From positions 62,001 through 126,000 of the forward strand of contig JACPDN010000004.1 in the NCBI GenBank assembly GCA_016183985.1: a stretch of DNA of 64,000 nucleotides. The letters are read 5' to 3'. The position numbers and the translations under genes were made by a program. This stretch comes from Pseudomonadota bacterium. GTDB lineage: Bacteria > Pseudomonadota > Alphaproteobacteria > Dongiales > Dongiaceae. Of this stretch, positions 1 through 64,000 are shown one piece after another (position 1 is the first letter of the stretch; the number at the start of each line of letters is the position of its first letter). Under the pieces are notes generated by a model. It made no database searches. It saw nothing but the letters and a program-made list of their open reading frames with translations, and had not been told where the DNA came from.

Positions 1-731
1 GCCTGGTGGCATTTGAGATAGGCGTGATCGAGGGCGGCGAAGTACCAGAGGAGTACGGGAAGCGCGATCACATAGCTGACTTTCCCGACAAAGACATGAA
101 CGACGCCAACTGCGAGGCCACCAATAGCGCCGATGCTGACGCCAATCGCGAAGACCATGAACAAGAGCTCCCGCAGCTGTCCTTTTGTCATGCGCCAAGT
201 GGCTGCTGGCGACGTCGGGCGGCCGTTTGCGAAGATGTCGATCGGCCACAACAGCAGGCGTAGGCGCAACCAGCTCAAGGCAAGCCACAGCAACAGACAC
301 AGGCCGAGGGTTTTAAAGCTCGTAGCATAATAGATTCTATCACCGACCTGATTCACGATCGGATCGTAGCTTTGGATGAAAGATTGCAGGGGCTCCAGGA
401 GTTTGGACGTGCTGAGGAGGGCCCAGGAAAGCGTCGCAAATGCCATTAACGCGAACGACTGTCCGCGCAAGCGGTCGCGCCACGACGATTGCGGCGCCCG
501 TAACAGGCCCAGCCAGTTCCATTCGAAAAGGCCGATGGCTATCCAAAGTGGCGCTTGAGCGGCCAAACGGGCGGGATGCAAGTCGTCATAATCTGTGGCC
601 CTGTCAAATGGAAATCTGACAATGATCGCCAAGGCGACGAAGGGGAGCGTAGGCACGATGGCGCGCAAGATGAGCCGCCACAGTTTGAGCGGTGCCGTGA
701 TCGATTCCTTGGCGATGAAAAGCCCGTCCAT
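1..731 (-). CDS. Multi-pass membrane protein, partial (3' end outside window)
   Basis: An open reading frame runs leftwards from an ATG at 731-729 to the window edge without a stop, giving at least 243 residues. The reading continues from M-D-G-L-F-I-A-K through several hydrophobic stretches (around residues 25-35, 60-75, 90-105, 140-155, 185-205 and 215-235) separated by short Arg-rich loops, as in an integral inner-membrane protein. An in-frame TAA sits 11 codons before the ATG, so the N-terminus is close to this point; a GTG four codons earlier is the alternative. No family is recognised. It lies 58 bases downstream of the DUF2062 gene on the same strand and could share its transcript. Confidence 0.7.
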   Translation of the reverse strand, partial: MDGLFIAKESITAPLKLWRLILRAIVPTLPFVALAIIVRFPFDRATDYDDLHPARLAAQAPLWIAIGLFEWNWLGLLRAPQSSWRDRLRGQSFALMAFATLSWALLSTSKLLEPLQSFIQSYDPIVNQVGDRIYYATSFKTLGLCLLLWLALSWLRLRLLLWPIDIFANGRPTSPAATWRMTKGQLRELLFMVFAIGVSIGAIGGLAVGVVHVFVGKVSYVIALPVLLWYFAALDHAYLKCHQ

Positions 732-789
732 CGATGTCCGCACTTTAAAGTCGAATGATTTTTGAGATTATGCGCCCGGATGTCGGCGG

Positions 790-1386
790 TCAATGTGCGG
801 CCAGTTTGTTCACCACCCGCGCCCGTCGCGCCGCCTTCTCGCGCCGATACGCCTCGACGAATTTGAGGCTCCCCCAATACCCCAAGCCGCCAACCAAGGC
901 AGCCCAGGGGATGGAACCCACCAGCATGGTGAGGCCCCAGTCTTCGAGGAGGATCTTCGTCAGCAGCTCGATATCCTGCAGCAGGGTGTGGTTGCCGTCG
1001 TGGAGGTCGCGGGCGAGGAGGGCGAAATCGGCGTAGCCGGAGAAGTGCCCCCAATGGCCGAACATCAGCTGCCCGGTGACATAGAGCAGGTAATAGATCG
1101 GCAAGGCGGTCAGCGGGTTCGAGGCCCAGGTCCACGCCAAGGCCAGGATCAGGCTGAAATGGAGCTTGGGCGCGCGCACCGTCACCGCCCAGAGGGCGCC
1201 GGCGATGATCGTGTGCAGCCCGATAGTCGGCGTGAAGGCGAGGATGAGACCCAGCGCCGTGCCGCGTGCCGCGAATTCCGGCGGGTGATGCGAGCGCAGT
1301 AGCGGCAGCATGAAGCGGTAGCGCAGCAGGCGGTAAAACCCGCTGCGGCCCCGGCTGCTATGATGGCGGTGCTTGGCGGCGCTCAC
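790..1386 (-). CDS. DUF2062 family membrane protein (copy 1)
   Basis: About 198 residues with the DUF2062 pattern: an Arg-rich start (L-R-Y-R-F), the segment R-G-T-A-L-G-L-I-L-A-F-T-P-T-I-G, a W-T-W-A-S-N-P-L-T motif near the middle, and a C-terminal hydrophobic hairpin ending in a basic tail. Two or more membrane segments are visible. The molecular role of DUF2062 is not established. I start it at a GTG at 1386-1384 whose last bases overlap the TGA of the glutamine synthetase gene (GTGA overlap), because the two sister copies at 2884-3510 and 3529-4062 begin at the equivalent place. Longer upstream starts would run into the synthetase gene. The overlap implies translational coupling. Confidence 0.8.
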   Translation of the reverse strand: MSAAKHRHHSSRGRSGFYRLLRYRFMLPLLRSHHPPEFAARGTALGLILAFTPTIGLHTIIAGALWAVTVRAPKLHFSLILALAWTWASNPLTALPIYYLLYVTGQLMFGHWGHFSGYADFALLARDLHDGNHTLLQDIELLTKILLEDWGLTMLVGSIPWAALVGGLGYWGSLKFVEAYRREKAARRARVVNKLAAH

Positions 1387-2810
1387 AGATACCAGTCGTA
1401 TTCCCGTGGGGAAATGGCGTCGTAGAACTTCTCGAGCTCGGCGCGCCGTGCATCGACATAGAGGTCGAGGCATTCCTTCTCGATATATTTCGGCAGGATC
1501 TTCGCCTTTGAAAGATGCTCGATCGCCGCGCCGAATTTGAAGGGAATGCGCGGATCGGCGGGACGGGCAAAATCGCCTTTCTCCGCAGCGGCACCCGGAT
1601 CGATCTCGTTCTCGATGCCATAGGCAATGCCGGCAAGGATCGCCGCCATGGCAAGGTAGGGATTGGCATCGGCGCCGGCAACACGGTGCTCGATGCGCCG
1701 CGCCTTGGGCCCGCCGGCGGGAATCCGGAACGCCACCGTGCGATTGTTATGGCCCCATTCCGGGCTCATCGGCACATTGGCACCGGGCACATAGCGGCGG
1801 CTGGCATTCGGATTGGCGCCGAAGATCGCCATGGCTTCGGCCATCGTCGCCTGCAGTCCGCCGATGGCATGGCGCATCAAGGCCTCGCCCTTCGCCCCCG
1901 TCTCGCCGAAGAGATTCTTGCCGCCCTTGTCGATGAGGCTCACATGCACATGCATGCCGCTGCCGGCAGCATTGAGGAAGGGCTTCGACATAAAGGTCGC
2001 GTTGTAGCCGAGCTGGCGCGCCGTCCCTTTGACGCAGCGCTTCAGCAGCACCGCATTGTCGCAGGCCGCGACCGCGTCCGCCTGGTGCTTCAGATTGATC
2101 TCGAACTGCCCCGGCGAATATTCGGTGATGGCGGCCGAGGCCGGGATGGCTTGCGCCTCGGCATTGGCGGCAGCAGCCCGGATGAAGGTCGCATAGGCGT
2201 CGAGATCGTCCATGCTATAGGGCTGCTTCGACGTCTCAATGAGCCCCGTCACCGGATTCTTCGGCGGCATCGGCGTGCCAACCGCATCGCGCGCGGGGTC
2301 GAGCAAATAGAATTCCAGCTCTACCGCCACCATCGGAATGACACCCAGCTTTTCAAGGCGCTTGCACGTGCCTTGGAGTGCCGCACGCGGGCAGTATTTC
2401 GACGGGTTGCCGGCATTGCTCTCACCCTTGATGAAGGGATCGTTCATCTGCAGCAGAACCTGCGCCGTCGGATGATCGGCCCAGGGCACGGGGGCGAGGC
2501 GCCCCGGGATCGGATGCGCCGTGCCGTCGGGATCGCCCATCGCCTCGGACCGTCCGCCGGGATCGAGATCGTCGCCGGTGGGATCGAGGAACAGCAGGCA
2601 GCGCGGCATTTCGACGCCGCTCTCCCAGATCTTCTTCGCCTCGGCCACGGGGAAACGCTTGCCGCGCAGGAAACCGTTCATGTCATGGACGAAGACGTCG
2701 ACCTCGGATGTCTTCGGATAGCGTTTCAAGAAGGCGTCGAACTCATTGCTGTTCCTGCTCGTCGCACTCTTCTTCGTCGCCGCATTCTTCTTTGCCGCGC
2801 TATGGGCCAT
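1383..2810 (-). CDS. Glutamine synthetase-like ligase (PuuA / gamma-glutamyl amine synthetase type)
   Basis: About 475 residues, the length of the type I/PuuA group. After an Ala/Lys-rich leader come the beta-grasp N-domain (D-V-F-V-H-D-M-N-G) and the catalytic barrel, with the V-E-L-E-F metal-binding motif, G-M-H-V-H-V-S-L, and N-R-T-V-A-F-R-I-P followed by R-R-I-E-H-R. These ligate an amine to glutamate using ATP. The R-I-E-H-R block and the absence of a clear adenylylation loop fit the gamma-glutamylputrescine synthetase/GlnT-like branch rather than assimilatory GlnA, but the amine substrate cannot be read from sequence. I prefer the ATG at 2810 (M-A-H-S-A-A-K-K) to a TTG at 2828. The downstream DUF2062 gene overlaps it by four bases. 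Confidence 0.85.
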   Translation of the reverse strand: MAHSAAKKNAATKKSATSRNSNEFDAFLKRYPKTSEVDVFVHDMNGFLRGKRFPVAEAKKIWESGVEMPRCLLFLDPTGDDLDPGGRSEAMGDPDGTAHPIPGRLAPVPWADHPTAQVLLQMNDPFIKGESNAGNPSKYCPRAALQGTCKRLEKLGVIPMVAVELEFYLLDPARDAVGTPMPPKNPVTGLIETSKQPYSMDDLDAYATFIRAAAANAEAQAIPASAAITEYSPGQFEINLKHQADAVAACDNAVLLKRCVKGTARQLGYNATFMSKPFLNAAGSGMHVHVSLIDKGGKNLFGETGAKGEALMRHAIGGLQATMAEAMAIFGANPNASRRYVPGANVPMSPEWGHNNRTVAFRIPAGGPKARRIEHRVAGADANPYLAMAAILAGIAYGIENEIDPGAAAEKGDFARPADPRIPFKFGAAIEHLSKAKILPKYIEKECLDLYVDARRAELEKFYDAISPREYDWYL

Positions 2811-2883
2811 GATGGTTAATACTCGCAAGTTGAACCAGCGCGACCCTAGCCACAGCGTCGCGTTGAATCAAGCCGGGCCGGCT

Positions 2884-3510
2884 TCACGGCAAAGGATGCG
2901 TGCGGCGATGGCGTTTCTTCATCCGCTCAGCGCGCGCATGGCGATAGGCATGCACGAATTTGAGGCTGTAGCGATAGCCGAGCCAGCCCAAGCCGATCGC
3001 CCAGGGGAGCGATCCCACCAGCATGGTGACACCCCAATCGAGGATGAGCACGCGTGCCAGCGCTTGCATCTGCTCGAGCCCGGAGAGATTGGCGGTGAAG
3101 ATGCCATCCCACATCGCCCGGAAATCGGCAAAGCCCGCGAGTCGTTGCCAGTGACCGAACATGATCTGCCCGGTGAGATAGAAGACGTAATAGCAGGGGA
3201 TGGCGGTAAAGGCGTTGGTGACCCAGGTCCAGGCGATGGCGAGGATCAGATTGAAATCCCAACGCGGGCTGCGGCGCGCCAGGAACCAGGTGACGAGCAC
3301 CAGCGGCATCTGGACGCCGACCGACGGCGTAAAGGCCCAAAAGAGGCCCACAAAGGAACCACGCGCGGCATGTTCGGGCGAATGACGGCTGCGCATCAGG
3401 GGAACGGCAAAGCGATAGCGCAGCATGCGCCGCAGCCGTTGTTGGAATGCGTGTCGGAAAGCTCTGGGGGCCATGTCGCGGTTTCGGTCAGCCTGCTTGC
3501 TGGCAATCAT
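2884..3510 (-). CDS. DUF2062 family membrane protein (copy 2)
   Basis: 208 residues with the same architecture as the copies at 790-1386 and 3529-4062: a basic N-terminus, L-R-Y-R-F-A-V-P-L-M-R, then R-G-S-F-V-G-L-F-W-A-F-T-P-S-V-G-V-Q and W-T-W-V-T-N-A-F-T, and a C-terminal membrane hairpin with an Arg/His-rich tail. It starts 18 bases after the stop of copy 3, with AGGG upstream of the ATG; an internal ATG at 3474 is the alternative. Function is unknown for the family. The order copy 3, copy 2, ligase, copy 1 on one strand suggests a single locus built by duplication. Confidence 0.8.
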   Translation of the reverse strand: MIASKQADRNRDMAPRAFRHAFQQRLRRMLRYRFAVPLMRSRHSPEHAARGSFVGLFWAFTPSVGVQMPLVLVTWFLARRSPRWDFNLILAIAWTWVTNAFTAIPCYYVFYLTGQIMFGHWQRLAGFADFRAMWDGIFTANLSGLEQMQALARVLILDWGVTMLVGSLPWAIGLGWLGYRYSLKFVHAYRHARAERMKKRHRRTHPLP

Positions 3511-3528
3511 GGCGCCCTATTTGGGCAA

Positions 3529-4062
3529 TCAGCCTTGCCGTGGCAAGGGTTGGCGATGCCGCAGATACGAGATGGCCGCGACATATCCCAGGATCGCCAT
3601 GATGACCGCCCAGGGCAGGGCCCCGAGCCACAGGGTAGCGCCCCAATCCCGCAAGGCCATCACCGCCCGTTCGCCCCAATCGAGATTGCTGGACAGAAGC
3701 GGTGCCCAGGCGGCACGGAACATCGTAAAGCTCAGGAGACTGCCAAGATCGCCCTGCAGCAAGCGGCCGGTCAGATAGAAGCCGAAATAGAGCGGCAGGG
3801 TCACCAGCGCATTGGTGAGCCAGGTCCAGCCCAGGCCGATCACCAGGGTGAAATCGGCCTTGAGCACATGGCGGGCGGCAAGCCAGGTGGCGAAGACCAA
3901 CGGCATGCGCAGCCCGAAGGTCGGCGTGAAAGCCCAGAAGAGGCCGACCGCGGTGGCGCGGGCCGCCAGTTCCGGATGCCGCCGTCCGCGCAGAAGCGGT
4001 ACCAGAAAGGCAAGGCGCAGCCACCTCTGCAGGCGGTCGAATATGCTGGTCGCATGTCGCAT
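3529..4062 (-). CDS. DUF2062 family membrane protein (copy 3)
   Basis: 177 residues. Conserved blocks are L-R-L-A-F-L-V-P-L-L-R-G, R-A-T-A-V-G-L-F-W-A-F-T-P-T-F-G, G-W-T-W-L-T-N-A-L-V-T-L-P and a final hydrophobic hairpin. It is the shortest copy, lacking most of the basic C-terminal tail of the others. It is first in the minus-strand series of four genes running to position 790. No function is assigned. The three copies are clearly related but differ at many positions, so the duplication is not recent. Confidence 0.8.
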   Translation of the reverse strand: MRHATSIFDRLQRWLRLAFLVPLLRGRRHPELAARATAVGLFWAFTPTFGLRMPLVFATWLAARHVLKADFTLVIGLGWTWLTNALVTLPLYFGFYLTGRLLQGDLGSLLSFTMFRAAWAPLLSSNLDWGERAVMALRDWGATLWLGALPWAVIMAILGYVAAISYLRHRQPLPRQG

Positions 4063-4123
4063 CGCCCCGATCTATGGAGGGCGATGATGACAGGCTTATG
4101 TCAGCAAGAATGCGTGCGCGAAT

Positions 4124-4573
4124 TCATGCTGCCAGATGATCGTCGATCAGCTTGGCAAGCTTCTGCACCGGCACATTGGTGAGATCCTTGTCGATCTGGT
4201 GGGTGATCGCCTTCTGCGCTGCGGCCGGCAGGATCTTGCGCAGATGGCCCAGGGCCTTGGGTGGTGCGACGAGGATGACGGCATCGCACAGCCCGGCTTC
4301 GAGGGCGGCGGTGAGGCGTTCTGCGACCTGGTCGAGGAAGCGTGTCTCCTCCAGTTCGTGCGCGTCGGTGCGCGGGGTGAAAGCGGCGGTTCCCGTGCCG
4401 GCGCTGGGCTGCATGCGGCCGGGCTTGTCGCTCCAGATCTCGCGCGAGCGCGGATCGTCATGGGCAAGGGCGAAAGTCGGGTCAGCCTGCGGCAAGCTGT
4501 GCGGACCCTCGTAGTGATAGGCCTGGGCCTGCTTGCCGTCAGCCACCAGCAGCCATTGCTTGCGATGTTTCAT
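4124..4573 (-). CDS. Host attachment family protein
   Basis: 149 residues resembling the family annotated as protein required for attachment to host cells. The signs are the opening K-Q-W-L-L-V-A-D-G-K-Q-A, a middle segment with H-E-L-E-E-T-R-F-L-D-Q-V-A-E-R-L, and the C-terminal D-A-V-I-L-V-A-P-P-K-A-L-G-H-L-R-K followed by I-D-K-D-L-T-N. The fold is similar to translation release-factor-like domains and the protein is predicted cytoplasmic, so the attachment name rests on plant-associated homologues rather than direct mechanism. A GGAG ribosome site lies 8 bases before the ATG. It is not obviously linked to its neighbours. Confidence 0.8.
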   Translation of the reverse strand: MKHRKQWLLVADGKQAQAYHYEGPHSLPQADPTFALAHDDPRSREIWSDKPGRMQPSAGTGTAAFTPRTDAHELEETRFLDQVAERLTAALEAGLCDAVILVAPPKALGHLRKILPAAAQKAITHQIDKDLTNVPVQKLAKLIDDHLAA

Positions 4574-4671
4574 GGCATTCTCCTTCGCCTCTACCAGAAG
4601 TGAAACCGGGCCCGCGTCGGCGGTTCCCCCGGTTCGACCGGTAGGGATAGCGGCGCCGACTGATGATGCAA

Positions 4672-5334
4672 TCAGGCGCCTTGCGCCTTCAGGCGGTCAA
4701 TAAGGTTTGTGGCGGTCGTGCCGATATGTCGCGCCAGCAATTCGCGGGCCCCGGGGATATCTCGGGCGCGGCAGGCGTCGACCAGCGCACGGTGCTCGCG
4801 GTAGCCGCGAGCCCGGCCGGCTTGCGTCAGGGCGATTTCCAGCCGCAGATAGCGGTCGATATTGTCATGAATGCGGCGCAGCAGCTTCATGGTGACCGGC
4901 CGGTCCGCCGGCTGGTACATCGCTTCGTGAAGCTGCCAGTTGAGCTCGCCCCAGCGCTTCAAGCCGTCTGGCCCCATGCTGTCGTCGATCAGCCGGTCGA
5001 GCAGGGCGAAATCAGCGGTGGTGAGGCGCGGGATGGCGCGCGTCAGCAGCCCGTCCTCCAGCACCTGGCGCAGTTCGAACAGCTCCTCGACCTCTTGCGC
5101 CGAAAGCGGGGCCACCACGGCGCCCTTATGCGCCACCAATGTCACAAAGCCTTCGGCAGCCAGCTGCGACAGCGCTTCACGCAAGGGGATGCGGCTGACG
5201 CCTAATTCCTTGGCGACATGCTCCTGCCGGATCGGCTCGCCCGCGACCAGGCGGCCGCCAAGGATGCGTCCGCGCAGAACCGCGGCCACTTCCTCGGCCA
5301 TGGTGCGCTTCTGGATGATTGCGTCGTCCGCCAT
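4672..5334 (-). CDS. GntR family regulator, FCD (FadR) subgroup
   Basis: About 220 residues. The N-terminal winged helix spans roughly residues 5-75, with the GntR signature Q-E-H-V-A-K-E-L-G-V-S-R-I-P-L-R-E-A-L-S and the wing G-F-V-T-L-V-A-H-K-G-A. The C-terminal all-helical FCD domain carries candidate metal ligands: His in N-W-Q-L-H-E-A, His in R-E-H-R-A-L-V-D-A and His in L-L-A-R-H. I start at the ATG at 5334 because GAGG precedes it; an ATG at 5373 is possible, and earlier starts run into the operator-like palindrome at 5434-5449. FCD regulators usually respond to small organic acids. No catabolic operon adjoins it, so its target is unclear beyond likely self-control. Confidence 0.85.
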   Translation of the reverse strand: MADDAIIQKRTMAEEVAAVLRGRILGGRLVAGEPIRQEHVAKELGVSRIPLREALSQLAAEGFVTLVAHKGAVVAPLSAQEVEELFELRQVLEDGLLTRAIPRLTTADFALLDRLIDDSMGPDGLKRWGELNWQLHEAMYQPADRPVTMKLLRRIHDNIDRYLRLEIALTQAGRARGYREHRALVDACRARDIPGARELLARHIGTTATNLIDRLKAQGA

Positions 5335-5433
5335 TGTCGCCTCGGCCCGCTCCGGCCCCTTATTCAACGCCATATGCGCTTGTGCCCGGCAGACTCGCCG
5401 CCGGGCAAGGAGGATAGTGCTGATCGGTGTTGA

Positions 5434-5449
5434 ATATTGTATACAGTAT
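5434..5449. promoter_or_regulatory. Palindromic operator candidate for the GntR/FCD regulator
   Basis: ATATTGTATACAGTAT is a 16-bp inverted repeat centred on GTATAC with one mismatched pair. It lies about 100 bases upstream of the regulator start, between that gene and the preceding cyclase gene, in the most AT-rich part of the gap. FCD-type GntR proteins commonly bind short palindromes of the TTGTATACAA kind, so self-regulation is a reasonable inference. Confidence 0.55.
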
Positions 5450-5504
5450 AAATATGGAAAATTCAAGCTCTTATTTGTCGGCATCGCATCAAGAGGCACG
5501 CACT

Positions 5505-7079
5505 TTATCGCGGGGTCACACCGTTTCCCTGAAGCGCCTGCAGGGCCGATTGCAGGGCGGCCCGCGCCCGTGCCGCATCGGTGACGCGGGTGAGATCGAG
5601 ATGGAGGTCGAGGCCCGCCAGCTGTTCACGCAGCACCGGCACGCCGCCGCTATCGCGTAAACCGTCGACGACATAAGGCACGATCTCGCGCGAGATACCT
5701 TTCATGGTGATGGGGGCGAGCGGATGCGCCAGGATGAGATCCTGCGTCAGCGCATAAGTTTCGTAGCTCAGCACGATCTGACCGGCCTCGGCGATCGATT
5801 GCAGCCGCGCCGCCAGATTGGCCTCGGCGCCGATGATCGTATAGTCCATGCGGTCGTTGCTGCCGAAATTGCCGACATTGCAGAACCCGGTATTGATGCC
5901 CATGCGGACGATGAAGGGTTCCTCGGTTCCTTCCAGGCGCCACTTTGTCTTCAACTCGTCGAGGCGCCGCTGCATGTCGATCGCCATCCTGAGGCAGGCG
6001 CGCGCGTCTTCGGCCGCCCCCTTGCTCTCCGGGTCGCCGAAGAAGACCAGCACGGCGTCGCCGATGAACTTGTCCAGCGTGCCGCCATGCCGCTGGGCGA
6101 TGACTGACATCTCGGTAAGGTAGTCATTCAACATATTGGTGAGGGCCTCCGGCTGCAGCCGCTCGGCCGTCGCCGTGAAATCCTTGATGTCGGAAAAGAA
6201 GATGGTGAGCCGCTTGCGTTCGGTGTGGACCACCACGTCGCGCTGCCCGCTGAAAATGCTCTTGTAGATCTGCGGGGACAGATAGCGCGAGATCTTCATC
6301 GAAACCGATGCAAGGAAGGCATTGGCGGTCTCGAGATCGCGATTGATCCCGCGGATGGTCCGTGCCTGCTGGCGCTGCATCAGGACGAAGCCCAGGCCGA
6401 CCGCGCCGACAAAGATGAAATAGGCGAGCAGATATTTGAAGGCGAAGATCGAGCCGGCCAGCGATTGGGTGATGATGATCTCCTGGATGCCGCGCACGTC
6501 GCCCACCTTCCAATCCGTCTTGGGGCTGTCGGGGTGGCTGTTGTGGCATTTGACGCAGGCTGCGCCCATGATCACGGGCGTCACCAGGCGGAAGGAATCG
6601 TCGAGGCCACGCCAGGTGAAATCGGTGGCAGCACCTTCGGGATCGGCGCGCAGCTTCGCGAGCGCCGCTCGTTCGAAATCATCCATCGGATGGGCGGCGC
6701 GTCCCTTGAATGGCAGGTCCGAGACGAAACGATAAGCGATATTGGCCTGCTTCTCGGCGATGACGCGACCAAGCTCCAGCGACAGGGTGGCGGGGATAGG
6801 GATGGCGCCGGGAATCGTTTCGTAATTATGCGCAACCTTGGTCGTGCCGTCGCCGGCCAGAACCCGACCCACAACATTGCTGGCGTAATAGCTGCGGATA
6901 CTGCTGATAACCGAGCTGAGATCGGCGGCCTGCCGATTGAGCGACGACTTCGCCAAGGCGGTGAGGTCGAGCCAAACGGCAAGCGGCAGGCCGGCCAGCA
7001 TCACCAGGACGACGACGGCCATCAGCCAGGCACGCCCCTTGGCCGCGTCCGCCGTCGCGACGCCGGATTCGCTTGTCAT
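5505..7079 (-). CDS. Membrane adenylate/guanylate cyclase with a CxxCH (haem c) sensor domain
   Basis: About 524 residues. One N-terminal membrane helix (around 15-38) precedes an extracytoplasmic DUF3365/Tll0287-like domain containing A-C-V-K-C-H, a CxxCH haem-attachment motif. A second helix (around 220-242) leads to a class III cyclase domain. In it F-F-S-D-I-K-D-F provides the first metal-binding Asp and G-D-A-V-L-V-F-F-G the second; a later R-M-G-I-N-T-G-F and A-N-L-A-A-R-L-Q-S match cyclase conserved blocks. The likely product is cAMP made in response to redox state or a ligand at a periplasmic haem. I prefer the ATG at 7079, after a GGGGG tract, to the ATG at 7100. No immediate partner gene is visible. 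Confidence 0.85.
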   Translation of the reverse strand: MTSESGVATADAAKGRAWLMAVVVLVMLAGLPLAVWLDLTALAKSSLNRQAADLSSVISSIRSYYASNVVGRVLAGDGTTKVAHNYETIPGAIPIPATLSLELGRVIAEKQANIAYRFVSDLPFKGRAAHPMDDFERAALAKLRADPEGAATDFTWRGLDDSFRLVTPVIMGAACVKCHNSHPDSPKTDWKVGDVRGIQEIIITQSLAGSIFAFKYLLAYFIFVGAVGLGFVLMQRQQARTIRGINRDLETANAFLASVSMKISRYLSPQIYKSIFSGQRDVVVHTERKRLTIFFSDIKDFTATAERLQPEALTNMLNDYLTEMSVIAQRHGGTLDKFIGDAVLVFFGDPESKGAAEDARACLRMAIDMQRRLDELKTKWRLEGTEEPFIVRMGINTGFCNVGNFGSNDRMDYTIIGAEANLAARLQSIAEAGQIVLSYETYALTQDLILAHPLAPITMKGISREIVPYVVDGLRDSGGVPVLREQLAGLDLHLDLTRVTDAARARAALQSALQALQGNGVTPR

Positions 7080-7208
7080 TTTTGAATGCCCCCAAGCCAT
7101 TGGCGAAGCGGTGCTGCGCCATCCTGAGCGGCAATTATAAGTTTCCGACGCTACTCTCGCCAGTGATGATGCACAGAGAGAATAAGGGGCCCGATCTATC
7201 TCGCCTGC

Positions 7209-7655
7209 TTAATTGTCGCCGGTACCTTGATCCGGTGTGCCATCGTCATCGCCGGGGATGACGACCGGGGCGTTGGGATCGACAGCGGCATCATCCGAGC
7301 CCTGGTCCGGCGTGCCATCGTCATCGCCGGACTCGCCGGATTCACCGCCGTCATCGTTGCCGCCATCATCATTGCCGCTGGCATCATTGCCGCTGTGCTC
7401 GCCGCCATCATCGCTGCCGCCGCTATCGCCGCCTTCGCCGCTACCGCCCCCATCGCTATCGCCGCCACCGCCCTCGCCGCCGTCACCACCATCGGCATGG
7501 GCTGCTGATGCGGCCAACTCGCCTGCGAGGCCGCGCTCGAGACTGATCGGCGCGGATGACAATACGGCGATGAGCGCCAGGGTGGCCGCACCGCTCAGCA
7601 GCAGGCGTCGGCCAGTATGTACAACGACGGGCTCGTTCATAATTTTGCGGTTCAT
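7209..7655 (-). CDS. Secreted acidic Gly/Asp/Ser-rich low-complexity protein
   Basis: 148 residues. A basic start and hydrophobic stretch (L-L-L-S-G-A-A-T-L-A-L-I-A-V-L-S-S-A) form a signal peptide likely cut near A-S-A-A-H-A-D. The rest is almost entirely Gly, Asp, Glu and Ser (repeats such as G-G-D-G-G-E-G-G and G-N-D-D-G-G). A dozen-residue unit (D-D-D-G-T-P-D-Q-G) occurs twice near the end. A strong GGAGGA site sets the ATG at 7655. The composition suggests a disordered, very acidic periplasmic or extracellular protein that could bind divalent cations; no enzyme motif is present. It is divergent from the gene at 7825 that has a related acidic tail. Confidence 0.75.
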   Translation of the reverse strand: MNRKIMNEPVVVHTGRRLLLSGAATLALIAVLSSAPISLERGLAGELAASAAHADGGDGGEGGGGDSDGGGSGEGGDSGGSDDGGEHSGNDASGNDDGGNDDGGESGESGDDDGTPDQGSDDAAVDPNAPVVIPGDDDGTPDQGTGDN

Positions 7656-7763
7656 TATGCATTCCTCCTCAGATTTGCGCGGCCTCAGCTTTGTGCTGCA
7701 GGTCTGGCCGCTTTGACCGGGAGCAGATTAGGAAGATCCAGCTGACAGCAGGCTGAACCCGCA

Positions 7764-7780
7764 TTTAAGCTCCCTTTAAG
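7764..7780 (+). promoter_or_regulatory. Tandem TTTAAG box (OmpR/PmrA-type) with a downstream -10
   Basis: TTTAAG occurs at 7764-7769 and again at 7775-7780, five bases apart, giving the 11-base period used by OmpR-family response regulators. It matches the PmrA/QseB consensus YTTAAK-N5-YTTAAK exactly. A -10-like TAGGAT sits at 7797-7802, placing the second half-site over the -35 position, the usual layout for activation. This would put the transcript start near 7809 and supports ATG 7825 for the next gene. The natural binder is the response regulator at 8491-9147. Confidence 0.6.
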
Positions 7781-7824
7781 GTGGCTTCGGGCCTGCTAGG
7801 ATGCCGCCCATAAGAAGCCTCGAC

Positions 7825-8478
7825 ATGAAAACGCTCCTGCTGCCCTATGCCGATATCCGGCCGATCAAGCTGCCGCCACGCTTGCGCCTGGCGCTCGCGG
7901 CCTTGGCCTGTGCGGCGGCGGGTATCGGCCTGCCGTTGTCGGCGGCACATGCTGAATGCGCCGCTGCGGGTGGCCCAGCTGGCGCGGCCGGTACGTCGGC
8001 ACTCTATGGCACGCTTTCCAATACGGTCAGCGCCGAACCTCTCTCGGTCGATATCACGGCCAAAGCGATTGGTGGGATCTGCAGTTGGGTCTATGAGGTG
8101 AAGGTACTGACAGTCCAAGGCAGCGTCGCCATTCTCGATTTCGACCTCGTCGATCTCGACCTGCGCCACGTTGAAGGCCCGGCCGAGGATCCAGAGGTCG
8201 CGCGATTGAAGAGCCGCCTCGGCGACGGCGACAAGGTGCCGGATGGTGCCGGCGGAGACGCCGCCGACAGTGCTTCGGGTAGTGAGTCCGGTCGAGACTC
8301 CAACTCTGACTCCGGCAGTGGCGGTGAGGGCGGCGGTTCGGATGGGAGCGGCTCTGGAGGCAGCGGCTCTGGTAGCGGCGGCTCTGGTAGCGGCGGATCA
8401 GGTGGCGGTGAGGGTGGATCGGATGGTGGTGGCGAGGGCGGATCGGATGGTGGTAGCGAGGGTGGCAGTGATGACTGA
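7825..8478 (+). CDS. Secreted protein with weak PepSY-like core and acidic Ser/Gly tail
   Basis: About 217 residues. A signal peptide ends near L-S-A-A-H-A-E-C. Residues about 45-105 hold a short folded region with S-W-V-Y-E-V-K-V-L-T and V-A-I-L-D-F-D-L-V-D-L-D-L-R-H-V-E-G, which resembles one PepSY repeat (W-x-Y-E-V-x-V followed by an acidic beta strand). From about residue 135 the protein is a Ser/Gly/Asp/Glu low-complexity tail similar to the divergent neighbour. It ends 12 bases before the response regulator. PepSY or FeuN-like periplasmic proteins often precede PhoPQ/FeuPQ-type genes and damp the sensor, so that role is inferred here. ATG 7801 is an alternative start. Confidence 0.65.
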   Translation: MKTLLLPYADIRPIKLPPRLRLALAALACAAAGIGLPLSAAHAECAAAGGPAGAAGTSALYGTLSNTVSAEPLSVDITAKAIGGICSWVYEVKVLTVQGSVAILDFDLVDLDLRHVEGPAEDPEVARLKSRLGDGDKVPDGAGGDAADSASGSESGRDSNSDSGSGGEGGGSDGSGSGGSGSGSGGSGSGGSGGGEGGSDGGGEGGSDGGSEGGSDD

Positions 8479-8490
8479 CAGAAGGGCATC

Positions 8491-9147
8491 ATGCGCGTCC
8501 TGATCGTTGAAGACGACAGCGAGATCCAGCGTCTGCTGGCTACGGCCCTGACCTCGGCCGGCTATGCCATCGACTGCGCCGGCGACGGCGAGGACGGCCT
8601 GCATCTTGGCATGACGGAAAGCTACGATGCCATCATCCTCGATCTTGGCCTGCCGCAGATCGACGGCCTTTCCATCCTTGAGCGTTGGCGGAAGGACGGG
8701 GTGACCACGCCGGTTCTCATCCTGACGGCGCGCGATTCCTGGACCGAGAAAGTGAAAGGCCTGCGTGCCGGTGCCGACGACTATGTCGCCAAGCCATTCC
8801 AGATGGAGGAGGTGATCGCTCGCATCGAGGCCCTCATCCGCCGCGCCAAAGGCATCACCAGCTCGGTCGTCAGCATCGGCCCGTTGACCCTCGATACGGC
8901 GCAGAGCATGGTGTTCCGTGACGGCCACCCCATCACCATGACGCCGCTCGAATACCGCCTCACCGCCTATCTGATGATGCGGCGCGGCGCGGTCATTTCG
9001 AAGACCGAGATTACCGAACACATCTATGACCAGAACTTCGATTGCGACAGCAATGTGGTCGAGGTTCTCATCAACCGCCTGCGCAAGAAATTGGGGCCCG
9101 ACACGATCGAGACCCGGCGCGGGCACGGCTATGTGTTGGCATTATGA
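8491..9147 (+). CDS. OmpR/PhoP-family response regulator (FeuP-like)
   Basis: 218 residues. The receiver domain (1-115) has the acidic pocket E7-D8-D9, the phosphoacceptor D51 in I-I-L-D-L-G-L-P, a Thr in L-I-L-T-A-R and Lys in V-A-K-P-F. The C-terminal winged helix (about 125-218) ends with N-V-V-E-V-L-I-N-R-L-R-K-K and R-G-H-G-Y-V-L, typical of OmpR/PhoB DNA binding. Its TGA overlaps the kinase ATG (ATGA), so the pair is translationally coupled. In alphaproteobacteria the closest named relatives are FeuP and PhoP. The tandem box at 7764-7780 is its most likely local target. Confidence 0.88.
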   Translation: MRVLIVEDDSEIQRLLATALTSAGYAIDCAGDGEDGLHLGMTESYDAIILDLGLPQIDGLSILERWRKDGVTTPVLILTARDSWTEKVKGLRAGADDYVAKPFQMEEVIARIEALIRRAKGITSSVVSIGPLTLDTAQSMVFRDGHPITMTPLEYRLTAYLMMRRGAVISKTEITEHIYDQNFDCDSNVVEVLINRLRKKLGPDTIETRRGHGYVLAL

Positions 9148-10496
9148 GGCGCTGGATCTGGACGTTCTTTCCCCATTCCCTGACGCTGCGGCTGATGGCG
9201 GCGGCGGCACTCTGGGTCTTGCCGGTTCTGGCGCTGGCTGGCTTCCTCCTCGGCTGGGCCTTCCGCACGCATCTCGAAAGCCAACTCGATGCGAAGCTGT
9301 CCGACTATCAACGTGAACTGCTGGCAGCGGCCAGCATCGATGACAGCGGCAATCTGGTGCTCGATTACATCCCGGCCGATCCGCGCTTCTCGCGGGTCTT
9401 CAGCGGTTGGTACTGGCAGGCGGCGATGGGCGGCAAGGTCGTGCGTCAATCGACATCGGCCGGGCCGATGGAAGCCGGCGCTTTGAACCAGCTGTCGGCG
9501 GTCGACGGTATTACCGACCTCTACGGTCCAGGTCAGCGCGAGCTGCGGGTCTATCGCCGCGACGTGACCCTGCCGCGCGGCACGGCTCCCGTCACCATCC
9601 TGGTGGCAGCACCCTGCGACGAGCTTGAGGCCGACATGGCCCAGTTCGCCACGCATATCTTCATCATCATGGCGACGCTGGGGTTGACCTTCCTCATCGC
9701 CATCTATCTGCAGGTGGGTTTCGGCCTGCGTCCTTTGGGCTTTCTCCGGCGCGAGATCGCGGCGATCCGCAATGGCCGGGCCGAGCGCCTGAGTTCCAGC
9801 TTCCCCGATGAAATCGCCCCGGTGGTCGAAGAGGTGAACGCGCTCATCGATCACAACCGGCAGCTCATCGACCGCGCCCGCAATGAGGCCGGCAATCTGG
9901 CGCATGCCTTGAAGAATCCGCTCTCGGTGCTGTCGCATGAGATCGCGGACCTCGAACCCGCGCGCCGGGCGGCGCTGGCGGCACAGCTCGATTCCATCAG
10001 CGGCCAGGTCGAGCGCATCCTGCAGCGCATCCGCGCAGCCGGGCCCTCCGCCGGCGGCAATGCGCCTGTCGACCTTGCTGAAATCGCCGACGACCTCACC
10101 TTTTCGCTCGGCACCATCTATCGTGAGCGATGCCTCGACCTCAGGTTCGAGATCGCACCGGGGACCGCCTTTGCCGGCGATCGCGGCGATCTGGTCGAAA
10201 TCCTCGGCAATCTCTGCGACAACGCCTGCAAATGGGCGCGTTCGCGTGTCACCGTGCGCGCTGGCCGGCGCGACGACCGCCTCGCCGTCGCCATTGAAGA
10301 TGACGGGCCGGGCATCGCCGCCGGCGAACGCGAGAACGTTTTGGCGCGCGGCCAGCGTCTCGATGAGCGCGTGCCGGGCTCGGGTCTCGGCCTTGATATC
10401 GTCCACGAGATCGTGACGCTTTATCGCGGCCGCCTCAATTTGAGCGACAGCGCACTGGGCGGCCTGCGCGTCGAGCTCGACCTGCCGGCGGCCTAA
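9144..10496 (+). CDS. Sensor histidine kinase (FeuQ/PhoQ-like)
   Basis: About 450 residues starting at an ATG that overlaps the regulator stop. A first membrane helix (about 15-38), a periplasmic sensor of some 130 residues containing W-Y-W and two acidic patches, and a second helix (about 168-190) are followed by a HAMP-like linker. The phosphoacceptor is His254 in N-L-A-H-A-L-K-N-P-L, the H-L-K-N-P-L variant of PhoQ-type kinases. The ATPase domain shows N-L-C-D-N-A-C-K-W-A (N box), E-D-D-G-P-G-I (G1) and G-S-G-L-G-L-D-I-V (G2). The stop overlaps by three bases that of the convergent PLP-enzyme gene. Confidence 0.88.
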   Translation: MRRWIWTFFPHSLTLRLMAAAALWVLPVLALAGFLLGWAFRTHLESQLDAKLSDYQRELLAAASIDDSGNLVLDYIPADPRFSRVFSGWYWQAAMGGKVVRQSTSAGPMEAGALNQLSAVDGITDLYGPGQRELRVYRRDVTLPRGTAPVTILVAAPCDELEADMAQFATHIFIIMATLGLTFLIAIYLQVGFGLRPLGFLRREIAAIRNGRAERLSSSFPDEIAPVVEEVNALIDHNRQLIDRARNEAGNLAHALKNPLSVLSHEIADLEPARRAALAAQLDSISGQVERILQRIRAAGPSAGGNAPVDLAEIADDLTFSLGTIYRERCLDLRFEIAPGTAFAGDRGDLVEILGNLCDNACKWARSRVTVRAGRRDDRLAVAIEDDGPGIAAGERENVLARGQRLDERVPGSGLGLDIVHEIVTLYRGRLNLSDSALGGLRVELDLPAA

Positions 10497-11644
10497 CCGA
10501 GGGCGTTGCCGCCGGAGAGGGCTTGGTCGAGATCGTCGTAGAGGTCGCCGGCGTCTTCGAGGCCGACTGAGAGGCGCAGCAGATCGCCCGGCACCGGGCT
10601 TCCCGGCCCCTCCACGCTGGCGCGATGCTCGATAAGGCTTTCCGTGCCGCCCAGCGACGTCGCCCGCTGCCATAGCCCGACCCGCGCCGCCGTTGCCTTG
10701 GCGGCCTCGGTTCCCGCCTTCACACGGACCGACAGCATGCCGCCGAAACCGCCTTGCATCTGCCGCTTCGCGATCTCATGGCCGGGAAAACCGGGGAGAC
10801 CCGGATAGAGCACATGGGCGATGGCCGGATGTTTTGCGAAACGCTGCGCGAGATCGAGCGCCGTTGCCGCCTGTTGTCGCACGCGGGGAAAAAGCGAGCG
10901 CATACCGCGGAACAGCAGCCAGGCTTCGACCGATCCCGGAATGGCCCCCAGCTGATAGCGCACCTCCACGATGCGCTGCCAATGCGCATCTTTCTCTTTG
11001 GTGACGAGCGCGCCGGCACAAAGATCGGAATGTCCGTTGAGGTATTTGGTCGCCGAATGCATGACCAGATCGGCGCCAAGCTTCAAGGGCTGGGTGAAGA
11101 CGGGGGTCGCCACGGTGGAATCGACTGCCAGCCTTGCGCCGGCCTGGTGAGCGATCTCAGCGGCGACGGCGATGTCGGTGACCGACCACAGCGGATTGCC
11201 CGGCGTCTCGATCCAGACCAGGCGGGTCTTGCCTGGCCGCATCACCGCCTTCAATGCATCGAGGCTGGTCATGTCGACCAATGTCACGTCGAGGCCCCAG
11301 TCGCGCGCGTAAGTCACCAGCCAGTTGCGCAGCGACCAATACATCATCTCGGGTGCCACAACGTGATCGCCGGGCTTCAGTGACATGAAGACGGATGTGG
11401 CCGCGGCCATGCCGGAGGCCGATATCGCCGCCGCTGCGCCGCCTTCGAGCTTGGCGAGCAAGGTTTCGACCTGCTCGAAAGCCGGGTTCTGGTCGCGGAT
11501 ATAGGCGCGCTCGGTGCCATAGCCCGGCGTCCGCAGGAAGGTGCTCGACATGTGGATCGGCGGGTTGATCGCCTGTGTCGATGGATCGACCCAACCCAGG
11601 CCCTGCGCCGTCAGGCTCTCCGGCCGCCAGTCCCGCTCCTGCAT
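10493..11644 (-). CDS. Cys/Met metabolism PLP-dependent enzyme (cystathionine beta-lyase/gamma-synthase type)
   Basis: About 383 residues. The family features are S-G-M-A-A-A-T near residue 80, Y-x-R binding segments, D-S-T-V-A-T-P-V-F, and the PLP lysine in H-S-A-T-K-Y-L-N-G-H-S-D. The C-terminus has the G-T-E-S-L-I-E-H-R-A block, seen more often in cystathionine beta-lyases (metC) than in gamma-synthases, but the reaction cannot be settled. The start M-Q-E-R-D-W follows GGAG at suitable distance; longer starts overlap the GST gene upstream. It follows the GST gene on the same strand after 67 bases. Confidence 0.82.
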   Translation of the reverse strand: MQERDWRPESLTAQGLGWVDPSTQAINPPIHMSSTFLRTPGYGTERAYIRDQNPAFEQVETLLAKLEGGAAAAISASGMAAATSVFMSLKPGDHVVAPEMMYWSLRNWLVTYARDWGLDVTLVDMTSLDALKAVMRPGKTRLVWIETPGNPLWSVTDIAVAAEIAHQAGARLAVDSTVATPVFTQPLKLGADLVMHSATKYLNGHSDLCAGALVTKEKDAHWQRIVEVRYQLGAIPGSVEAWLLFRGMRSLFPRVRQQAATALDLAQRFAKHPAIAHVLYPGLPGFPGHEIAKRQMQGGFGGMLSVRVKAGTEAAKATAARVGLWQRATSLGGTESLIEHRASVEGPGSPVPGDLLRLSVGLEDAGDLYDDLDQALSGGNALG

Positions 11645-11711
11645 CTCGCCACTCCGTTCAAAAGGATTTCGCGGAGCGGAGAGTGCTGGCTGGGAGGCGC
11701 CGGCGCAAGCC

Positions 11712-12389
11712 TTACGCAGCCCTGGGCAGCAGATACCAGTCATGCGCCTTCAGAAAGGCATTGAGCCGGTTCGGGTAGTCCGGCGTCACGGCCAGCATGA
11801 CGCTCGCGCGATCGGCGAGGGCCTGGCGCCAGGTGCTGAGTTTCGGCCGCCCGGTGAAAAGGCCGAAATCGGCATAGGTGTCGAAGACATCGAAATAGCG
11901 GAAGGCCGGCGCAAAGACCGCGTCGACCAATGAGAAATCCCTGCCGGCGAAATAAGGCCCGTCGCCCAAGGCCTCTTCCAGTCGATCGAATTTCTGGGAG
12001 AGGGCCGCCCGCGCTGCCTCCAGGCCTGCAGCGTCCTGCGCCGTTTCGAAACGCCAGATATCGCCGAGCGCGGCGGAACCGAATTCCATCCAGCCACGAT
12101 GCTGCGCCTTCGTCAGCGCGTCGGCGGGATGGAGCTTTCGGCCGGGGAGCGCCTCCTCGATATATTCGGCGATGACACTGCTCTCAAAAAGAACGGTTTC
12201 GGTGCCGCCGTCATGGCCGACCTTCAGGAGCGGCACCTTCCCCAGCGGCGACAGGCGCTTGAACCAATCCGGCTTGTTGCCAAGGTCGATATAGATCTGC
12301 TCGAAGGGCACGGCCTTCTCGCGCAAAGCGATGGCAACGCGCTGCACATAGGGGCACAGGTGATGGCTGATGAGCGTTAGGGTGGTCAT
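11712..12389 (-). CDS. Glutathione S-transferase family protein
   Basis: 225 residues with an N-terminal thioredoxin-like domain (1-80) carrying C-P-Y-V-Q-R, the Cys-type active site of omega/beta-like GSTs, and the cis-Pro/glutathione motif G-K-V-P-L-L followed by E-S-S-V-I-A-E-Y-I-E-E. The helical C-domain has F-S-L-V-D-A-V-F-A-P. Enzymes with this active site usually catalyse thiol transfer or dehydroascorbate reduction rather than conjugation. It diverges from the LysR gene at 12512, and an inverted repeat lies between them, so control by that regulator is likely. Confidence 0.85.
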   Translation of the reverse strand: MTTLTLISHHLCPYVQRVAIALREKAVPFEQIYIDLGNKPDWFKRLSPLGKVPLLKVGHDGGTETVLFESSVIAEYIEEALPGRKLHPADALTKAQHRGWMEFGSAALGDIWRFETAQDAAGLEAARAALSQKFDRLEEALGDGPYFAGRDFSLVDAVFAPAFRYFDVFDTYADFGLFTGRPKLSTWRQALADRASVMLAVTPDYPNRLNAFLKAHDWYLLPRAA

Positions 12390-12469
12390 GGGTTAGCTCC
12401 GTCGGTTGGCTCCAGGAGCCAGAATGGGCCTGGCGTGGACAACAATCGATCTGTATTTTGGGCAATCGT

Positions 12470-12487
12470 GTTTGCATTTCTGCAAAC
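12470..12487. promoter_or_regulatory. Inverted repeat in the GST/LysR divergent promoter
   Basis: GTTTGCA-TTTC-TGCAAAC is a perfect 7+4+7 inverted repeat 24 bases before the LysR start and 80 bases before the GST start. LysR regulators bind imperfect dyads around T-N11-A in exactly this position. It is the only strong dyad in the 122-base gap. Confidence 0.55.
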
Positions 12488-12511
12488 GCTATCTCGTGCT
12501 AGAATCCCTTC

Positions 12512-13435
12512 ATGGACGACTGGAATGATCTGAGGCTCGTTCTCGCCGTGGGGCGCGCCGGCAGCTTGACCGGCGGGGCGAAGGCGCTCGGGGTCAATCA
12601 CTCGACTGCCTTTCGGCGCCTCAATGCGCTGGAGGCCAAAATCGGCGTACGCCTGTTCGAGCGCTTGGCTGCCGGTCACTACCTGCCGACCGGGGCTGGT
12701 TCGCAGGCGATGCTCGTTGCCGAGCGGATGGAGACGGAAACCACCCGTCTGGGGCGCGAGATTGCCGGCAGCGATCATCGCCTGACCGGGCGCCTGCGCA
12801 TCACCTCATCGGAAACGCTCGCCTATCGCCTGTTGACCGCGGAACTCGCGCGCTTTCGTGGAGCGCATCCGGGAATCGAGGTGGAACTGGCGATCGACAA
12901 CCGCATCCTCAGTCTGTCGCGCCGCGAGGCGGATGTCGCCTTGCGCGTCACCCGCCCGAAAGAGCCGGACCTTTACGGGCGCAAGCTCGCCGATGCGGCT
13001 TGGACGCTCTACGGCGCCCCGGCTCTGCTCAAAGCGCTGAAGCTGCCGCGTCGTACGGGCGGAACCGATCTCAAGACACTGGCTGCCGGGCCTTTCATCG
13101 GCTGGCATAGCGATGCCGATGGCATCCATGCCGGCACATGGCTGGAGGCGGAGGTGCGGGCCGGCACCATCGTTTATCGCAGCAACAGTCTCATCAACCA
13201 GCTGGCGGCCGCCAAGACCGGGATCGGCCTGGTCCTCCTGCCTTGCTATCTTGGCGATCTCGAATCCGGCATCGCCCGCGCGCTCTCAAAACCCATTCCG
13301 GCATTGGCGCGCGAGCTATGGATCGTCACCCATAAGGATCTCAAGGAGACGGCGCGGGTGCGCGCCTTCCTCGACCTCGTGGGCGCCGGCCTTGTGGCGC
13401 ATAAGCGCCTTTTTGCCGGCAACGCCGCGCCTTAA
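12512..13435 (+). CDS. LysR family transcriptional regulator (1)
   Basis: 307 residues. The N-terminal helix-turn-helix covers about 1-60 ([11 protein letters not shown] followed by [20 protein letters not shown]). The effector domain from residue 90 ([11 protein letters not shown]) has the expected two-lobed pattern. The opening W-N-D-L resembles the single-target subgroup that activates a divergent gene. The partner is the GST at 11712-12389. Its stop overlaps the chemoreceptor stop on the other strand by four bases. Confidence 0.85.
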
Positions 13436-15483
13436 GCGGCCCTCAGGACACCTTGGCGGCGCAGCTGTGCGAGGAGCGCCGGCAGCGTCGTGCGTGACAC
13501 AGCTGCACGGTCGAACGTGCCGCGCATGGTCGTGCCGGTGCTGGCAATGATCTGCATCTCCAGCGGGGTGTCGACATCGCTGATCTCCAGCCGGACATGG
13601 GCGGGTTTGCCCACGTCTTCCTTGAGTTCGATGGCAGCGCCGCCGCGCGAGATGTTATGGATCAAGGCGTCGAGCCATTTGCCGCCGACCATGATGCGGC
13701 TCTTCAATGGGCCCTGCAGCCGGTCATCGGCACGCCGGTCGACTTCCTCGGTGACGGTGCGGATGGAATGCACCACCGCCTTCTGCAGGTCGCCCACCAC
13801 CTGCTGGATGCGGGCGGAAAGATCGCTGACCTCCAGGGCGCGCTTTTGCGCATCTTCAGCCTGGCCGGAGACTTCCTTCATCTGGTCCGTGACGATGCCG
13901 TTGGAGGCCGCCGTCTCGCCGATATTGCGGGAGATTTCGGCGGTCGCCGCTGCCTGCTCCTCGATCGCCGCGGCGATGCCGGCGGCATAGCCGTCCACTT
14001 GGTGGATCTGGTCGCCGATGCCGCGCACGGCGTCGGCAGCGGAATCGGTCGCCTGCAGAACGCGCGAGACGGTGCGGGCGATTTCGTCGGTACTGCGCGA
14101 GGTCTGCGCCGCCAGGTTCTTCACCTCATTGGCGACCACGGCAAAACCCTTGCCGGCCTCGCCCGCGCGCGCCGCTTCGATGGTGGCATTGAGCGCCAGC
14201 AGGTTGGTCTGGTTCGCGACATCCTGGATGATGCCGGCGAATTGCGAAATCTGTTGCACGACCGAGGTCAATTCCTCGATCGCCACGGTGGCCTTCTGCG
14301 TCGTATCGACGGCCGTGCGGCTGACTTGCACCGTCTGGGTGACCTGGCTGCTGATCTCGCGGATCGAGGCCGACAATTCCTCGGCCGCGGCCGCGACCAG
14401 CTGCGCATTGCCCAGTGCCTGCCGTGAGGCGCCGGTCACCGAATGCGATCGGTCGGTGACGGCCAGTGCCGCGTCATGCATGACACTGGCGCTACCCGCC
14501 ATCTCGCTCACCAGATCGGCGACCGATTGCACGGCGACGACCGTCTTGCTTTCGACCTTGTCGGCCATATCCGTCATGGCGATGGTCCGGTCGCGATTGG
14601 CGCGGACAGAAAACTCCTCGCGCTCGAGATCGGCGAAATTGACTTTGAGCATAAAGGTCTTCACCGCCTTTGCGATCAAGCCGAGATCGTCCTTGCGATC
14701 GACGCCAGGAATGTCATCGATCCTTTGTCCGGTGGCCGCGCGGTGGGCGGTATCGCCAAGCTGCCCGACAAGACGCGCCACCCGCCACGCGCCGAAGCCG
14801 GCCACGCCCAATGCCGCTAAGACAAGAACGCTCATCATCGTGAACACGCGGTAAAGCGAAGATACCTCGCCCGCCGCGGCTTCCGGTTGCGCAAGCGCCG
14901 CATCAAGGTTGCCGAGGCCCCAATAGGTCGTGCCAACCAGCAGAAACAGGAACAGCGCGAGAAGGGCGATGCCGCCGCCCAGCATGGCGCGGAAATCCTG
15001 CAGCTTCAGTCCCACTCCGCGCCACTTGCTGTCCTTGACGACCTTGCCGTCCTCGACGGTGAGGCCCTTGGCGCGCCCGGCCTGGAAGTCGGCGTAGATC
15101 TTGCCGGCGGCGGCCACTTCTTCGCGCGAGGGGCGCGTCCGGATGGACAGATAGCCCGTGATCTTGTCGCCGTCATAGATGGGCGAGACATTGGCGCGCA
15201 CCCAATAGAAATCGCCAAGCTTGGTGCGGTTCTTGACCAAGCCCGTCCAGCTGTCGCCGCGCTTGCAGGCGCGCCACAGATCGGCAAACGCCCCCTTGGG
15301 CATATGCGGGTGGCGGACGATGTTGTGCGGCTGGCCCGTCAATTCGGCTTCCTCGAAACCGCTGATGTCGATGAAGGCCTGATTGACGAAAGTGATCCGG
15401 CCACCGGCATCGGTCTTCGAGACGATCGGGCGGTCGGCATCGACCATGATTTCGCGATCGGTGATGGGCTCGTTCAAACGCAT
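13432..15483 (-). CDS. Aer-like methyl-accepting chemoreceptor: PAS - membrane hairpin - HAMP - MCP - PilZ
   Basis: About 683 residues. The N-terminal PAS domain (about 1-120) has [14 protein letters not shown] and the Aer-type P-H-N-I-V-R-H-P-x-M-P-K. Two hydrophobic segments near 165-190 and 215-240 anchor the protein with no real periplasmic domain. A HAMP segment, a long coiled coil and the MCP hairpin tip ([19 protein letters not shown]) follow. The last 100 residues form a PilZ-like domain (R-R-A-D-D-R-L near 590 and N-I-S-R-G-G-A), so c-di-GMP may modulate signalling. A strong GAGGAG sets the ATG at 15483; earlier in-frame codons are ignored. Confidence 0.88.
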
Positions 15484-15798
15484 GGCAATCTCCTCGGGAA
15501 TAAGCCCGGCAACCGGACTCATTCGGACTTTTAGAACCGGGTTCAATCTGCCGGTAAGTACCGAACAAATTGTTAAAAAAGTTGCCTGATATGAACAATG
15601 AAGACGGGTCGCAGCGACTTGTCGCACCTAGCCCTGCGCAGCGATTTCATTTCCTAGCGAACCCAGGTTAGCTGGGCGTATTTTTTCTCAACTGGGAATA
15701 GAAGAAGGCCACAATTCCCACGCTCAATAGCGAGGCCGCCCTGAGGCGGCCAATTCTGCGACTCGGGAGCACCTCAAGAAAGAGTGGAGGCATGCGCC
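15484..15798. other. Gene-free interval between chemoreceptor and flavoprotein genes
   Basis: 315 bases with no convincing gene. The right part holds a perfect 7-bp hairpin (GGCCGCC, loop CTGA, GGCGGCC at 15734-15751) that could end the flavoprotein transcript, though no T-run follows it on that strand. The left part, AT-rich around 15565-15600, is where the chemoreceptor promoter should lie. A 44-codon frame ending at 15668 was considered and not accepted. Confidence 0.5.
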
Positions 15799-17862
15799 TC
15801 ATAGTTCGAGGAGCAGCCGTGTGGTCCCTTCCGCCGGCACCGCGCAGCAGACGAGTGCCTCGTCTTTGCTGACTTCCGCGCTGGGGGCCGTGTGATAGGT
15901 GACGGCACCTTCGACGATCTTGGTGCGGCAGCTGCCGCAAGTCCCCGACCGGCAGCTGAAGGGCGGGTTGAGGCCGCGCGATTCGGCAAGCTCCAGCAGC
16001 GATCCGCTGGCGGGTGACCAGCGCGCTTCCTTGCCGGACGCCGTGAAGGCCACCGGCACCGCTTCCTTCGACGGTGCACCCAACACGATGGCAGGTGTGC
16101 CCACATCTGCGACGCGCGTCAGCGATGCCGGCCCGAAGGCTTCGGCATGGATGCGCGAATTCGAAATGTTGAGGTCGCGCAAGCCGTCATAGATCGCCTG
16201 CATGAACGGCCCAGGCCCGCACAGATAGAAATCATAATCACCGAAGGGCAGTGTCGCACTCAGCAGCGCCATGTCGACACGGCCGGCGATGTCGTAGTCT
16301 TGGCCGTCGCGCGCGCCGTCGGTATCGCTCAGCACACGCACCAGGCGCACACTACCCTGACCTTGCGCCAGCAATGCGGCGATCTCGGCATCGAAGGCGC
16401 GGTCCTCCAGATTGCGGGCGGCGTAGAACAGCCAGGTCGGGCGCACGCGGCGCTTGCGCCAGCCCTCGAAGACGACATGGCGCAGCATGGCGAGCATCGG
16501 TGTGATGCCGATCCCCGCCGCCATCAGAACGGCGGGCCGGCGCTCCAAGGCATCAATCGTAAAATTTCCGGCAGGCGCGCGCACCTCCAGCGTGTCGCCG
16601 GCCTTCAGCCCATGGAGATGCTTGGATACCAAGCCCTGCCGCTTGACGCTGATGCGATAGACCCCATCCGACGGCGCCGCCGACAGGGTATAGGTGCGCA
16701 TGACCGGCTGGTCCGATCCCGGCAGGGTGACGCGGATCGGCAGATGCTGACCCGCCTCATGGGCGATAAGGCCGAAGCCATCCAGCGGCTCCAGATAGAA
16801 CGAGCGTACGCTGGCGCTCTCTTGTTTGATCTCCGCGATGCGGAACGGCCGCCATTGCTTGGCCAGTTCCTGCGCCTTCAGCCGTGTCGCCATCTCGGCC
16901 CAATCGCCGGTCATCAGCGAATTGGGTGAGGCGCCTTGGCTGTCATCCGCCCAATGGAGCGGCAATCCCGCCGGGCGATAGACGATGCGCGTGGGCGTCA
17001 AGCGCCAGAAACGCTCGGCGCCCTGGAAGGCCGCGATCTCCGGCCCTGCGAGTACCACCTCCGGCACGCCGGCGATCTGCAGCAGATCGCCGGTTGCGAA
17101 ATCGACGAAGACCAGTCCGGCGCGCGGATTGACGCTGAAATTGCCCAGCGTGTTGAAGAACAGATTGCCGGCGAAATCCGGCACGGTGAGCACGCCGCTA
17201 TCGCTGAGATGCACGAAGCCAGGCTTGCCGCCGCGATGCGACACATCCACCTGCCGCCCGCCATCGGGCAAATCGATATAAGAGGCGACGAAGAACGTGT
17301 CGGCGTTGCTGATCATCTCCTTGGCGCGCGCGTCGAGGGCATCCATGTGCTGGACGGTCTCGACCGGCTGGAAACGGTTGGGCTCGCGCGTGAATTCAAA
17401 CTGCCGCAACTGGATGTATTGCGGGCAATTGCCATAGCTCTGGCCGACCGCGATGGTGAAACGGGCCTCGCTCTGGCGCCGGAGGATGCCGTTCATCCGG
17501 TTTCGCCGGCGCGTGTGCAATTCGATTCCCAGCAAGCCAATGGCGGCACCATCGCCCAAACCTGCCTCCGCCGGATCGCCCGGATCCCGCGCGAGGGCGA
17601 CGGCGAGGCTCTTGGAATCCGGCGAGTGCATGAAGCCCGGCGCATTCGCCCGCAACGTCGCCCAGACATCGCCCTGGGCATCGACCGAGCCCAGGACGAC
17701 GAAGGGCAATTGCGCAAAGAAGTCGCGATGCTGGTCCGGCATGTAGTCGCGGATGACCCGCCGACCCACATCCGCCATGCGTTCCGCCACACCGGCGCTG
17801 CGTTGCAGGGCAACTTCGCCGTCATGCCAGGGAGATGCAGAGAGGATCTGGGTGGTGGTCAT
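15799..17862 (-). CDS. Three-module oxidoreductase: pyridoxamine-oxidase-like + ferredoxin-reductase + 2Fe-2S
   Basis: 687 residues. The first 300 form a PNPOx-like flavin-binding region (Q-L-P-F-V-V-L-G-S-V-D, R-A-N-A-P-G-F). Next is a ferredoxin-NADP reductase core with the FAD motif M-R-T-Y-T-L-S and the nucleotide motif A-A-G-I-G-I-T-P-M-L-A-M. The C-terminus is a plant-type ferredoxin domain with C-R-S-G-T-C-G-S-C and a fourth Cys in E-A-L-V-C-C. Such proteins pass electrons from NAD(P)H through FAD to the iron-sulfur cluster, but the acceptor is unknown. It is last in a three-gene minus-strand cluster with a GST and an AhpD-like protein. Confidence 0.87.
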   Translation of the reverse strand: MTTTQILSASPWHDGEVALQRSAGVAERMADVGRRVIRDYMPDQHRDFFAQLPFVVLGSVDAQGDVWATLRANAPGFMHSPDSKSLAVALARDPGDPAEAGLGDGAAIGLLGIELHTRRRNRMNGILRRQSEARFTIAVGQSYGNCPQYIQLRQFEFTREPNRFQPVETVQHMDALDARAKEMISNADTFFVASYIDLPDGGRQVDVSHRGGKPGFVHLSDSGVLTVPDFAGNLFFNTLGNFSVNPRAGLVFVDFATGDLLQIAGVPEVVLAGPEIAAFQGAERFWRLTPTRIVYRPAGLPLHWADDSQGASPNSLMTGDWAEMATRLKAQELAKQWRPFRIAEIKQESASVRSFYLEPLDGFGLIAHEAGQHLPIRVTLPGSDQPVMRTYTLSAAPSDGVYRISVKRQGLVSKHLHGLKAGDTLEVRAPAGNFTIDALERRPAVLMAAGIGITPMLAMLRHVVFEGWRKRRVRPTWLFYAARNLEDRAFDAEIAALLAQGQGSVRLVRVLSDTDGARDGQDYDIAGRVDMALLSATLPFGDYDFYLCGPGPFMQAIYDGLRDLNISNSRIHAEAFGPASLTRVADVGTPAIVLGAPSKEAVPVAFTASGKEARWSPASGSLLELAESRGLNPPFSCRSGTCGSCRTKIVEGAVTYHTAPSAEVSKDEALVCCAVPAEGTTRLLLEL

Positions 17863-17905
17863 CTGCTGACTTCCTTCGAGAAGAGTAAGATTGACGTCGC
17901 CTTGT

Positions 17906-18517
17906 TTACGCCGCGAGGCCGACCGGCGTTTTCTGAAAGCCGACGAAACCGGGTAGGGCTTCGATCCGCTTCAGCCAGGCAAGCACATGGGCATAGGCCG
18001 AGAGATCGACATTTCCTTCCGGTGCGCTGGCGATGTAGCTGTAGAGCGCCACATCGGCGATGGTCGGATTGGCGCCGACGATGAAATTCTGCTGTGCCAA
18101 CGTGGTGTCGATCTGCTTCAACACATTGTGGGCGCGGGTCAGCACTTCCTCAGGGCGGAAATTGGCCTTGAAGACGGTGATGAGGCGCGCCGCTGCCGGA
18201 CCATAAGCGATCTCACCCGCAGCCACCGACAGCCATTTCTGCACTTTGGCGGCCGCCAACGGTTCTTCCGGCAGCCAATCTTTGCGGCCCAGCTTCTTGG
18301 CGAGGTAGACCAGGATGGCAACGGAATCGGTCACGATCGTGCCATCGTCATCCAGCACCGGCACCTGGCCGAAGGGGTTGATCTTCAGGAACTCCGGCGC
18401 CTTATGCGCACCCTTGGCGAGATCGACCAGCACCATGTCGTGCTGGACGCCCAGCAGCGACAGGAACAGGTGAGCGCGGTGGGAATGGCCGGACAGGGGA
18501 TGATGATAGAGCTTCAT
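17906..18517 (-). CDS. Glutathione S-transferase family protein (beta/theta-like)
   Basis: 203 residues. The N-domain starts [14 protein letters not shown] and has the glutathione-binding [10 protein letters not shown] and [10 protein letters not shown]. The C-domain holds [10 protein letters not shown]. Ser at the N-terminal turn is the likely catalytic residue rather than Cys. It lies 36 bases after the AhpD-like gene and 43 before the flavoprotein, consistent with a single operon dealing with electrophile or peroxide stress. Confidence 0.85.
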
Positions 18518-18553
18518 GATATGGGTCTCCTTGAATGAATGGGGAAGGGGAAA

Positions 18554-19105
18554 TCAGGCGGCGTTGCGCAAGGTGACGCGCGGGAAATCGATCTCGGTCT
18601 TGAAGACTTCGTTGACGTAATTGGTCCAGGTGTTGAGCGCCACATGCTGCACGATCTCCAGCAGCTGCCCGTCATCGTAACCGGCGGCCTTCACCGCCGC
18701 GATGTCGGCCTCACTCACCTGGCCGCGCGACCGGGCGATCTTTGCTGCGAAGCTGACGGCGGCATCGGCCTTCAAATCGTTCGAGCGGCCGCTGCGGTTG
18801 GCGGTGATCTCCGCGTCGTCGAGCTTGGTGAGGTTCTTGGCCATATAGCTGTGGGCCGACAGGCAATATTCGCAGCCATTGATCTCGGCGACGGCAAGCG
18901 CGATGCGTTCGCGGGTCTGTGGCGGCAGCGCGCCATGGCCCAGCGCATCGGCGAGGCCGAGATAGCCCTTGAGCGCTGCCGCACTGTTGGCGACCAGGCG
19001 GAACATGTTCGGCACCATGCCGAACTTCTTTTTGACACCCTCGAGCAGGGGACGAGCGGCTTCGGGGGCGTCGTCGATGGTGGCGGGGGTCGGAATGCGG
19101 GACAC
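18554..19105 (-). CDS. Carboxymuconolactone decarboxylase / AhpD-like peroxidase
   Basis: 183 residues, all helical. The redox motif C-E-Y-C-L-S-A-H (CxxC followed by His) in N-G-C-E-Y-C is the AhpD signature, and L-P-P-Q-T-R-E-R-I-A-L-A-V-A-E precedes it. Such proteins reduce peroxides or recycle peroxiredoxin partners. It is the first gene of the cluster reading towards 15799 and is divergent from the LysR gene at 19251. A good ribosome site (GGAGG) precedes the ATG. Confidence 0.85.
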   Translation of the reverse strand: MSRIPTPATIDDAPEAARPLLEGVKKKFGMVPNMFRLVANSAAALKGYLGLADALGHGALPPQTRERIALAVAEINGCEYCLSAHSYMAKNLTKLDDAEITANRSGRSNDLKADAAVSFAAKIARSRGQVSEADIAAVKAAGYDDGQLLEIVQHVALNTWTNYVNEVFKTEIDFPRVTLRNAA

Positions 19106-19212
19106 GGGAACCTCCTGTTTGTGGATGGGCGGGGGAGGGGTTCCCGGCGCCTCATCTGTCCCAAAGCTATGTCCTCCCGAAAATTTGCGGTAGAACGTGA
19201 TTTTGGGAATTA

Positions 19213-19233
19213 TCCTCTCGTATTATGGGAGGA
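19213..19233. promoter_or_regulatory. Dyad in the LysR / AhpD divergent promoter
   Basis: TCCTCTC-N7-GGGAGGA is an inverted repeat with one mismatch just before the LysR gene. A third copy of the half-site, TCCTCCC, lies at 19172-19178. The arrangement fits a LysR recognition site plus an activation site in the shared promoter. The right arm overlaps the purine-rich area near the ribosome site, so part of the similarity may be coincidence. Confidence 0.4.
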
Positions 19234-19250
19234 AAGAGCGGGAGGGTGAT

Positions 19251-20144
19251 ATGGACCGGCTGGAAGCGATGGCGCTCCTCGTCACGGTGACGGAGACCGG
19301 CAGCCTGTCGGCCGCGGCCCGGCAATTGGGGGCGCCACTCGCCACCGTGAGCCGCAAGGTGGCCGACCTCGAGGCGCATCTCAACACGCGGCTCCTCACC
19401 CGCACCAACCGCCAGGTGCAACTGACCGAGGCCGGCCGCGCCTATCTCTCGGCCGCCAAGGAAATCCTCGGGCGGGTGGAGGAGGCGGAGCGGATGGCGT
19501 CCGGCGAATATGTGACGCCCAAGGGGGAACTCACGGTGACGGCGCCGCTTGTCTTCGGGCGGCTGCATATCCTCCCCGTCGTCACCGATTTCCTGCAGGT
19601 CTTCCCGGACATCACCTTGCGCCTGGTGCTGGGCGACCGCCTCTCGAACCTGGTCGAGGATCATATCGACGCCGCCTTGCGCATCGGCAATCTGCCGGAC
19701 AGCAATCTGGTGGCGACGCGCCTGGGGTCGACGCGGCGCTCGGCCTATGCCAGCCCAGATTACCTCAAGCGCCGTGGGCTCCCGACGACGCTGGAAGATC
19801 TCATCCACCACGATTGCGTCAGCTTCGAGAACATCGTGCCGTCGAAATTCTGGATCTTCCACGACGGCAAGCACGACATCTCAACTCCCGTCCGCACGCG
19901 CCTCAGCGTCACCACCGCGGAAGCCGCGATCGACGCCGCCATCGCCGGCACGGGCATCACCCGCGTGCTCTCTTACCAGGCTGCCAAGGCGGTCACCGCC
20001 GGTCAGCTCGTCCCCATCCTCGAAAACTACGAACCGCCTGCCTGGCCCATCCACTTCGTCCATGTCGCCCAAGGCGCCCTGCCCCTCAAAATGCGCGCCT
20101 TCCTGGATTTCGCCACGCCGAGGATCCGGGCGAAGCTGGCGTGA
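19251..20144 (+). CDS. LysR family transcriptional regulator (2)
   Basis: About 297 residues starting at M-D-R-L-E-A-M after GGGAGGG; an earlier in-frame codon lies inside the promoter dyad. The HTH region (1-60) reads S-L-S-A-A-A-R-Q-L-G-A-P-L-A-T-V-S-R-K-V. The effector domain starts near residue 90 with G-E-L-T-V-T-A-P-L-V-F-G-R. It belongs to the large CrgA/AaeR-like group with a quinone or aromatic response in several members. The likely target is the divergent AhpD-GST-flavoprotein cluster. Confidence 0.85.
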   Translation: MDRLEAMALLVTVTETGSLSAAARQLGAPLATVSRKVADLEAHLNTRLLTRTNRQVQLTEAGRAYLSAAKEILGRVEEAERMASGEYVTPKGELTVTAPLVFGRLHILPVVTDFLQVFPDITLRLVLGDRLSNLVEDHIDAALRIGNLPDSNLVATRLGSTRRSAYASPDYLKRRGLPTTLEDLIHHDCVSFENIVPSKFWIFHDGKHDISTPVRTRLSVTTAEAAIDAAIAGTGITRVLSYQAAKAVTAGQLVPILENYEPPAWPIHFVHVAQGALPLKMRAFLDFATPRIRAKLA

Positions 20145-20220
20145 ATAACTGCGGGGGTGCCGTTATACGAAGGATCGGCAATTACGGCTCAATCCCTGCG
20201 TGATCGCCCGAGGACCAAGA

Positions 20221-21195
20221 TCACCCTGCTCGCCGACCGGCTCGATAAAGTTGGCGAAAGCTTTCTGGTAGCCCCGCCGTCTCCAGCGCAACGGCACTCA
20301 TTGCGGGGTCGGTCCAGAAGTTTTCAAAAAACTCCTCAACATCCATGCTGTACGCGATCTGGATAACAGCCTCGCGATTTTCTATGGGCAAGAATGGGAG
20401 ACGCTGGAGTGGTGACTCGTAATTGTCGGCGTCGCATCCATTCAGAACGTGCGACTGCTCCCAATCGATGCCAAATGGGGTCACTTCCGGAAACTCGCTA
20501 GGCTGCAGAATTTGACCCGTCAGGATAGGGTGAGCGCCGACCAGCCAAGTAATAATTTGGACTTGCCAATAGTCGTTTCGGACCGCGATAACCGAGCGAA
20601 ACCATGCCTCGACATCGCTGAGAGGTAAGTATTTGATACAGAAGAATAGCGAGGCCGAAAGCAGGTTTCCGGCTTTGGACCATCGCGCAATCCCATTTGG
20701 CCCCGTCCACTTGCTTAGGCCGTTCGCGACGTCCAGTTGTCCTTCCGGCCAGAAACGCGGCGACATGATGTATCGCCCTAAGGTGTTAAGCGCATCCGAA
20801 TGGAAGTTTGGATACGGCATGCTGCCGCTCTGTATCGGGTACTGAGCCATGAATGCCGTGATTAGCAGTTCGGCCGGCTGATAGTAGGTCGGTTTCCACG
20901 CCCGCTGAATCAAACGTGGCAACAAGTAATGATACCATTCGATCCACTCTACTAGAGGACCGAAAGAACTGCATCCTGATGCAATTGCCTCAAGAGCTTC
21001 CTCGATACAATCGTCGGGTAATACATCTATATCGCCCAGCAGCTGCGGGAACATTTTACGCTCGGTTCCCATGAACCAAGATTCACCCATCGGTGATTCG
21101 GGCTTAGGAAAAGCACGAACCATTCGGTGAAGCGCAGCAGGGTCTGGACCTAGATCAGGGGTCCATAGATATGGTGCGGAAGCATTTTGAGACAT
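20221..21195 (-). CDS. Unrecognised cytoplasmic protein, lower GC (possible acquired gene)
   Basis: 324 residues, aromatic and Trp-rich, with no signal peptide or membrane helix. Segments such as W-F-M-G-T-E-R-K-M-F-P-Q-L-L, L-V-E-W-I-E-W-Y-H-Y-L-L-P-R-L and F-H-S-D-A-L-N-T-L-G-R-Y show a folded, mostly helical protein. I do not recognise the family. Codon use has more A and T in third positions than either neighbour, and tRNA-Leu lies 230 bases beyond its 5' end, so horizontal acquisition at a tRNA is plausible. Contact-dependent immunity-type proteins can look like this, but no toxin partner is in view. Confidence 0.7.
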   Translation of the reverse strand: MSQNASAPYLWTPDLGPDPAALHRMVRAFPKPESPMGESWFMGTERKMFPQLLGDIDVLPDDCIEEALEAIASGCSSFGPLVEWIEWYHYLLPRLIQRAWKPTYYQPAELLITAFMAQYPIQSGSMPYPNFHSDALNTLGRYIMSPRFWPEGQLDVANGLSKWTGPNGIARWSKAGNLLSASLFFCIKYLPLSDVEAWFRSVIAVRNDYWQVQIITWLVGAHPILTGQILQPSEFPEVTPFGIDWEQSHVLNGCDADNYESPLQRLPFLPIENREAVIQIAYSMDVEEFFENFWTDPAMSAVALETAGLPESFRQLYRAGRRAG

Positions 21196-21424
21196 GCAAA
21201 AGCACTGATAGATTTCGCTATTGAGCAGCTTGGAGCCGCAATCGTCGATTGCCGAGCCAGTTAGTCACGTCAATGTCTGCAAGGCTAGAGGAAATAGAGA
21301 CAAGGTTGGGTTGCCGCGCGGCATGGTTGGCGGGCAGCGGGGCTGGTGGCAGATATTGTCTTGGCAGCGTCCGGTCCCAGACCGCTCTAACGTGCCGAAG
21401 ACGACCTGTTCTTCAGGAAGTCAG

Positions 21425-21510
21425 TGGTGCCCCTGGCCGGACTCGAACCAGCACTCCTTTTGGGAACCTGATTTTGAGTCAGGCGCGTCTACCAATTTCG
21501 CCACAGAGGC
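21425..21510 (-). tRNA. tRNA-Leu (anticodon CAA)
   Basis: 86 bases on the minus strand. The 7-bp acceptor GCCTCTG pairs with CAGGGGC (one G-U), followed by discriminator A and an encoded CCA. The anticodon arm is CCTGA-CT-CAA-AA-TCAGG, giving anticodon CAA for UUG codons. A long variable arm is present, as expected for Leu, and the T-arm carries GGTTCGAGTCC. It is an isolated tRNA gene. Confidence 0.95.
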
Positions 21511-22024
21511 ATCTGTGAAAGCCGGGCCCACGGGGTGGGCGGCGCGGGCGGCATATTAGCCAAAGGCGTCGGCTTGGCAAGCGCCAGGCGCAAGGCGGGT
21601 TTGCGCCGGCAGGTTTCCAGGCACCAGCCGATTGCGTCCCCCGACTGGCAAGCCAATTGCAATGCTCTGGGGCGACCGGCGCCGCGTCCTTGACGCGTCC
21701 TGTTTTGATGCATCGAGGTCACCGTTTGGCCACAGCGCTTTTACGCTAAATTAACTACTTTTTAGGGTGTATTTGAGGCAACAAAACCTCACACTATATT
21801 GCTGAATTAGCGTGATTTATCCGTGATAACCGGGTTTCCCCAGCGATCCAAGCTGGACGTCGCTACGAGGCAAAAACTATTGTTTAAGCGGGTGCAGCGC
21901 GGCTGGCGGCGAGTCTCCAACAGGGATCCCGGCCGACCCGCAAGACCCCTTCCGGTCACAGCCGGAAGAAATTGTAAACACCGGACGGCGACGCATTTCG
22001 CCGTGAATGTAGAAGGGACGAAGT
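21511..22024. other. Gene-free interval between tRNA-Leu and the DUF2336 gene
   Basis: 514 bases without a credible gene; short frames on both strands lack family similarity or start signals. Bases 21735-21850 are AT-rich relative to the window and are the likely place for the tRNA and DUF2336 promoters. A weak CtrA-like spacing (TTAA-N7-TTAG at 21751-21765) is visible but falls short of the consensus. Confidence 0.5.
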
Positions 22025-23188
22025 GTGGCAAGGTTGACCCAAGCTGATGTAACTCGCTTGAGCGCAGACCCGACCCCGGCCCGGCGTGCCGCCACCATGC
22101 TGGCGGTCGCCAATGTCTATCAGGCGGGGGAATTGTCCACCGAGGAGCGGGAGATCGCCAATGCGATCATCAACGCCGTCCTGCCCGATGCCGAGCTGGA
22201 ATACCGTCGGCGCCTCGCCGAGACCCTGAAAAACGCCCCCGGCCTGGAGCGCTCGATCGCCCGGCGCCTGGCTGAGGATGTCATGGACGTGGCGCGGCCG
22301 ATCCTGGCCGAGAGCCTGGCCCTTACCGATGAGGATCTGGTGGCCATCATCGAGCATCGCGGCCTGGATCACGCCCGCATCGTGGCGACCCGGCCGCAAT
22401 TGTCGGCCGCCGTTTCGACCGCCCTCATCAAGACCGATGACGAGACCGTCGTGCTGCGCGTCGCCGCCAATGAGAACGCGGCGATTCCGACGCCGGCCTA
22501 TCATCGCCTCCTGGACCGTTTCGCCGACAACGCCAATGTGACCGATGCCGTGGCCCAGCGCCGGGCACTCCCCGTCGCTGTCGCCGAGCGCATGACCACC
22601 ATCGTCACCGGCCGCATCCTCGAGCGTCTCATCGACAAATATAACCTCGAGCCGGCGCGCGTTTCCGCTCTCATCGAGCATGGGCGCGAGAACATCCTGC
22701 TCACCTCCTTTGCGCCTGGTCAGCGCGCCGAGGAGATGCGCGCGCTGATCGATGCGCTGCATGAAAACGGGCTCTTGAGCTCGACCCTTGTGTTACGCGC
22801 CTTCTGCCTCGGCAATTTCGCGTTCGTGCTGCCGGCCCTGGCCTTGCGTGCCGGCGTGCAAGTCAGCAACGTGCGGGCACTCCTTGGCGATGAAGGCGGC
22901 CGCGGCCCCACGCAACTCTTTGAGCGCTGCAAGCTCGACGAGGCGCATCGCGAGCTGTTCCTGCAGCTCACTTTGCTTGGCCGCCATGAACGCGTGCGCC
23001 GCTTCGGCTTCGCACCGGAAGGCTGGCGCAACAATGTGCGCCCGGTGCTGGACGACGTCATCGGCGATGCCAATCCGGAACAGGCTTTCGAGCAGCGCAT
23101 CACCGAGGCGCTCCTCAAAGTCTCCGGCCGCGATCACCATGACAATGGCGAGGCGGGTGGTGGCATCGGCCGCCGCGCGCTCGGATAA
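22025..23188 (+). CDS. DUF2336 domain protein
   Basis: 387 residues starting with GTG after a GAAGGGA site. The protein is a series of amphipathic helices with the DUF2336 core in the middle third (A-R-P-I-L-A-E-S-L-A-L-T-D-E-D-L, then V-L-R-V-A-A-N-E-N-A-A-I). The family is widespread in alphaproteobacteria and resembles HEAT-like repeats. No biochemical role is firmly known. It stands alone, followed by an inverted repeat at 23228-23252 before the penicillin-binding protein gene. Confidence 0.85.
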   Translation: MARLTQADVTRLSADPTPARRAATMLAVANVYQAGELSTEEREIANAIINAVLPDAELEYRRRLAETLKNAPGLERSIARRLAEDVMDVARPILAESLALTDEDLVAIIEHRGLDHARIVATRPQLSAAVSTALIKTDDETVVLRVAANENAAIPTPAYHRLLDRFADNANVTDAVAQRRALPVAVAERMTTIVTGRILERLIDKYNLEPARVSALIEHGRENILLTSFAPGQRAEEMRALIDALHENGLLSSTLVLRAFCLGNFAFVLPALALRAGVQVSNVRALLGDEGGRGPTQLFERCKLDEAHRELFLQLTLLGRHERVRRFGFAPEGWRNNVRPVLDDVIGDANPEQAFEQRITEALLKVSGRDHHDNGEAGGGIGRRALG

Positions 23189-23227
23189 GCTGTTTCCAGG
23201 TAAAGTCGGGCTTTCCTTCACCGGAAA

Positions 23228-23252
23228 ATGATCAAGGGGTTGCCCTGATCAT
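23228..23252. terminator. Hairpin between DUF2336 and PBP genes (possible terminator)
   Basis: ATGATCA and TGATCAT form a 7-bp stem, extended by GGG/CCC after one bulged A, with a GTTG loop. No T-run follows, so it is a weak or Rho-assisted terminator candidate, or a processing site. Confidence 0.35.
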
Positions 23253-23326
23253 GCCGCATTTCATGGCCATATGACGCCTCTAGGTAAGGGTCGCGGGGTT
23301 GCGCCGCGATCTGGTAAAAGGCGCTC

Positions 23327-25396
23327 ATGACCAACGCTGATTCGCGGAAAACGCAGGAAAATCAAGGCAAGCCGGCCCGCAGATGGCGCCGCCGGCTGGC
23401 CCTTTTCACGCTCAAATGGGGCTTTGTCGGCGCCATCTGGGCGGGGTTCGTCGGGCTCATCTTCGTCGCCTGGTGCGCCTACGACCTCCCTGACGTCTCC
23501 AAACTCAACGAGATCAAGCGCCGCGCCTCGGTAAGCCTCGTGGCCGCCGATGGCAGCCTCATCGCCTCCTATGGCGACCTCTATGGCAGCGCCGTCGCCT
23601 TGAAGGATCTCCCGGCCTATCTGCCGCAGGCCGTGATCGCCACCGAGGACCGCCGCTTCTACAGCCATTTCGGCCTCGACGTGAAAGGACTGTTGCGCGC
23701 CTTCTATGTCAACTTCACCAGCGGCCGTTTGGTGCAGGGCGGCAGTTCCATCACCCAGCAGCTGGCGAAAAACATCTTCCTGACGCCCGAGCGCTCGATC
23801 CACCGCAAGGGTCAGGAAGTGCTGCTTGCCTTGTGGCTGGAGCAGAACTTCACCAAGGACCAGATCCTCGAGCTCTATCTGAACCGCGTCTATTTCGGCG
23901 CCGGCACTTACGGTGTCGATGCCGCGTCACGGAAATATTTTGGCCATCCGGCGACCGAGGCGAGCCTGTTCGAATCGGCGATGCTCGCCGGCATGCTCAA
24001 AGCGCCCTCGCGCTACAATCCCTTGAACGACAAGACGCTGGCGCGCGACCGCGCGACGCTGGTGCTGCAGAACATGGTGGCGACCGAGTTCATCTCGACC
24101 GATGTGGCCGATGCCGCCGCCACCATGACGGCACCCTCGGTGAGTGGCGAGGCGCGCGGCCAGATCGGCCAGTTCTATGCCGATTGGGTGCTCGACCAGG
24201 TGTCCTCCTTCGTCGGCTTCTCCGACCAGGACCTCGTGGTGGAAACCACGCTCGACCCGCATCAGCAGCGCATTGCCGAAATCGATCTCGCCAAGACCAT
24301 CGCCGAGATGGGGCCGAAGCAGAATGCCAGCCAGGCCGCCCTCGTCGCCATGACGCCGGAAGGTGCGGTGAAGGCCATGGTGGGCGGCGTCTCCTACCGC
24401 GAAAGCCAATTCAACCGCGCGACGCAAGCCTTGCGCCAGCCGGGGTCAGCCTTCAAGACCTTCGTGTTCCTGGCGGCCTTCGAGGCGGGCTATGGCCCGG
24501 GCAGCCGCTTCAACGATACCCCGATCCGCATCGGCAAATGGCAACCCGGCAACTACAATGACAAGTTCTATGGCGAAGTAAATCTGCGCGAGGCCTTCGC
24601 GCGCTCGCTGAATTCAGTGGCCGTGCAGCTCTCGGAGCAGGTCGGGCGCAAGAATGTCATCGGCGCCGCCCAGCGCCTCGGCATCACCACGCCGATCGGC
24701 AATGACGCGTCGATTGCGCTGGGCACGTCCGAGACGACGCTGCTCGAAATGACCACCGCCTATGCCGTCTTCGCCAATCAGGGCAAAGGTGTCTGGCCCT
24801 ATGCCATCAACCGCATTTCGACGCGCGACGGCCAGGTGCTCTATGAGCGCGGCGGCTCGGGTCCGGGTCGTGCGGCCAGCGGCAATGCGGTGGCGGAAAT
24901 GCTCGACGTCATGGCGTCCGTGGTCGATTGGGGCACCGGCAAGAAGGCCAAGCTCGAAGGCTGGCCGGCTTACGGCAAGACCGGCACCAGCCAGAACTTC
25001 CGCGACGCCTGGTTCGTCGGGTTGACCGCCGATCTCGTGACCGGCGTCTGGGTCGGCAACGACAATGGCGCCCCCATGGATAAGGTGACCGGTGGCTCGC
25101 TGCCTGTCGCCATCTGGCACGATTTCATGAGCAGCGCGCTGGAAGGCCTCACCCCCCGCGACGTGCCGCGTGGCGGCGGCGCCCTGGTGGCCAGCGCCGG
25201 GGCGCCCACGGAACTGGCGCCCGAGATCGCCGCACCAGCAGCAACGCCGCCGAAGGAAGAAGAATCCGGCATCGGCGCCTTGCTCAACACCATCCTCGGT
25301 GGCGGTGAATCATCGTCGGAGAGCGGCAGCAAATCGGCACAGCCGGCGAAGAAGCAGCAGGAGCCGAAGCTCAACGAGGATACGCGGCGGGATTGA
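23327..25396 (+). CDS. Class A penicillin-binding protein (glycosyltransferase + transpeptidase)
   Basis: 689 residues. A cytoplasmic basic start and one membrane helix (about 30-52) are followed by the GT51 glycosyltransferase domain with the catalytic Glu107 in A-T-E-D-R-R-F-Y-S-H and the G-G-S-S-I-T-Q-Q-L-A-K-N motif. The transpeptidase domain has S374-x-x-K377 (P-G-S-A-F-K), S-L-N and K551-T-G. A disordered tail rich in Ala/Pro/Ser ends the protein. The enzyme polymerises and cross-links peptidoglycan on the outer face of the inner membrane. At under 700 residues it is shorter than PBP1a and close to the PbpC/PBP1c-like or Pbp1b-like alphaproteobacterial forms. Confidence 0.9.
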   Translation: MTNADSRKTQENQGKPARRWRRRLALFTLKWGFVGAIWAGFVGLIFVAWCAYDLPDVSKLNEIKRRASVSLVAADGSLIASYGDLYGSAVALKDLPAYLPQAVIATEDRRFYSHFGLDVKGLLRAFYVNFTSGRLVQGGSSITQQLAKNIFLTPERSIHRKGQEVLLALWLEQNFTKDQILELYLNRVYFGAGTYGVDAASRKYFGHPATEASLFESAMLAGMLKAPSRYNPLNDKTLARDRATLVLQNMVATEFISTDVADAAATMTAPSVSGEARGQIGQFYADWVLDQVSSFVGFSDQDLVVETTLDPHQQRIAEIDLAKTIAEMGPKQNASQAALVAMTPEGAVKAMVGGVSYRESQFNRATQALRQPGSAFKTFVFLAAFEAGYGPGSRFNDTPIRIGKWQPGNYNDKFYGEVNLREAFARSLNSVAVQLSEQVGRKNVIGAAQRLGITTPIGNDASIALGTSETTLLEMTTAYAVFANQGKGVWPYAINRISTRDGQVLYERGGSGPGRAASGNAVAEMLDVMASVVDWGTGKKAKLEGWPAYGKTGTSQNFRDAWFVGLTADLVTGVWVGNDNGAPMDKVTGGSLPVAIWHDFMSSALEGLTPRDVPRGGGALVASAGAPTELAPEIAAPAATPPKEEESGIGALLNTILGGGESSSESGSKSAQPAKKQQEPKLNEDTRRD

Positions 25397-25428
25397 GCGT
25401 CGCGGCTCGTCTCGCCTAAATCATTCAT

Positions 25429-25523
25429 CGTCATGCCCGGGCTTGACCCGGGCATCCACTCTCTCCATGCAAACTGTGGATCCCCTGCATGAGAGATGGG
25501 CCGACAGGGCCCGGGGATGACGG
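25429..25523. repeat. Interspersed palindromic repeat, family A (copy 1)
   Basis: Starts CGTCATGCCCGGG and ends CCCGGGGATGACGG. The left half is a perfect hairpin, ATGCCCGGG-cttga-CCCGGGCAT. The whole unit forms a double-hairpin element with outer arms GTCAT/ATGAC. It sits between the PBP and the MFS gene, which converge. Confidence 0.85.
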
Positions 25524-25533
25524 TTTTTCGGCA

Positions 25534-26727
25534 TTAACTGGATCTAACCACCGGCCGAATCACCCACCAATGGCAGGCCATCTGCGCGGCTGCCATCAGT
25601 GCGATCATCATGGTCATCGGCAGCGGCGAGGGCGAGCCGATGACGCCAAGGATCGCGCCGACACCAGCCGCGACACCCATCTGAACGAAGCCCAGCAATG
25701 CTGAAGCGGCACCGGCCGAACGCGGGAAGGGGCCGATGGCGCCGGCCTGCGCCGCCGGCATCGTCATGCCGACCCCGATCATGTAGGGGAGGAGCGGCGC
25801 CAGCACGGTCCAGACCGAAGCGGTAGCGACGAGATTGACGGCGACCAGGGCTGCCGCACTCAACAGCGCGATCAGCGAGCCGAGGCCGACCAGCTCCGGT
25901 GGTGCCATTCGTCTCGACAATTTCCCGCCACTGGTCGCCCCGATGATGTAGCCGATGACGAAGACGCCGAAGCAGAAACCGAAATATTTCGGCGGCACGC
26001 CCAGCACGTTGATGAAGACGAAGCTGGAACCGGAGATGAAGCAGAAGATGCCGCTATAACCGAACGTTGCCGCCAGCACATAGCCGAAATACTCCCGGTG
26101 CCGGATCAGCGATCCGTAAATGCGGAACCAGGACAGCGGGTTGGCGGCCGTCATGTCGCGCGTGTCGTTAGTCTCGCGCAGGATCCAGAAGACCGCGACC
26201 AGGCCGCCGGCACCATAGAGGGTCAATGCCACGAAGGTTGCGCGCCAGCCGAAGGCATCGGTGAGGAAACCGCCGACGATGGGGGCGATGGCCGGGGCCA
26301 GCGCCACGGCGGCGCTGAGATACGAAAAGACCCGCGCCGCCCCTTGTGCGCCGACGATGTCGCGCACCATGGCGCGCGAAATGACCGGCCCCGCACAGGC
26401 GCCCAAGGCCTGGATGAAGCGGCAGGCGATCAGCGCCCCGATGCTCTGCGACGCGGCGCAACCGAGGCTCGCCAGGGTGAAGATGACGACGCCGCCGGCA
26501 AGAACGGGCCGCCGCCCGAACCGGTCGGAAAGCGGTCCATAGACCAGGATCGCCGCCGCGAAGCCGATGAGATAGGCCGACAACGTCGCCTGCGCCCCCG
26601 CCTCGTCGACACTGAAATACTGGGCGATGAGGGGCAATGCCGGCAGATAGAAATCCGTCGACAACGGCCCCAGCGCCACCAGGGCGGTGAGCGTGAACAG
26701 CGTCGTGCGGGTGATAGGGGTGGTCAT
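25534..26727 (-). CDS. Bcr/CflA family drug-resistance MFS exporter
   Basis: 397 residues with 12 predicted membrane helices. The family opening T-A-L-V-A-L-G-P-L-S-T-D-F-Y-L-P-A-L-P is present, together with the MFS loop motif Y-G-P-L-S-D-R-F-G-R-R-P-V between helices 2 and 3 and the antiporter-type G-P-V-I-S-R-A-M-V-R-D in helix 4-5. It is likely a proton-driven exporter of drugs or small metabolites. It is followed by repeat A copy 1 and preceded by repeat A copy 2, so it is probably transcribed alone. Confidence 0.88.
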   Translation of the reverse strand: MTTPITRTTLFTLTALVALGPLSTDFYLPALPLIAQYFSVDEAGAQATLSAYLIGFAAAILVYGPLSDRFGRRPVLAGGVVIFTLASLGCAASQSIGALIACRFIQALGACAGPVISRAMVRDIVGAQGAARVFSYLSAAVALAPAIAPIVGGFLTDAFGWRATFVALTLYGAGGLVAVFWILRETNDTRDMTAANPLSWFRIYGSLIRHREYFGYVLAATFGYSGIFCFISGSSFVFINVLGVPPKYFGFCFGVFVIGYIIGATSGGKLSRRMAPPELVGLGSLIALLSAAALVAVNLVATASVWTVLAPLLPYMIGVGMTMPAAQAGAIGPFPRSAGAASALLGFVQMGVAAGVGAILGVIGSPSPLPMTMMIALMAAAQMACHWWVIRPVVRSS

Positions 26728-26742
26728 CGAAGCTCTATTGAA

Positions 26743-26835
26743 TTGTCATGCCCCGCGAAGGCGGGGCATCCACGAGTTGCTTTCATTGGCCGCCGACAAA
26801 CGCGTGGATGGCCCGCCTGAAGCGGGCCATGACAA
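26743..26835. repeat. Interspersed palindromic repeat, family A (copy 2)
   Basis: Starts TTGTCATGCCCCGC and ends GCGGGCCATGACAA. It has two hairpins (CCCCGC-gaag-GCGGGG and GCCCGC-ctga-AGCGGGC) around a spacer with ATCCACGAG and CGTGGAT. Same outer arms as copy 1, different stem sequence with compensating changes. Confidence 0.8.
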
Positions 26836-26850
26836 CGAGGTGGGGCAGGA

Positions 26851-28182
26851 TCACTGCACCGGCACGGCGCCTTCAAGCCCCTCCGGTTTGCCGGCGACGA
26901 TGATGGTGAGTGCCTTGTCGTTGAGGAGCGCTTTGGCCACGCGCTTCACGTCGTCAAGCGTCACCGCGTTGATCTCCTTGCGGCGGCGCTCCATGTAATC
27001 GATGCCGAGATGGTCCATCTGGATGCCGAGCAGCGTTTCGGCCGCTTTCGAGGTGGTGGTCAGATTGCGCGGGTAATAGCCCAGCAGGTAGGTGCGCGCA
27101 TCGTCGAGTTCCTTAGGCGTCGGTCCCTTTTCCGCCATGCGCTGCCATTCGGTGCGCAGCAGCTCCAGCGTTTCCTTCACTTTCGCATTGGGCGTCTCGT
27201 ATCGGCCGCTTAAGAATCCGACATGGTCCATCGTCACCAGATCGGTGTTGACGCCGTAAGAGAGGCCACGCTTCTCGCGGATCTCCGTCATCAGGCGCGA
27301 GGAGAAACCGCCGCCGCCCAGGACATAGTTCATCAGGTAGACGGCGAAGAAATCCTTGTCGCTGCGCTTGATGCCGGGTTGGGCAAAGATCACGGTGGCC
27401 TGCGGCACGTTGCGCGTCAGTACCGAGAGCGATCCGGCATCGGTCGCCTTGGCCTCCGGCACATTGTCGGCAACACCCTTTTCAGGAAGGCCTGCAAAGG
27501 CGCGGTCGACCAATTGCCCGAGGTCCGCGGCGTTGATATCGCCGGCGGCCGCGACGAAGAGCTGGTCGCGCGTCAGCCGGTCCTTCATGAACTGCCGCAG
27601 ATCGTCGGGGGTCAGGGCCGACATGCTCTCCTTGGTGCCGTAATTCGAGCGTGCGTAAGGGTGATTGCCCAGCAGCCGCGATTCCAGCGCGCGGTAGGCG
27701 GCGGCGTCGGGGTCGCGACTCTCGCCATCGATGGCGATCAGGAACTGCCGGCGCATGCGCTCGACCGGCTCCTCATCGAAGCGCGGCTTGGTCAATGCCA
27801 AAGCCAGCAGATCGGCCGCCGCTTGGCTGTTGGCCGTAAGCGTCCGCAAGGATCCGGTGAAGCTGTCGGCACTGGCGTCGAAGCCGTAATCGAGGCCGAG
27901 ATCGGCGATCTTCTGCTGGAAGGCGGCCGATGTGATATCGCCCGCTCCTTCATCCATCAGGCCCGAGGCCAGCATGGCGACCCCTTCCTTGCCCTTGGGG
28001 TCCATGGCGGTGCCGCCTTGCCAGCCGAAGGAGAGGGAAACGACCGGTACCGTATGGTCCTCGATCAGCCAGATCTCGATGCCGGCCGGCGAGACGACTT
28101 TCTGGATATCCGTTGCCGAAGCCAGGCGCGGTAACAACGTGATGGCGGCGATAATCAGCGCCGTACGAAGAAACTGGATCAT
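26851..28182 (-). CDS. M16 family peptidase-like protein, non-catalytic subunit (secreted)
   Basis: 443 residues. A signal peptide (M-I-Q-F-L-R-T-A-L-I-I-A-A-I-T-L-L-P-R-L-A-S-A) precedes the two M16 lobes. The site that should be H-x-x-E-H reads M-L-A-S-G-L-M-D-E-G, so zinc ligands are missing, while the C-lobe keeps the R/Y substrate-binding region (G-G-G-F-S-S-R-L and L-S-Y-G-V). It therefore looks like the inactive partner of a heterodimer. It overlaps the active subunit gene by an ATGA junction. The pair is located in the periplasm and likely degrades peptides. Confidence 0.88.
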   Translation of the reverse strand: MIQFLRTALIIAAITLLPRLASATDIQKVVSPAGIEIWLIEDHTVPVVSLSFGWQGGTAMDPKGKEGVAMLASGLMDEGAGDITSAAFQQKIADLGLDYGFDASADSFTGSLRTLTANSQAAADLLALALTKPRFDEEPVERMRRQFLIAIDGESRDPDAAAYRALESRLLGNHPYARSNYGTKESMSALTPDDLRQFMKDRLTRDQLFVAAAGDINAADLGQLVDRAFAGLPEKGVADNVPEAKATDAGSLSVLTRNVPQATVIFAQPGIKRSDKDFFAVYLMNYVLGGGGFSSRLMTEIREKRGLSYGVNTDLVTMDHVGFLSGRYETPNAKVKETLELLRTEWQRMAEKGPTPKELDDARTYLLGYYPRNLTTTSKAAETLLGIQMDHLGIDYMERRRKEINAVTLDDVKRVAKALLNDKALTIIVAGKPEGLEGAVPVQ

Positions 28183-29621
28183 TGTGCGGTATCCGAGGCC
28201 GGGGTCTCGCCAGACGGTGCGGCGCCAGCAGGCGCTTCCGGTGCCTTGCCGTCATCCGTCGCTTCCGGCAGCAAGGTCGAGGTGACGCTGTTCTCCGGCG
28301 TCAGGATGGCGTGTGCCGCCGTCATCACATCATCGACGGTGACGGCATTGATACGGTCGGGCCAGGACTGGATATCGTCCATGGTCTCGCCGCCGGCTAA
28401 GGCTTCCGCCACCAGCAAGGCCGGGCCGTTGAGGCTGTCGCGCGCCTTCGCCGCTTCCATCAGCAGCCGGTTCTTCGCCGCCGCCAATTCATCGGCCGTG
28501 ATGCCGTCTTTAAGGAGTTTCGCGATTTCCGTATCGATGGCCGCTTCGGCCTTCGCAAGTTCCGCCGGATCGCGGGGGGAGGCATAGAAGGTAAAGCTGC
28601 CATAGTCGCGGGCGTCGCCGTTATAGCTGGCGCCGGCGCTGATCGCGACATGGCTCTCGATAACCAATTGCCGGTAGAGCCGCCCCACGGCGCCGCCGCC
28701 GAGAACTTCCGACAGCAGGCTCAGCGCATAGGGCGCATTGTCGCCTTGTGCGAGGCCGGCCGTGCGATAGCTTTCCGCCATGTAGCGGCGCCAGACGCTG
28801 GGATGCTCGACCTCGGGGCTGGAGAGCGACAGGCGCCGCGCCGCTTCCGGCGGCGGCTCCATCAGCCGCTCGCGCGCCGGAATTGTCCGCGCCGCGAGTT
28901 TCCCGAAATTCTTCTCGGCGAGCTTCTTCACCTCATCCGGCTGCACATCGCCCGCTATGATCAGTATGGCGTTATTGGGCGCGTACCAGCGGTGATAGAA
29001 ATCGACCGCGTCCTGGGTGGTGTAGGTCTCCATCTCATGCCGCCAGCCGATGATGGGCAGGCCATAGGGATGGTTCTGGAAGATGGCGGCGTTCATGGCC
29101 TCGGAAAGCCGGCTCCCCGGATCGCTTTCGACCGTCTGCCCGCGCTCGTTCAGGATGACGTCGCGTTCCGGCAGCACCACCTTGTCGTCGAGTTGCAGGT
29201 TGACCATGCGGTCGGCCTCGGCCGCCATGAACTGTGGCAGATGCTCGGCGGCGAATTCCTGGTGGAAGGCTGTCATATCCTGGTTGGTGAAGGCATTGTC
29301 CGTGCCGCCTACCCGGTCGACATCCTGGCTGAACTGGCCGGCCTTCAATTTCTTGGTCGCCTTGAACATCAGATGCTCAAGGAAATGGGCGACACCGTTC
29401 TTGCCCTTTTCCCCGTCGGCGGCACCGACCTTATAGACCACGACCTGGAAGACGACCGGGGCAAGGTGCCTGGGCAGCACCACCACTTCCATGCCGTTCT
29501 TCAGGGTAAAGGTCTTGGCCTCGAACAGCTCGGCCTGCGCGGTGGCAATGAACAGGGGCGAAAAACTAAGGCCGGCGCATATCGCAGCCGGCCCCAGCAA
29601 AGCTTTCTTCCAATTCGGCAT
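28179..29621 (-). CDS. M16 family zinc metallopeptidase, catalytic subunit (secreted)
   Basis: About 480 residues. After a signal peptide ending near T-A-Q-A, the N-lobe carries H-F-L-E-H in G-V-A-H-F-L-E-H-L-M-F-K, the inverted zinc-binding motif of M16, with a downstream Glu near 150. The C-lobe includes G-G-G-A-V-G-R-L-Y. I start it at the ATG at 29621 after AGGAAA, seven bases past the stop of the DUF3035 gene; earlier codons would overlap that gene. It and the following inactive homologue form the paired arrangement common in alphaproteobacteria. Confidence 0.9.
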   Translation of the reverse strand: MPNWKKALLGPAAICAGLSFSPLFIATAQAELFEAKTFTLKNGMEVVVLPRHLAPVVFQVVVYKVGAADGEKGKNGVAHFLEHLMFKATKKLKAGQFSQDVDRVGGTDNAFTNQDMTAFHQEFAAEHLPQFMAAEADRMVNLQLDDKVVLPERDVILNERGQTVESDPGSRLSEAMNAAIFQNHPYGLPIIGWRHEMETYTTQDAVDFYHRWYAPNNAILIIAGDVQPDEVKKLAEKNFGKLAARTIPARERLMEPPPEAARRLSLSSPEVEHPSVWRRYMAESYRTAGLAQGDNAPYALSLLSEVLGGGAVGRLYRQLVIESHVAISAGASYNGDARDYGSFTFYASPRDPAELAKAEAAIDTEIAKLLKDGITADELAAAKNRLLMEAAKARDSLNGPALLVAEALAGGETMDDIQSWPDRINAVTVDDVMTAAHAILTPENSVTSTLLPEATDDGKAPEAPAGAAPSGETPASDTAQ

Positions 29622-29628
29622 CAATTTC

Positions 29629-30225
29629 CTAGAACAGGCCTTCGAGGAGGCCTTTCTGTTTGCGTTCGATAATGGGTACGTCGCCGGCGGTGGGCGCGTT
29701 ACCGAGCGCTGCATTTTCCTGCAGACGCTTCTGCTCTTCTTCCGGATTGACCACGGTGCCGTAGGGCTCGGGCTTGCGCCAGAAGACGATGCTGTCGATC
29801 AGCTGCTTCGAATCCGCCTCGTCCTCATTGGTCTCGGCATCGACGACCTGGCGGATGTTCGGATCGACACCCGTGATCCCGGCCGATTGCAGCAATGAGG
29901 CCTCACCGGCCGACTGGGCGGAGGACGCCTCGCCAACGCCGATTTCCGGCAGTTTAGACGGCGTGCCACCTGCCCCCGGATAGCCGAAGACCACCTGCTG
30001 CGCCTGGTCGCGCGCAGTGCCTTCCTGCGGGCGGGGGCTGCCCGGTGCGGGCGGCCGCAGGTTGTAATCCGGCGGCATGGACAAGGGCGCGTTGGAGACG
30101 ACCTGGAACTCGTCCGGCGAGCGCTTGGTCAGGCCGAGCGCTTCCTTGGTGGTGTTGGAACAGCCGCCGGCCAGCGCCGGCAATGCCAGCAACCCAAAGG
30201 CGGTCAGGATATATTTCGCGCGCAT
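29629..30225 (-). CDS. DUF3035 lipoprotein
   Basis: 198 residues. The lipobox L-A-G-G-C follows a typical signal segment, predicting an outer- or inner-membrane lipoprotein. The mature part is Pro/Gln-rich with S-P-D-E-F-Q-V-V-S-N-A-P-L-S-M-P-P-D-Y-N-L-R-P-P, the DUF3035 core. It sits between lspA and the M16 pair with gaps of only 3 and 7 bases. LspA is the peptidase that would process it, although that enzyme serves all lipoproteins. No function is known. Confidence 0.88.
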   Translation of the reverse strand: MRAKYILTAFGLLALPALAGGCSNTTKEALGLTKRSPDEFQVVSNAPLSMPPDYNLRPPAPGSPRPQEGTARDQAQQVVFGYPGAGGTPSKLPEIGVGEASSAQSAGEASLLQSAGITGVDPNIRQVVDAETNEDEADSKQLIDSIVFWRKPEPYGTVVNPEEEQKRLQENAALGNAPTAGDVPIIERKQKGLLEGLF

Positions 30226-30228
30226 GAT

Positions 30229-30747
30229 CTAGGGGGCCTCCGATCCGGCGCTATTTTTACCCTTATCCGACGACTGAAACAAGGCATCGAACAAGAGGAG
30301 AACGACCCCGACCGTGATGGCGGAATCGGCCAGATTGAAGGCCGGCCAATGCCAGTTGCCGACATAAAAATCGATGAAATCGAACACCGCCCCGAATCGC
30401 AGCCGGTCGATCACGTTGCCGAGCGCCCCGCCGATGATGAGGCCCACGGCATAGCCGGGAAGGCGCGCGTTAAGGCGCATCAGCCAGACGAGCAGGCCGA
30501 CGCTGACCACGATCGCCAAGCCCGACAGCAGCCAGGGCCCGGTATCGCGCAGCATGCTGAACGAAACGCCGGTATTCCAGGCCATGACCAGATTGATGCC
30601 CATATTGCCCACCGGGATCGCCGGAATGACCCGGGGCGGGTTCATCACCTCGATCATGATCAGCCATTTGGTGAACTGGTCGGCAACGATGATGAGGCCC
30701 GCCAGGATGACGGCATGGCGGAACAGGGACGCGGAAGCGATGCGCAT
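30229..30747 (-). CDS. lspA: Lipoprotein signal peptidase (signal peptidase II)
   Basis: About 172 residues with four membrane helices. The catalytic aspartates lie in G-N-V-I-D-R and N-L-A-D-S, with D-F-I-D-F-Y between. The N-terminal V-A-D-Q-F-T-K and the N-T-G-V-S-F-S segment complete the family pattern. It cleaves prolipoprotein signal peptides in the inner membrane. The ATG at 30747 is chosen over a GTG at 30756 because GGGAG is upstream. It follows ileS after a repeat-containing gap, the usual ileS-lspA order. Confidence 0.95.
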   Translation of the reverse strand: MRIASASLFRHAVILAGLIIVADQFTKWLIMIEVMNPPRVIPAIPVGNMGINLVMAWNTGVSFSMLRDTGPWLLSGLAIVVSVGLLVWLMRLNARLPGYAVGLIIGGALGNVIDRLRFGAVFDFIDFYVGNWHWPAFNLADSAITVGVVLLLFDALFQSSDKGKNSAGSEAP

Positions 30748-30785
30748 TACCAACACTCCCTACCGAGAGCGAACCCCGTCGCGCC

Positions 30786-30915
30786 ACCCCCTCTCCCCGA
30801 CCCTCTGCCACCGCCGACGCATGTCGGCATTCGCCGACTGTGGGGAGAGGGGAAAGAAGACGAAGCTCGGTTGGATTCCCTCCCCCCAACGTGGGGGAGG
30901 GTTAGGGAGAGGGGG
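30786..30915. repeat. Interspersed repeat, family B (copy 1)
   Basis: Contains CCCCCTCTCCCC and GGGGAGAGGGG as one pair of arms around a segment with GTCGGCATTCGCC, then CCCTCCCCCC-aacgt-GGGGGAGGG and a final GGGAGAGGGGG. It fills most of the gap between ileS and lspA. Related copies are at 49564, 52857 and 63319. Confidence 0.75.
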
Positions 30916-30928
30916 CGCTTGCTGGTCA

Positions 30929-33802
30929 TCACGCCGCCCCGACCTTGCCTGCCCCAACTGCATCCGCGCAGCGGTGGCACAGCGTCGGATGCGCCTTCAC
31001 CTCGCCAACCTCCGGCAGAACCTGCCAGCAGCGATCGCATTTTTCTCCGCTCGCCAGTTCGACCACCACGGCCACCCCCGCCACATCGTTCTGCGTGAAG
31101 GCACCTTCCGGCGCCGCACCGCTCTCGAGCGAGATGTTGGAGGTGATGGCGATCTCGGCAAGGTCGAGGCCCTGAAGTTCCGCCTGACGTTCGGCCGACA
31201 GATAAACCTTGGGGCTAGCCTGCAGGCTGGCGCCGATCTTCTTCTCCGCGCGGGCGAGTTCCAGGGCGCCGGTGACGACACGGCGGATGTCGCGCACCTT
31301 GCCCCATTTCTCAGCCAAGGCCGCATCGGCCCAATTGGTCGGCAGGGTCGGCATGACGCGTAAGTGCACGCTGTCCTCGCCGTTCTTCCACGGACGCGCG
31401 CGCCAGGCTTCCTCGGCCGTGAAGCACAGGATGGGGGCGAGCCAGGCGGTGAGGCACGAGAACACCTCGTAGAGCACCGTGCGCGTGGCACGGCGGCGCA
31501 CTGAGTCCGGTCGGTCGCAATAGAGCGCGTCCTTGCGGATGTCGAAATAGAAGGCCGAGAGATCGACGGCGCAGAAATTATGGAGCTCGATGAAGAGATC
31601 GTGGAACTCATAGCCGTCGATGCCGGCGCGCACCACCTTGTCGAGCTCTGCCAGGCGATGCAGCGCCCAGCGATCGAGCTCCGGCATCTCCGCCGGGCTG
31701 AGGCGCTCGGATTCCTGCCATCCATCCAGCGCGCCCAGGATGTAGCGGAAGGTGTTGCGCAGGCGCCGATAGGCTTCGGCAGAATGTTTGAGGATCTCGT
31801 TGCCGATGCGCTGGTCGTCGGCATAGTCGGTGGAGACCACCCACAGGCGTAAAATATCGGCGCCGTATTGCTCCATCACCTTCTGCGGCGCGATGACGTT
31901 GCCCAAGGACTTCGACATCTTGCGACCCTGCTCGTCGAGCGTGAAGCCATGCGTGAGGACGCCCTTATAGGGCGCCTTGCCGCGGGTCCCGACGCTTTCC
32001 AGCAGCGAGGAATGGAACCAGCCCCTGTGCTGGTCCGAACCTTCGAGATAGAGATCCGCAGGGCTCGTCATGTCCCAGGTCGGATCCGCGCGCGTCGCCG
32101 CTTCCAGCACGAAGGCATGGGTCGAGCCGGAATCGAACCAGACATCGACGATGTCCTTGATCTGCTCGTAATCGTCCGGGTTGTAGTCGTTGCCGAGGAA
32201 GCGCGAGGGCTCGCTCGAATACCAGGCGTCAGCGCCCTCCTTCATGAAGGCGTCGACGATGCGGTCGACCACCTTCTGGTCGCGCAAGGGCTCCTGCGTC
32301 TTCTTGTTGACGAAGACGGCGATCGGCACACCCCAGGCGCGCTGGCGGCTGATGCACCAATCCGGCCGGTTCTCGATCATCGAATAAAGGCGCGTCTTGC
32401 CGGCAGCTGGCACGAAGCGCGTTTTGTCGATCTCGGAGAGCGCCGTCTTGCGCAGATCGTTCTTCTCCATCGAGATGAACCATTGCGGCGTGTTGCGGAA
32501 GATGATCGGCGCTTTCGAGCGCCAGGAATGTGGATAGGAATGGGTGATCTTGCCGGATGCCACCAGCATGCCGCGTTCGGTCAAGGCGGCGATGACCGAA
32601 TCATCGGCGTCGCCTTTCTTGCCGTATTGGTTCATCACGCGCTTGCCGGCAAAGAGCGGCACATGGTCGTAATAGGCACCGTCTGGGCCGACCGTCTGCG
32701 GCACTTCGATGCCGTTGGCAAGGCCCAGCTCGTAATCGTCCGCGCCATGGCCGGGGGCGATATGCACGAAACCGGTGCCGGCATCGGTCGAGACGAAATC
32801 GCCGGCATAGGGGCGCACCTCGAAATCATAGCCGGACCCATGGAACGGGTGATGGGTGACGCTGCCGGCCAGGGCCGTGCCCTTGCCCGACCAGAATTCC
32901 GTCGACCCGGTGATCGCGGCCTTCTCTTCGAACGCCGCTTTCAAATCCTTCGCCACGACCAGACGGTCGCCGGCCTTCACATGGGCACCTTCGCCGACCC
33001 CCGTCACTTCCAGGCCGACATAATCGATGTCTTTGCCAAAGGCGATGGCGCGGTTCCCCGGGATGGTCCAGGGCGTCGTCGTCCAGATGACGATGGCAGC
33101 ACCCTTCAAACCCTCCGGACCCTTTTGGACCGGGAACTTCACCCAGATCGTGTTGCTGACGTGGTCGTGATATTCGACCTCGGCCTCGGCAAGGGCTGTC
33201 TTCTCAACGACCGACCACATCACCGGCTTCGAGCCGCGGAACAGGCCGCCATTCATCAGGAACTTGCCGATCTCGCGCGCGATCTGCGCCTCGGCCGGGT
33301 AGGCCATCGTCGTGTAGGGGTGATCCCAATCGCCGGCAACGCCGAGGCGTTTGAACTCTTCGCGCTGCACATCGATCCATTTGGCGGCGAAGTCGCGGCA
33401 CTGGCGGCGGAACTCGTTGATCTCCACCTCGTCCTTGTTCTTGCCGGCCTTCCTATACTGCTCCTCGATCATCCATTCGATGGGCAGGCCATGGCAGTCC
33501 CAGCCCGGAACGTAATGCGCGTCCTTGCCCAGCATCTGCTGCGAGCGGTTGATGACGTCTTTCAGAATCTTGTTGAGCGCATGGCCGATATGGATGTTGC
33601 CGTTGGCATAAGGCGGGCCGTCATGGAGGACGAACTTCGCCTTGCCCGCTGAGGCCTGGCGCAGCTTGCCGTAGAGATCCTCCTTCAACCAGCTATCAAG
33701 GATCGCCGGCTCCTTCTTCGGCAGATCGCCGCGCATGGGGAAATCCGTCTTCGGCAGGAAGACGGTCGTCTTGTAATCCGGCTTGGTCGCGTCGGCGCTC
33801 AT
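30929..33802 (-). CDS. ileS: Isoleucyl-tRNA synthetase
   Basis: 957 residues, normal length for bacterial class I IleRS. The H-I-G-H motif is at 71-74 and K-M-S-K-S at 628-632. The editing (CP1) domain with G-T-G-x-V-H-I-A-P-G-H-G lies between. The C-terminus has the zinc pattern C-x-x-C (K-C-D-R-C-W) and L-C-H-R-C. It charges tRNA-Ile with isoleucine in the cytoplasm. The gene follows ribF by 29 bases and leads to lspA on the same strand. Confidence 0.97.
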
Positions 33803-33831
33803 CTTGTTTCAGTTCCAGTCGTCAAAAATCA

Positions 33832-34830
33832 TCAATCGAGTTTGTCGCTGCCCGGATGGCCGCCAGGCTGCGGGCCGTGATAATCGGCCAGAATCTTTCG
33901 CGCGGTATCGCTGTCGGCAGCGATCTGCGCCTTCAAGGCATCGAGTCCGTTGAACTTCATCTCAGGCCGGATGAAGTCGATCAAGGCGACACGCAGATGC
34001 TTGCCGTAGAGATCGCCGGCAAAATCGAAGAGATGCGCTTCGAGCTGCACGCGCGTGCCGCCCACCGTGGGCCTGCGGCCGAGATTGGCGACACCCTTGA
34101 TCCAGCCGCCACTTTCATCATCGCCATCAATCGCCATCACGGCATAGACGCCAAGCTTGGGCTCCATGTACTCGCCGATGGCGATATTGGCGGTGGGGAA
34201 GCCCAGCAACCGCCCGCGCGCATCGCCATGCTCGACGCGGCCCTCGATCTCCCAGGGCCGGCCCAAGGTCGCGGCGGCACTCTTGGGGTCGCCCGCCTGC
34301 AATTGCTCGCGCACCAGGGTCGACGAATAGGCGGGACCGGCACCGGCCTTGGCGGCCGCGACGGAGGTCACGCCGAAACCATGCTGCCCGCCGAATTCGG
34401 TGAGCAGCGCGGCATTCCCGGCGCGCCCCTTGCCGAAGCAGAAATCGTAACCCACCACGACATGCGCGATATGAAGGCCGCCGACCAGGATCTCAGCAAC
34501 GAAATTCTCGGCCGAGCGCGCCATCATCGCGGCATCAAAGGCGAGCTCGAAAACGAAATCGACGCCCAGCGCCTGCAGATGCCGCGTCTTGATGCGGAAC
34601 GGTGTCAGGCGGAACGGCGGATCCTGCGGTCGAATGAATGAGCGCGGATGCGGCTCGAAGGTGAGCACGGCGAGCGGCGCCTTCTTCGAATGCGCGATCT
34701 CGGCCGCCTGACGGATCACCGCCTGATGCCCCAGATGCACACCGTCGAAATTCCCCAACGCCACCACGGCGCCATGGGCCTCGAAGGGAACGTCCTCGAT
34801 ATGCCGGATAAGTCGCAACATCGACATCAT
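33832..34830 (-). CDS. ribF: Bifunctional riboflavin kinase / FAD synthetase
   Basis: 332 residues. The N-terminal FAD synthetase domain has G-N-F-D-G-V-H-L-G-H and the later G-Y-D-F-C-F-G-K-G-R-A-G. The C-terminal kinase domain carries G-R-L-L-G-F-P-T-A-N and a terminal R-P-E-M-K-F segment. It makes FMN then FAD from riboflavin. The ATG overlaps the stop of the MaoC gene (ATGA) and the stop lies 29 bases from ileS; ribF-ileS-lspA is a common bacterial order. Confidence 0.95.
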   Translation of the reverse strand: MMSMLRLIRHIEDVPFEAHGAVVALGNFDGVHLGHQAVIRQAAEIAHSKKAPLAVLTFEPHPRSFIRPQDPPFRLTPFRIKTRHLQALGVDFVFELAFDAAMMARSAENFVAEILVGGLHIAHVVVGYDFCFGKGRAGNAALLTEFGGQHGFGVTSVAAAKAGAGPAYSSTLVREQLQAGDPKSAAATLGRPWEIEGRVEHGDARGRLLGFPTANIAIGEYMEPKLGVYAVMAIDGDDESGGWIKGVANLGRRPTVGGTRVQLEAHLFDFAGDLYGKHLRVALIDFIRPEMKFNGLDALKAQIAADSDTARKILADYHGPQPGGHPGSDKLD

Positions 34831-35273
34831 TTCGGGCGCTTGGGCACCAGCAGCATGGCCTCGCCCTCCAGCACCACCGTCTCGCCGACCGTGGCGATGG
34901 TCGAGAAGGTGGCGCGACCCTTTTCCTTGTCGACGGCGGTCGCGGTGCAGCGCGCCACCACCGTGTCGCCGATGCGGACCGGCGCCTTGAACTTCAAATT
35001 CTGCGACAGGTAGATGCAGCCCGGCCCCGGCAGCTTGGTGCCGAGCACGGCCGAGATGAAACCGGCGGTCAGCATGCCATGGGCGATGCGGCCCTTGAAC
35101 ATGGTGGGCTTGGCGAAATCCTCGTCGAGATGGACCGGGTTGGTGTCGCCGGAAAGCCCCGCGAACAGGACGATATCGGTCTCCGTCACCGTCTTCGAAT
35201 AGACGGCCGACATGCCCGTATCGATTTCATCGACATATTTGCCGCGCAACTCATCCGCGTAGGCGACGCTCAT
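34827..35273 (-). CDS. MaoC-like dehydratase ((R)-specific enoyl-CoA hydratase type)
   Basis: 148 residues with the hot-dog fold signature F-A-G-L-S-G-D-T-N-P-V-H-L-D-E-D-F-A, whose Asp and His are the catalytic pair of PhaJ-type hydratases. G-R-I-A-H-G-M-L and the closing strand A-E-A-M-L-L-V-P fit the family. These enzymes hydrate trans-enoyl-CoA to (R)-3-hydroxyacyl-CoA, linking fatty-acid oxidation to polyhydroxyalkanoate synthesis. It is coupled by overlap to ribF, which is probably a transcriptional convenience. Confidence 0.88.
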   Translation of the reverse strand: MSVAYADELRGKYVDEIDTGMSAVYSKTVTETDIVLFAGLSGDTNPVHLDEDFAKPTMFKGRIAHGMLTAGFISAVLGTKLPGPGCIYLSQNLKFKAPVRIGDTVVARCTATAVDKEKGRATFSTIATVGETVVLEGEAMLLVPKRPK

Positions 35274-35389
35274 AACTCACCTGCTCTCGAGGGAATGGAC
35301 GGCCGCTACCCTTTAAGGCACCGCACCGCACAAAGTGCGCGGCACTATAGCGACCGCCCCACCCTGCCTCAAGAACAGGTGGCGCAAGA

Positions 35390-35965
35390 TTATGAGGTGG
35401 ATTTCCGCCGGTAATGCAGGATGACAGCACCCGTGTCGAGCTGTTTCGAGCGCTCCAGGGAGAGGTCGATCGGGCTGAACCCGCTCTCGAACAGCCGCTT
35501 GCCGCGCCCCAGCAGGTTCGGTGTGATCATGACGAAATACTCGTCGATCACATCGGCGGCGATCAGGCTCTGCGCCAGCTTGGCCCCACCGAAGCAGAAG
35601 ATGGCGCCTTCGCACTGTTTGAGGGCGGTGATCTCGGATTTGAGATCCGGCCCAGCCAGCTTCCCGTTCCAGCCCGGATCGCCCGTGAGGGTCCGCGAAA
35701 AAACCGTCTTGGGCAGTTTGTTCATCGTCCCGGCATAGGGGATCTTGGCCGCGATGCTGTTGGGGTCGGTCTCGGCCGCTTCCCAAAAACCCTTGTTGAA
35801 CAGGAAGTTGACCCTTCCATAAACCAGATGCGTGGCGCGGCCCAAGGCATAATGGGACCAGTTCTCCGCCACCTCGTCCGACCAGGGCGGCGGCAAAAAG
35901 GTGCCGTCCTCGGCGCAGGTATAGCCATCGAGACTCATGAACTGGGACAGGATCAGCGGCCGCAT
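35390..35965 (-). CDS. Dihydrofolate reductase-like protein (RibD C-terminal family)
   Basis: 191 residues. The start R-P-L-I-L-S-Q-F-M-S-L-D-G-Y resembles the YwjB/YyaP group of DHFR-fold reductases, and I-F-C-F-G-G-A-K-L-A-Q-S-L is the nucleotide-binding glycine turn. The C-terminal D-E-Y-F-V-M-I-T-P-N-L-L-G-R-G-K-R-L-F is typical. The real substrate of this group is unknown; it is not the essential folate enzyme. It is divergent from the HxlR regulator, which likely controls it. Confidence 0.85.
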   Translation of the reverse strand: MRPLILSQFMSLDGYTCAEDGTFLPPPWSDEVAENWSHYALGRATHLVYGRVNFLFNKGFWEAAETDPNSIAAKIPYAGTMNKLPKTVFSRTLTGDPGWNGKLAGPDLKSEITALKQCEGAIFCFGGAKLAQSLIAADVIDEYFVMITPNLLGRGKRLFESGFSPIDLSLERSKQLDTGAVILHYRRKSTS

Positions 35966-36022
35966 CTCTCACCTCAGCCGGTTGCGTTTAGCAATCGGTT
36001 GTGATTTTGCCCATCTGATCCT

Positions 36023-36038
36023 AAATTGCAAGCAGTTT
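36023..36038. promoter_or_regulatory. Inverted repeat upstream of the HxlR gene
   Basis: AAATTGC-AA-GCAGTTT has one mismatch and lies 15 bases before the HxlR start in the divergent promoter shared with the DHFR-like gene. HxlR proteins bind short dyads as dimers, so this is a reasonable operator candidate. Confidence 0.35.
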
Positions 36039-36052
36039 CATCTGAGGATCCG

Positions 36053-36568
36053 ATGACATCCGACCATATCCGTTCCGGCTGCCCGATCAATCTGACCCTT
36101 GAGGCGCTGGGCGACCGTTGGTCCCTCATCGTCATCCGCGACATGATGTTCGGCAACCGCCGCCATTTCCGCGAACTCCTCAACAATTCGGAGGAAGGCA
36201 TCGCCTCCAACATCCTCGCCGACCGCCTGAAGCGCCTCACCGAAGGCGGCTTCATCACCCGCGCCGACGATCCCAGCCATAAGCAGAAGGCGATCTATTC
36301 GCTCACCGAAAAGGCGATCCAGCTGGTTCCGCTGCTCTCGGCCATGGGCGCCTGGGGCCGCCGCCACATGCCCGTCACCAAGACGCTCTCGGTGCGCGCC
36401 GAGATCCTCGAAAAAGGTGGGCCCGCGCTCTGGTCCGATTTCATGGACGAATTGCGCGAAATGCATCTCGGCGAACCCCGCCCAGGGACCGGCCCCAAAG
36501 CCAGCGACCAGATGCGCGATGCCTATCTGGCGGCGTTGAAGGAAGAGGGTGGGACGCCCCGTTCTTAA
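36053..36568 (+). CDS. HxlR family transcriptional regulator
   Basis: About 171 residues. The winged helix shows C-P-I-N-L-T-L-E-A-L-G-D-R-W-S-L-I-V-I-R-D, with the family Cys near the N-terminus, then R-H-F-R-E-L, I-A-S-N-I-L-A-D-R-L-K-R-L and Y-S-L-T-E-K. The Cys may sense electrophiles as in YodB/HypR. The ATG at 36053 follows GAGGA; an upstream TTG is less likely. The partner gene is the DHFR-like reductase on the opposite strand. Confidence 0.9.
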   Translation: MTSDHIRSGCPINLTLEALGDRWSLIVIRDMMFGNRRHFRELLNNSEEGIASNILADRLKRLTEGGFITRADDPSHKQKAIYSLTEKAIQLVPLLSAMGAWGRRHMPVTKTLSVRAEILEKGGPALWSDFMDELREMHLGEPRPGTGPKASDQMRDAYLAALKEEGGTPRS

Positions 36569-36573
36569 GACGC

Positions 36574-36653
36574 CGTCATGCCCGGGCTTGACCCGGGCAT
36601 CCAGTCTATCCGACCCACCAGTGGATCCCCGGCACTTCGCCCGGGGATGACGG
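36574..36653. repeat. Interspersed palindromic repeat, family A (copy 3)
   Basis: Starts CGTCATGCCCGGGCTTG, ends CCCGGGGATGACGG. The left hairpin is identical to copy 1 at 25429. It lies between the ends of the HxlR and amidase genes, which converge. Confidence 0.85.
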
Positions 36654-36664
36654 TTCGGCGTGCA

Positions 36665-38074
36665 TCACCCCTTCGGGTCGATGGGCACCGCGTCGCGCAA
36701 GCCCAGGATGTCTTCGAACAGCGCCGCATGCGACAGCAGCTCCGCTTCGCCGCGAGGCTTGCCAACCACCATCAGGCCCATCGGCTTGCCGTCGGGCGAG
36801 AAACCGCAGGGCAGCGACAGCACGGGGCAGGAGGTCATGGTGATGAGGGCAGCCAGCTTCAGCCATTCGACGTAATTATCGAGCGTCTCGCCGTTGATCT
36901 CGCGCGGCCAGCGCTCCTTGATGTCGCGCGGCAGGATCGGTGCCGCGGGCAGCACCAGCAGGTCATAGGTCTCAAAAAACTTCACCATGTCGGCATAGAG
37001 CCGCGAGCGCCTGAGATGCGCCTTGCCGATCTCTTCCGCTGAGAGGCCAAGGCCCTTCTCGGCGTTCCAGATCACCTCGGCCTTCAATTTGTCGCGATGC
37101 TTGTTGAGGAGTGGCTTCATCGTCGTCGCGTAATCGACCGCGCGCAGGGTCTGGAACGCATTGCCGACACCGCTGAAATCCGGCGACGCCTCCTCGAAGG
37201 CAATGCCCGCACCACTGAGCTTCTCGATCGCCGCCCGGCAGATCGACTTCACACCGGCTTCGATCGGCAACGCTGCCGGGTCGAGATAGAAGGCAACGCG
37301 CTTCGGCTTCAATTTCTTCTGCGTGGTGGTGAGGAACGGCTCGGCAGGTGCCGGGAAGGAGACCGGAATGTCGACATGCCAGCCCGCCATCGCGTCGAGG
37401 AAGAGGGCGGTGTCGGCGACATTGCGCGCCATCGGCCCGTCGACCGACAGCGTGTCGAAGCGGAGTTCCCCCGGGCCCGAGGGCACGCGGCCGGGCGAGG
37501 GGCGCAGGCCCACCACCGAGCAGAAGGCCGCCGGTGTCCGCAACGACCCGCCAAGATCGGACCCGGTTGCCAGCCACATCTCGCCGGTCGCCAGCGCCAC
37601 CGCCGAGCCGCCGGACGAACCGCCGGCATTCAGCTTCACATTCCACGGGTTGTAGGTCTCGCCATGCACTTCGTTGAAGGTGTTGGCACCGGCGCCGAAT
37701 TCTGGGGTATTGGTCATGCCGAGCACGACGGCGCCGTTGCTCTCCAGCCGCTCCACCATGATGTCGGATTTTTCCGGCACATTGTCGGCAAAGATCGGCG
37801 AGCCATAGGTCGTGCGCACGCCCGCGACGTCATTCAGTTCCTTGACGCCGATGGGCAGGCCCGCCAGCATCCCGCGCTGGTCGACCGGCAGCTTCATCAA
37901 CCGCCTGGCATGATCGCGCGCCCGGTCGGCGCAAAGCGTCACCACCGCATTGACCTTCGGGTTCACAGCCTCGATACGCGCCAGCGCATCGTCGATAAGG
38001 TCGAGCGGTGTCACCGCGCCGGATTTCAACAGCTCGACGGCCTTGATCGCAGAAAGGCGCCAGTATTCGGTCAT
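36665..38074 (-). CDS. Amidase (amidase signature family)
   Basis: About 469 residues. The signature G-G-S-S-G-G-S-A holds the nucleophile and cis-Ser, and G-V-K-E-L-N near residue 80 supplies the catalytic Lys. G-S-D-L-G-G-S-L-R-T-P-A follows the signature. It hydrolyses amides to acid plus ammonia in the cytoplasm. It ends the same-strand series downstream of the peptide transporter, so its substrate may be an imported amide or N-acyl compound. The ATG at 38074 follows GGGAGAG. Confidence 0.9.
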   Translation of the reverse strand: MTEYWRLSAIKAVELLKSGAVTPLDLIDDALARIEAVNPKVNAVVTLCADRARDHARRLMKLPVDQRGMLAGLPIGVKELNDVAGVRTTYGSPIFADNVPEKSDIMVERLESNGAVVLGMTNTPEFGAGANTFNEVHGETYNPWNVKLNAGGSSGGSAVALATGEMWLATGSDLGGSLRTPAAFCSVVGLRPSPGRVPSGPGELRFDTLSVDGPMARNVADTALFLDAMAGWHVDIPVSFPAPAEPFLTTTQKKLKPKRVAFYLDPAALPIEAGVKSICRAAIEKLSGAGIAFEEASPDFSGVGNAFQTLRAVDYATTMKPLLNKHRDKLKAEVIWNAEKGLGLSAEEIGKAHLRRSRLYADMVKFFETYDLLVLPAAPILPRDIKERWPREINGETLDNYVEWLKLAALITMTSCPVLSLPCGFSPDGKPMGLMVVGKPRGEAELLSHAALFEDILGLRDAVPIDPKG

Positions 38075-38105
38075 CGCACAGCTCTCCCTCATCCCCATCT
38101 CTTGC

Positions 38106-38136
38106 CGTCATGCCCGGGCTTGGCCCGGGGATGACG
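38106..38136. repeat. Interspersed palindromic repeat, family A (copy 4, truncated)
   Basis: A single hairpin of the family, CGTCATGCCCGGG joined directly to CCCGGGGATGACG, with the middle of the element deleted. It lies between the double ATPase and amidase genes. Confidence 0.75.
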
Positions 38137-38144
38137 AACGAGTT

Positions 38145-39920
<1,776 letters not shown>

Positions 39921-39951
39921 GTTAGATACGCAATTCTCAGAAAATAAAAAT

Positions 39952-40030
39952 CGTCATGCCCGGGCTTGACCCGGGCATCCACTCTCTCCGGGCCATCAGT
40001 GGATCCCCGGGTCAAGCCCGGGGATGACGG
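39952..40030. repeat. Interspersed palindromic repeat, family A (copy 5)
   Basis: Left hairpin ATGCCCGGG-cttga-CCCGGGCAT, right hairpin CCCCGGG-tcaag-CCCGGGG, outer arms CGTCAT/ATGACG. The most symmetrical copy in the window. It separates the formamidase from the ATPase gene within the transporter locus. Confidence 0.88.
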
Positions 40031-40059
40031 AGATAGAAGCGGGCTGACTCGGTTTGTTC

Positions 40060-41022
40060 TCACTCCAACACCACCCGCGGGAAGTAGAAGGAGACCACCC
40101 AATTCGGCATGTCGACGATCTCGCTGATCCTGAGATCGCCGCAGACCGAGCACAGCATATAGGCGTCGACGGCCGGGATGCCGTGGCGCTTGGTGAGCAG
40201 CTCGACCATGCCCGAAACTGCCGCCTTGGCGCCTTCCATCAGATCCGTGCCGATGCCGGTGGTGACGTCATAGCCCTTGGCATCGAGATGCTTGGTGACC
40301 GGCCCTGCCGTGCGGAAGCGCGGGAATTTGAGGTTGGCACCCTTCACCAGGTCGAGCTTCACGGTGACGTCCATCGGGCTTTCAATCGCCGTGCCGCAGA
40401 CCTCGCCATCGCCCTGCGCCGCATGCGTGTCGCCCAGCGAGAACAGGCCGCCCGCGACCTCGACGGGCAGATAGAGCTCGGTGCCGACGCTCATGTCGCG
40501 AATATCCATGTTGCCGCCGACGCGCCGCGGCGGGACGACGGAATGATGACCCTTCTCCGCCGGCGCCAGGCCGATCGTGCCGGCAAAGGGCTTCAGCGGC
40601 ACATGGGCGAGGCCCTTGAAGGCGGCCGGCGCCAGCGTATTGGCATCGTATTTCCAGATATGGAGCGCCGGCTCCTTGAACTGGTCGGCGAGCAGGCCGA
40701 AGCCCGGGATGTTCGCCGTCCAGCCCCAGCCGGAAGGACGATAGGCCATGAGCGTCACCTTGATCGCATCGCCCGGTTCCGCACCATCGATATAGACCGG
40801 GCCCGTCGTCGGGTTCACTTTCCCGAAATCGAGCTTGCCCATATCGGCGACCGTCCAATCCGGGGTGATCTGCCCGCCCGATGAATCGATCGTCTCCAGA
40901 TCGATCACCGCACCCGGCGCCACCGTCAGCACGGGTTTGAGGCTGTTGTCCCAGCCGTGATGATGGTGGTGGCGGTGGATCGTGTGCCCAGCCTTCGTGA
41001 GACCGTCGTGTGAACCGCTCAT
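40060..41022 (-). CDS. Acetamidase/formamidase family protein
   Basis: 320 residues of the FmdA/AmdA family, with G-D-T-H-A-A-Q-G-D-G-E-V-C-G-T-A, the metal-binding core with His and Asp/Glu, and G-P-V-Y-I-D-G-A-E-P-G-D near residue 75. These enzymes release ammonia from formamide or acetamide. An unusual H-R-H-H-H-H-H run sits at residues 16-22; it could bind metal, and it is encoded at the genomic level rather than a tag. It is placed inside the peptide ABC locus, 20 bases after a binding-protein gene. Confidence 0.88.
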   Translation of the reverse strand: MSGSHDGLTKAGHTIHRHHHHHGWDNSLKPVLTVAPGAVIDLETIDSSGGQITPDWTVADMGKLDFGKVNPTTGPVYIDGAEPGDAIKVTLMAYRPSGWGWTANIPGFGLLADQFKEPALHIWKYDANTLAPAAFKGLAHVPLKPFAGTIGLAPAEKGHHSVVPPRRVGGNMDIRDMSVGTELYLPVEVAGGLFSLGDTHAAQGDGEVCGTAIESPMDVTVKLDLVKGANLKFPRFRTAGPVTKHLDAKGYDVTTGIGTDLMEGAKAAVSGMVELLTKRHGIPAVDAYMLCSVCGDLRISEIVDMPNWVVSFYFPRVVLE

Positions 41023-41041
41023 GGCCTTCTGGCTCCGTTCG

Positions 41042-42736
41042 TTACTGCTTCACCCAGACCGTGTCATAGGGGAAGGGCTGCGTGATGATGTCGGTGAAGT
41101 AGCTGGGATCGCCGTCGATCTTCTCCGATTTCAACGCATAGCGCCGCGCATTGACCAGCGGCACCCACGGTGCGTCCTTCATGATATCGGCATAGATGCC
41201 CTTCCAGGCGTCGAGGCGCTCCTGCGCCTTGGCCGGGTCGGTGATCGCATCGGCCGCGGCCGCGCGCTTGTCGATATCCTTGTTGCAATAGAACGACCAG
41301 TTATAGCCGCCCTCGATCGCCCCGGCACAGCCCAGGATCGCGGTGTAGAAGTTCGAAGGGTCGGGGAAGTCGGCATACCATTCGGTGAGGCTCATCGGCG
41401 CCCCGTCCGGCTTCGAGCTGACGCCCACCGAGGTCGCGAGGTCGAGACCCTTGAGCTCGACCTTGATGCCGATGGCGGCGAGATCCTGCTGGATCGCCTG
41501 GCCCATGCGCGGCCAGGGATCGGCATTCTGGAAGTAGAGCTGCGTCGTGAAGCCATCGCCGACGCCGGCAGCCTTCAGCAATTCCTTGGCCTTGGCCACA
41601 TCATGCGGATAGCCCTGATAGGCCTTGTCGTAGCCGCCCATGGCCGGCGGCAGCACCTGATTGGTCGGCGTGGCGCGGTCATTGAGGATTTTGGCGAGGC
41701 GATCCTTGTCGATCGCCATGTTGACGGCCTGGCGCACTTCGACCTTGTCGAAGGGCTTCAGATTGACGTTCATGGCGAGATAATTGGTGTTGAGCTGGTC
41801 GGCCGTGATGAAACGATCTTTCAGCGCAGGATCCTTGGAGACTTCCAGGAATTTCGCCGGCGGGAAGATGTCGCCGGTGATGTCGGCCTCGTTGTTCTGA
41901 ACTTTCAAGACCTGTACCACCGGCTCGATGCCGAATTGGATGGTGATCTTGTCGGCAAAGCCTTCCGACTTATTGAAATTGTCCTTGAAGCGGTCGAGCA
42001 CGATGCGCTGGCCCGGCGTGTATTCGGCCAATGAATAGGCGCCGGTGCCGACGATGTGATGCGTGAAATCGGCGCCGTATTTCTCGACCTCTTCCTTCGG
42101 CACGACCATGCCGAAATTGAGCCCGAACACGGCGAGCATCGTCGCATTGGGCGCGCTGAGCTCGAATTTCACGGTCTTCGCGTCCGGCGTGGTGATGCCG
42201 GCGATGTCCTTGGCCTTGCCGTCGGCGAATTCCTGATAGCCCTTGATGCCCGCGAAATAACCGGCACCCGGGCTCTGCGTCTTCGGGTCCGCGACGCGCT
42301 CGATCGAATATTTCACATCGGCCGAGGTCATGACGCGACCGTTATGGAACTTCACCCCATCATGCAGCTTGAAGGTGTAGCTGAGGCCGTCGGGCGAGAT
42401 CTCGAAACTTTCGGCGAGATCCGGCACCAGTTCCGTGGTGCCGGGCTTGTAATCCATCAAGCCATCGAACACGGCGCGGATCGGCGACCAGCTCTGGAAG
42501 GTATAGCCGATGGCCGGGTCCATCGAATCGAGATCGTCCTTGAACAGCACCGTGTATTCGCCGCCCTGCTTGGGCGTCGATGCCGCAGGTGTCGCTGCTT
42601 CACTGGCTGCAGCCGGGGCTGCTTCGGAGGTCGCCGCCGGTGCAGCCTGACTGGCAGCCTCGTTCTTCTTCTCCTCACCACAGGCGCCAAGGGCCAGCAA
42701 GGCGGCGATGGAAACGGTGCTTAAAAATCGATTCAT
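41042..42736 (-). CDS. Solute-binding lipoprotein, family 5 (copy 1)
   Basis: 564 residues. The lipobox L-A-L-G-A-C starts the mature protein, followed by an Ala/Glu/Ser-rich linker and the family 5 fold (D-S-M-D-P-A-I-G-Y, Y-K-P-G-T-T-E-L-V-P-D-L-A-E-S, L-H-D-G-V-K-F-H-N-G-R). It captures peptides or similar amino compounds in the periplasm for the DppBC-type permeases. It is the most divergent of the three tandem copies. A perfect hairpin lies between it and copy 2. Confidence 0.9.
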   Translation of the reverse strand: MNRFLSTVSIAALLALGACGEEKKNEAASQAAPAATSEAAPAAASEAATPAASTPKQGGEYTVLFKDDLDSMDPAIGYTFQSWSPIRAVFDGLMDYKPGTTELVPDLAESFEISPDGLSYTFKLHDGVKFHNGRVMTSADVKYSIERVADPKTQSPGAGYFAGIKGYQEFADGKAKDIAGITTPDAKTVKFELSAPNATMLAVFGLNFGMVVPKEEVEKYGADFTHHIVGTGAYSLAEYTPGQRIVLDRFKDNFNKSEGFADKITIQFGIEPVVQVLKVQNNEADITGDIFPPAKFLEVSKDPALKDRFITADQLNTNYLAMNVNLKPFDKVEVRQAVNMAIDKDRLAKILNDRATPTNQVLPPAMGGYDKAYQGYPHDVAKAKELLKAAGVGDGFTTQLYFQNADPWPRMGQAIQQDLAAIGIKVELKGLDLATSVGVSSKPDGAPMSLTEWYADFPDPSNFYTAILGCAGAIEGGYNWSFYCNKDIDKRAAAADAITDPAKAQERLDAWKGIYADIMKDAPWVPLVNARRYALKSEKIDGDPSYFTDIITQPFPYDTVWVKQ

Positions 42737-42778
42737 GTGCTCAATCCTTGGAGAAGGGACGCGTTATCGAGAAATCGG

Positions 42779-42808
42779 GGGCGGGGCGGCGTCCCTTCCG
42801 CCCCGCCC
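42779..42808 (-). other. Intercistronic hairpin between binding-protein copies 2 and 1
   Basis: GGGCGGGGCGG and CCGCCCCGCCC form a perfect 11-bp stem with an 8-base loop. It lies just after the stop of copy 2. No T-run follows, so it is more likely an mRNA-protecting or partial-stop structure, as after other binding-protein genes. Confidence 0.6.
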
Positions 42809-42828
42809 GAGTCTACGCATTGTCCGGC

Positions 42829-44517
42829 TTAGCTGCCATCCATCACGTAGATCTCGTCGTAATTTGCGGGGACGTGGAGTGGATCGTCCAAGGCACCATT
42901 TGGCCCCGTGACTCGGGGCGAATGGATGCCGATGGCCTTCTCATAAAAGACGGGGACCCAGGGCGCATCCGCCATCACATCGGCAAAGATGCCGCGCCAT
43001 AGGTCGGTGCGCTTTGCAGTCTTCGCCGGATCGGATATTGCGTTCGCCTCAGCCGCGCGCTGCTGCAGGTCGTTGTTGCAATACCACGACCAGTTCCAAC
43101 CGCCGTCGACCGCACCGCCGCAACCCAGGATCGCGGTGTAGAAGTTAGAAGGATCGGGAAAATCCGCGATCCAGGCCAGCCCGCCTGACCAGATCATCGG
43201 CGCACCGACCGAACTGCCGCCACGGGAAATGATGGAGCCCATATCGACCGATTTGATCTCGGCCCGGATGCCGATCGCGGCGAGATCCTGCTGAATGGCG
43301 CCAGCGATCAAAGGCTGCGGCGCCACATTCATCACATAGAGTTCGGTGTCGACACCCTCGCCGAACCCAGCTTCCCTCATCTTAGCCTTGGCGGCCGCTA
43401 CGTCGTAGGCGAAGCCCTTGTAGGATTTGTCATGTCCCGGCATGGCCGGCGGCAGCACTTGGTTTGCCACGACTGCGCGATTGTCGATCAGTTCGACGAT
43501 GCGCCGCTTGTCGATCGCCATGTTGACAGCCTGGCGGACACCCGGCTTGTCGAATGGCGGCATGTTAACATTCATCGCGATGAAGGCTGTCTGCAACTGA
43601 TCGGTCGCGGTGACCAGATCGCGCGTGGCCGGATCAAGGACGAATTTGGAATAGAGAGCGGGCGGTACATTGTCGCCGGCGATATCGATCTCGCCACTTT
43701 GCAGCCGCTTCAGGGCATCGACCGGATGCACGCCGATCCCGAAGACGATCTTGTCGAGGCGGGGCAAGCCTTTCTTGTGATAGGCCGCATTCCGTTCCAG
43801 GACGATCTTCTCGTCCGGTATCCATGATGTGACCTTGAATGCGCCGGTGCCTACCGGATTGTGGCCGAAATCGTTGCCGGCCTGCTCCACTTCCTCCTTC
43901 GGCACGATATAGGCGAAGTTGAGTGCCAGGAGCTGCAGCGTCGTCGCATCGGGTGCGTCGAGCTCGATCTTGACCGTATAGTCGTCGGGCGCCGTAATCC
44001 CGCTGATGGCGTTGGCGCTGCCGCCGGTAAACTGCTGAGCACCCTTGATGTTCAGATAATAGCCGGCACCTGGGCTCATCGTGCCGGGATAGATCATGCG
44101 TGTCAGCGAATACGTCACATCTGCCGCCTTCATCTCGCGGCCGTTATGGAATGTCACGCCGTGACGCAGTTTGAATATGTAGGTGAGCCCGTCCGGCGAA
44201 ACGGTATAGCTCTCCGCCAGATCCGGCACCAACTCGGTGGTACCCGGCTTGTAGTCGAGCAAGCCGTCGAAGACGCTCTTGATCACCGACCAGTTCTTCC
44301 AATCGTAGCCCAGAGCTGGATCAAGTGTCGGCAGGTCGTCGCGGAAAGTGACGACGATGCTGTTGCCTCGGTCCGGCGCGGCCGGTGTCTTCTCAAGCGC
44401 CGGAAGCGTCACAGCAGCGCTCGACACTGGCACCGCGGGGTGCTCGGACGAATTGCAGGCGCTCAGCATTAGAATGGCGCTGGCACAGCTTGCCGACAGG
44501 AGACGGAACATGGACAT
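42829..44517 (-). CDS. Solute-binding lipoprotein, family 5 (copy 2)
   Basis: 562 residues. Lipobox L-M-L-S-A-C, then a short linker without the Ala/Glu repeats of the other copies. The core blocks T-L-D-P-A-L-G-Y-D-W-K-N-W, Y-K-P-G-T-T-E-L-V-P-D-L-A-E-S and L-R-H-G-V-T-F-H-N-G-R-E match copy 3 closely. Third-position use is somewhat less GC-rich than in the flanking copies, hinting at a separate history. Ligand specificity cannot be inferred; differences among copies are spread over the binding lobes. Confidence 0.9.
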   Translation of the reverse strand: MSMFRLLSASCASAILMLSACNSSEHPAVPVSSAAVTLPALEKTPAAPDRGNSIVVTFRDDLPTLDPALGYDWKNWSVIKSVFDGLLDYKPGTTELVPDLAESYTVSPDGLTYIFKLRHGVTFHNGREMKAADVTYSLTRMIYPGTMSPGAGYYLNIKGAQQFTGGSANAISGITAPDDYTVKIELDAPDATTLQLLALNFAYIVPKEEVEQAGNDFGHNPVGTGAFKVTSWIPDEKIVLERNAAYHKKGLPRLDKIVFGIGVHPVDALKRLQSGEIDIAGDNVPPALYSKFVLDPATRDLVTATDQLQTAFIAMNVNMPPFDKPGVRQAVNMAIDKRRIVELIDNRAVVANQVLPPAMPGHDKSYKGFAYDVAAAKAKMREAGFGEGVDTELYVMNVAPQPLIAGAIQQDLAAIGIRAEIKSVDMGSIISRGGSSVGAPMIWSGGLAWIADFPDPSNFYTAILGCGGAVDGGWNWSWYCNNDLQQRAAEANAISDPAKTAKRTDLWRGIFADVMADAPWVPVFYEKAIGIHSPRVTGPNGALDDPLHVPANYDEIYVMDGS

Positions 44518-44540
44518 GAACGACGGCTCTCGGGAAAAGT

Positions 44541-44564
44541 GAGGGCGGCAGTGATGCCGCCCTC
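44541..44564 (-). other. Intercistronic hairpin between binding-protein copies 3 and 2
   Basis: GAGGGCGGC and GCCGCCCTC form a perfect 9-bp stem with loop AGTGAT, immediately after the stop of copy 3. Like the one at 42779, it has no T-run. Confidence 0.6.
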
Positions 44565-44574
44565 GTCGCAGGAC

Positions 44575-46305
44575 CTACTTGCCGTCGGTCGCGTAGACTT
44601 CGTCGTAATTGACCGGGATGTGGATCGGGTCGGCGAAGATGCCGTTGGGGCCCGCCACGCGCTTGGAATGGATGCCGACGGCCTTCTCGTTGAAGATCGG
44701 CGCCCAGGGCGCATCGGTCATGAGGTCGGTGAAGATCTTGCCCCAGGCGGCGGCACGCTCGGCGGCCTTGGCCGGATCCGTCATCGCATTGGCTTCACCA
44801 GCGCGCTTGTCGAGATCCTTGTTGCAATACCACGACCAGTTCCAGCCGCCATCGACAGCACCGCCGCAGCCCAGGATGGCGGTGTAGAAGTTGGAAGGAT
44901 CGGGGAAATCCGCGATCCAGGCCATGCCGCCCGACCAGATCATCGGCGCGCCATCCTTCTTGCCGCCGGCAGCAATGACGGTGCCCATGTCGAGCGATTT
45001 GAGATTCACCTTGATGCCGATATTGCTGAGATCCTGCTGGATCGCCTGGGCGATGCGCGGCTGCGGATCGGTGTTCATGACGTACATGTCGGTCTCGACG
45101 CCGCCCTCGAGGCCCGCTTCCTTCATCTTCGCCTTGGCTCCCTCGACGTCGAAGGCATAGCCCTTATAGGCCTTGTCGTAACCCGGCATCGCGGGCGGCA
45201 GCGGCTGGTTGGCCGGCACCGCGCGGTTGTTGATCAACTGCACGATCCGGTCCTTGTTGATCGCCATGTTGACCGCCTGGCGCACCGCCACCTTGTCGAA
45301 GGGCGGGATGTTGACGTTCATGGCGATGTAGCCGGTCTGCAGCTGGTCATCCATCGTGACCAGATCCTTCATCGCCGGATCGTTCATCACTTCGGTGAAT
45401 TTCGCCGGCGGCACGTTGTCGCCGGCGATGTCGATCTCACCCTTCTGCAGACGCAGCAAGGCCACGACCGGCTCCTGGCCGATCTCGAACGTGATCTTAT
45501 CAAGGCGCGGGATGCCTTGGCGGTAGTAATCGGCATTGCGCTCCAGGATGATCTTCTGGCCCGAGGTCCATTCGGTGACCTTGAAGGCGCCGGTGCCGAC
45601 CGGCTTCTTGCCGAAATCGGCGCCCGATTTCTCGACCTCTTCCTTCGGTACGACGAAGGAGAAGTTCAAGGCCATCAGATGCAGGGTGGTGGCGTCGGGG
45701 GCGGTGAGTTCGATCTTCACCGTGTAATCGTCCGGCGTCGTGATGCCGCTGACTTCCTTGGCGCTGCCGGCCTGGAATTCGGCAAAACCCTTGAGGCCCG
45801 AATAATAGCCGGCACCCGGGCTCTGCGTTGCCGGGTTGATCATGCGCTCCAGGCTGTATTTCACATCCGCGGCCGTCATCTCGCGGCCGTTATGGAATTT
45901 GACACCATGGCGCAGCTTGAAGGTGTAGGTGAGGCCATCCACAGACGTCTCGAAGCTTTCGGCGAGATCCGGCACGATCTCCGTGGTGCCGGGCTTGTAG
46001 TCGAGCAGGCCGTCGAACACGCTCTTGATCACCGACCAGTTTTTCCAATCGTAACCGATCGCGGGGTCGAGGGTGGGGAGATCGTCCTTGAAGGTCACGA
46101 TCATCGAGCCGCCCTGCTTGGGTTCCGATGCCATCGGTGCCGCTGCTTCGGAGGCCGCGGGTGCGGCTTCGGATGTCGCGGTCGATGCCGCTTCAGAGGT
46201 TGCGGCGGGTGCCGCTTGTGACTGCGCCTCTTCCTTCTTCTCTTCGCCGCAGGCACCTAAGCCCAGCAATGCGATGATCGATGCGGATGCGAGCAAACGG
46301 TTCAT
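44575..46305 (-). CDS. Solute-binding lipoprotein, family 5 (copy 3)
   Basis: 576 residues. Lipobox L-G-L-G-A-C followed by E-E-K-K-E-E and a long Ala/Glu/Ser/Thr linker, similar in style to copy 1. The core has T-L-D-P-A-I-G-Y-D-W-K-N-W and Y-K-P-G-T-T-E-I-V-P-D-L-A-E-S. It directly follows the DppB-type permease gene by 34 bases, with a GGAGGA ribosome site, so it is probably the binding protein most tightly produced with the permease. Confidence 0.9.
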   Translation of the reverse strand: MNRLLASASIIALLGLGACGEEKKEEAQSQAAPAATSEAASTATSEAAPAASEAAAPMASEPKQGGSMIVTFKDDLPTLDPAIGYDWKNWSVIKSVFDGLLDYKPGTTEIVPDLAESFETSVDGLTYTFKLRHGVKFHNGREMTAADVKYSLERMINPATQSPGAGYYSGLKGFAEFQAGSAKEVSGITTPDDYTVKIELTAPDATTLHLMALNFSFVVPKEEVEKSGADFGKKPVGTGAFKVTEWTSGQKIILERNADYYRQGIPRLDKITFEIGQEPVVALLRLQKGEIDIAGDNVPPAKFTEVMNDPAMKDLVTMDDQLQTGYIAMNVNIPPFDKVAVRQAVNMAINKDRIVQLINNRAVPANQPLPPAMPGYDKAYKGYAFDVEGAKAKMKEAGLEGGVETDMYVMNTDPQPRIAQAIQQDLSNIGIKVNLKSLDMGTVIAAGGKKDGAPMIWSGGMAWIADFPDPSNFYTAILGCGGAVDGGWNWSWYCNKDLDKRAGEANAMTDPAKAAERAAAWGKIFTDLMTDAPWAPIFNEKAVGIHSKRVAGPNGIFADPIHIPVNYDEVYATDGK

Positions 46306-46339
46306 CAGATCCTCCTGTCCAAGGGATGGTGTTTCGTTC

Positions 46340-47260
46340 TTACTTCAACCGAATTCTGGGATCGATCAGCGGCGCCACCAGATCAGCGAGCAGATTGCCG
46401 AGCACGATGGCACAGGCCGACACCAGCGTCACGCCCATGATGATCGGGATGTCGATCTGCTGGATGGCCTGCCAGGTCAATTGCCCGATCCCCGGCCAGC
46501 CGAACACCGATTCCACCACCACGATGCCACCCATGAAGGTGCCGATATCCAGCCCGATCATGGCCAGGATCGGCAATAGGGCATTGGGCACGATATGAAC
46601 CAGAATGGTGCGGCCGCGCGTCAGGCCCTTGGCGCGCGCGGTGCGGACATAATCCTGGCGCAGCACCTCGATGACGGATGAGCGCATGATGCGCGCATAC
46701 CAGCCGGTGCCGATAAGGCCGAGTGTGACCGCCGGCAGCACCAGATGCTTGAAATCGCCATAACCGCCAATCGGGAACCAGCCCAGGATGACGGCGAACA
46801 GATAGAGCAGCAGATAAGAGAGGAAGAATTGCGGCTGCGAGACGAAGAAGAACGCCCCCAGCATGATGCCCTGGTCCATCAGGGTGTTGCGGCGGAAGGC
46901 GGCGAAGGCGCCCAGCGTCAGGCCGAACAGCAATTCGCAGAAGATGGCCCCCACCATCAACAGTAATGTCGCCGGCAGGCGTGATCCCACCAATTCGGAA
47001 ACCTGGCTGCGCTGCACATAGGAGCGGCCGAGATCGCCGCTGGCCAGCCGGGCGATATAGCGGCCATATTGCTCCCAGACCGGCCGGTCGAGACCCAGTT
47101 GATGGCGCACCTGCTCGACCTGGGCCACGCTCGCCGTGCGGCCGGCGACCTGGCGCGCCGGATCGGCCGGCAGCAGGAACAGCAGGACATAGGTGATGAG
47201 GCTGACGCCCAACAGAATGAGAGCCGCGCGCATCAGGCGGCGCAGAAGATAGGCCGCCAT
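46340..47260 (-). CDS. Peptide-type ABC transporter permease (DppB-like)
   Basis: About 306 residues with six predicted helices. The opening L-L-R-R-L-M-R-A-A-L-I-L-L-G-V-S-L-I-T-Y and the E-A-A-like loop T-A-R-A-K-G-L-T-R-G-R-T are typical of the BPD_transp_1 family; E-S-V-F-G-W-P-G-I-G is the DppB/OppB block. The ATG at 47260 shares a base with the stop of the dppC-like gene (TGATG), so the two subunits are translationally coupled. Earlier in-frame codons lie inside that gene and are rejected. Confidence 0.92.
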   Translation of the reverse strand: MAAYLLRRLMRAALILLGVSLITYVLLFLLPADPARQVAGRTASVAQVEQVRHQLGLDRPVWEQYGRYIARLASGDLGRSYVQRSQVSELVGSRLPATLLLMVGAIFCELLFGLTLGAFAAFRRNTLMDQGIMLGAFFFVSQPQFFLSYLLLYLFAVILGWFPIGGYGDFKHLVLPAVTLGLIGTGWYARIMRSSVIEVLRQDYVRTARAKGLTRGRTILVHIVPNALLPILAMIGLDIGTFMGGIVVVESVFGWPGIGQLTWQAIQQIDIPIIMGVTLVSACAIVLGNLLADLVAPLIDPRIRLK

Positions 47261-48105
47261 CAGTGCCGCCCCCGCAAAGTCGGATCCAGGATGTCGCGCA
47301 AGGCATCGCCGATCAGGTTGAAGGCCAAGGCGAGGAAGCCGATGCAAAGGCTGGGGAAGAACACCAGCCAGGGCGCGCTTTCGAAATAGGTCTGGTTCTC
47401 GTTCACCATATTGCCCCAGCTGGGCGTCGGCGGCTGCACGCCCACGCCGAGATAGGACAGCACGGCTTCAAAGAGCGACGTGGTGGCGATGCCCAGCGTC
47501 CCCCAGACGATGAGTGTCGGCAACAGATGCGGCAGGATGTGGCGCAAGATGATGCGCGGCGTCGAGGCGCCGACCGAGCGGACCGCCACCACATATTCAC
47601 GCTCGGAGAGCGACATGGTCTCGGCATAGACGACGCGCGCCACCTGCACCCAGCTCACCATGGCGATGACGAAGGCGACCTTCCACAGGCCTGGGCTGGT
47701 CATGGCGGCCAGCAGGATGGCCAGCAGCAGGATCGGAAAGGACATCATCAGATCGGTGAAACCCATCAGCAATGTTGCTGCCCAGCCGCGTAAGTATCCA
47801 GCCGTCATGCCGATCACCGCGCCGATGACCAGCGCGATACCATTGGCGACGACGCCGACCAGCAGCGTCGCTTGCGAGCCGAACAACAGGCGCGACAGCA
47901 GATCGCGCCCCAAGAGATCGGTGCCCAGCCAGAATTGCGCATTGGGCGGCAGCGGCGCCCCTTCCAGGGTCAGGCCTTCGAAGAATTGCTGTTCGGGAGG
48001 AAAGGGGGCGATGAAGGGTGCAAAAATCGCCGCCAGAACGAAGACGGTAATGATGACGAGCCCGAGCAGGGCCAATTTGCGCTTCAGCAGCGCCGCAACG
48101 ATCAT
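47260..48105 (-). CDS. Peptide-type ABC transporter permease (DppC-like)
   Basis: 281 residues. It has the OppC N-terminal helix (K-L-A-L-L-G-L-V-I-I-T-V-F-V-L-A-A), W-L-G-T-D-L-L-G-R-D-L-L-S-R, the loop R-S-V-G-A-S-T-P-R-I-I, and S-Y-L-G-V-G-V-Q-P-P-T-P-S-W-G-N. It is the first gene of the transporter locus on the minus strand. dppC preceding dppB is the reverse of the usual order. With the fused ATPase it would complete a peptide or nickel/opine importer. Confidence 0.92.
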   Translation of the reverse strand: MIVAALLKRKLALLGLVIITVFVLAAIFAPFIAPFPPEQQFFEGLTLEGAPLPPNAQFWLGTDLLGRDLLSRLLFGSQATLLVGVVANGIALVIGAVIGMTAGYLRGWAATLLMGFTDLMMSFPILLLAILLAAMTSPGLWKVAFVIAMVSWVQVARVVYAETMSLSEREYVVAVRSVGASTPRIILRHILPHLLPTLIVWGTLGIATTSLFEAVLSYLGVGVQPPTPSWGNMVNENQTYFESAPWLVFFPSLCIGFLALAFNLIGDALRDILDPTLRGRH

Positions 48106-48222
48106 GGGTATAAACTTGAAGTTGGTTCAGGATTGGAGCGCACCATAGAACCGCACCAAAGTCGGATCAAGCGCGGTGTATACAGTTTGACGAATGAGAC
48201 GCGGCGTTCGCCTGCAGGCCAA

Positions 48223-48312
48223 TTGTCATGGCCCGCTTTAGGCGGGCCATCCACGAGTTTGCAGGCGACCGAAAAATAACTCGTGGATGCCCGGCCAAGC
48301 CGGGGCATGACA
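48223..48312. repeat. Interspersed palindromic repeat, family A (copy 6)
   Basis: Starts TTGTCATGGCCCGC, ends GGGGCATGACA. Hairpins GGCCCGC-tttag-GCGGGCC and GCCCGGC-caa-GCCGGGGC surround a spacer with ATCCACGAG and CTCGTGGAT, which form a third stem. It fills the 266-base gap between the transporter locus and the DMT gene. Confidence 0.85.
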
Positions 48313-48371
48313 GAGAATAAGGCAGGGGAAGAAACCGCGAACGCGCTATCGATATTGTACCGATACGCTTG

Positions 48372-49439
48372 TCAGCGCGCCTTCTCGCCCCTCAGCACAT
48401 AGAGCCCGGCGCCGATGATGAGCGCGATGCCGCCGAGCGTGGTGGCGCTGGGGATTTCGTTCCACAGCCACCAGCCGAACAGCGTCCCGAACAGGATCGA
48501 GACATATTCGAACGGCGTCACGATATTGGCCTCGGCCAGGCGATAGGCCTGCGTCAGCAAAAACGAGCCGGTGGCGCCGATGAGACCGGTCGAGGCGATC
48601 ATCAGGAAATCGGTGGCGGTCGGCATGACCCAGGGCCGCAGCAGGAAGACGAGGCTCTTATCCTCGAACCCGGCCGAAAGATCGCCGCCCATATTGGTGA
48701 TGAGCGCCGTCACCAGGGCGCCGGCGAGGAAGACGAGGTTCTGATAGCTCGCCATCACGGCGCCGCTTTCGCTGTCGGCAAGCTCGCGCGCCATCACCGC
48801 CGCAATCCCGTAAAAGAGCGGCGAGGCGAGGGCGAGGAGGGCGGCGGGTTTCAGCAGGCTGTCGACCGTGCCGTCACCGGCGCCCAATACACCGGCACCC
48901 AATACACTGGGGCCGAAGCAGATCACCACGACGCCGAGAAAGCCCACGATCACGGCCGCGACCTGGGCGCCGCGTACCTTCTCCCCCAACATCGGGCCGG
49001 AAAGCAGCACGATGAACAAGGGTGCCGCGAAGAACAGGGCGACGGCGACCGCCAGCGGCAGATTGGCGATGGCGAGATAATAGGTGGTATAAGAGAGCAG
49101 CAGCAGAAAGGCGCGGAAGCTGAGGATCTTCCAGCGCGGCGAGAAGACCGCCGCCAAACCGCCGCCGCCGAAATGCAGCAAGAAGGCCAGCGGCAGGCAG
49201 GCCACCAGCCCACGCACGGTCAGCACTTCGGAGAGCGGATAGCCGCCCCCGCTCATCAGCTTGATGACGACATCCTGCAGCGAAAAGACCGCAGCGCCCA
49301 CGACCAGGCAGGTGATCCCCGGCAGCGGCCCGTGCTTCGAAAGGGCAGAGTGCGCCGCCGGTTGCGCCGCGATCGACGGGCCAACTACTTCCGGCCCAGC
49401 TGCCGCCACATCGCCGTTTCGTCCCTCAGATGTCGCCAA
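48372..49439 (-). CDS. EamA/DMT family transporter (1)
   Basis: Up to 355 residues with ten predicted helices in two EamA repeats. The first includes F-S-L-Q-D-V-V-I-K-L and V-R-G-L-V-A-C-L-P; the second ends G-W-W-L-W-N-E-I-P-S-A-T-T-L-G-G. Members export amino acids, nucleobases or other metabolites. A short tandem duplication gives V-L-G-A-G-V-L-G-A-G between the repeats. The start is uncertain: the frame opens with TTG at 49439 and the first 40 residues are low complexity, with no good ATG before the first helix. Confidence 0.82.
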   Translation of the reverse strand: MATSEGRNGDVAAAGPEVVGPSIAAQPAAHSALSKHGPLPGITCLVVGAAVFSLQDVVIKLMSGGGYPLSEVLTVRGLVACLPLAFLLHFGGGGLAAVFSPRWKILSFRAFLLLLSYTTYYLAIANLPLAVAVALFFAAPLFIVLLSGPMLGEKVRGAQVAAVIVGFLGVVVICFGPSVLGAGVLGAGDGTVDSLLKPAALLALASPLFYGIAAVMARELADSESGAVMASYQNLVFLAGALVTALITNMGGDLSAGFEDKSLVFLLRPWVMPTATDFLMIASTGLIGATGSFLLTQAYRLAEANIVTPFEYVSILFGTLFGWWLWNEIPSATTLGGIALIIGAGLYVLRGEKAR

Positions 49440-50041
49440 GATGCACGCCCAAATACGCTGTTCACGCCAAACCCCGCCGCACTCTGCACATCGGCCCGTG
49501 CGGCGGCAATGTCGTAATGATGCAAGTTTTGGCGCGGTCGACGGGAGAGATCGAGCCAGCGCAGGCCCTCTCCGACTTCCTCCTGAAGGTGGGAGGGCTT
49601 TCTGGCTCAGTTCGATCGATCAATCTCGCGTCTCACTTCTCCCACCTTTAGGGGGAGGCCCGTCGGCGAATGCCGACATGCGTGAACGATGCATCGGCGG
49701 GGAGGGGGTGCCAGCAATGGCCGTCGCCAGTCGCATCTCAATCGTCATGGTCGGCGAAGTATGACCATCCACGAGCTTGCTGGCAGCACGAAGAGAGATG
49801 CCAATCCATGCTTGCTTTCACGGCGCAAGGGGTCAACCGCCGAACTCGCTCCTAGCGCTAGCAGTGCTAAGCCGGTGAACCGTAAGTGTAGATGTCTCGT
49901 CTTGGTATGACTCCAGGCGCAGCATTACCTACGGAGCTCCAGCTTCCAACTTCCATTATAATGGTCGCTCATCGGCGCAGGCTGATACCCATCTCCTGCG
50001 GCCAACCATCCACGAGTTTCATTTTGGTGAGCTCATCTCAC
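49440..50041. other. Gene-free region with degenerate repeats
   Basis: 602 bases without a convincing gene on either strand. It contains a degenerate family B repeat (about 49564-49710, with GTCGGCGAATGCC and GGGGAGGGGG) and two fragments of the family A spacer (CCATCCACGAG near 49767 and near 50009). The rest shows no clear motif. It looks like accumulated repeat debris next to a toxin-antitoxin pair. Confidence 0.55.
49564..49710. repeat. Interspersed repeat, family B (copy 2, degenerate)
   Basis: CCCTCTCCGACTTCC and GGTGGGAGGG, then CTTCTCCCACC and GGGGGAGG, then CGTCGGCGAATGCCGACATG and GGCGGGGAGGGGG. The same parts occur in copy 1 at 30786 in the opposite orientation. Confidence 0.6.
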
Positions 50042-50353
50042 TCACGTCAGCGCCTTCAGCCCTTTACGGTCGACCAGATTGAGCAGCTTCAGCCCCATGC
50101 GCGAGGGCGATTTCACATCCTGCTCCCAAGCCGTAACCGTTGCCTTGCTGACATTGAGATAGGCGGCGAAGACACCCTGGCTCGCTTTGTTGGCCTTGCG
50201 GATGCGCTTGATATCCGTTGCGGAGTAGTGCGGCACCGGCGGCAGGCACAGTGCGTCGAATCTCCGCATCGTCTCGATATCGATGAGGTCGGCGCGATGC
50301 AAATCGGCTGCGGATTCCAGGACTTCACTTAAGATTCGGCCCTTCTTAGCCAT
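50042..50353 (-). CDS. Antitoxin with helix-turn-helix (HigA-like)
   Basis: 103 residues starting M-A-K-K-G-R-I-L. The C-terminal Xre-type HTH reads I-K-R-I-R-K-A-N-K-A-S-Q-G-V-F-A-A-Y-L-N-V-S followed by K-A-T-V-T-A-W-E-Q-D, the HigA/YgiT-like pattern. It neutralises the toxin encoded just before it and represses the pair. The ATG overlaps the toxin stop by eight bases, so translation is coupled. The toxin-first order is the one seen in higBA-type modules. Confidence 0.88.
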   Translation of the reverse strand: MAKKGRILSEVLESAADLHRADLIDIETMRRFDALCLPPVPHYSATDIKRIRKANKASQGVFAAYLNVSKATVTAWEQDVKSPSRMGLKLLNLVDRKGLKALT

Positions 50354-50726
50354 CGCATGCAATCTCCAATAAGGCCCCAGCTGCAATCGCGCGTTCCAGG
50401 GCGGGATCGTCAAAGCCGGTATATTGTTCACCAAGCGCCATGAGCGCTGCTCGTTCCGTCTGGGTAATGTTGCCGCGTTCGCTCTTCGCGAAGCCGTAGA
50501 TGAAGAACAATCGTTCACCTTCTCGGTAGGCGATGATCGTCCTGAACCCATCACGTTTGCCGCCGCGCCGCCTGCCAATGCGCTTTTTCAACAGCGAGCC
50601 ACGCAAGCGCGCGTCGATCAATCCACGCCTCACCTCGTGGGCGGACTGGCACAACGCTGCGTCAGACAGGCCTTCTTTTTCTGCCCAGCGAGCAAACGTC
50701 CGGCTTTTCAAAACGCGCAGCGACAT
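50346..50726 (-). CDS. RelE/HigB-like toxin
   Basis: 126 residues. The family core appears as F-A-R-W-A-E-K-E-G-L-S-D, then L-R-G-S-L-L-K-K-R-I-G-R-R-R-G-G-K-R-D-G-F-R-T-I-I-A-Y and L-F-F-I-Y-G-F-A-K-S-E-R-G-N-I. The basic cluster and the F-I-Y-G-F-A-K-S-E strand match the type II toxins related to HigB-2/RelE, which cut mRNA on the ribosome. A -10-like TATTAT on the minus strand lies about 5 bases before the ATG region, inside a small dyad at 50730-50750. Confidence 0.85.
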   Translation of the reverse strand: MSLRVLKSRTFARWAEKEGLSDAALCQSAHEVRRGLIDARLRGSLLKKRIGRRRGGKRDGFRTIIAYREGERLFFIYGFAKSERGNITQTERAALMALGEQYTGFDDPALERAIAAGALLEIACDG

Positions 50727-50729
50727 TTT

Positions 50730-50750
50730 CTATAATACATGGTCGTATAG
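50730..50750. promoter_or_regulatory. Dyad before the toxin-antitoxin pair
   Basis: CTATA at 50730-50734 and TATAG at 50746-50750 flank an 11-base centre next to the toxin start and overlap a TATTAT -10 candidate. This is the expected position for autorepression by the antitoxin. Confidence 0.4.
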
Positions 50751-50841
50751 ATTTCAATGACTGGTGGGATGCCCGATAATTAGCTTCGCCAATCATAAAA
50801 CAATTTATAGGCGTATCAACATTAAAGTTCCTATTTTGTTC

Positions 50842-50870
50842 TTGACTCTTTGCTAGGAATTCGCTACTAT
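50842..50870 (+). promoter_or_regulatory. Strong sigma-70-type promoter, plus strand
   Basis: TTGACT at 50842-50847 and TACTAT at 50865-50870 are separated by exactly 17 bases, in an AT-rich stretch that contrasts with the surroundings. Transcription would start near 50877 and enter the multi-hairpin region, 500 bases before the dihydropyrimidinase start. Confidence 0.6.
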
Positions 50871-50876
50871 CGAACT

Positions 50877-51175
50877 TGCGCGCATATCATCCGCAGAGTG
50901 GCCTGATCCGCTCATCTGCCATCGCTCGGCTGTCTCCGGCACAGGCTCGTGAAACCCACGGGCGCAGGCCGGCTTTATTGGTGTGGACGGCCTTCCCAAG
51001 ATTCCCGAAAGGCCGCCCGCGCCCGTTTCGGCTGGTCACGTCAGATCCGGCCCCCGCGACCGCACCGGGTGAAGCGGTTCTGCCTGGACGTTGGGCGGCC
51101 AAACACGTCTCCCGAACGGCGCATGGGATAAAGCGCCGTCCCCGACCGGATGGGTGAAAGCCGGTCACTGGAAGA
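50877..51175 (+). ncRNA. Candidate structured non-coding RNA or long structured leader
   Basis: About 300 bases after the promoter at 50842 with no credible gene but six successive stem-loops: (1) 50936-50972, two-part stem with GCTCGTG/CACGGGC; (2) 50988-51015, CGGCCTT/AAGGCCG; (3) 51059-51078, ACCGC/GCGGT; (4) 51087-51109, GACGT/ACGTC with inner TTGG/CCAA; (5) 51116-51139, ACGGCGC/GCGCCGT; (6) 51144-51166, GACCGG/CCGGTC. Loops 3, 5 and 6 are similar: ACCGGGTGAA, ATGGGATAAA, ATGGGTGAAAG. I match it to no known RNA family. It might be an independent RNA or the leader of the dihydropyrimidinase gene. High GC makes hairpins more frequent by chance, which limits confidence. Confidence 0.4.
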
Positions 51176-51241
51176 GGGGGAGAGAAAAGAAAGTCGGCAT
51201 GACGCGGCGCTTTTCACTGACACCAGTTTCCGGTAACATCC

Positions 51242-51257
51242 TTGACCGAATGATCAA
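51242..51257. promoter_or_regulatory. RutR-like operator upstream of dihydropyrimidinase
   Basis: TTGACCGAATGATCAA matches the RutR consensus TTGACCA-N2-TGGTCAA at 12 of 14 defined positions. It lies 133 bases before the dihydropyrimidinase start, in a gap without genes. A second box lies before the rutR gene at 63231. Confidence 0.6.
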
Positions 51258-51314
51258 AAAAGAACGCTGCGGGATGTCTGGGCCTTGAGTGTCGGCATCG
51301 ATGCGGCGCCATAG

Positions 51315-52850
<1,536 letters not shown>

Positions 52851-52856
52851 GAAGTA

Positions 52857-52939
52857 CCCCTCACCCCAACCCTCTCCCCACCCAGCCGACGAAGGTCGGC
52901 ATTCGCCCCGCCTGCGGGGAGAGGGGTTGGGGTGAGGGG
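52857..52939. repeat. Interspersed repeat, family B (copy 3), long inverted repeat
   Basis: Arms of 23 and 24 bases (52857-52879 and 52916-52939) are complementary except for one extra G: CCCCTCACCCCAACC then CTCTCCCC, answered by GGGGAGAGG then the reverse. The centre holds GGTCGGCATTCGCC as in copy 1. It lies between converging genes and may also end both transcripts. Confidence 0.85.
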
Positions 52940-52959
52940 CTTGACGCGATGAAAAGATC

Positions 52960-54831
52960 CTAGCCGTCGATGAGACCCAGCACGCGCGGGTAATTGGGAT
53001 GCGTGCGGATGCTGTCGAGGTCGGAATCGTGCTTCATCCAGGCGCGGGTTTCGTGATTGGCGAGCGGTAGCAGCTTTTCCAGAAGCGCTATCGCCTTGTC
53101 GATATTGCCGCGTATCGCGTGGAAGCAGGCGACGTTGTATTGCGTCAGCACGTCGTCGGGATCGATGGCGAGGGCCTGGTCCGCCAATTCCGTCGCCCGC
53201 TCGACATGGCCAAGCTCAAGCTCGCCAAGGGCAGCGAGATAGGCGGGCCGCGGATCTTCGGGGTGCCGTGCGAGTTCCAGCATCGCGCGCTTGACCCCCT
53301 CTTGCGCCGCCGCCTTGACGTCCTGCTGCCGACCCAGCGTGCGATAGATGTTGGTCAGCAGCATCAGCGATTGATAATCGTCGGGTTTCAATTCCGATGC
53401 CCGGCGCATCAGCTCGGCGGCGCGTTCGAAATCGCCCTGCGAGAAGCGGGCGCGGGCATAAAAATAGGTGGCCTCGAACAGATTCGGGTTGAGAGCGATT
53501 GCCGTTTCGAATTCGGTGCAGGCTTCATCGGTTCGATCGGCGAGCGACAGGGCAAGCCCGCGCGAGGCATGAGCTTCGGCCAATCCGCTTTCCAGTTCCA
53601 GCGCCTTGGCGCTGGTCGCAAGGATGCTCTCGACCGGGATCTCCATGTTGTAATGGAGGAACAGGAAGGAATCGCAATCGGCGATGCCGGCATAGGCGCG
53701 GGCATAAAGCGGATCAAGCTCAATGGCACGCGCGAACATGCGCTTGGCCAGCTGGTAGAAGGATTTCGAATGCCGATGCAGGAACAACCGGCCGCGCAGA
53801 TAATAAGTATAGGCCTCGACATTCTCGGTCGGCACTTGCCCCACCAATTTGGTTTCGGCAGGCAGCAGCTTGACCTTCAGCTGCTCGACGATGGTGCGCG
53901 TGATGTCGTCCTGGATGGCAAAGATGTCGGTGAGATCCCGGTCATAGCGGTCGGCCCAGATATGGCCGCCATCCATGCCGTTGATCAGCTGCGCGGTGAT
54001 GCGCACCCGCGATCCGGCCTTCCGCACGCTGCCTTCCAGCACGAAATGGACGCCGAGCTCCTGGGCGATCTGCGTCACCTTCACCGGCTTTCCCTTGAAG
54101 GTGAAGACCGAATTGCGCGCGACCACGAACAGCCCCGAGACCTTCGAAAGATCGGTGATGATGTCCTCGGTGATGCCGTCGGCAAAGTATTCTTGCTCGG
54201 CGTCGCCGCTCATATTGTTGAACGGCAGCACGGCCACCGATGGCTTCTCCGACATGGCGGCGGCTTTCGGCTCCGGGACCGCCACGCGTGCGGATGGGTC
54301 GGCTGCCTCGATCGGCACCATATAGACGCGCACAGGCCGTTCGATGTTCTTTACCGAATGTTCGCCGAAATCCTCGAAGGCCACGGGCAATTTGCTGCCG
54401 ACATGCTCCTGCACCGTGCCCGAAACAGCGATGCCGCCGGGATGGGCCAGGGTCTGCAGGCGTGCCGCGACATTGACGCCGTCGCCATAGATGTCGTCAT
54501 CCTCGACGATGACATCGCCGACATTGATGCCGATGCGGAACTGCACACGGTCATCCTTGGGCAGATGCGTCTCGGCATCGACCATCGCGCGCTGGATTTC
54601 GATGGCGCAACGCACGGCATCGACGACACTGCCGAACTCGACCAGGGCGCCGTCGCCCATCAGCTTCACGACGCGCCCACTATGCGATTGGATACGCGGA
54701 TCGATGAGCTCATGGCGCAGCGCCTTGAGGCGCGTCACGGTCAGCGCCTCATCGCGCTCCATCAAGCGGGAATAGCCGACGACATCGGCAGAGAGGATCG
54801 CAGTCAATCTCCGCTGAACAGCATTCGCCAT
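52960..54831 (-). CDS. Adenylate/guanylate cyclase with TPR repeats
   Basis: About 623 residues. The N-terminal class III cyclase domain has A-I-L-S-A-D-V-V-G-Y-S-R-L-M-E (first metal Asp), G-D-G-A-L-V-E-F-G-S (second) and Y-G-D-G-V-N-V-A-A-R-L. A TolB-like segment (P-S-V-A-V-L-P-F-N-N-M-S-G-D) follows near residue 200, then TPR repeats to the end. No membrane helix is seen, so the protein is cytoplasmic. This cyclase-TolB-TPR layout is frequent in alphaproteobacteria, where many members lack measured activity. The ATG at 54831 is preferred to a GTG at 54879. Confidence 0.88.
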   Translation of the reverse strand: MANAVQRRLTAILSADVVGYSRLMERDEALTVTRLKALRHELIDPRIQSHSGRVVKLMGDGALVEFGSVVDAVRCAIEIQRAMVDAETHLPKDDRVQFRIGINVGDVIVEDDDIYGDGVNVAARLQTLAHPGGIAVSGTVQEHVGSKLPVAFEDFGEHSVKNIERPVRVYMVPIEAADPSARVAVPEPKAAAMSEKPSVAVLPFNNMSGDAEQEYFADGITEDIITDLSKVSGLFVVARNSVFTFKGKPVKVTQIAQELGVHFVLEGSVRKAGSRVRITAQLINGMDGGHIWADRYDRDLTDIFAIQDDITRTIVEQLKVKLLPAETKLVGQVPTENVEAYTYYLRGRLFLHRHSKSFYQLAKRMFARAIELDPLYARAYAGIADCDSFLFLHYNMEIPVESILATSAKALELESGLAEAHASRGLALSLADRTDEACTEFETAIALNPNLFEATYFYARARFSQGDFERAAELMRRASELKPDDYQSLMLLTNIYRTLGRQQDVKAAAQEGVKRAMLELARHPEDPRPAYLAALGELELGHVERATELADQALAIDPDDVLTQYNVACFHAIRGNIDKAIALLEKLLPLANHETRAWMKHDSDLDSIRTHPNYPRVLGLIDG

Positions 54832-55017
54832 ATTGTCTTGCCGCCAAGTTCCGGACCGTCGCCTAGGCGCGAACAGCACTTACCGATGGTAGCATCCCGC
54901 GACGGATGAGAGTCCACCATCGTCACCGGAAACTACCAAGTTAGGACTTGGATCCTCGGCTGGCAAGGCGACTGTTCGGCAGGGGCGAAAGCGGCAGGCG
55001 AAAGCCGCCGAGCGGGA

Positions 55018-55500
55018 TCAGCACACCGTATAGAAAGGGAATGCCTTCTTCTTTGGCGCGGGCGCCACGGATGCGGCGGGCTTATTCCAATTCGCGGCAA
55101 ACGCCAGGAAGCGCCGGGTCTGGCGGGCGGCACTCTCGGCATAGGTCGCGCTCAAGGTCCGGTCCCAGAATTTCGCGAGCAATCCGCGGATCTCGACTGT
55201 CGAGCGCACCAGCGTGCCTTTGGTCGTCGGAATGAAGGAATGCTCCGTGCGCATCTGTGCCAGCGGCAGGTAGGCCACATCGATGAAGCGGTAGGGTTCG
55301 ACCATGGTCTCGACCTTGAGCTTCACCGCTTGGCGGCCACGCGGAACCAGTGCGAATTCGGATCCCTCATTGGCCGGGCCTTCCAGGATGATCGCTTCGA
55401 TGCCGTCATCCCATTGCGGCCAGCTCGCGACATCGGTGAAAGCCCGATAGAGCTGTTCCGGCGGCAGGTTTGTCACAGTTTCGTAAGAATAGCGGCGCAT
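55018..55500 (-). CDS. SRPBCC / polyketide cyclase-like protein
   Basis: About 160 residues with the START-like fold: Y-E-T-V-T-N-L-P-P-E-Q-L-Y-R-A-F-T-D-V-A-S-W-P-Q-W at the start, the G-S-E-F-A-L-V-P-R-G strands, and the long C-terminal helix with T-L-S-A-T-Y-A-E-S. Such proteins bind hydrophobic ligands or modify lipids/polyketides, but nothing indicates which. A GGAGGAGGA site fixes the ATG at 55500. It is monocistronic by position. Confidence 0.82.
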   Translation of the reverse strand: MRRYSYETVTNLPPEQLYRAFTDVASWPQWDDGIEAIILEGPANEGSEFALVPRGRQAVKLKVETMVEPYRFIDVAYLPLAQMRTEHSFIPTTKGTLVRSTVEIRGLLAKFWDRTLSATYAESAARQTRRFLAFAANWNKPAASVAPAPKKKAFPFYTVC

Positions 55501-55593
55501 GGGAATCCTCCTCCTGATCTGGAGGAGGATCCTACCCATGGCGAGTGTCAGATTCTGTCAGCAGCGTGGCAGTGTAGACTCTTTTCGCGAAAT

Positions 55594-55896
55594 CTACTGT
55601 GGGCGCGGGCCGGTACCGACACAGGTGGTCGGGTGATTGGCATCGAAGGAACATGACACGCCGAGGCCGTTATCCTTCTCGCAATTGACGATGCGGCCGC
55701 CATTGCCGGAGTTGCCACCATCGCTCACCGTGCCGCCGATATTCTGGCAATTGGAAATGAACTGTCCGGCATTGAGCTTGGGTTTGGTCACATTCACCAT
55801 CGGCCCGATGTTCTCAGCGAAGGCGAGCTGCGGCCCGAAAGCGGCGATGGCGAAGATGGCAAGCGAGAAACTGGTTTTGCGAAATTTGGTGGTCAT
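55594..55896 (-). CDS. Small secreted four-cysteine protein
   Basis: 100 residues. A clear signal peptide (F-S-L-A-I-F-A-I-A-A-F-G-P-Q-L-A-F-A) is followed by a 75-residue mature domain with Cys in S-N-C-Q-N, V-N-C-E-K, V-S-C-S-F and T-T-C-V-G, likely two disulphides. The middle is Gly/Asn-rich (D-G-G-N-S-G-N-G-G). I recognise no family. GGAG at suitable distance supports this ATG rather than a longer frame reaching 56070. Confidence 0.75.
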   Translation of the reverse strand: MTTKFRKTSFSLAIFAIAAFGPQLAFAENIGPMVNVTKPKLNAGQFISNCQNIGGTVSDGGNSGNGGRIVNCEKDNGLGVSCSFDANHPTTCVGTGPRPQ

Positions 55897-56059
55897 GGCA
55901 CTTCTCCGAAGATACCGACCCCGCCAGGTCTTGACCCCATCGGTCAAAGCCCGGGATCGCGTGTCGCCTAGAAGCATGGGATCGCCCAATGCCAAGCACC
56001 AGTGATGCGGATCACGCAAGGCGATCCACATCATCCGGCTCACGGTTTCGTGTGACGCT

Positions 56060-56941
56060 TCAGCGTGCAACCAGCGGCAAATTGATCTCGGTCAGCCATT
56101 CCTCGGGAGGCAATTCGCGCGGATTATTGAGGTATTCTTCGAAAACAGGCCGATCCGCCGGCACCTCGCCGCTGCCCGGCAGCCATTGGCCGAAGAGCCA
56201 GGCATAGGCGTGATGGAGCTCGGCATAGGGCCCCTTGTGCCGCAGCACCGCATGCCGCCCGCCGGCAAGATCGATGAGGCGTGGGCCATCCGCATCATCA
56301 GGTGGTGTCACACCTGGCGCCACGCTGATGCAGGCATCCGAGCGCCATTCGGCCGGCGGCGCGCTCGCCGTGTCGCTGTAATAGATGCCGATGCCGCGCG
56401 TCGCCGGCCCCATCAGCCCACGGGGGCCCGCCCAGGCGAACAGGCGTTCGAAGACGGAACCGATCTCCAGGTAATGGCCCTGGTGGCGGAAGGCCGCGAG
56501 GCGCACGGGTTGGCATTCGCGGATGGTGACGTTGAACATGGCATGCTCCGGGGTGACGTTGCGGGATGCCGGAGGTGCCTCCGAATAATCCATCACCAGG
56601 AAGCCGCGTTGCCGATAGGTGGCGGGCGGCGTGCCATAAGCCGATTGAAAGGCACGGGTGAAAGCAGCGACGCTGCCATAACCCGCGGCCCGCGCGATCA
56701 GGCGCACCGGCGTCTCCGATCCGATGAGGCTCCCCGCCGCGCGGTGCAGGCGCAGGCGCCTCAGACTCTCCGCCGCCGTCTCGCCGGTCATGCCGGCATA
56801 GATGCGGTGGAAATGATAGGGCGACAGATGCGCCACCTCGGCGAGGCTGGCAAGATCGAGATCCGCATCCAGATGCTCACCCATATATCGGATGACCCGC
56901 TGGATGCGGCGGCTGTAGTCAAGGCTGGTGTTGGGTTTCAT
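56060..56941 (-). CDS. AraC family regulator with GyrI-like effector domain
   Basis: About 293 residues. The N-terminal double HTH (residues 8-105) has A-E-V-A-H-L-S-P-Y-H-F-H-R-I-Y and I-A-R-A-A-G-Y-G-S-V-A-A-F-T-R-A-F. The C-terminal half is a GyrI-like/SbmC small-molecule-binding domain (F-R-H-Q-G-H-Y, G-I-Y-Y-S-D, V-L-R-H-K-G-P-Y-A-E-L), as in MarA/Rob-type or BmrR-like ligand sensors. GGAGG sets the start at 56941. It lies 73 bases after the NTF2-like gene on the same strand. Confidence 0.88.
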   Translation of the reverse strand: MKPNTSLDYSRRIQRVIRYMGEHLDADLDLASLAEVAHLSPYHFHRIYAGMTGETAAESLRRLRLHRAAGSLIGSETPVRLIARAAGYGSVAAFTRAFQSAYGTPPATYRQRGFLVMDYSEAPPASRNVTPEHAMFNVTIRECQPVRLAAFRHQGHYLEIGSVFERLFAWAGPRGLMGPATRGIGIYYSDTASAPPAEWRSDACISVAPGVTPPDDADGPRLIDLAGGRHAVLRHKGPYAELHHAYAWLFGQWLPGSGEVPADRPVFEEYLNNPRELPPEEWLTEINLPLVAR

Positions 56942-57014
56942 GATGAACCTCCGACGCGGCCGAGACTGCCTGAAGGTGATTTGATCGCGCTTGCGAAGTT
57001 TGGGATCTCGCCAA

Positions 57015-57449
57015 TCACCAATCGATCGGCACGCCGCGCTGTTTCCAGGCGCTGTCCTCGGTATGGGCGAGGATACCGATGATGGCAGGGGCGCCAGCAT
57101 CACGCCCCTTGCCATCGAGGCGCAGGGTATAGGTGGTGTGGAAGTCGACGATATGGCCGCCCTGTCTGTTGATGAGCGCCCAGTCGATATGCGCTTGGCC
57201 GAAGGTCGGCGACAGCCTCTGGAAGTCGAACCTTGCAATCTCCGCCCGGGCGAAATCGACCTTGTCATAGAAGGCGACGAAACCCATCATATCGGCCAGC
57301 ATTTCTGTGCGGTCGCGAAAGACATAGCCAGTATCCTCGGAGAGGATCTGCACCGGAAAGGCATAATGATCACAAATCCCCGCCGCATCCTGCGCGGTAA
57401 AGGCGCGGGCATAGCCGTCGAAGAAGCTGCGAATATCGGATGCGGTCAT
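57015..57449 (-). CDS. NTF2/SnoaL-like protein
   Basis: 144 residues. The N-terminal helix I-R-S-F-F-D-G-Y-A-R-A-F-T-A-Q-D and the following Y-A-F-P pattern, strands around F-H-T-T-Y-T-L-R-L-D and a C-terminal W-K-Q-R-G match the NTF2-like cone fold. Possible catalytic Asp/His residues are present but not diagnostic. It may share a promoter with the AraC/GyrI gene downstream. Function is not assignable. Confidence 0.72.
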   Translation of the reverse strand: MTASDIRSFFDGYARAFTAQDAAGICDHYAFPVQILSEDTGYVFRDRTEMLADMMGFVAFYDKVDFARAEIARFDFQRLSPTFGQAHIDWALINRQGGHIVDFHTTYTLRLDGKGRDAGAPAIIGILAHTEDSAWKQRGVPIDW

Positions 57450-57652
57450 GGCGTCTTTCTGGTGTTGATGATCTGAGGACAGTCTAGCAAGACGGGCATA
57501 CACCAAGAAAGGCCGATCTTCCGGGACCGACGCCATACAAACCATCGCCATTGCCGAATTGACGGTGCCGGCCAATCGGGCGATGCTCGACAACGGGTGT
57601 TGCCGTCGCTTCTACCGCCAACCGTCACGCCTATTCGCGCGAGTTGTCATCC

Positions 57653-58414
57653 ATGTTCCAGCCTGACGATCGATCGCTGATCGCGACATGCGCCCTGGCC
57701 ATCCTGTTGCTCCTTGGGGCAGGGGGCGCCCCACGCGCCGCCGAACCGATGCGCTTTGTGCTGAACGAGGCACAGGCGGCACCCTTGGTTCTTTTTGAAG
57801 GCGGCAAGCCGGTCGGCGGGATCGTCTATGATATCGGGAAGGCATTGGGAGAAACGCTCGGCATCCCGGTTCAGTTCGTCGTCTTGCCAAGGAAGCGCAT
57901 CGACGCCGCCGCGATCGCGGGCGATATCGACCTGCGTTGCTACATCAACCCGGCATGGACGCAATTCGCCGACCAGTTCGTCTGGAGTGATGTCCTGTTC
58001 GCCGTCTCGGATGTGCTGGTTGGCGGCGAACAGGTGCCGGAACCAAAGGCGCTAATGGAATTGCCCAACAAGGCGCGGATCACAACCGTTCTCGGTTATG
58101 TCTATCCAACGCTGGAGCCGCTCTTCGAATCCGGCCGCGCGATCCGCGACGACGCGGCCGACCAGGAAAAGGTTCTGCTGATGGTTTCCGGCGGCAGGAA
58201 TCCATATGCGGTGTCGAATTCGCTCGGGCTCGCCTGGTACCTGCGCATCACCCCACGCCATTCCCTCGCCCCCTGGCGCCTGGAACTGTCGCGCTATGAC
58301 GTCCATTGCGCCGTGCCTAAGCAAGGCGCCATTCCCGCCGCCATGATCAATGACGCGCTGGACAAGCTCAAGAACGATGGCGAGATCGAAAAAATCCTCG
58401 CGCGCTATCGCTAA
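57653..58414 (+). CDS. Secreted solute-binding protein-like (family 3)
   Basis: About 253 residues. A signal peptide ends near P-R-A-A-E. The mature part shows the family 3 fold start P-M-R-F-V-L-N-E-A-Q-A and G-I-V-Y-D-I-G-K-A-L-G-E-T-L-G-I-P-V, with a closing I-N-D-A-L-D-K-L-K-N-D-G-E-I-E-K-I. Such proteins bind amino acids or act as orphan sensors. No ABC permease adjoins it. An earlier TTG start at 57644 is possible. Its stop overlaps that of the convergent EamA gene by four bases. Confidence 0.82.
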   Translation: MFQPDDRSLIATCALAILLLLGAGGAPRAAEPMRFVLNEAQAAPLVLFEGGKPVGGIVYDIGKALGETLGIPVQFVVLPRKRIDAAAIAGDIDLRCYINPAWTQFADQFVWSDVLFAVSDVLVGGEQVPEPKALMELPNKARITTVLGYVYPTLEPLFESGRAIRDDAADQEKVLLMVSGGRNPYAVSNSLGLAWYLRITPRHSLAPWRLELSRYDVHCAVPKQGAIPAAMINDALDKLKNDGEIEKILARYR

Positions 58415-59352
58415 CGCCGCTGCAGAATGCGGATCGACAGCCAGATGCCGAGGATGGAGAGGGCAAAGCCGCCCAGCTCGATCGCGCTGGGAATTCGGCC
58501 CTCGGCGAGGAAGACGTAGAACACGCCGAACACGGTTTCGAACACAATGAGCTGACCGGCCAATGTCACCGGCAGCCTGGTCGAGGCGAGGTTGAAGAGC
58601 GCCGCAGCCACCCAGGAGGCGCCGAGGCCCAGCACGGTGCTCCAGAACGCCACGGCGAAAACCTCACCGGTCGCAAAGAGACGCGGGATCGATTGAGCAC
58701 CTCCGCCGAAAATGAAGTGCAGTGGAAAAAGCGCCAGGGTGAGCCCCAAGGTCGCAACGCCGATGGCGCTGGCCCACGCGCTGGCGCTGACATCGCGTCT
58801 GCGCTTGAGGAAGGCGGCGTTGGCGACGGCGTACCAGGTCCACATGATGACCGGAGCCACCAAGCAGAAGATTCCAGGTAGCGAGGCGCGGGCACTACCG
58901 GCATCCGTGCCGCGCGTCAGATTGACCAGCATCAGCCCGACGAAAATGATAAGGAGCGGCCGGGCCAGCTTGCTCCATGGCAAGGCGCCTTCGCGCCAAT
59001 TGCCGGCCAGCGCCACGGTGACGGGCAGGAGGCCGATGATCGGCACGGCCAGTCCCGCACCAGCCAGGCGAATACCCAGCACCAGCAGCGCGTAATAGAG
59101 CAGGTTGCCGAAGAAGGCGAAGGCAGCGGCCAGCAGCCAATCGGCCGCCGACAGGCGGACGCTTCCGAAACGCCAGAGCAGAAACAGCGAGCAGATGCCA
59201 TAAGCGAAATAGCGCCCGAAGGTGATGTCGAGCGACGACGCCCCCGGCACCATCAGCGGCACGATGAAAGCCAGCGCCCAGAGCGCCGTGGTGGCGATCA
59301 TTGCGGCGAGCGGTGCCGGTGCCACCCTGATGGCATGCGCGTTATCGGTCAT
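58411..59352 (-). CDS. EamA/DMT family transporter (2)
   Basis: About 313 residues with ten helices in two repeats. The first begins M-I-A-T-T-A-L-W-A-L-A-F-I-V-P-L; the final helix I-L-G-I-W-L-S-I-R-I is followed by a basic tail. It contains the usual polar residues of the family. The ATG at 59352 after GGATGGGG is chosen over upstream codons that would overlap the MFS gene region. Probable metabolite exporter with unknown substrate. Confidence 0.85.
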   Translation of the reverse strand: MTDNAHAIRVAPAPLAAMIATTALWALAFIVPLMVPGASSLDITFGRYFAYGICSLFLLWRFGSVRLSAADWLLAAAFAFFGNLLYYALLVLGIRLAGAGLAVPIIGLLPVTVALAGNWREGALPWSKLARPLLIIFVGLMLVNLTRGTDAGSARASLPGIFCLVAPVIMWTWYAVANAAFLKRRRDVSASAWASAIGVATLGLTLALFPLHFIFGGGAQSIPRLFATGEVFAVAFWSTVLGLGASWVAAALFNLASTRLPVTLAGQLIVFETVFGVFYVFLAEGRIPSAIELGGFALSILGIWLSIRILQRR

Positions 59353-59464
59353 GGCCCCATCCAGCGGGTAATATCGATCCACGCCATGGTAAAGGCATAT
59401 GCCTTGATTTTCTACCGCTGGTACGCCACAAAGACGCCCCTTTTTCATGTCGAGGCGGGAAGGC

Positions 59465-60739
59465 ATGGAGCAGACATCCGAAGAGCAAGAACCGCGGGAG
59501 GCACGGCCGCCGCGTAGATCCTGGCTGATCGATATCAGCCCCTTGCGGGGATCGGCGCCGTTTCACCGGCTGTGGTGGGGACAGCTGCTGTCCGGTATCG
59601 GCTCGTCGATGACGGCGGTCGTCGTCTCGGTCCAGGTCTATCAACTGACCGGCTCCTCACTCGCCGTCGGCATGGTGGGGCTTGCGGCCTTGGTACCGCT
59701 GCTTGCTGTGGGTTTGACGGCCGGAATCATGGTCGACAGTAGCGACCGGCGACACCTCGCCTTTCTCACCAGCCTGATACTGGTCGCGATCTCCCTGGGC
59801 TTCGCGGCCCAGGTTGCGCTGGCGCCAGCGGAACTGTGGTTGCTTTACGCGTTCGTCGTCGTGCAGAACGCGGTCTTCGCGCTGGAGAGTCCCACTCTGC
59901 GCGCGATCGTGCCGGCGCTGGTCGCGACGGATAAGTTCGCTGCGGCAGCGGCGCTGTCGATGTTCTCGTTCCAGATCAGCATCCTTCTGGGGCCGATCCT
60001 CGCCGGCCTGGTGATCGACGGGCTCGGCATCATGGCCGCCTATCTCATCGATGCCGCGACCTTCATCATCGCTGCCTATGCCGCCTGGCGCTTGCCGCCT
60101 TTGCCGGCGGCGACCGACGGGGCGCAGCCAAGCCTTGCCGGATTCGTCGAGGGCATCCGGTTCCTCAAATCGAAAAACCTGCTTTTCATGCCGTTGCTGC
60201 TTGATATCAACGGCATGTTGTTCGGCATGCCGCGTGCGCTTTTTCCGGCACTCGCGGCGATGCATTTCGCGGGCACCGCCGGATCGGTGGGACTTCTCTA
60301 TGCAGCGCCGGCCATGGGCGGCATCATCGGCGCTTTTTTCTCAGGCCCGCTGACAAGATCGCGCCGGCATGGACTGGCGTTGCTCATTGCCACGACCATC
60401 TGGGGCCTCAGCAGCGCGACCTTCGCGGTCAGCGATGTCTTGTGGATCGGTATTCTATTTTTGGCGATAGCGGGTGCTGCGGATATGGCGACCGGCGTTT
60501 TCCGCGCCACCATTCTGCAGACGCAGGCACCGGGTGCCTTGATGGGACGCATCAGCGCCGCGGCCTTCGTGGTCGGTGTCGGTGGGCCGTGGTTGGGCGA
60601 TATCGAATCCGGCATCGCCGCGGAACTGACGACACCTGTCTTTGCTGCCGTCGCAGGCGGCATCGCCTGCGTCATCGGCGTCATCCTGCTCCATCTCTGG
60701 CGTCCGGAATTCGCACGCTACCGCGCGCCGTTGAATTAG
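59465..60739 (+). CDS. MFS exporter (EntS/MFS_3-like)
   Basis: About 424 residues with twelve helices. The N-terminus P-L-R-G-S-A-P-F-H-R-L-W-W-G-Q-L-L-S-G-I-G-S and the loop motif G-I-M-V-D-S-S-D-R-R between helices 2 and 3 match the enterobactin-exporter-like group. Members export siderophores or drugs. GGGAAGG favours the ATG at 59465 over 59447. No siderophore genes are near, so the substrate is open. It converges on the Rap1a/Tai-like gene. Confidence 0.86.
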   Translation: MEQTSEEQEPREARPPRRSWLIDISPLRGSAPFHRLWWGQLLSGIGSSMTAVVVSVQVYQLTGSSLAVGMVGLAALVPLLAVGLTAGIMVDSSDRRHLAFLTSLILVAISLGFAAQVALAPAELWLLYAFVVVQNAVFALESPTLRAIVPALVATDKFAAAAALSMFSFQISILLGPILAGLVIDGLGIMAAYLIDAATFIIAAYAAWRLPPLPAATDGAQPSLAGFVEGIRFLKSKNLLFMPLLLDINGMLFGMPRALFPALAAMHFAGTAGSVGLLYAAPAMGGIIGAFFSGPLTRSRRHGLALLIATTIWGLSSATFAVSDVLWIGILFLAIAGAADMATGVFRATILQTQAPGALMGRISAAAFVVGVGGPWLGDIESGIAAELTTPVFAAVAGGIACVIGVILLHLWRPEFARYRAPLN

Positions 60740-60742
60740 ACG

Positions 60743-61111
60743 TCATTCCGTATCGATCGGATCACCCAGGGAATCACTGGGCACGGCTTGCGGGATCAGG
60801 CTGCGCTGCGTGCAAGGGTCGACGCTGAGCAGAGCTTCGCGGATGAGGTTGGCGAGATCGTCGCTTTGGCGTTCGGGATGTTCCTTGATCCAGGCGACGA
60901 CGCCGTCCGTCACGCGCATGTCGTCGGTGTTCGCCCGCGCGCAGGCGGGGTCGGTGCTGGTCTCGTCGGTCATCATCACGCGCACGGCGCCGATCATGGC
61001 GATGCAGGCGGCGTGATCGTCCGGCACCGTGGACAGACAGGTGGCGCCGGTATAGGCGAAGGCGGGCAGGGCGGAGAGGAATAGCAGCAATGCTGCAAGA
61101 GGCAGCCGCAT
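60743..61111 (-). CDS. Rap1a/Tai-like secreted protein
   Basis: 122 residues. A signal peptide ends near P-A-F-A-Y. The mature domain has Cys in T-C-L-S-T, A-A-C-I-A, P-A-C-A-R and D-P-C-T-Q, and the helix V-V-A-W-I-K-E-H-P-E-R-Q-S-D-D-L-A-N-L-I-R-E-A-L, which fits the Rap1a/Tai family. That family includes immunity proteins to type VI amidase effectors, but many members have no such link. No T6SS gene is in the window. It starts two bases after the LysE stop. Confidence 0.72.
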   Translation of the reverse strand: MRLPLAALLLFLSALPAFAYTGATCLSTVPDDHAACIAMIGAVRVMMTDETSTDPACARANTDDMRVTDGVVAWIKEHPERQSDDLANLIREALLSVDPCTQRSLIPQAVPSDSLGDPIDTE

Positions 61112-61113
61112 CG

Positions 61114-61737
61114 TCAACGCCGCGCCGCCGCCAGCCACAGGCCGCCGCCGATGAGGCAGGCGCCGCTCGCTTTGGTGAGAATGCGCAGACGCCGCTTCGA
61201 GAGGGCGCGCCCCAATGTGCCGGCAAGGAGCGCATAAGTGCCATCGCTCATCGCCGCAACGATCATGGAAGTGACGCCCATCAGCGCGATCTGCGGGCCA
61301 TAGGGGCGGGCAGGGTCGATGAATTGCGGGAAGAACGCGCCGAAGAAGAGCAGCATCTTCGGATTGCTGAGGGCTACGAGCGCTCCCTGCAACAGGAACC
61401 CGCCGCGCGGACCTTTTACGGCCGCGCCAGTGTCGCCGCCGAGCAAATCGAATCCAGGCGCCGTCCACATTTTCCACCCCAGATAGATGAGATAGGCAGC
61501 CCCCGCATAGCGCAGCAGGTCGAACCATTCGCCAATCATCGCGATGACCGAGGTGAGGCCGATGCCCGCGACCGCAATCATGATGGCAAGCCCTGCCTGG
61601 GTGCCCGCGACGTTCTTCAAGCCGGCACCGGTGCCATGGCGCAAAGCATTGGCGACGATGAGCGTGGCCGTGGGTCCGGGGATGACCGCCATGACGGCGC
61701 AGGTGATGACGAAGGCGGTGTAGAGGTTGAGGGACAT
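61114..61737 (-). CDS. LysE/RhtB family exporter
   Basis: About 207 residues, six helices. The family block A-V-I-P-G-P-T-A-T-L-I-V-A-N-A-L-R-H-G near the start and A-L-S-N-P-K-M-L-L-F-F-G-A-F-F-P-Q-F-I-D in the middle are diagnostic for amino-acid exporters such as RhtB. It likely expels an amino acid or homoserine lactone. The ATG at 61737 begins M-S-L-N-L-Y; upstream sequence is repeat A copy 7. The small secreted gene follows directly. Confidence 0.9.
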   Translation of the reverse strand: MSLNLYTAFVITCAVMAVIPGPTATLIVANALRHGTGAGLKNVAGTQAGLAIMIAVAGIGLTSVIAMIGEWFDLLRYAGAAYLIYLGWKMWTAPGFDLLGGDTGAAVKGPRGGFLLQGALVALSNPKMLLFFGAFFPQFIDPARPYGPQIALMGVTSMIVAAMSDGTYALLAGTLGRALSKRRLRILTKASGACLIGGGLWLAAARR

Positions 61738-61789
61738 GGAGCACTGGTCCTGATGGTGGAGGTTGGATTGTGCGCTATCATCATCACGA

Positions 61790-61883
61790 TTGTCATCCCC
61801 CGGCTTGGCCGGGGGATCCACGAATTGCTGCCTTCGCGTGGCTGGTAAACTCGTGGATGCCCCGCCTTCGCGGGGCATGACAA
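61790..61883. repeat. Interspersed palindromic repeat, family A (copy 7)
   Basis: Starts TTGTCATCCCCCGGC, ends CGGGGCATGACAA. Two hairpins (CCCCCGGC-ttg-GCCGGGGG and GCCCCGC-cttc-GCGGGGC) surround ATCCACGAATTG and CTCGTGGAT. It sits just after the flavoprotein stop. Confidence 0.85.
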
Positions 61884-61886
61884 GTT

Positions 61887-62450
61887 TTAAAAACTGCGAC
61901 CCAGTTCCTCCGCCCGCGCCAGTAGATCGGCGCGGTGCTCGGCGCTTTGCATCACGTCGTAGAAGAATTCGAGGCGCGCGTCGGGGATGCCGCAATAGTG
62001 CATGATGCCGGTGACGAGTTGCACGCGCATGGCATCGTCGTAGCGGCGCTTCAGATAGCCGGCTTCGTCGCCGGAAGCGGTGCCGATGAGGAGCGCCTTG
62101 CTATGCGGCAGCTTGCTGTCGCCATAGGCCCAGCCATTGTTCCAGACGCGGTCGATCCAGCCCTTGGTCGTCGCCGGAAAGGACCACCACCAGATGGGGA
62201 AGATGAAAGCGAGCGCATCGTTGCCCGCGACGCGTTCCTGTTCCTGGAGGACTACGTCGCTATAGCGCTTGCGCCCGTCATCCCAATCCGGTTCGTCGGC
62301 CACGGGGAGGCGCGGATCAAATTCTTCCGCGCGGAGATCGGCGATTTCCGCCACATGGCCCGCGGCCTTGAGGCCCGCGGTGAAACGATCGAGCACGGCG
62401 CCGCAAAAGGAGTCCCGTCGCGGGTGATCGAAGACGACGAGAACCTTCAT
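61887..62450 (-). CDS. NAD(P)H-quinone reductase-like flavoprotein (MdaB/KefF type)
   Basis: 187 residues with the flavodoxin-like fold: V-L-V-V-F-D-H-P-R-R-D-S-F at the start and the substrate/FMN region I-F-P-I-W-W-W-S-F-P-A-T-T-K-G-W-I-D-R-V-W. These reduce quinones by two electrons and protect against quinone stress. It follows rutR by 15 bases on the same strand and so may be co-transcribed with it and come under RutR control. Confidence 0.88.
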   Translation of the reverse strand: MKVLVVFDHPRRDSFCGAVLDRFTAGLKAAGHVAEIADLRAEEFDPRLPVADEPDWDDGRKRYSDVVLQEQERVAGNDALAFIFPIWWWSFPATTKGWIDRVWNNGWAYGDSKLPHSKALLIGTASGDEAGYLKRRYDDAMRVQLVTGIMHYCGIPDARLEFFYDVMQSAEHRADLLARAEELGRSF

Positions 62451-62465
62451 CGGGCGGCGCCCCTT

Positions 62466-63158
62466 TCAAGCATCAGGCGCTTTAAGCCCGCAGCCTTTGA
62501 GGATGATATGGGTGATCTGCTTGGCGGCGAGCTGGTAGTCGCTCTCGATCAACTCACGCCTGCCCAGCACCGCGGCGATCTGGATCGAGAAATCGGCATA
62601 GGTCTGTGTCGTCGACCAGATCATGAAGAAGAGGTGCTTGGGGTCGATCTGGTCGATCTTTCCGCGCCCGATCCATTCTTCGATGATCGCCGATTTGCGC
62701 TCGACCCAGTCTTTCAAATCCTGGCGCATGAAGCGGTCGAAGCGGGGGGCGCCGTGCAACACTTCATTGGCAAAGACGCGCGACGCGATCGGCCGGTCGC
62801 GGGCGAGATCGATCTTCTGCCCGATGTAATGCGCCAGCGCCGTCGCCGGATCGGCATCGGGCTGAATCTCCTGCGCGGTATTGAGCCACAGCTCGATGAT
62901 GTCGCGCAGCACGAATTGATAGAGGTCGTTCTTGGTCTTGAAATAGTAGTGCAGGTTCGCCTTCGGCAAGCCGGCGCGTTTTGCAATGAGGCTGGTCGAG
63001 GCGCCTTCGAAGCCCATCTCGGCAAAGACCTCCTCTGCGGCCTTGCGAATGCTCGCTTCGATGCGCGCGCGGCTGCGCGCCCGCACGCCGAGGCTGCTGT
63101 CATCTGCGTCGGTCTGGGGTCCATCGATCTCAGGCTGGTCGCCACCCACGCCGCTCAT
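62466..63158 (-). CDS. rutR: RutR-like TetR family regulator of pyrimidine metabolism
   Basis: About 230 residues. After a disordered start, the HTH (about residues 25-70) has A-S-T-S-L-I-A-K-R-A-G-L-P-K-A-N-L-H-Y-Y-F-K-T-K. The ligand domain keeps RutR-like blocks: I-D-P-K-H-L-F-F-M-I-W-S-T-T-Q-T-Y-A-D-F, close to the E. coli protein (F-M-I-W-A-S-T-Q-H-Y-A-D-F, from memory). RutR releases DNA on binding uracil or thymine. GGGGGA precedes the ATG at 63158. A matching operator lies at 63231, and another before dihydropyrimidinase. Confidence 0.88.
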   Translation of the reverse strand: MSGVGGDQPEIDGPQTDADDSSLGVRARSRARIEASIRKAAEEVFAEMGFEGASTSLIAKRAGLPKANLHYYFKTKNDLYQFVLRDIIELWLNTAQEIQPDADPATALAHYIGQKIDLARDRPIASRVFANEVLHGAPRFDRFMRQDLKDWVERKSAIIEEWIGRGKIDQIDPKHLFFMIWSTTQTYADFSIQIAAVLGRRELIESDYQLAAKQITHIILKGCGLKAPDA

Positions 63159-63230
63159 TTCACATTCCCCCGGTAACTTCCCCTCACGCCACAGTAAAAC
63201 CGGAATGGGGCCGACGCTCAACCGGATTGT

Positions 63231-63246
63231 TTGACCGGAGGGTTAA
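63231..63246. promoter_or_regulatory. RutR-like operator upstream of rutR
   Basis: TTGACCGGAGGGTTAA is a dyad (TTGACC / GGTTAA) agreeing with the RutR consensus TTGACCA-N2-TGGTCAA at 11 of 14 defined positions. The symmetry extends to TTTGACC/GGTTAAA at 63230-63247. It lies about 73 bases before the rutR start, consistent with self-control. Confidence 0.6.
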
Positions 63247-63318
63247 AGGATCGGTCAGGAATTGGGAGAAGCTGAGGGATTTCAGGAAGATAGCTTGCGG
63301 AGAATGATCAGTGGCACA

Positions 63319-63358
63319 GCCCACCCCGGCCCTCTCCTGCAGGGGGGCGAGTGGGGGG
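63319..63358. repeat. Interspersed repeat, family B (copy 4, short)
   Basis: CCCACCCCGGCCCTCTCC and GGGGGGCGAGTGGGG around CTGCA. A degenerate short member of the family at the end of the epimerase-like gene. Confidence 0.5.
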
Positions 63359-63374
63359 CTGTGACGGGTGCCGA

Positions 63375-64000
63375 TTAGAGAACCCCCAGCACTTCATAGC
63401 AGGCACCCATGGTGTGGTAGTCGACTTTGCCGGCGGGGCTTTTCTCGTCGGAGTATTTCTTGTTGTCGTGGGTGAGGATGCGGTACCAGGCGCCGTGTTC
63501 GTGGTCGACGAAATGGCGCCAGGCATAATCCCAGATGCGGTCGTATTGCTCCCAATAGCGCGCATCGCCGGTACGCTGGGCGAGGCACGCTGCGGCGGCG
63601 AAGCTCTCGGCCTGGACCCAGAAATATTTGTCGGCATCGCAGATCTCATCCTCCGGCCCAAAGCCATAGAAGATGCCGCCGTTTTGCTTGTCCCAGGCCT
63701 TGGCGAGCGCCAGGTCGAATAGTTCCTTGGCCCGGGGTGCCAGCCAGTCGAGCTTGCGGTGCCGCTCGAGGATGAGGAGGAGCTTGGCCCATTCGGTGAG
63801 GTGCCCCGGCTGATAACCCCAGGGGCGAAAGATGTTGGTCTTGTCTTGGCGGTTGTATTCCCAATCGACCGACCAATCCGAGTAGTAATGCTCCCACATC
63901 ATGCCGCCGGCGCGTGCTGCCTGCCGGCGCGTGATGTTGTGGGCGAGAAGCTCGGCACGGTCGAGATAGCGCGTTTCCTTCGTCGCTTCATAGGCCGCCA
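63375..64000 (-). CDS. AGE-family epimerase/isomerase, partial (5' end outside window)
   Basis: The frame is open from the right window edge to a stop at 63375, giving at least 208 residues of the C-terminal part. Alpha/alpha-barrel motifs of N-acylglucosamine 2-epimerase/mannose isomerase relatives are visible: M-M-W-E-H-Y, R-P-W-G-Y-Q-P-G-H-L-T-E-W-A-K-L-L-L, F-W-V-Q-A-E-S-F-A-A-A-A, and W-Y-R-I-L near the end with conserved His in H-L-T-E-W. Members interconvert sugars such as mannose and fructose/glucose. An internal ATG at 63902 is not the true start. Confidence 0.87.
   Translation of the reverse strand, partial: AAYEATKETRYLDRAELLAHNITRRQAARAGGMMWEHYYSDWSVDWEYNRQDKTNIFRPWGYQPGHLTEWAKLLLILERHRKLDWLAPRAKELFDLALAKAWDKQNGGIFYGFGPEDEICDADKYFWVQAESFAAAACLAQRTGDARYWEQYDRIWDYAWRHFVDHEHGAWYRILTHDNKKYSDEKSPAGKVDYHTMGACYEVLGVL

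What the first reader, a model, noticed from the sequence alone, without database searches (positions are those of the whole stretch)
50842..51175. Strong promoter leading into six consecutive hairpins, with no gene
A TTGACT-N17-TACTAT promoter feeds a gene-free region of about 300 bases whose stems are perfect or near perfect: GGCCTT/AAGGCC, ACCGC/GCGGT, GACGT/ACGTC, ACGGCGC/GCGCCGT, GACCGG/CCGGTC and a two-part stem. Three loops share a purine-rich pattern (GGGTGAA or GGGATAA). It fits no RNA family I know. Repeated similar loops could be protein docking sites, as in RNA sponges, or a regulatory leader of the dihydropyrimidinase gene. A high-GC background raises the chance of accidental stems.
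Basis: partly seen in the sequence, partly recalled or inferred. Interest (0 to 1): 0.75.

Follow-up and report, generated by a model that had tools for sequence, protein, structure and literature searches.

The report
DNA-damage-controlled RNA with pseudoknot array
The hairpin-rich stretch is a truncated copy of a large structured RNA family that we could not match to any known one, found in many copies in Dongia bacteria; nearly every copy carries a DNA-damage (SOS) switch and appears to fold into a string of small RNA knots whose job is still unknown.

Summary
The genome (genus Dongia, named through its relatives) holds 18 copies. Relatives hold 10, 2 and 1, plus 3 divergent ones: 34 copies in 5 of 7 Dongia genomes. 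No convincing copy was found outside the genus.

The 31 close copies all carry a LexA-type SOS box (GTTC-N7-GTTC; 23 perfect, 8 with one mismatch) beside a sigma-70-type promoter. In the 23 copies readable to the end, 184-516 nt follow, closed by a long stem, P1. P1 covaries: 13 of 18 pairs change on both sides. Inside lies a hairpin array. Loops complement the linker just upstream far more than permuted linkers do (0 of 3000 permutations); the downstream linker shows nothing. That is the signature of H-type pseudoknots.

The window copy is 3'-truncated and has lost the P1 partner strand. No Rfam family matches and no CsrA was found. Flanking genes argue against a leader.

Best reading: a stand-alone SOS-induced RNA offering repeated pseudoknots to an unknown partner. 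Family, P1 and box are shown; pseudoknots are strongly supported; transcription and function are inferred.

The parts
50827..50841 (+). LexA (SOS) box GTTC-CTATTTT-GTTC, directly upstream of the -35
   Evidence: same box type in 31 of 31 close copies with at most one mismatch and about 150 nt upstream of the likely lexA start in this genome, there in the opposite orientation; GTTC-N7-GTTC as the alphaproteobacterial LexA motif: PMC3323433, passage read
50842..50870 (+). sigma-70-type promoter TTGACT-N17-TACTAT; transcription start inferred near 50877
50871..51171 (+). 3'-truncated copy of the RNA element; 99% identical to the sister copy on contigs C5/C8 up to 51169-51171, unrelated afterwards
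   Evidence: R1 match 142.8 bits, E 2.5e-34 (this copy was among the 13 used to build R1)
50912..50929 (+). 5' arm of closing stem P1; its 3' arm is present in 23 close copies but not here
   Evidence: no 8-base stretch of the expected 3' arm occurs in 51171-51700
50936..50972 (+). bipartite hairpin hp2 (CCGGC..GCTCGTG..CACGGGC..GCCGG) with conserved internal loop
50988..51015 (+). hairpin CGGCCTTC/GAAAGGCCG
51030..51052 (+). array hairpin GGCTGG/CCGGCC, weak linker-loop pairing (CGT x ACG)
51053..51079 (+). candidate pseudoknot unit: linker CCCG x loop CGGG, stem GACCGC/GCGGTT
51110..51139 (+). candidate pseudoknot unit: linker TCCC x loop GGGA, stem ACGGCGC/GCGCCGT
51137..51166 (+). candidate pseudoknot unit: stem GACCGG/CCGGTC, loop GGGTG; the script pairs it with CGTCC, CCC x GGG is an alternative register
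51390..52850 (+). downstream amidohydrolase gene, dihydropyrimidinase-like by recall (not part of the element)
   Evidence: PF01979, E 5.3e-28

Best explanation
The feature is a 3'-truncated copy of a multi-copy family of large structured non-coding RNAs confined, as far as searched, to Dongia and carrying the box of the SOS repressor LexA. An intact member has a LexA box next to a sigma-70-type promoter and a transcript of about 180-520 nt whose two ends pair in a long closing stem (P1). It also has a bipartite hairpin with a conserved internal loop, and a variable number of tandem hairpins, many of them H-type pseudoknots in which the C-rich linker pairs with the G-rich loop of the hairpin that follows. 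Most likely, on DNA damage LexA lets go and many copies are transcribed at once, flooding the cell with a multivalent RNA whose repeated pseudoknots bind (titrate, or serve as scaffold for) a protein. Shown by sequence: the family, copy number, box and promoter, P1 and hp2 covariation, non-leader context and truncation of this copy. Strongly supported: the pseudoknots. Inferred: LexA repression, transcription and the protein-binding role.
For: Copies. The promoter-free model R2, built from 20 of the copies, recovered all 31 close copies and no further strong one in 17 genomes; each of the 31 has the box. P1: 13 of 18 pairs change on both sides, 87.0% of cells paired against 74.9 +- 1.2 shuffled, 0 of 500 as high. 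P1 is also present, with other letters, in a divergent G005 copy not used to define it. Pseudoknots: loop x upstream linker 8.27 against 6.74 +- 0.37 with linkers permuted within copies, 0 of 3000; downstream linker p = 0.38. Loops without GGG: p = 0.0002. G005 out of sample: p = 0.03, 14 units. Deletions in L027, L042 and L088 keep both ends. LexA context: lexA and other genes of this genome carry the same box. Orthologous copies keep their loci between species (by eye).
Against: No transcript data. Copies are related, so permutation p-values overstate independence. The window copy alone folds no better than shuffles. Some measures are weak: further pair types in P1 reached by 16 of 500 shuffles, and in hp2 pairs changed on both sides by 33 and further types by 135 of 500. 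One G005 copy (L281) lacks the promoter, and two copies (window, L098) lack the P1 3' arm, so some copies decay. Two of 7 Dongia genomes (G001, G004) gave no copy. No terminator-like site lies at the end of the window copy, and termination is unexplained. No partner protein is known; the protein-binding role rests on architecture alone.
Confidence: 0.75

Rival explanations
1. A type-III-like RNA antitoxin in trans: each pseudoknot inhibits an endoribonuclease, perhaps one of the SOS-controlled RNase-domain proteins of the same genomes.
For: Type III antitoxin RNAs are arrays of repeats that fold as H-type pseudoknots (PMC5086642, passages). Two genes with the same box encode proteins with a CdiA-CT RNase A-like domain (PF18431).
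Against: The best downstream ORFs are varied and often on the other strand, and no terminator lies at the end of the window copy. Units are not near-identical repeats. A P1 closing stem is, from recall, not a ToxI feature. The ToxN family search was uninformative (controls silent).
Confidence: 0.12
2. A non-autonomous repeated DNA element (MITE/REP-like) whose hairpins matter as DNA; the promoter is carried along.
For: 18 copies, several nearly identical, some next to other intergenic repeats; several contigs end inside or just past copies.
Against: P1 covaries between copies over hundreds of bases. The box is kept in 31 of 31 close copies while its spacer varies. Some copies stay at orthologous loci. 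The linker-loop pairing is directional (upstream yes, downstream no). Terminal repeats and target duplications were not tested.
Confidence: 0.12
3. A cis-acting leader that regulates the downstream gene, here the dihydropyrimidinase-like gene.
For: In the window the gene lies about 220 nt downstream on the same strand; the orthologous pair upstream of ilvD is on the same strand too.
Against: The best downstream ORF is on the opposite strand in 12 of 20 full copies tested. The G006 counterpart upstream region, as far as its contig reaches, shows no element.
Confidence: 0.06
4. Accidental stems in GC-rich DNA.
For: Window copy z = +0.57.
Against: Copy family, covariation and shuffle tests.
Confidence: 0.02

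Closest known systems
Type III toxin-antitoxin RNA antitoxins (ToxI, CptI, TenpI)
   Same: an array of units that fold as H-type pseudoknots in a non-coding RNA (PMC5086642, passages)
   Different: no toxin gene and terminator downstream as far as tested; units differ in sequence; closing stem P1, bipartite hp2 and LexA box; many dispersed copies
Large ornate bacterial RNAs (GOLLD, ROOL, OLE)
   Same: long, highly structured bacterial RNAs (PMC12286853, search listing and start of abstract only)
   Different: no Rfam match to any of them; SOS box and a variable-number pseudoknot array
CsrB/RsmZ sponge RNAs
   Same: many hairpins with GG-containing loops (recalled)
   Different: no CsrA found in this genome; the loops pair with linkers
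DNA-damage-induced sRNAs of Caulobacter crescentus
   Same: alphaproteobacterial RNAs tied to DNA damage
   Different: no SOS box near the start sites of the nine mitomycin-induced sRNAs (PMC6237742, passages)
alpha tmRNA
   Same: paired ends around several pseudoknots (recalled)
   Different: the genome has its own tmRNA; the element does not match Rfam tmRNA models

Membership tests
LexA (SOS) regulon, alphaproteobacterial type | GTTC-N7-GTTC box at the promoter | tested here: met
   31 of 31 close copies, 23 perfect and 8 with one mismatch (the first script had counted 21 because it misplaced two); own lexA has a box; 2 of 3 divergent G005 copies have it
LexA (SOS) regulon, alphaproteobacterial type | LexA binding and induction by DNA damage | not testable with these tools
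   needs EMSA or mitomycin RNA-seq
Type III toxin-antitoxin antitoxin RNA | tandem H-type pseudoknots | tested here: met
   linker-loop permutation and shuffle tests; statistical, not every unit scores
Type III toxin-antitoxin antitoxin RNA | near-identical tandem nucleotide repeats | tested here: not met
   units share fold, not sequence
Type III toxin-antitoxin antitoxin RNA | toxin gene directly downstream after a Rho-independent terminator | tested here: not met
   12 of 20 downstream ORFs on the other strand (downstream ORFs of other copies were not scanned against Pfam); no terminator-like site at the element end in the window; the window's downstream gene is an amidohydrolase
Type III toxin-antitoxin antitoxin RNA | ToxN/AbiQ-type endoribonuclease in the genome | tested here: inconclusive
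   0 of 5 genomes but no control rang
CsrB/RsmZ sponge | cognate CsrA in the genome | tested here: not met
Any Rfam 15 family | match at gathering score | tested here: not met
   window: only a tRNA; relaxed scans of the region and of 7 other copies gave only sub-threshold hits, chiefly microRNA models, plus narK and flavi_FSE
Cis-regulatory leader | conserved downstream gene on the same strand | tested here: not met
   8 of 20 same strand, 12 of 20 opposite, different genes
tmRNA | match to a tmRNA model | tested here: not met
   separate alpha_tmRNA at C13

The most novel reading that the evidence does not exclude
A new class of SOS-induced RNA: a P1-closed, tunable-length string of pseudoknots, amplified to 18 loci, that works in trans as a multivalent inhibitor or scaffold, for example neutralising RNase-type proteins expressed from the same kind of LexA-controlled promoter during DNA damage.
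Probability: 0.25. Interest if true: 0.92.

Novelty: categorically new. Interest (0 to 1): 0.78.

Why it matters
The listings of my searches for LexA- or SOS-controlled small RNAs showed no LexA-box-controlled non-coding RNA family in alphaproteobacteria, and none showed such an RNA in Dongia; the library lacks most subscription papers. A damage-switched RNA present in up to 18 copies, with a modular pseudoknot array that gains and loses units, would add a new RNA class. It would also open the question of what a cell gains by making a multivalent pseudoknot RNA during the SOS response. The test is simple: mitomycin, Northern blot and pull-down in a cultured Dongia.

Tried and rejected
Rfam at gathering and relaxed thresholds found nothing convincing. 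CsrA sponge: rejected. Leader of the downstream gene: rejected. tmRNA remnant: rejected. Plain MFE hairpin finding gave registers that did not agree between copies, since it cannot model pseudoknots; the stem-only detector replaced it. The ToxN search was uninformative. The class-wide search (385 genomes) used stricter filters, so absence there is weak evidence. Five weak R2 hits (G012, G009, G016, L272 in G005, one in G006; E 0.005 to 0.05) were treated as chance; four of the five were inspected and have no box, the G006 one was not.

Rows dropped or handled before counts: the P1 count used 18 of 23 full copies, the other five having identical arms; the 3' arm of L096 was re-anchored by hand after the script misplaced it; L091 and L096 were kept ungapped although each has a one-base bulge, which lowers the score. 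The pseudoknot tests used 15 and 9 of the 23 full copies. One search used 20 of 23. The tests left out units within the first 100 nt.

Full report
What is in the window. Just upstream, at 50827-50841, lies GTTC-CTATTTT-GTTC, ending right before the -35. GTTC-N7-GTTC is the LexA motif of alphaproteobacteria (PMC3323433, passage read). In this genome such a box also stands about 150 nt upstream of the likely lexA start, in the opposite orientation, and before other genes. Two 93-aa ORFs cross the region and match nothing in Pfam. Alone, the window copy folds no better than its shuffles (z = +0.57, 71 of 100), so energy gives no support here; comparison does.

Copies. A BLAST search of 61 genomes gave a 99% identical second copy in the same genome and partial matches elsewhere. 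A promoter pattern found 12 copies in the own genome, 5 in G006, 2 in G003 and 1 in G002, with none in the reversed control. A model of promoter plus 5' region (R1, built from 13 copies) found 18, 10, 2 and 1 strong copies over the 17 genomes of the family (E at most 4.8e-8). A second model without the promoter (R2, built from 20 copies) found the same 31; L033, cut off by a contig end, came in only at E 0.011. A box-pattern search added a divergent copy in G005, and R2's weak hits added two more there, one without the promoter. That makes 34 copies in 5 of 7 Dongia genomes; G001 and G004 gave none. Beyond the genus, no strong match appeared among the 10 other genomes of the family, and of 385 genomes drawn from the class only 3 matched, all Dongia (stricter filters). 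An exact scan of the collection of 84,980 species genomes hit three stretches, all in Dongia records whose contig lengths are those of G002 and G003; that names the genus, and records of the own genome may have been left out.

State of the copies. Of the 31 close copies, 23 can be read to the 3' arm of the closing stem, one of them across two contig ends that overlap by 51 bases. Six run into contig ends (L033, L034, L036, L044, L089, L090). Two lack the arm: the window copy (no 8-base piece of the expected arm in 51171-51700) and L098 (by eye). The window copy matches its sister to 51169-51171 and then leaves it, so it is truncated or internally deleted. RNA from it would lack P1 and might read towards the amidohydrolase gene at 51390.

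Promoter. In the 31 copies the second GTTC never varies and the first is perfect in 23; the other 8 have one mismatch (which corrects the 21). Twenty of the 31 were first found by a pattern that demands the second GTTC. The seven-base spacer varies even among otherwise near-identical copies.

Closing stem P1. In 18 distinct copies, 13 of 18 pairs change on both sides. 87.0% of cells pair against 74.9 +- 1.2 in shuffles, and the covariation score is 0.403 against 0.195 +- 0.018, none of 500 shuffles reaching either; further pair types are less marked (26 against 21.9, 16 of 500). Sliding the partner strand drops the score to 0.088-0.178. A G005 copy, found later, has its own P1 with different letters; from arm to arm it spans 536 nt. 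hp2 also covaries, but less: 7 cells change on both sides (0 of 500 shuffles as high), 3 pairs do so (33 of 500).

Array. Nine representative copies hold 97 local hairpins against 67.5 +- 4.0 in dinucleotide shuffles (0 of 60), with summed stem score 1707 against 1145 +- 66. Comparing an upstream-linker/loop pairing score with permuted linkers gave 8.02 against 6.24 +- 0.33 over 112 non-redundant units (0 of 2000), while the downstream linker gave 6.29 against 6.27 (p = 0.47). Among 81 loops without GGG the p-value is 0.0002. Permuting only within copies, with nine representatives and 81 units, gave 8.27 against 6.74 +- 0.37 (0 of 3000), downstream p = 0.38. Out of sample, G005 gave p = 0.03 with 14 units. 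Examples of changed partners are CCC x GGG, CGC x GCG, CCTG x CAGG, CCGC x GCGG and TCCT x AGGA, and TCCA x TGGA, read by eye in L095. An upstream linker pairing with the loop of the following hairpin is an H-type pseudoknot (geometry from general knowledge). Not every unit scores, the copies are related, and the method ignores competing folds, so single units remain provisional. In the window, the units with stems at 51058-51079, 51116-51139 and 51144-51166 have good partners; 51030-51052 is weak, and the register of 51087-51109 is unresolved.

Independence. Full copies run from 184 to 516 nt, and L027, L042 and L088 have lost stretches of the array but keep both ends. Orthologous copies sit at shared loci: beside a CorC-like gene in four species, beside an MFS gene, upstream of ilvD, beside mutS, and after a shared upstream gene (judged by eye, gene names by recall). 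In 12 of 20 full copies tested the best downstream ORF is on the opposite strand (GC3-based heuristic). In the ilvD-side pair, 9 of 11 gaps are not multiples of three, which argues against coding.

Mechanism. LexA repression released on DNA damage, transcription of many copies, and multivalent binding by the pseudoknots is the most economical reading; only its anatomy is shown. No CsrA was found, so a Csr sponge is unlikely. The nearest functional analogue is the pseudoknot antitoxin of type III systems (PMC5086642, passages), but identical repeats and the downstream terminator and toxin gene are missing as far as tested, so I do not file it there.

Literature. Nine searches turned up no description of this family in their listings; most listed papers were not opened, and most subscription papers are not in the library. 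In Caulobacter, no SOS box was found near nine mitomycin-induced sRNAs (PMC6237742, passages).

Noticed in passing
L099, L101, L102, L103, L104 (Dongia genomes); L108 in the own genome, C2:1870: The same kind of LexA-box promoter (one base off in the box of L104) stands before genes for proteins that share an N-terminal domain by eye and have variable C-termini; two (L101, L103) are CdiA-CT RNase A-like (PF18431), three gave no Pfam match. They look like SOS-controlled polymorphic toxins. L108 looks frame-disrupted.
   Followed up: partly
L100 (G014, another genus of the family): The same box and promoter precede a protein with a sub-threshold lytic transglycosylase match (SLT, 19.4 bits against a cut-off of 21.3).
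   Followed up: partly
window 50042-50726, - strand: RelE-family toxin gene (PF06296) and an adjacent HTH_3 protein, a toxin-antitoxin-like pair directly upstream of the element.
   Followed up: partly
L027, L033, L041, L042, L088-L090 flanks: Several recent copies follow one intergenic palindromic repeat (GGATCCCCGGGACTTCGCCCGGGGATGACGG), and some are followed by another (...GCGCCAAGTGACGG).
   Followed up: no
G000 contig ends of C3, C4, C5, C8, C9, C10, C13, C15; G006 C5, C6: Contigs end inside or just past copies of this element, so it seems to be one cause of breaks in these assemblies.
   Followed up: no
31 close copies, promoter spacer: TAGGAAT lies in the -35/-10 spacer region in 26 of 31 copies and TTCCTA upstream of the -35 in 14 of 31 (20 copies were found with a pattern that asks for TNGGAAT); a second regulator site is possible.
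   Followed up: no
L250, G005:C2:643305: Four tandem copies of a GGCCCGGCGGCATTTGCCGCCAT-type unit lie between the promoter and the P1 arm in this divergent copy; L278 has one.
   Followed up: no
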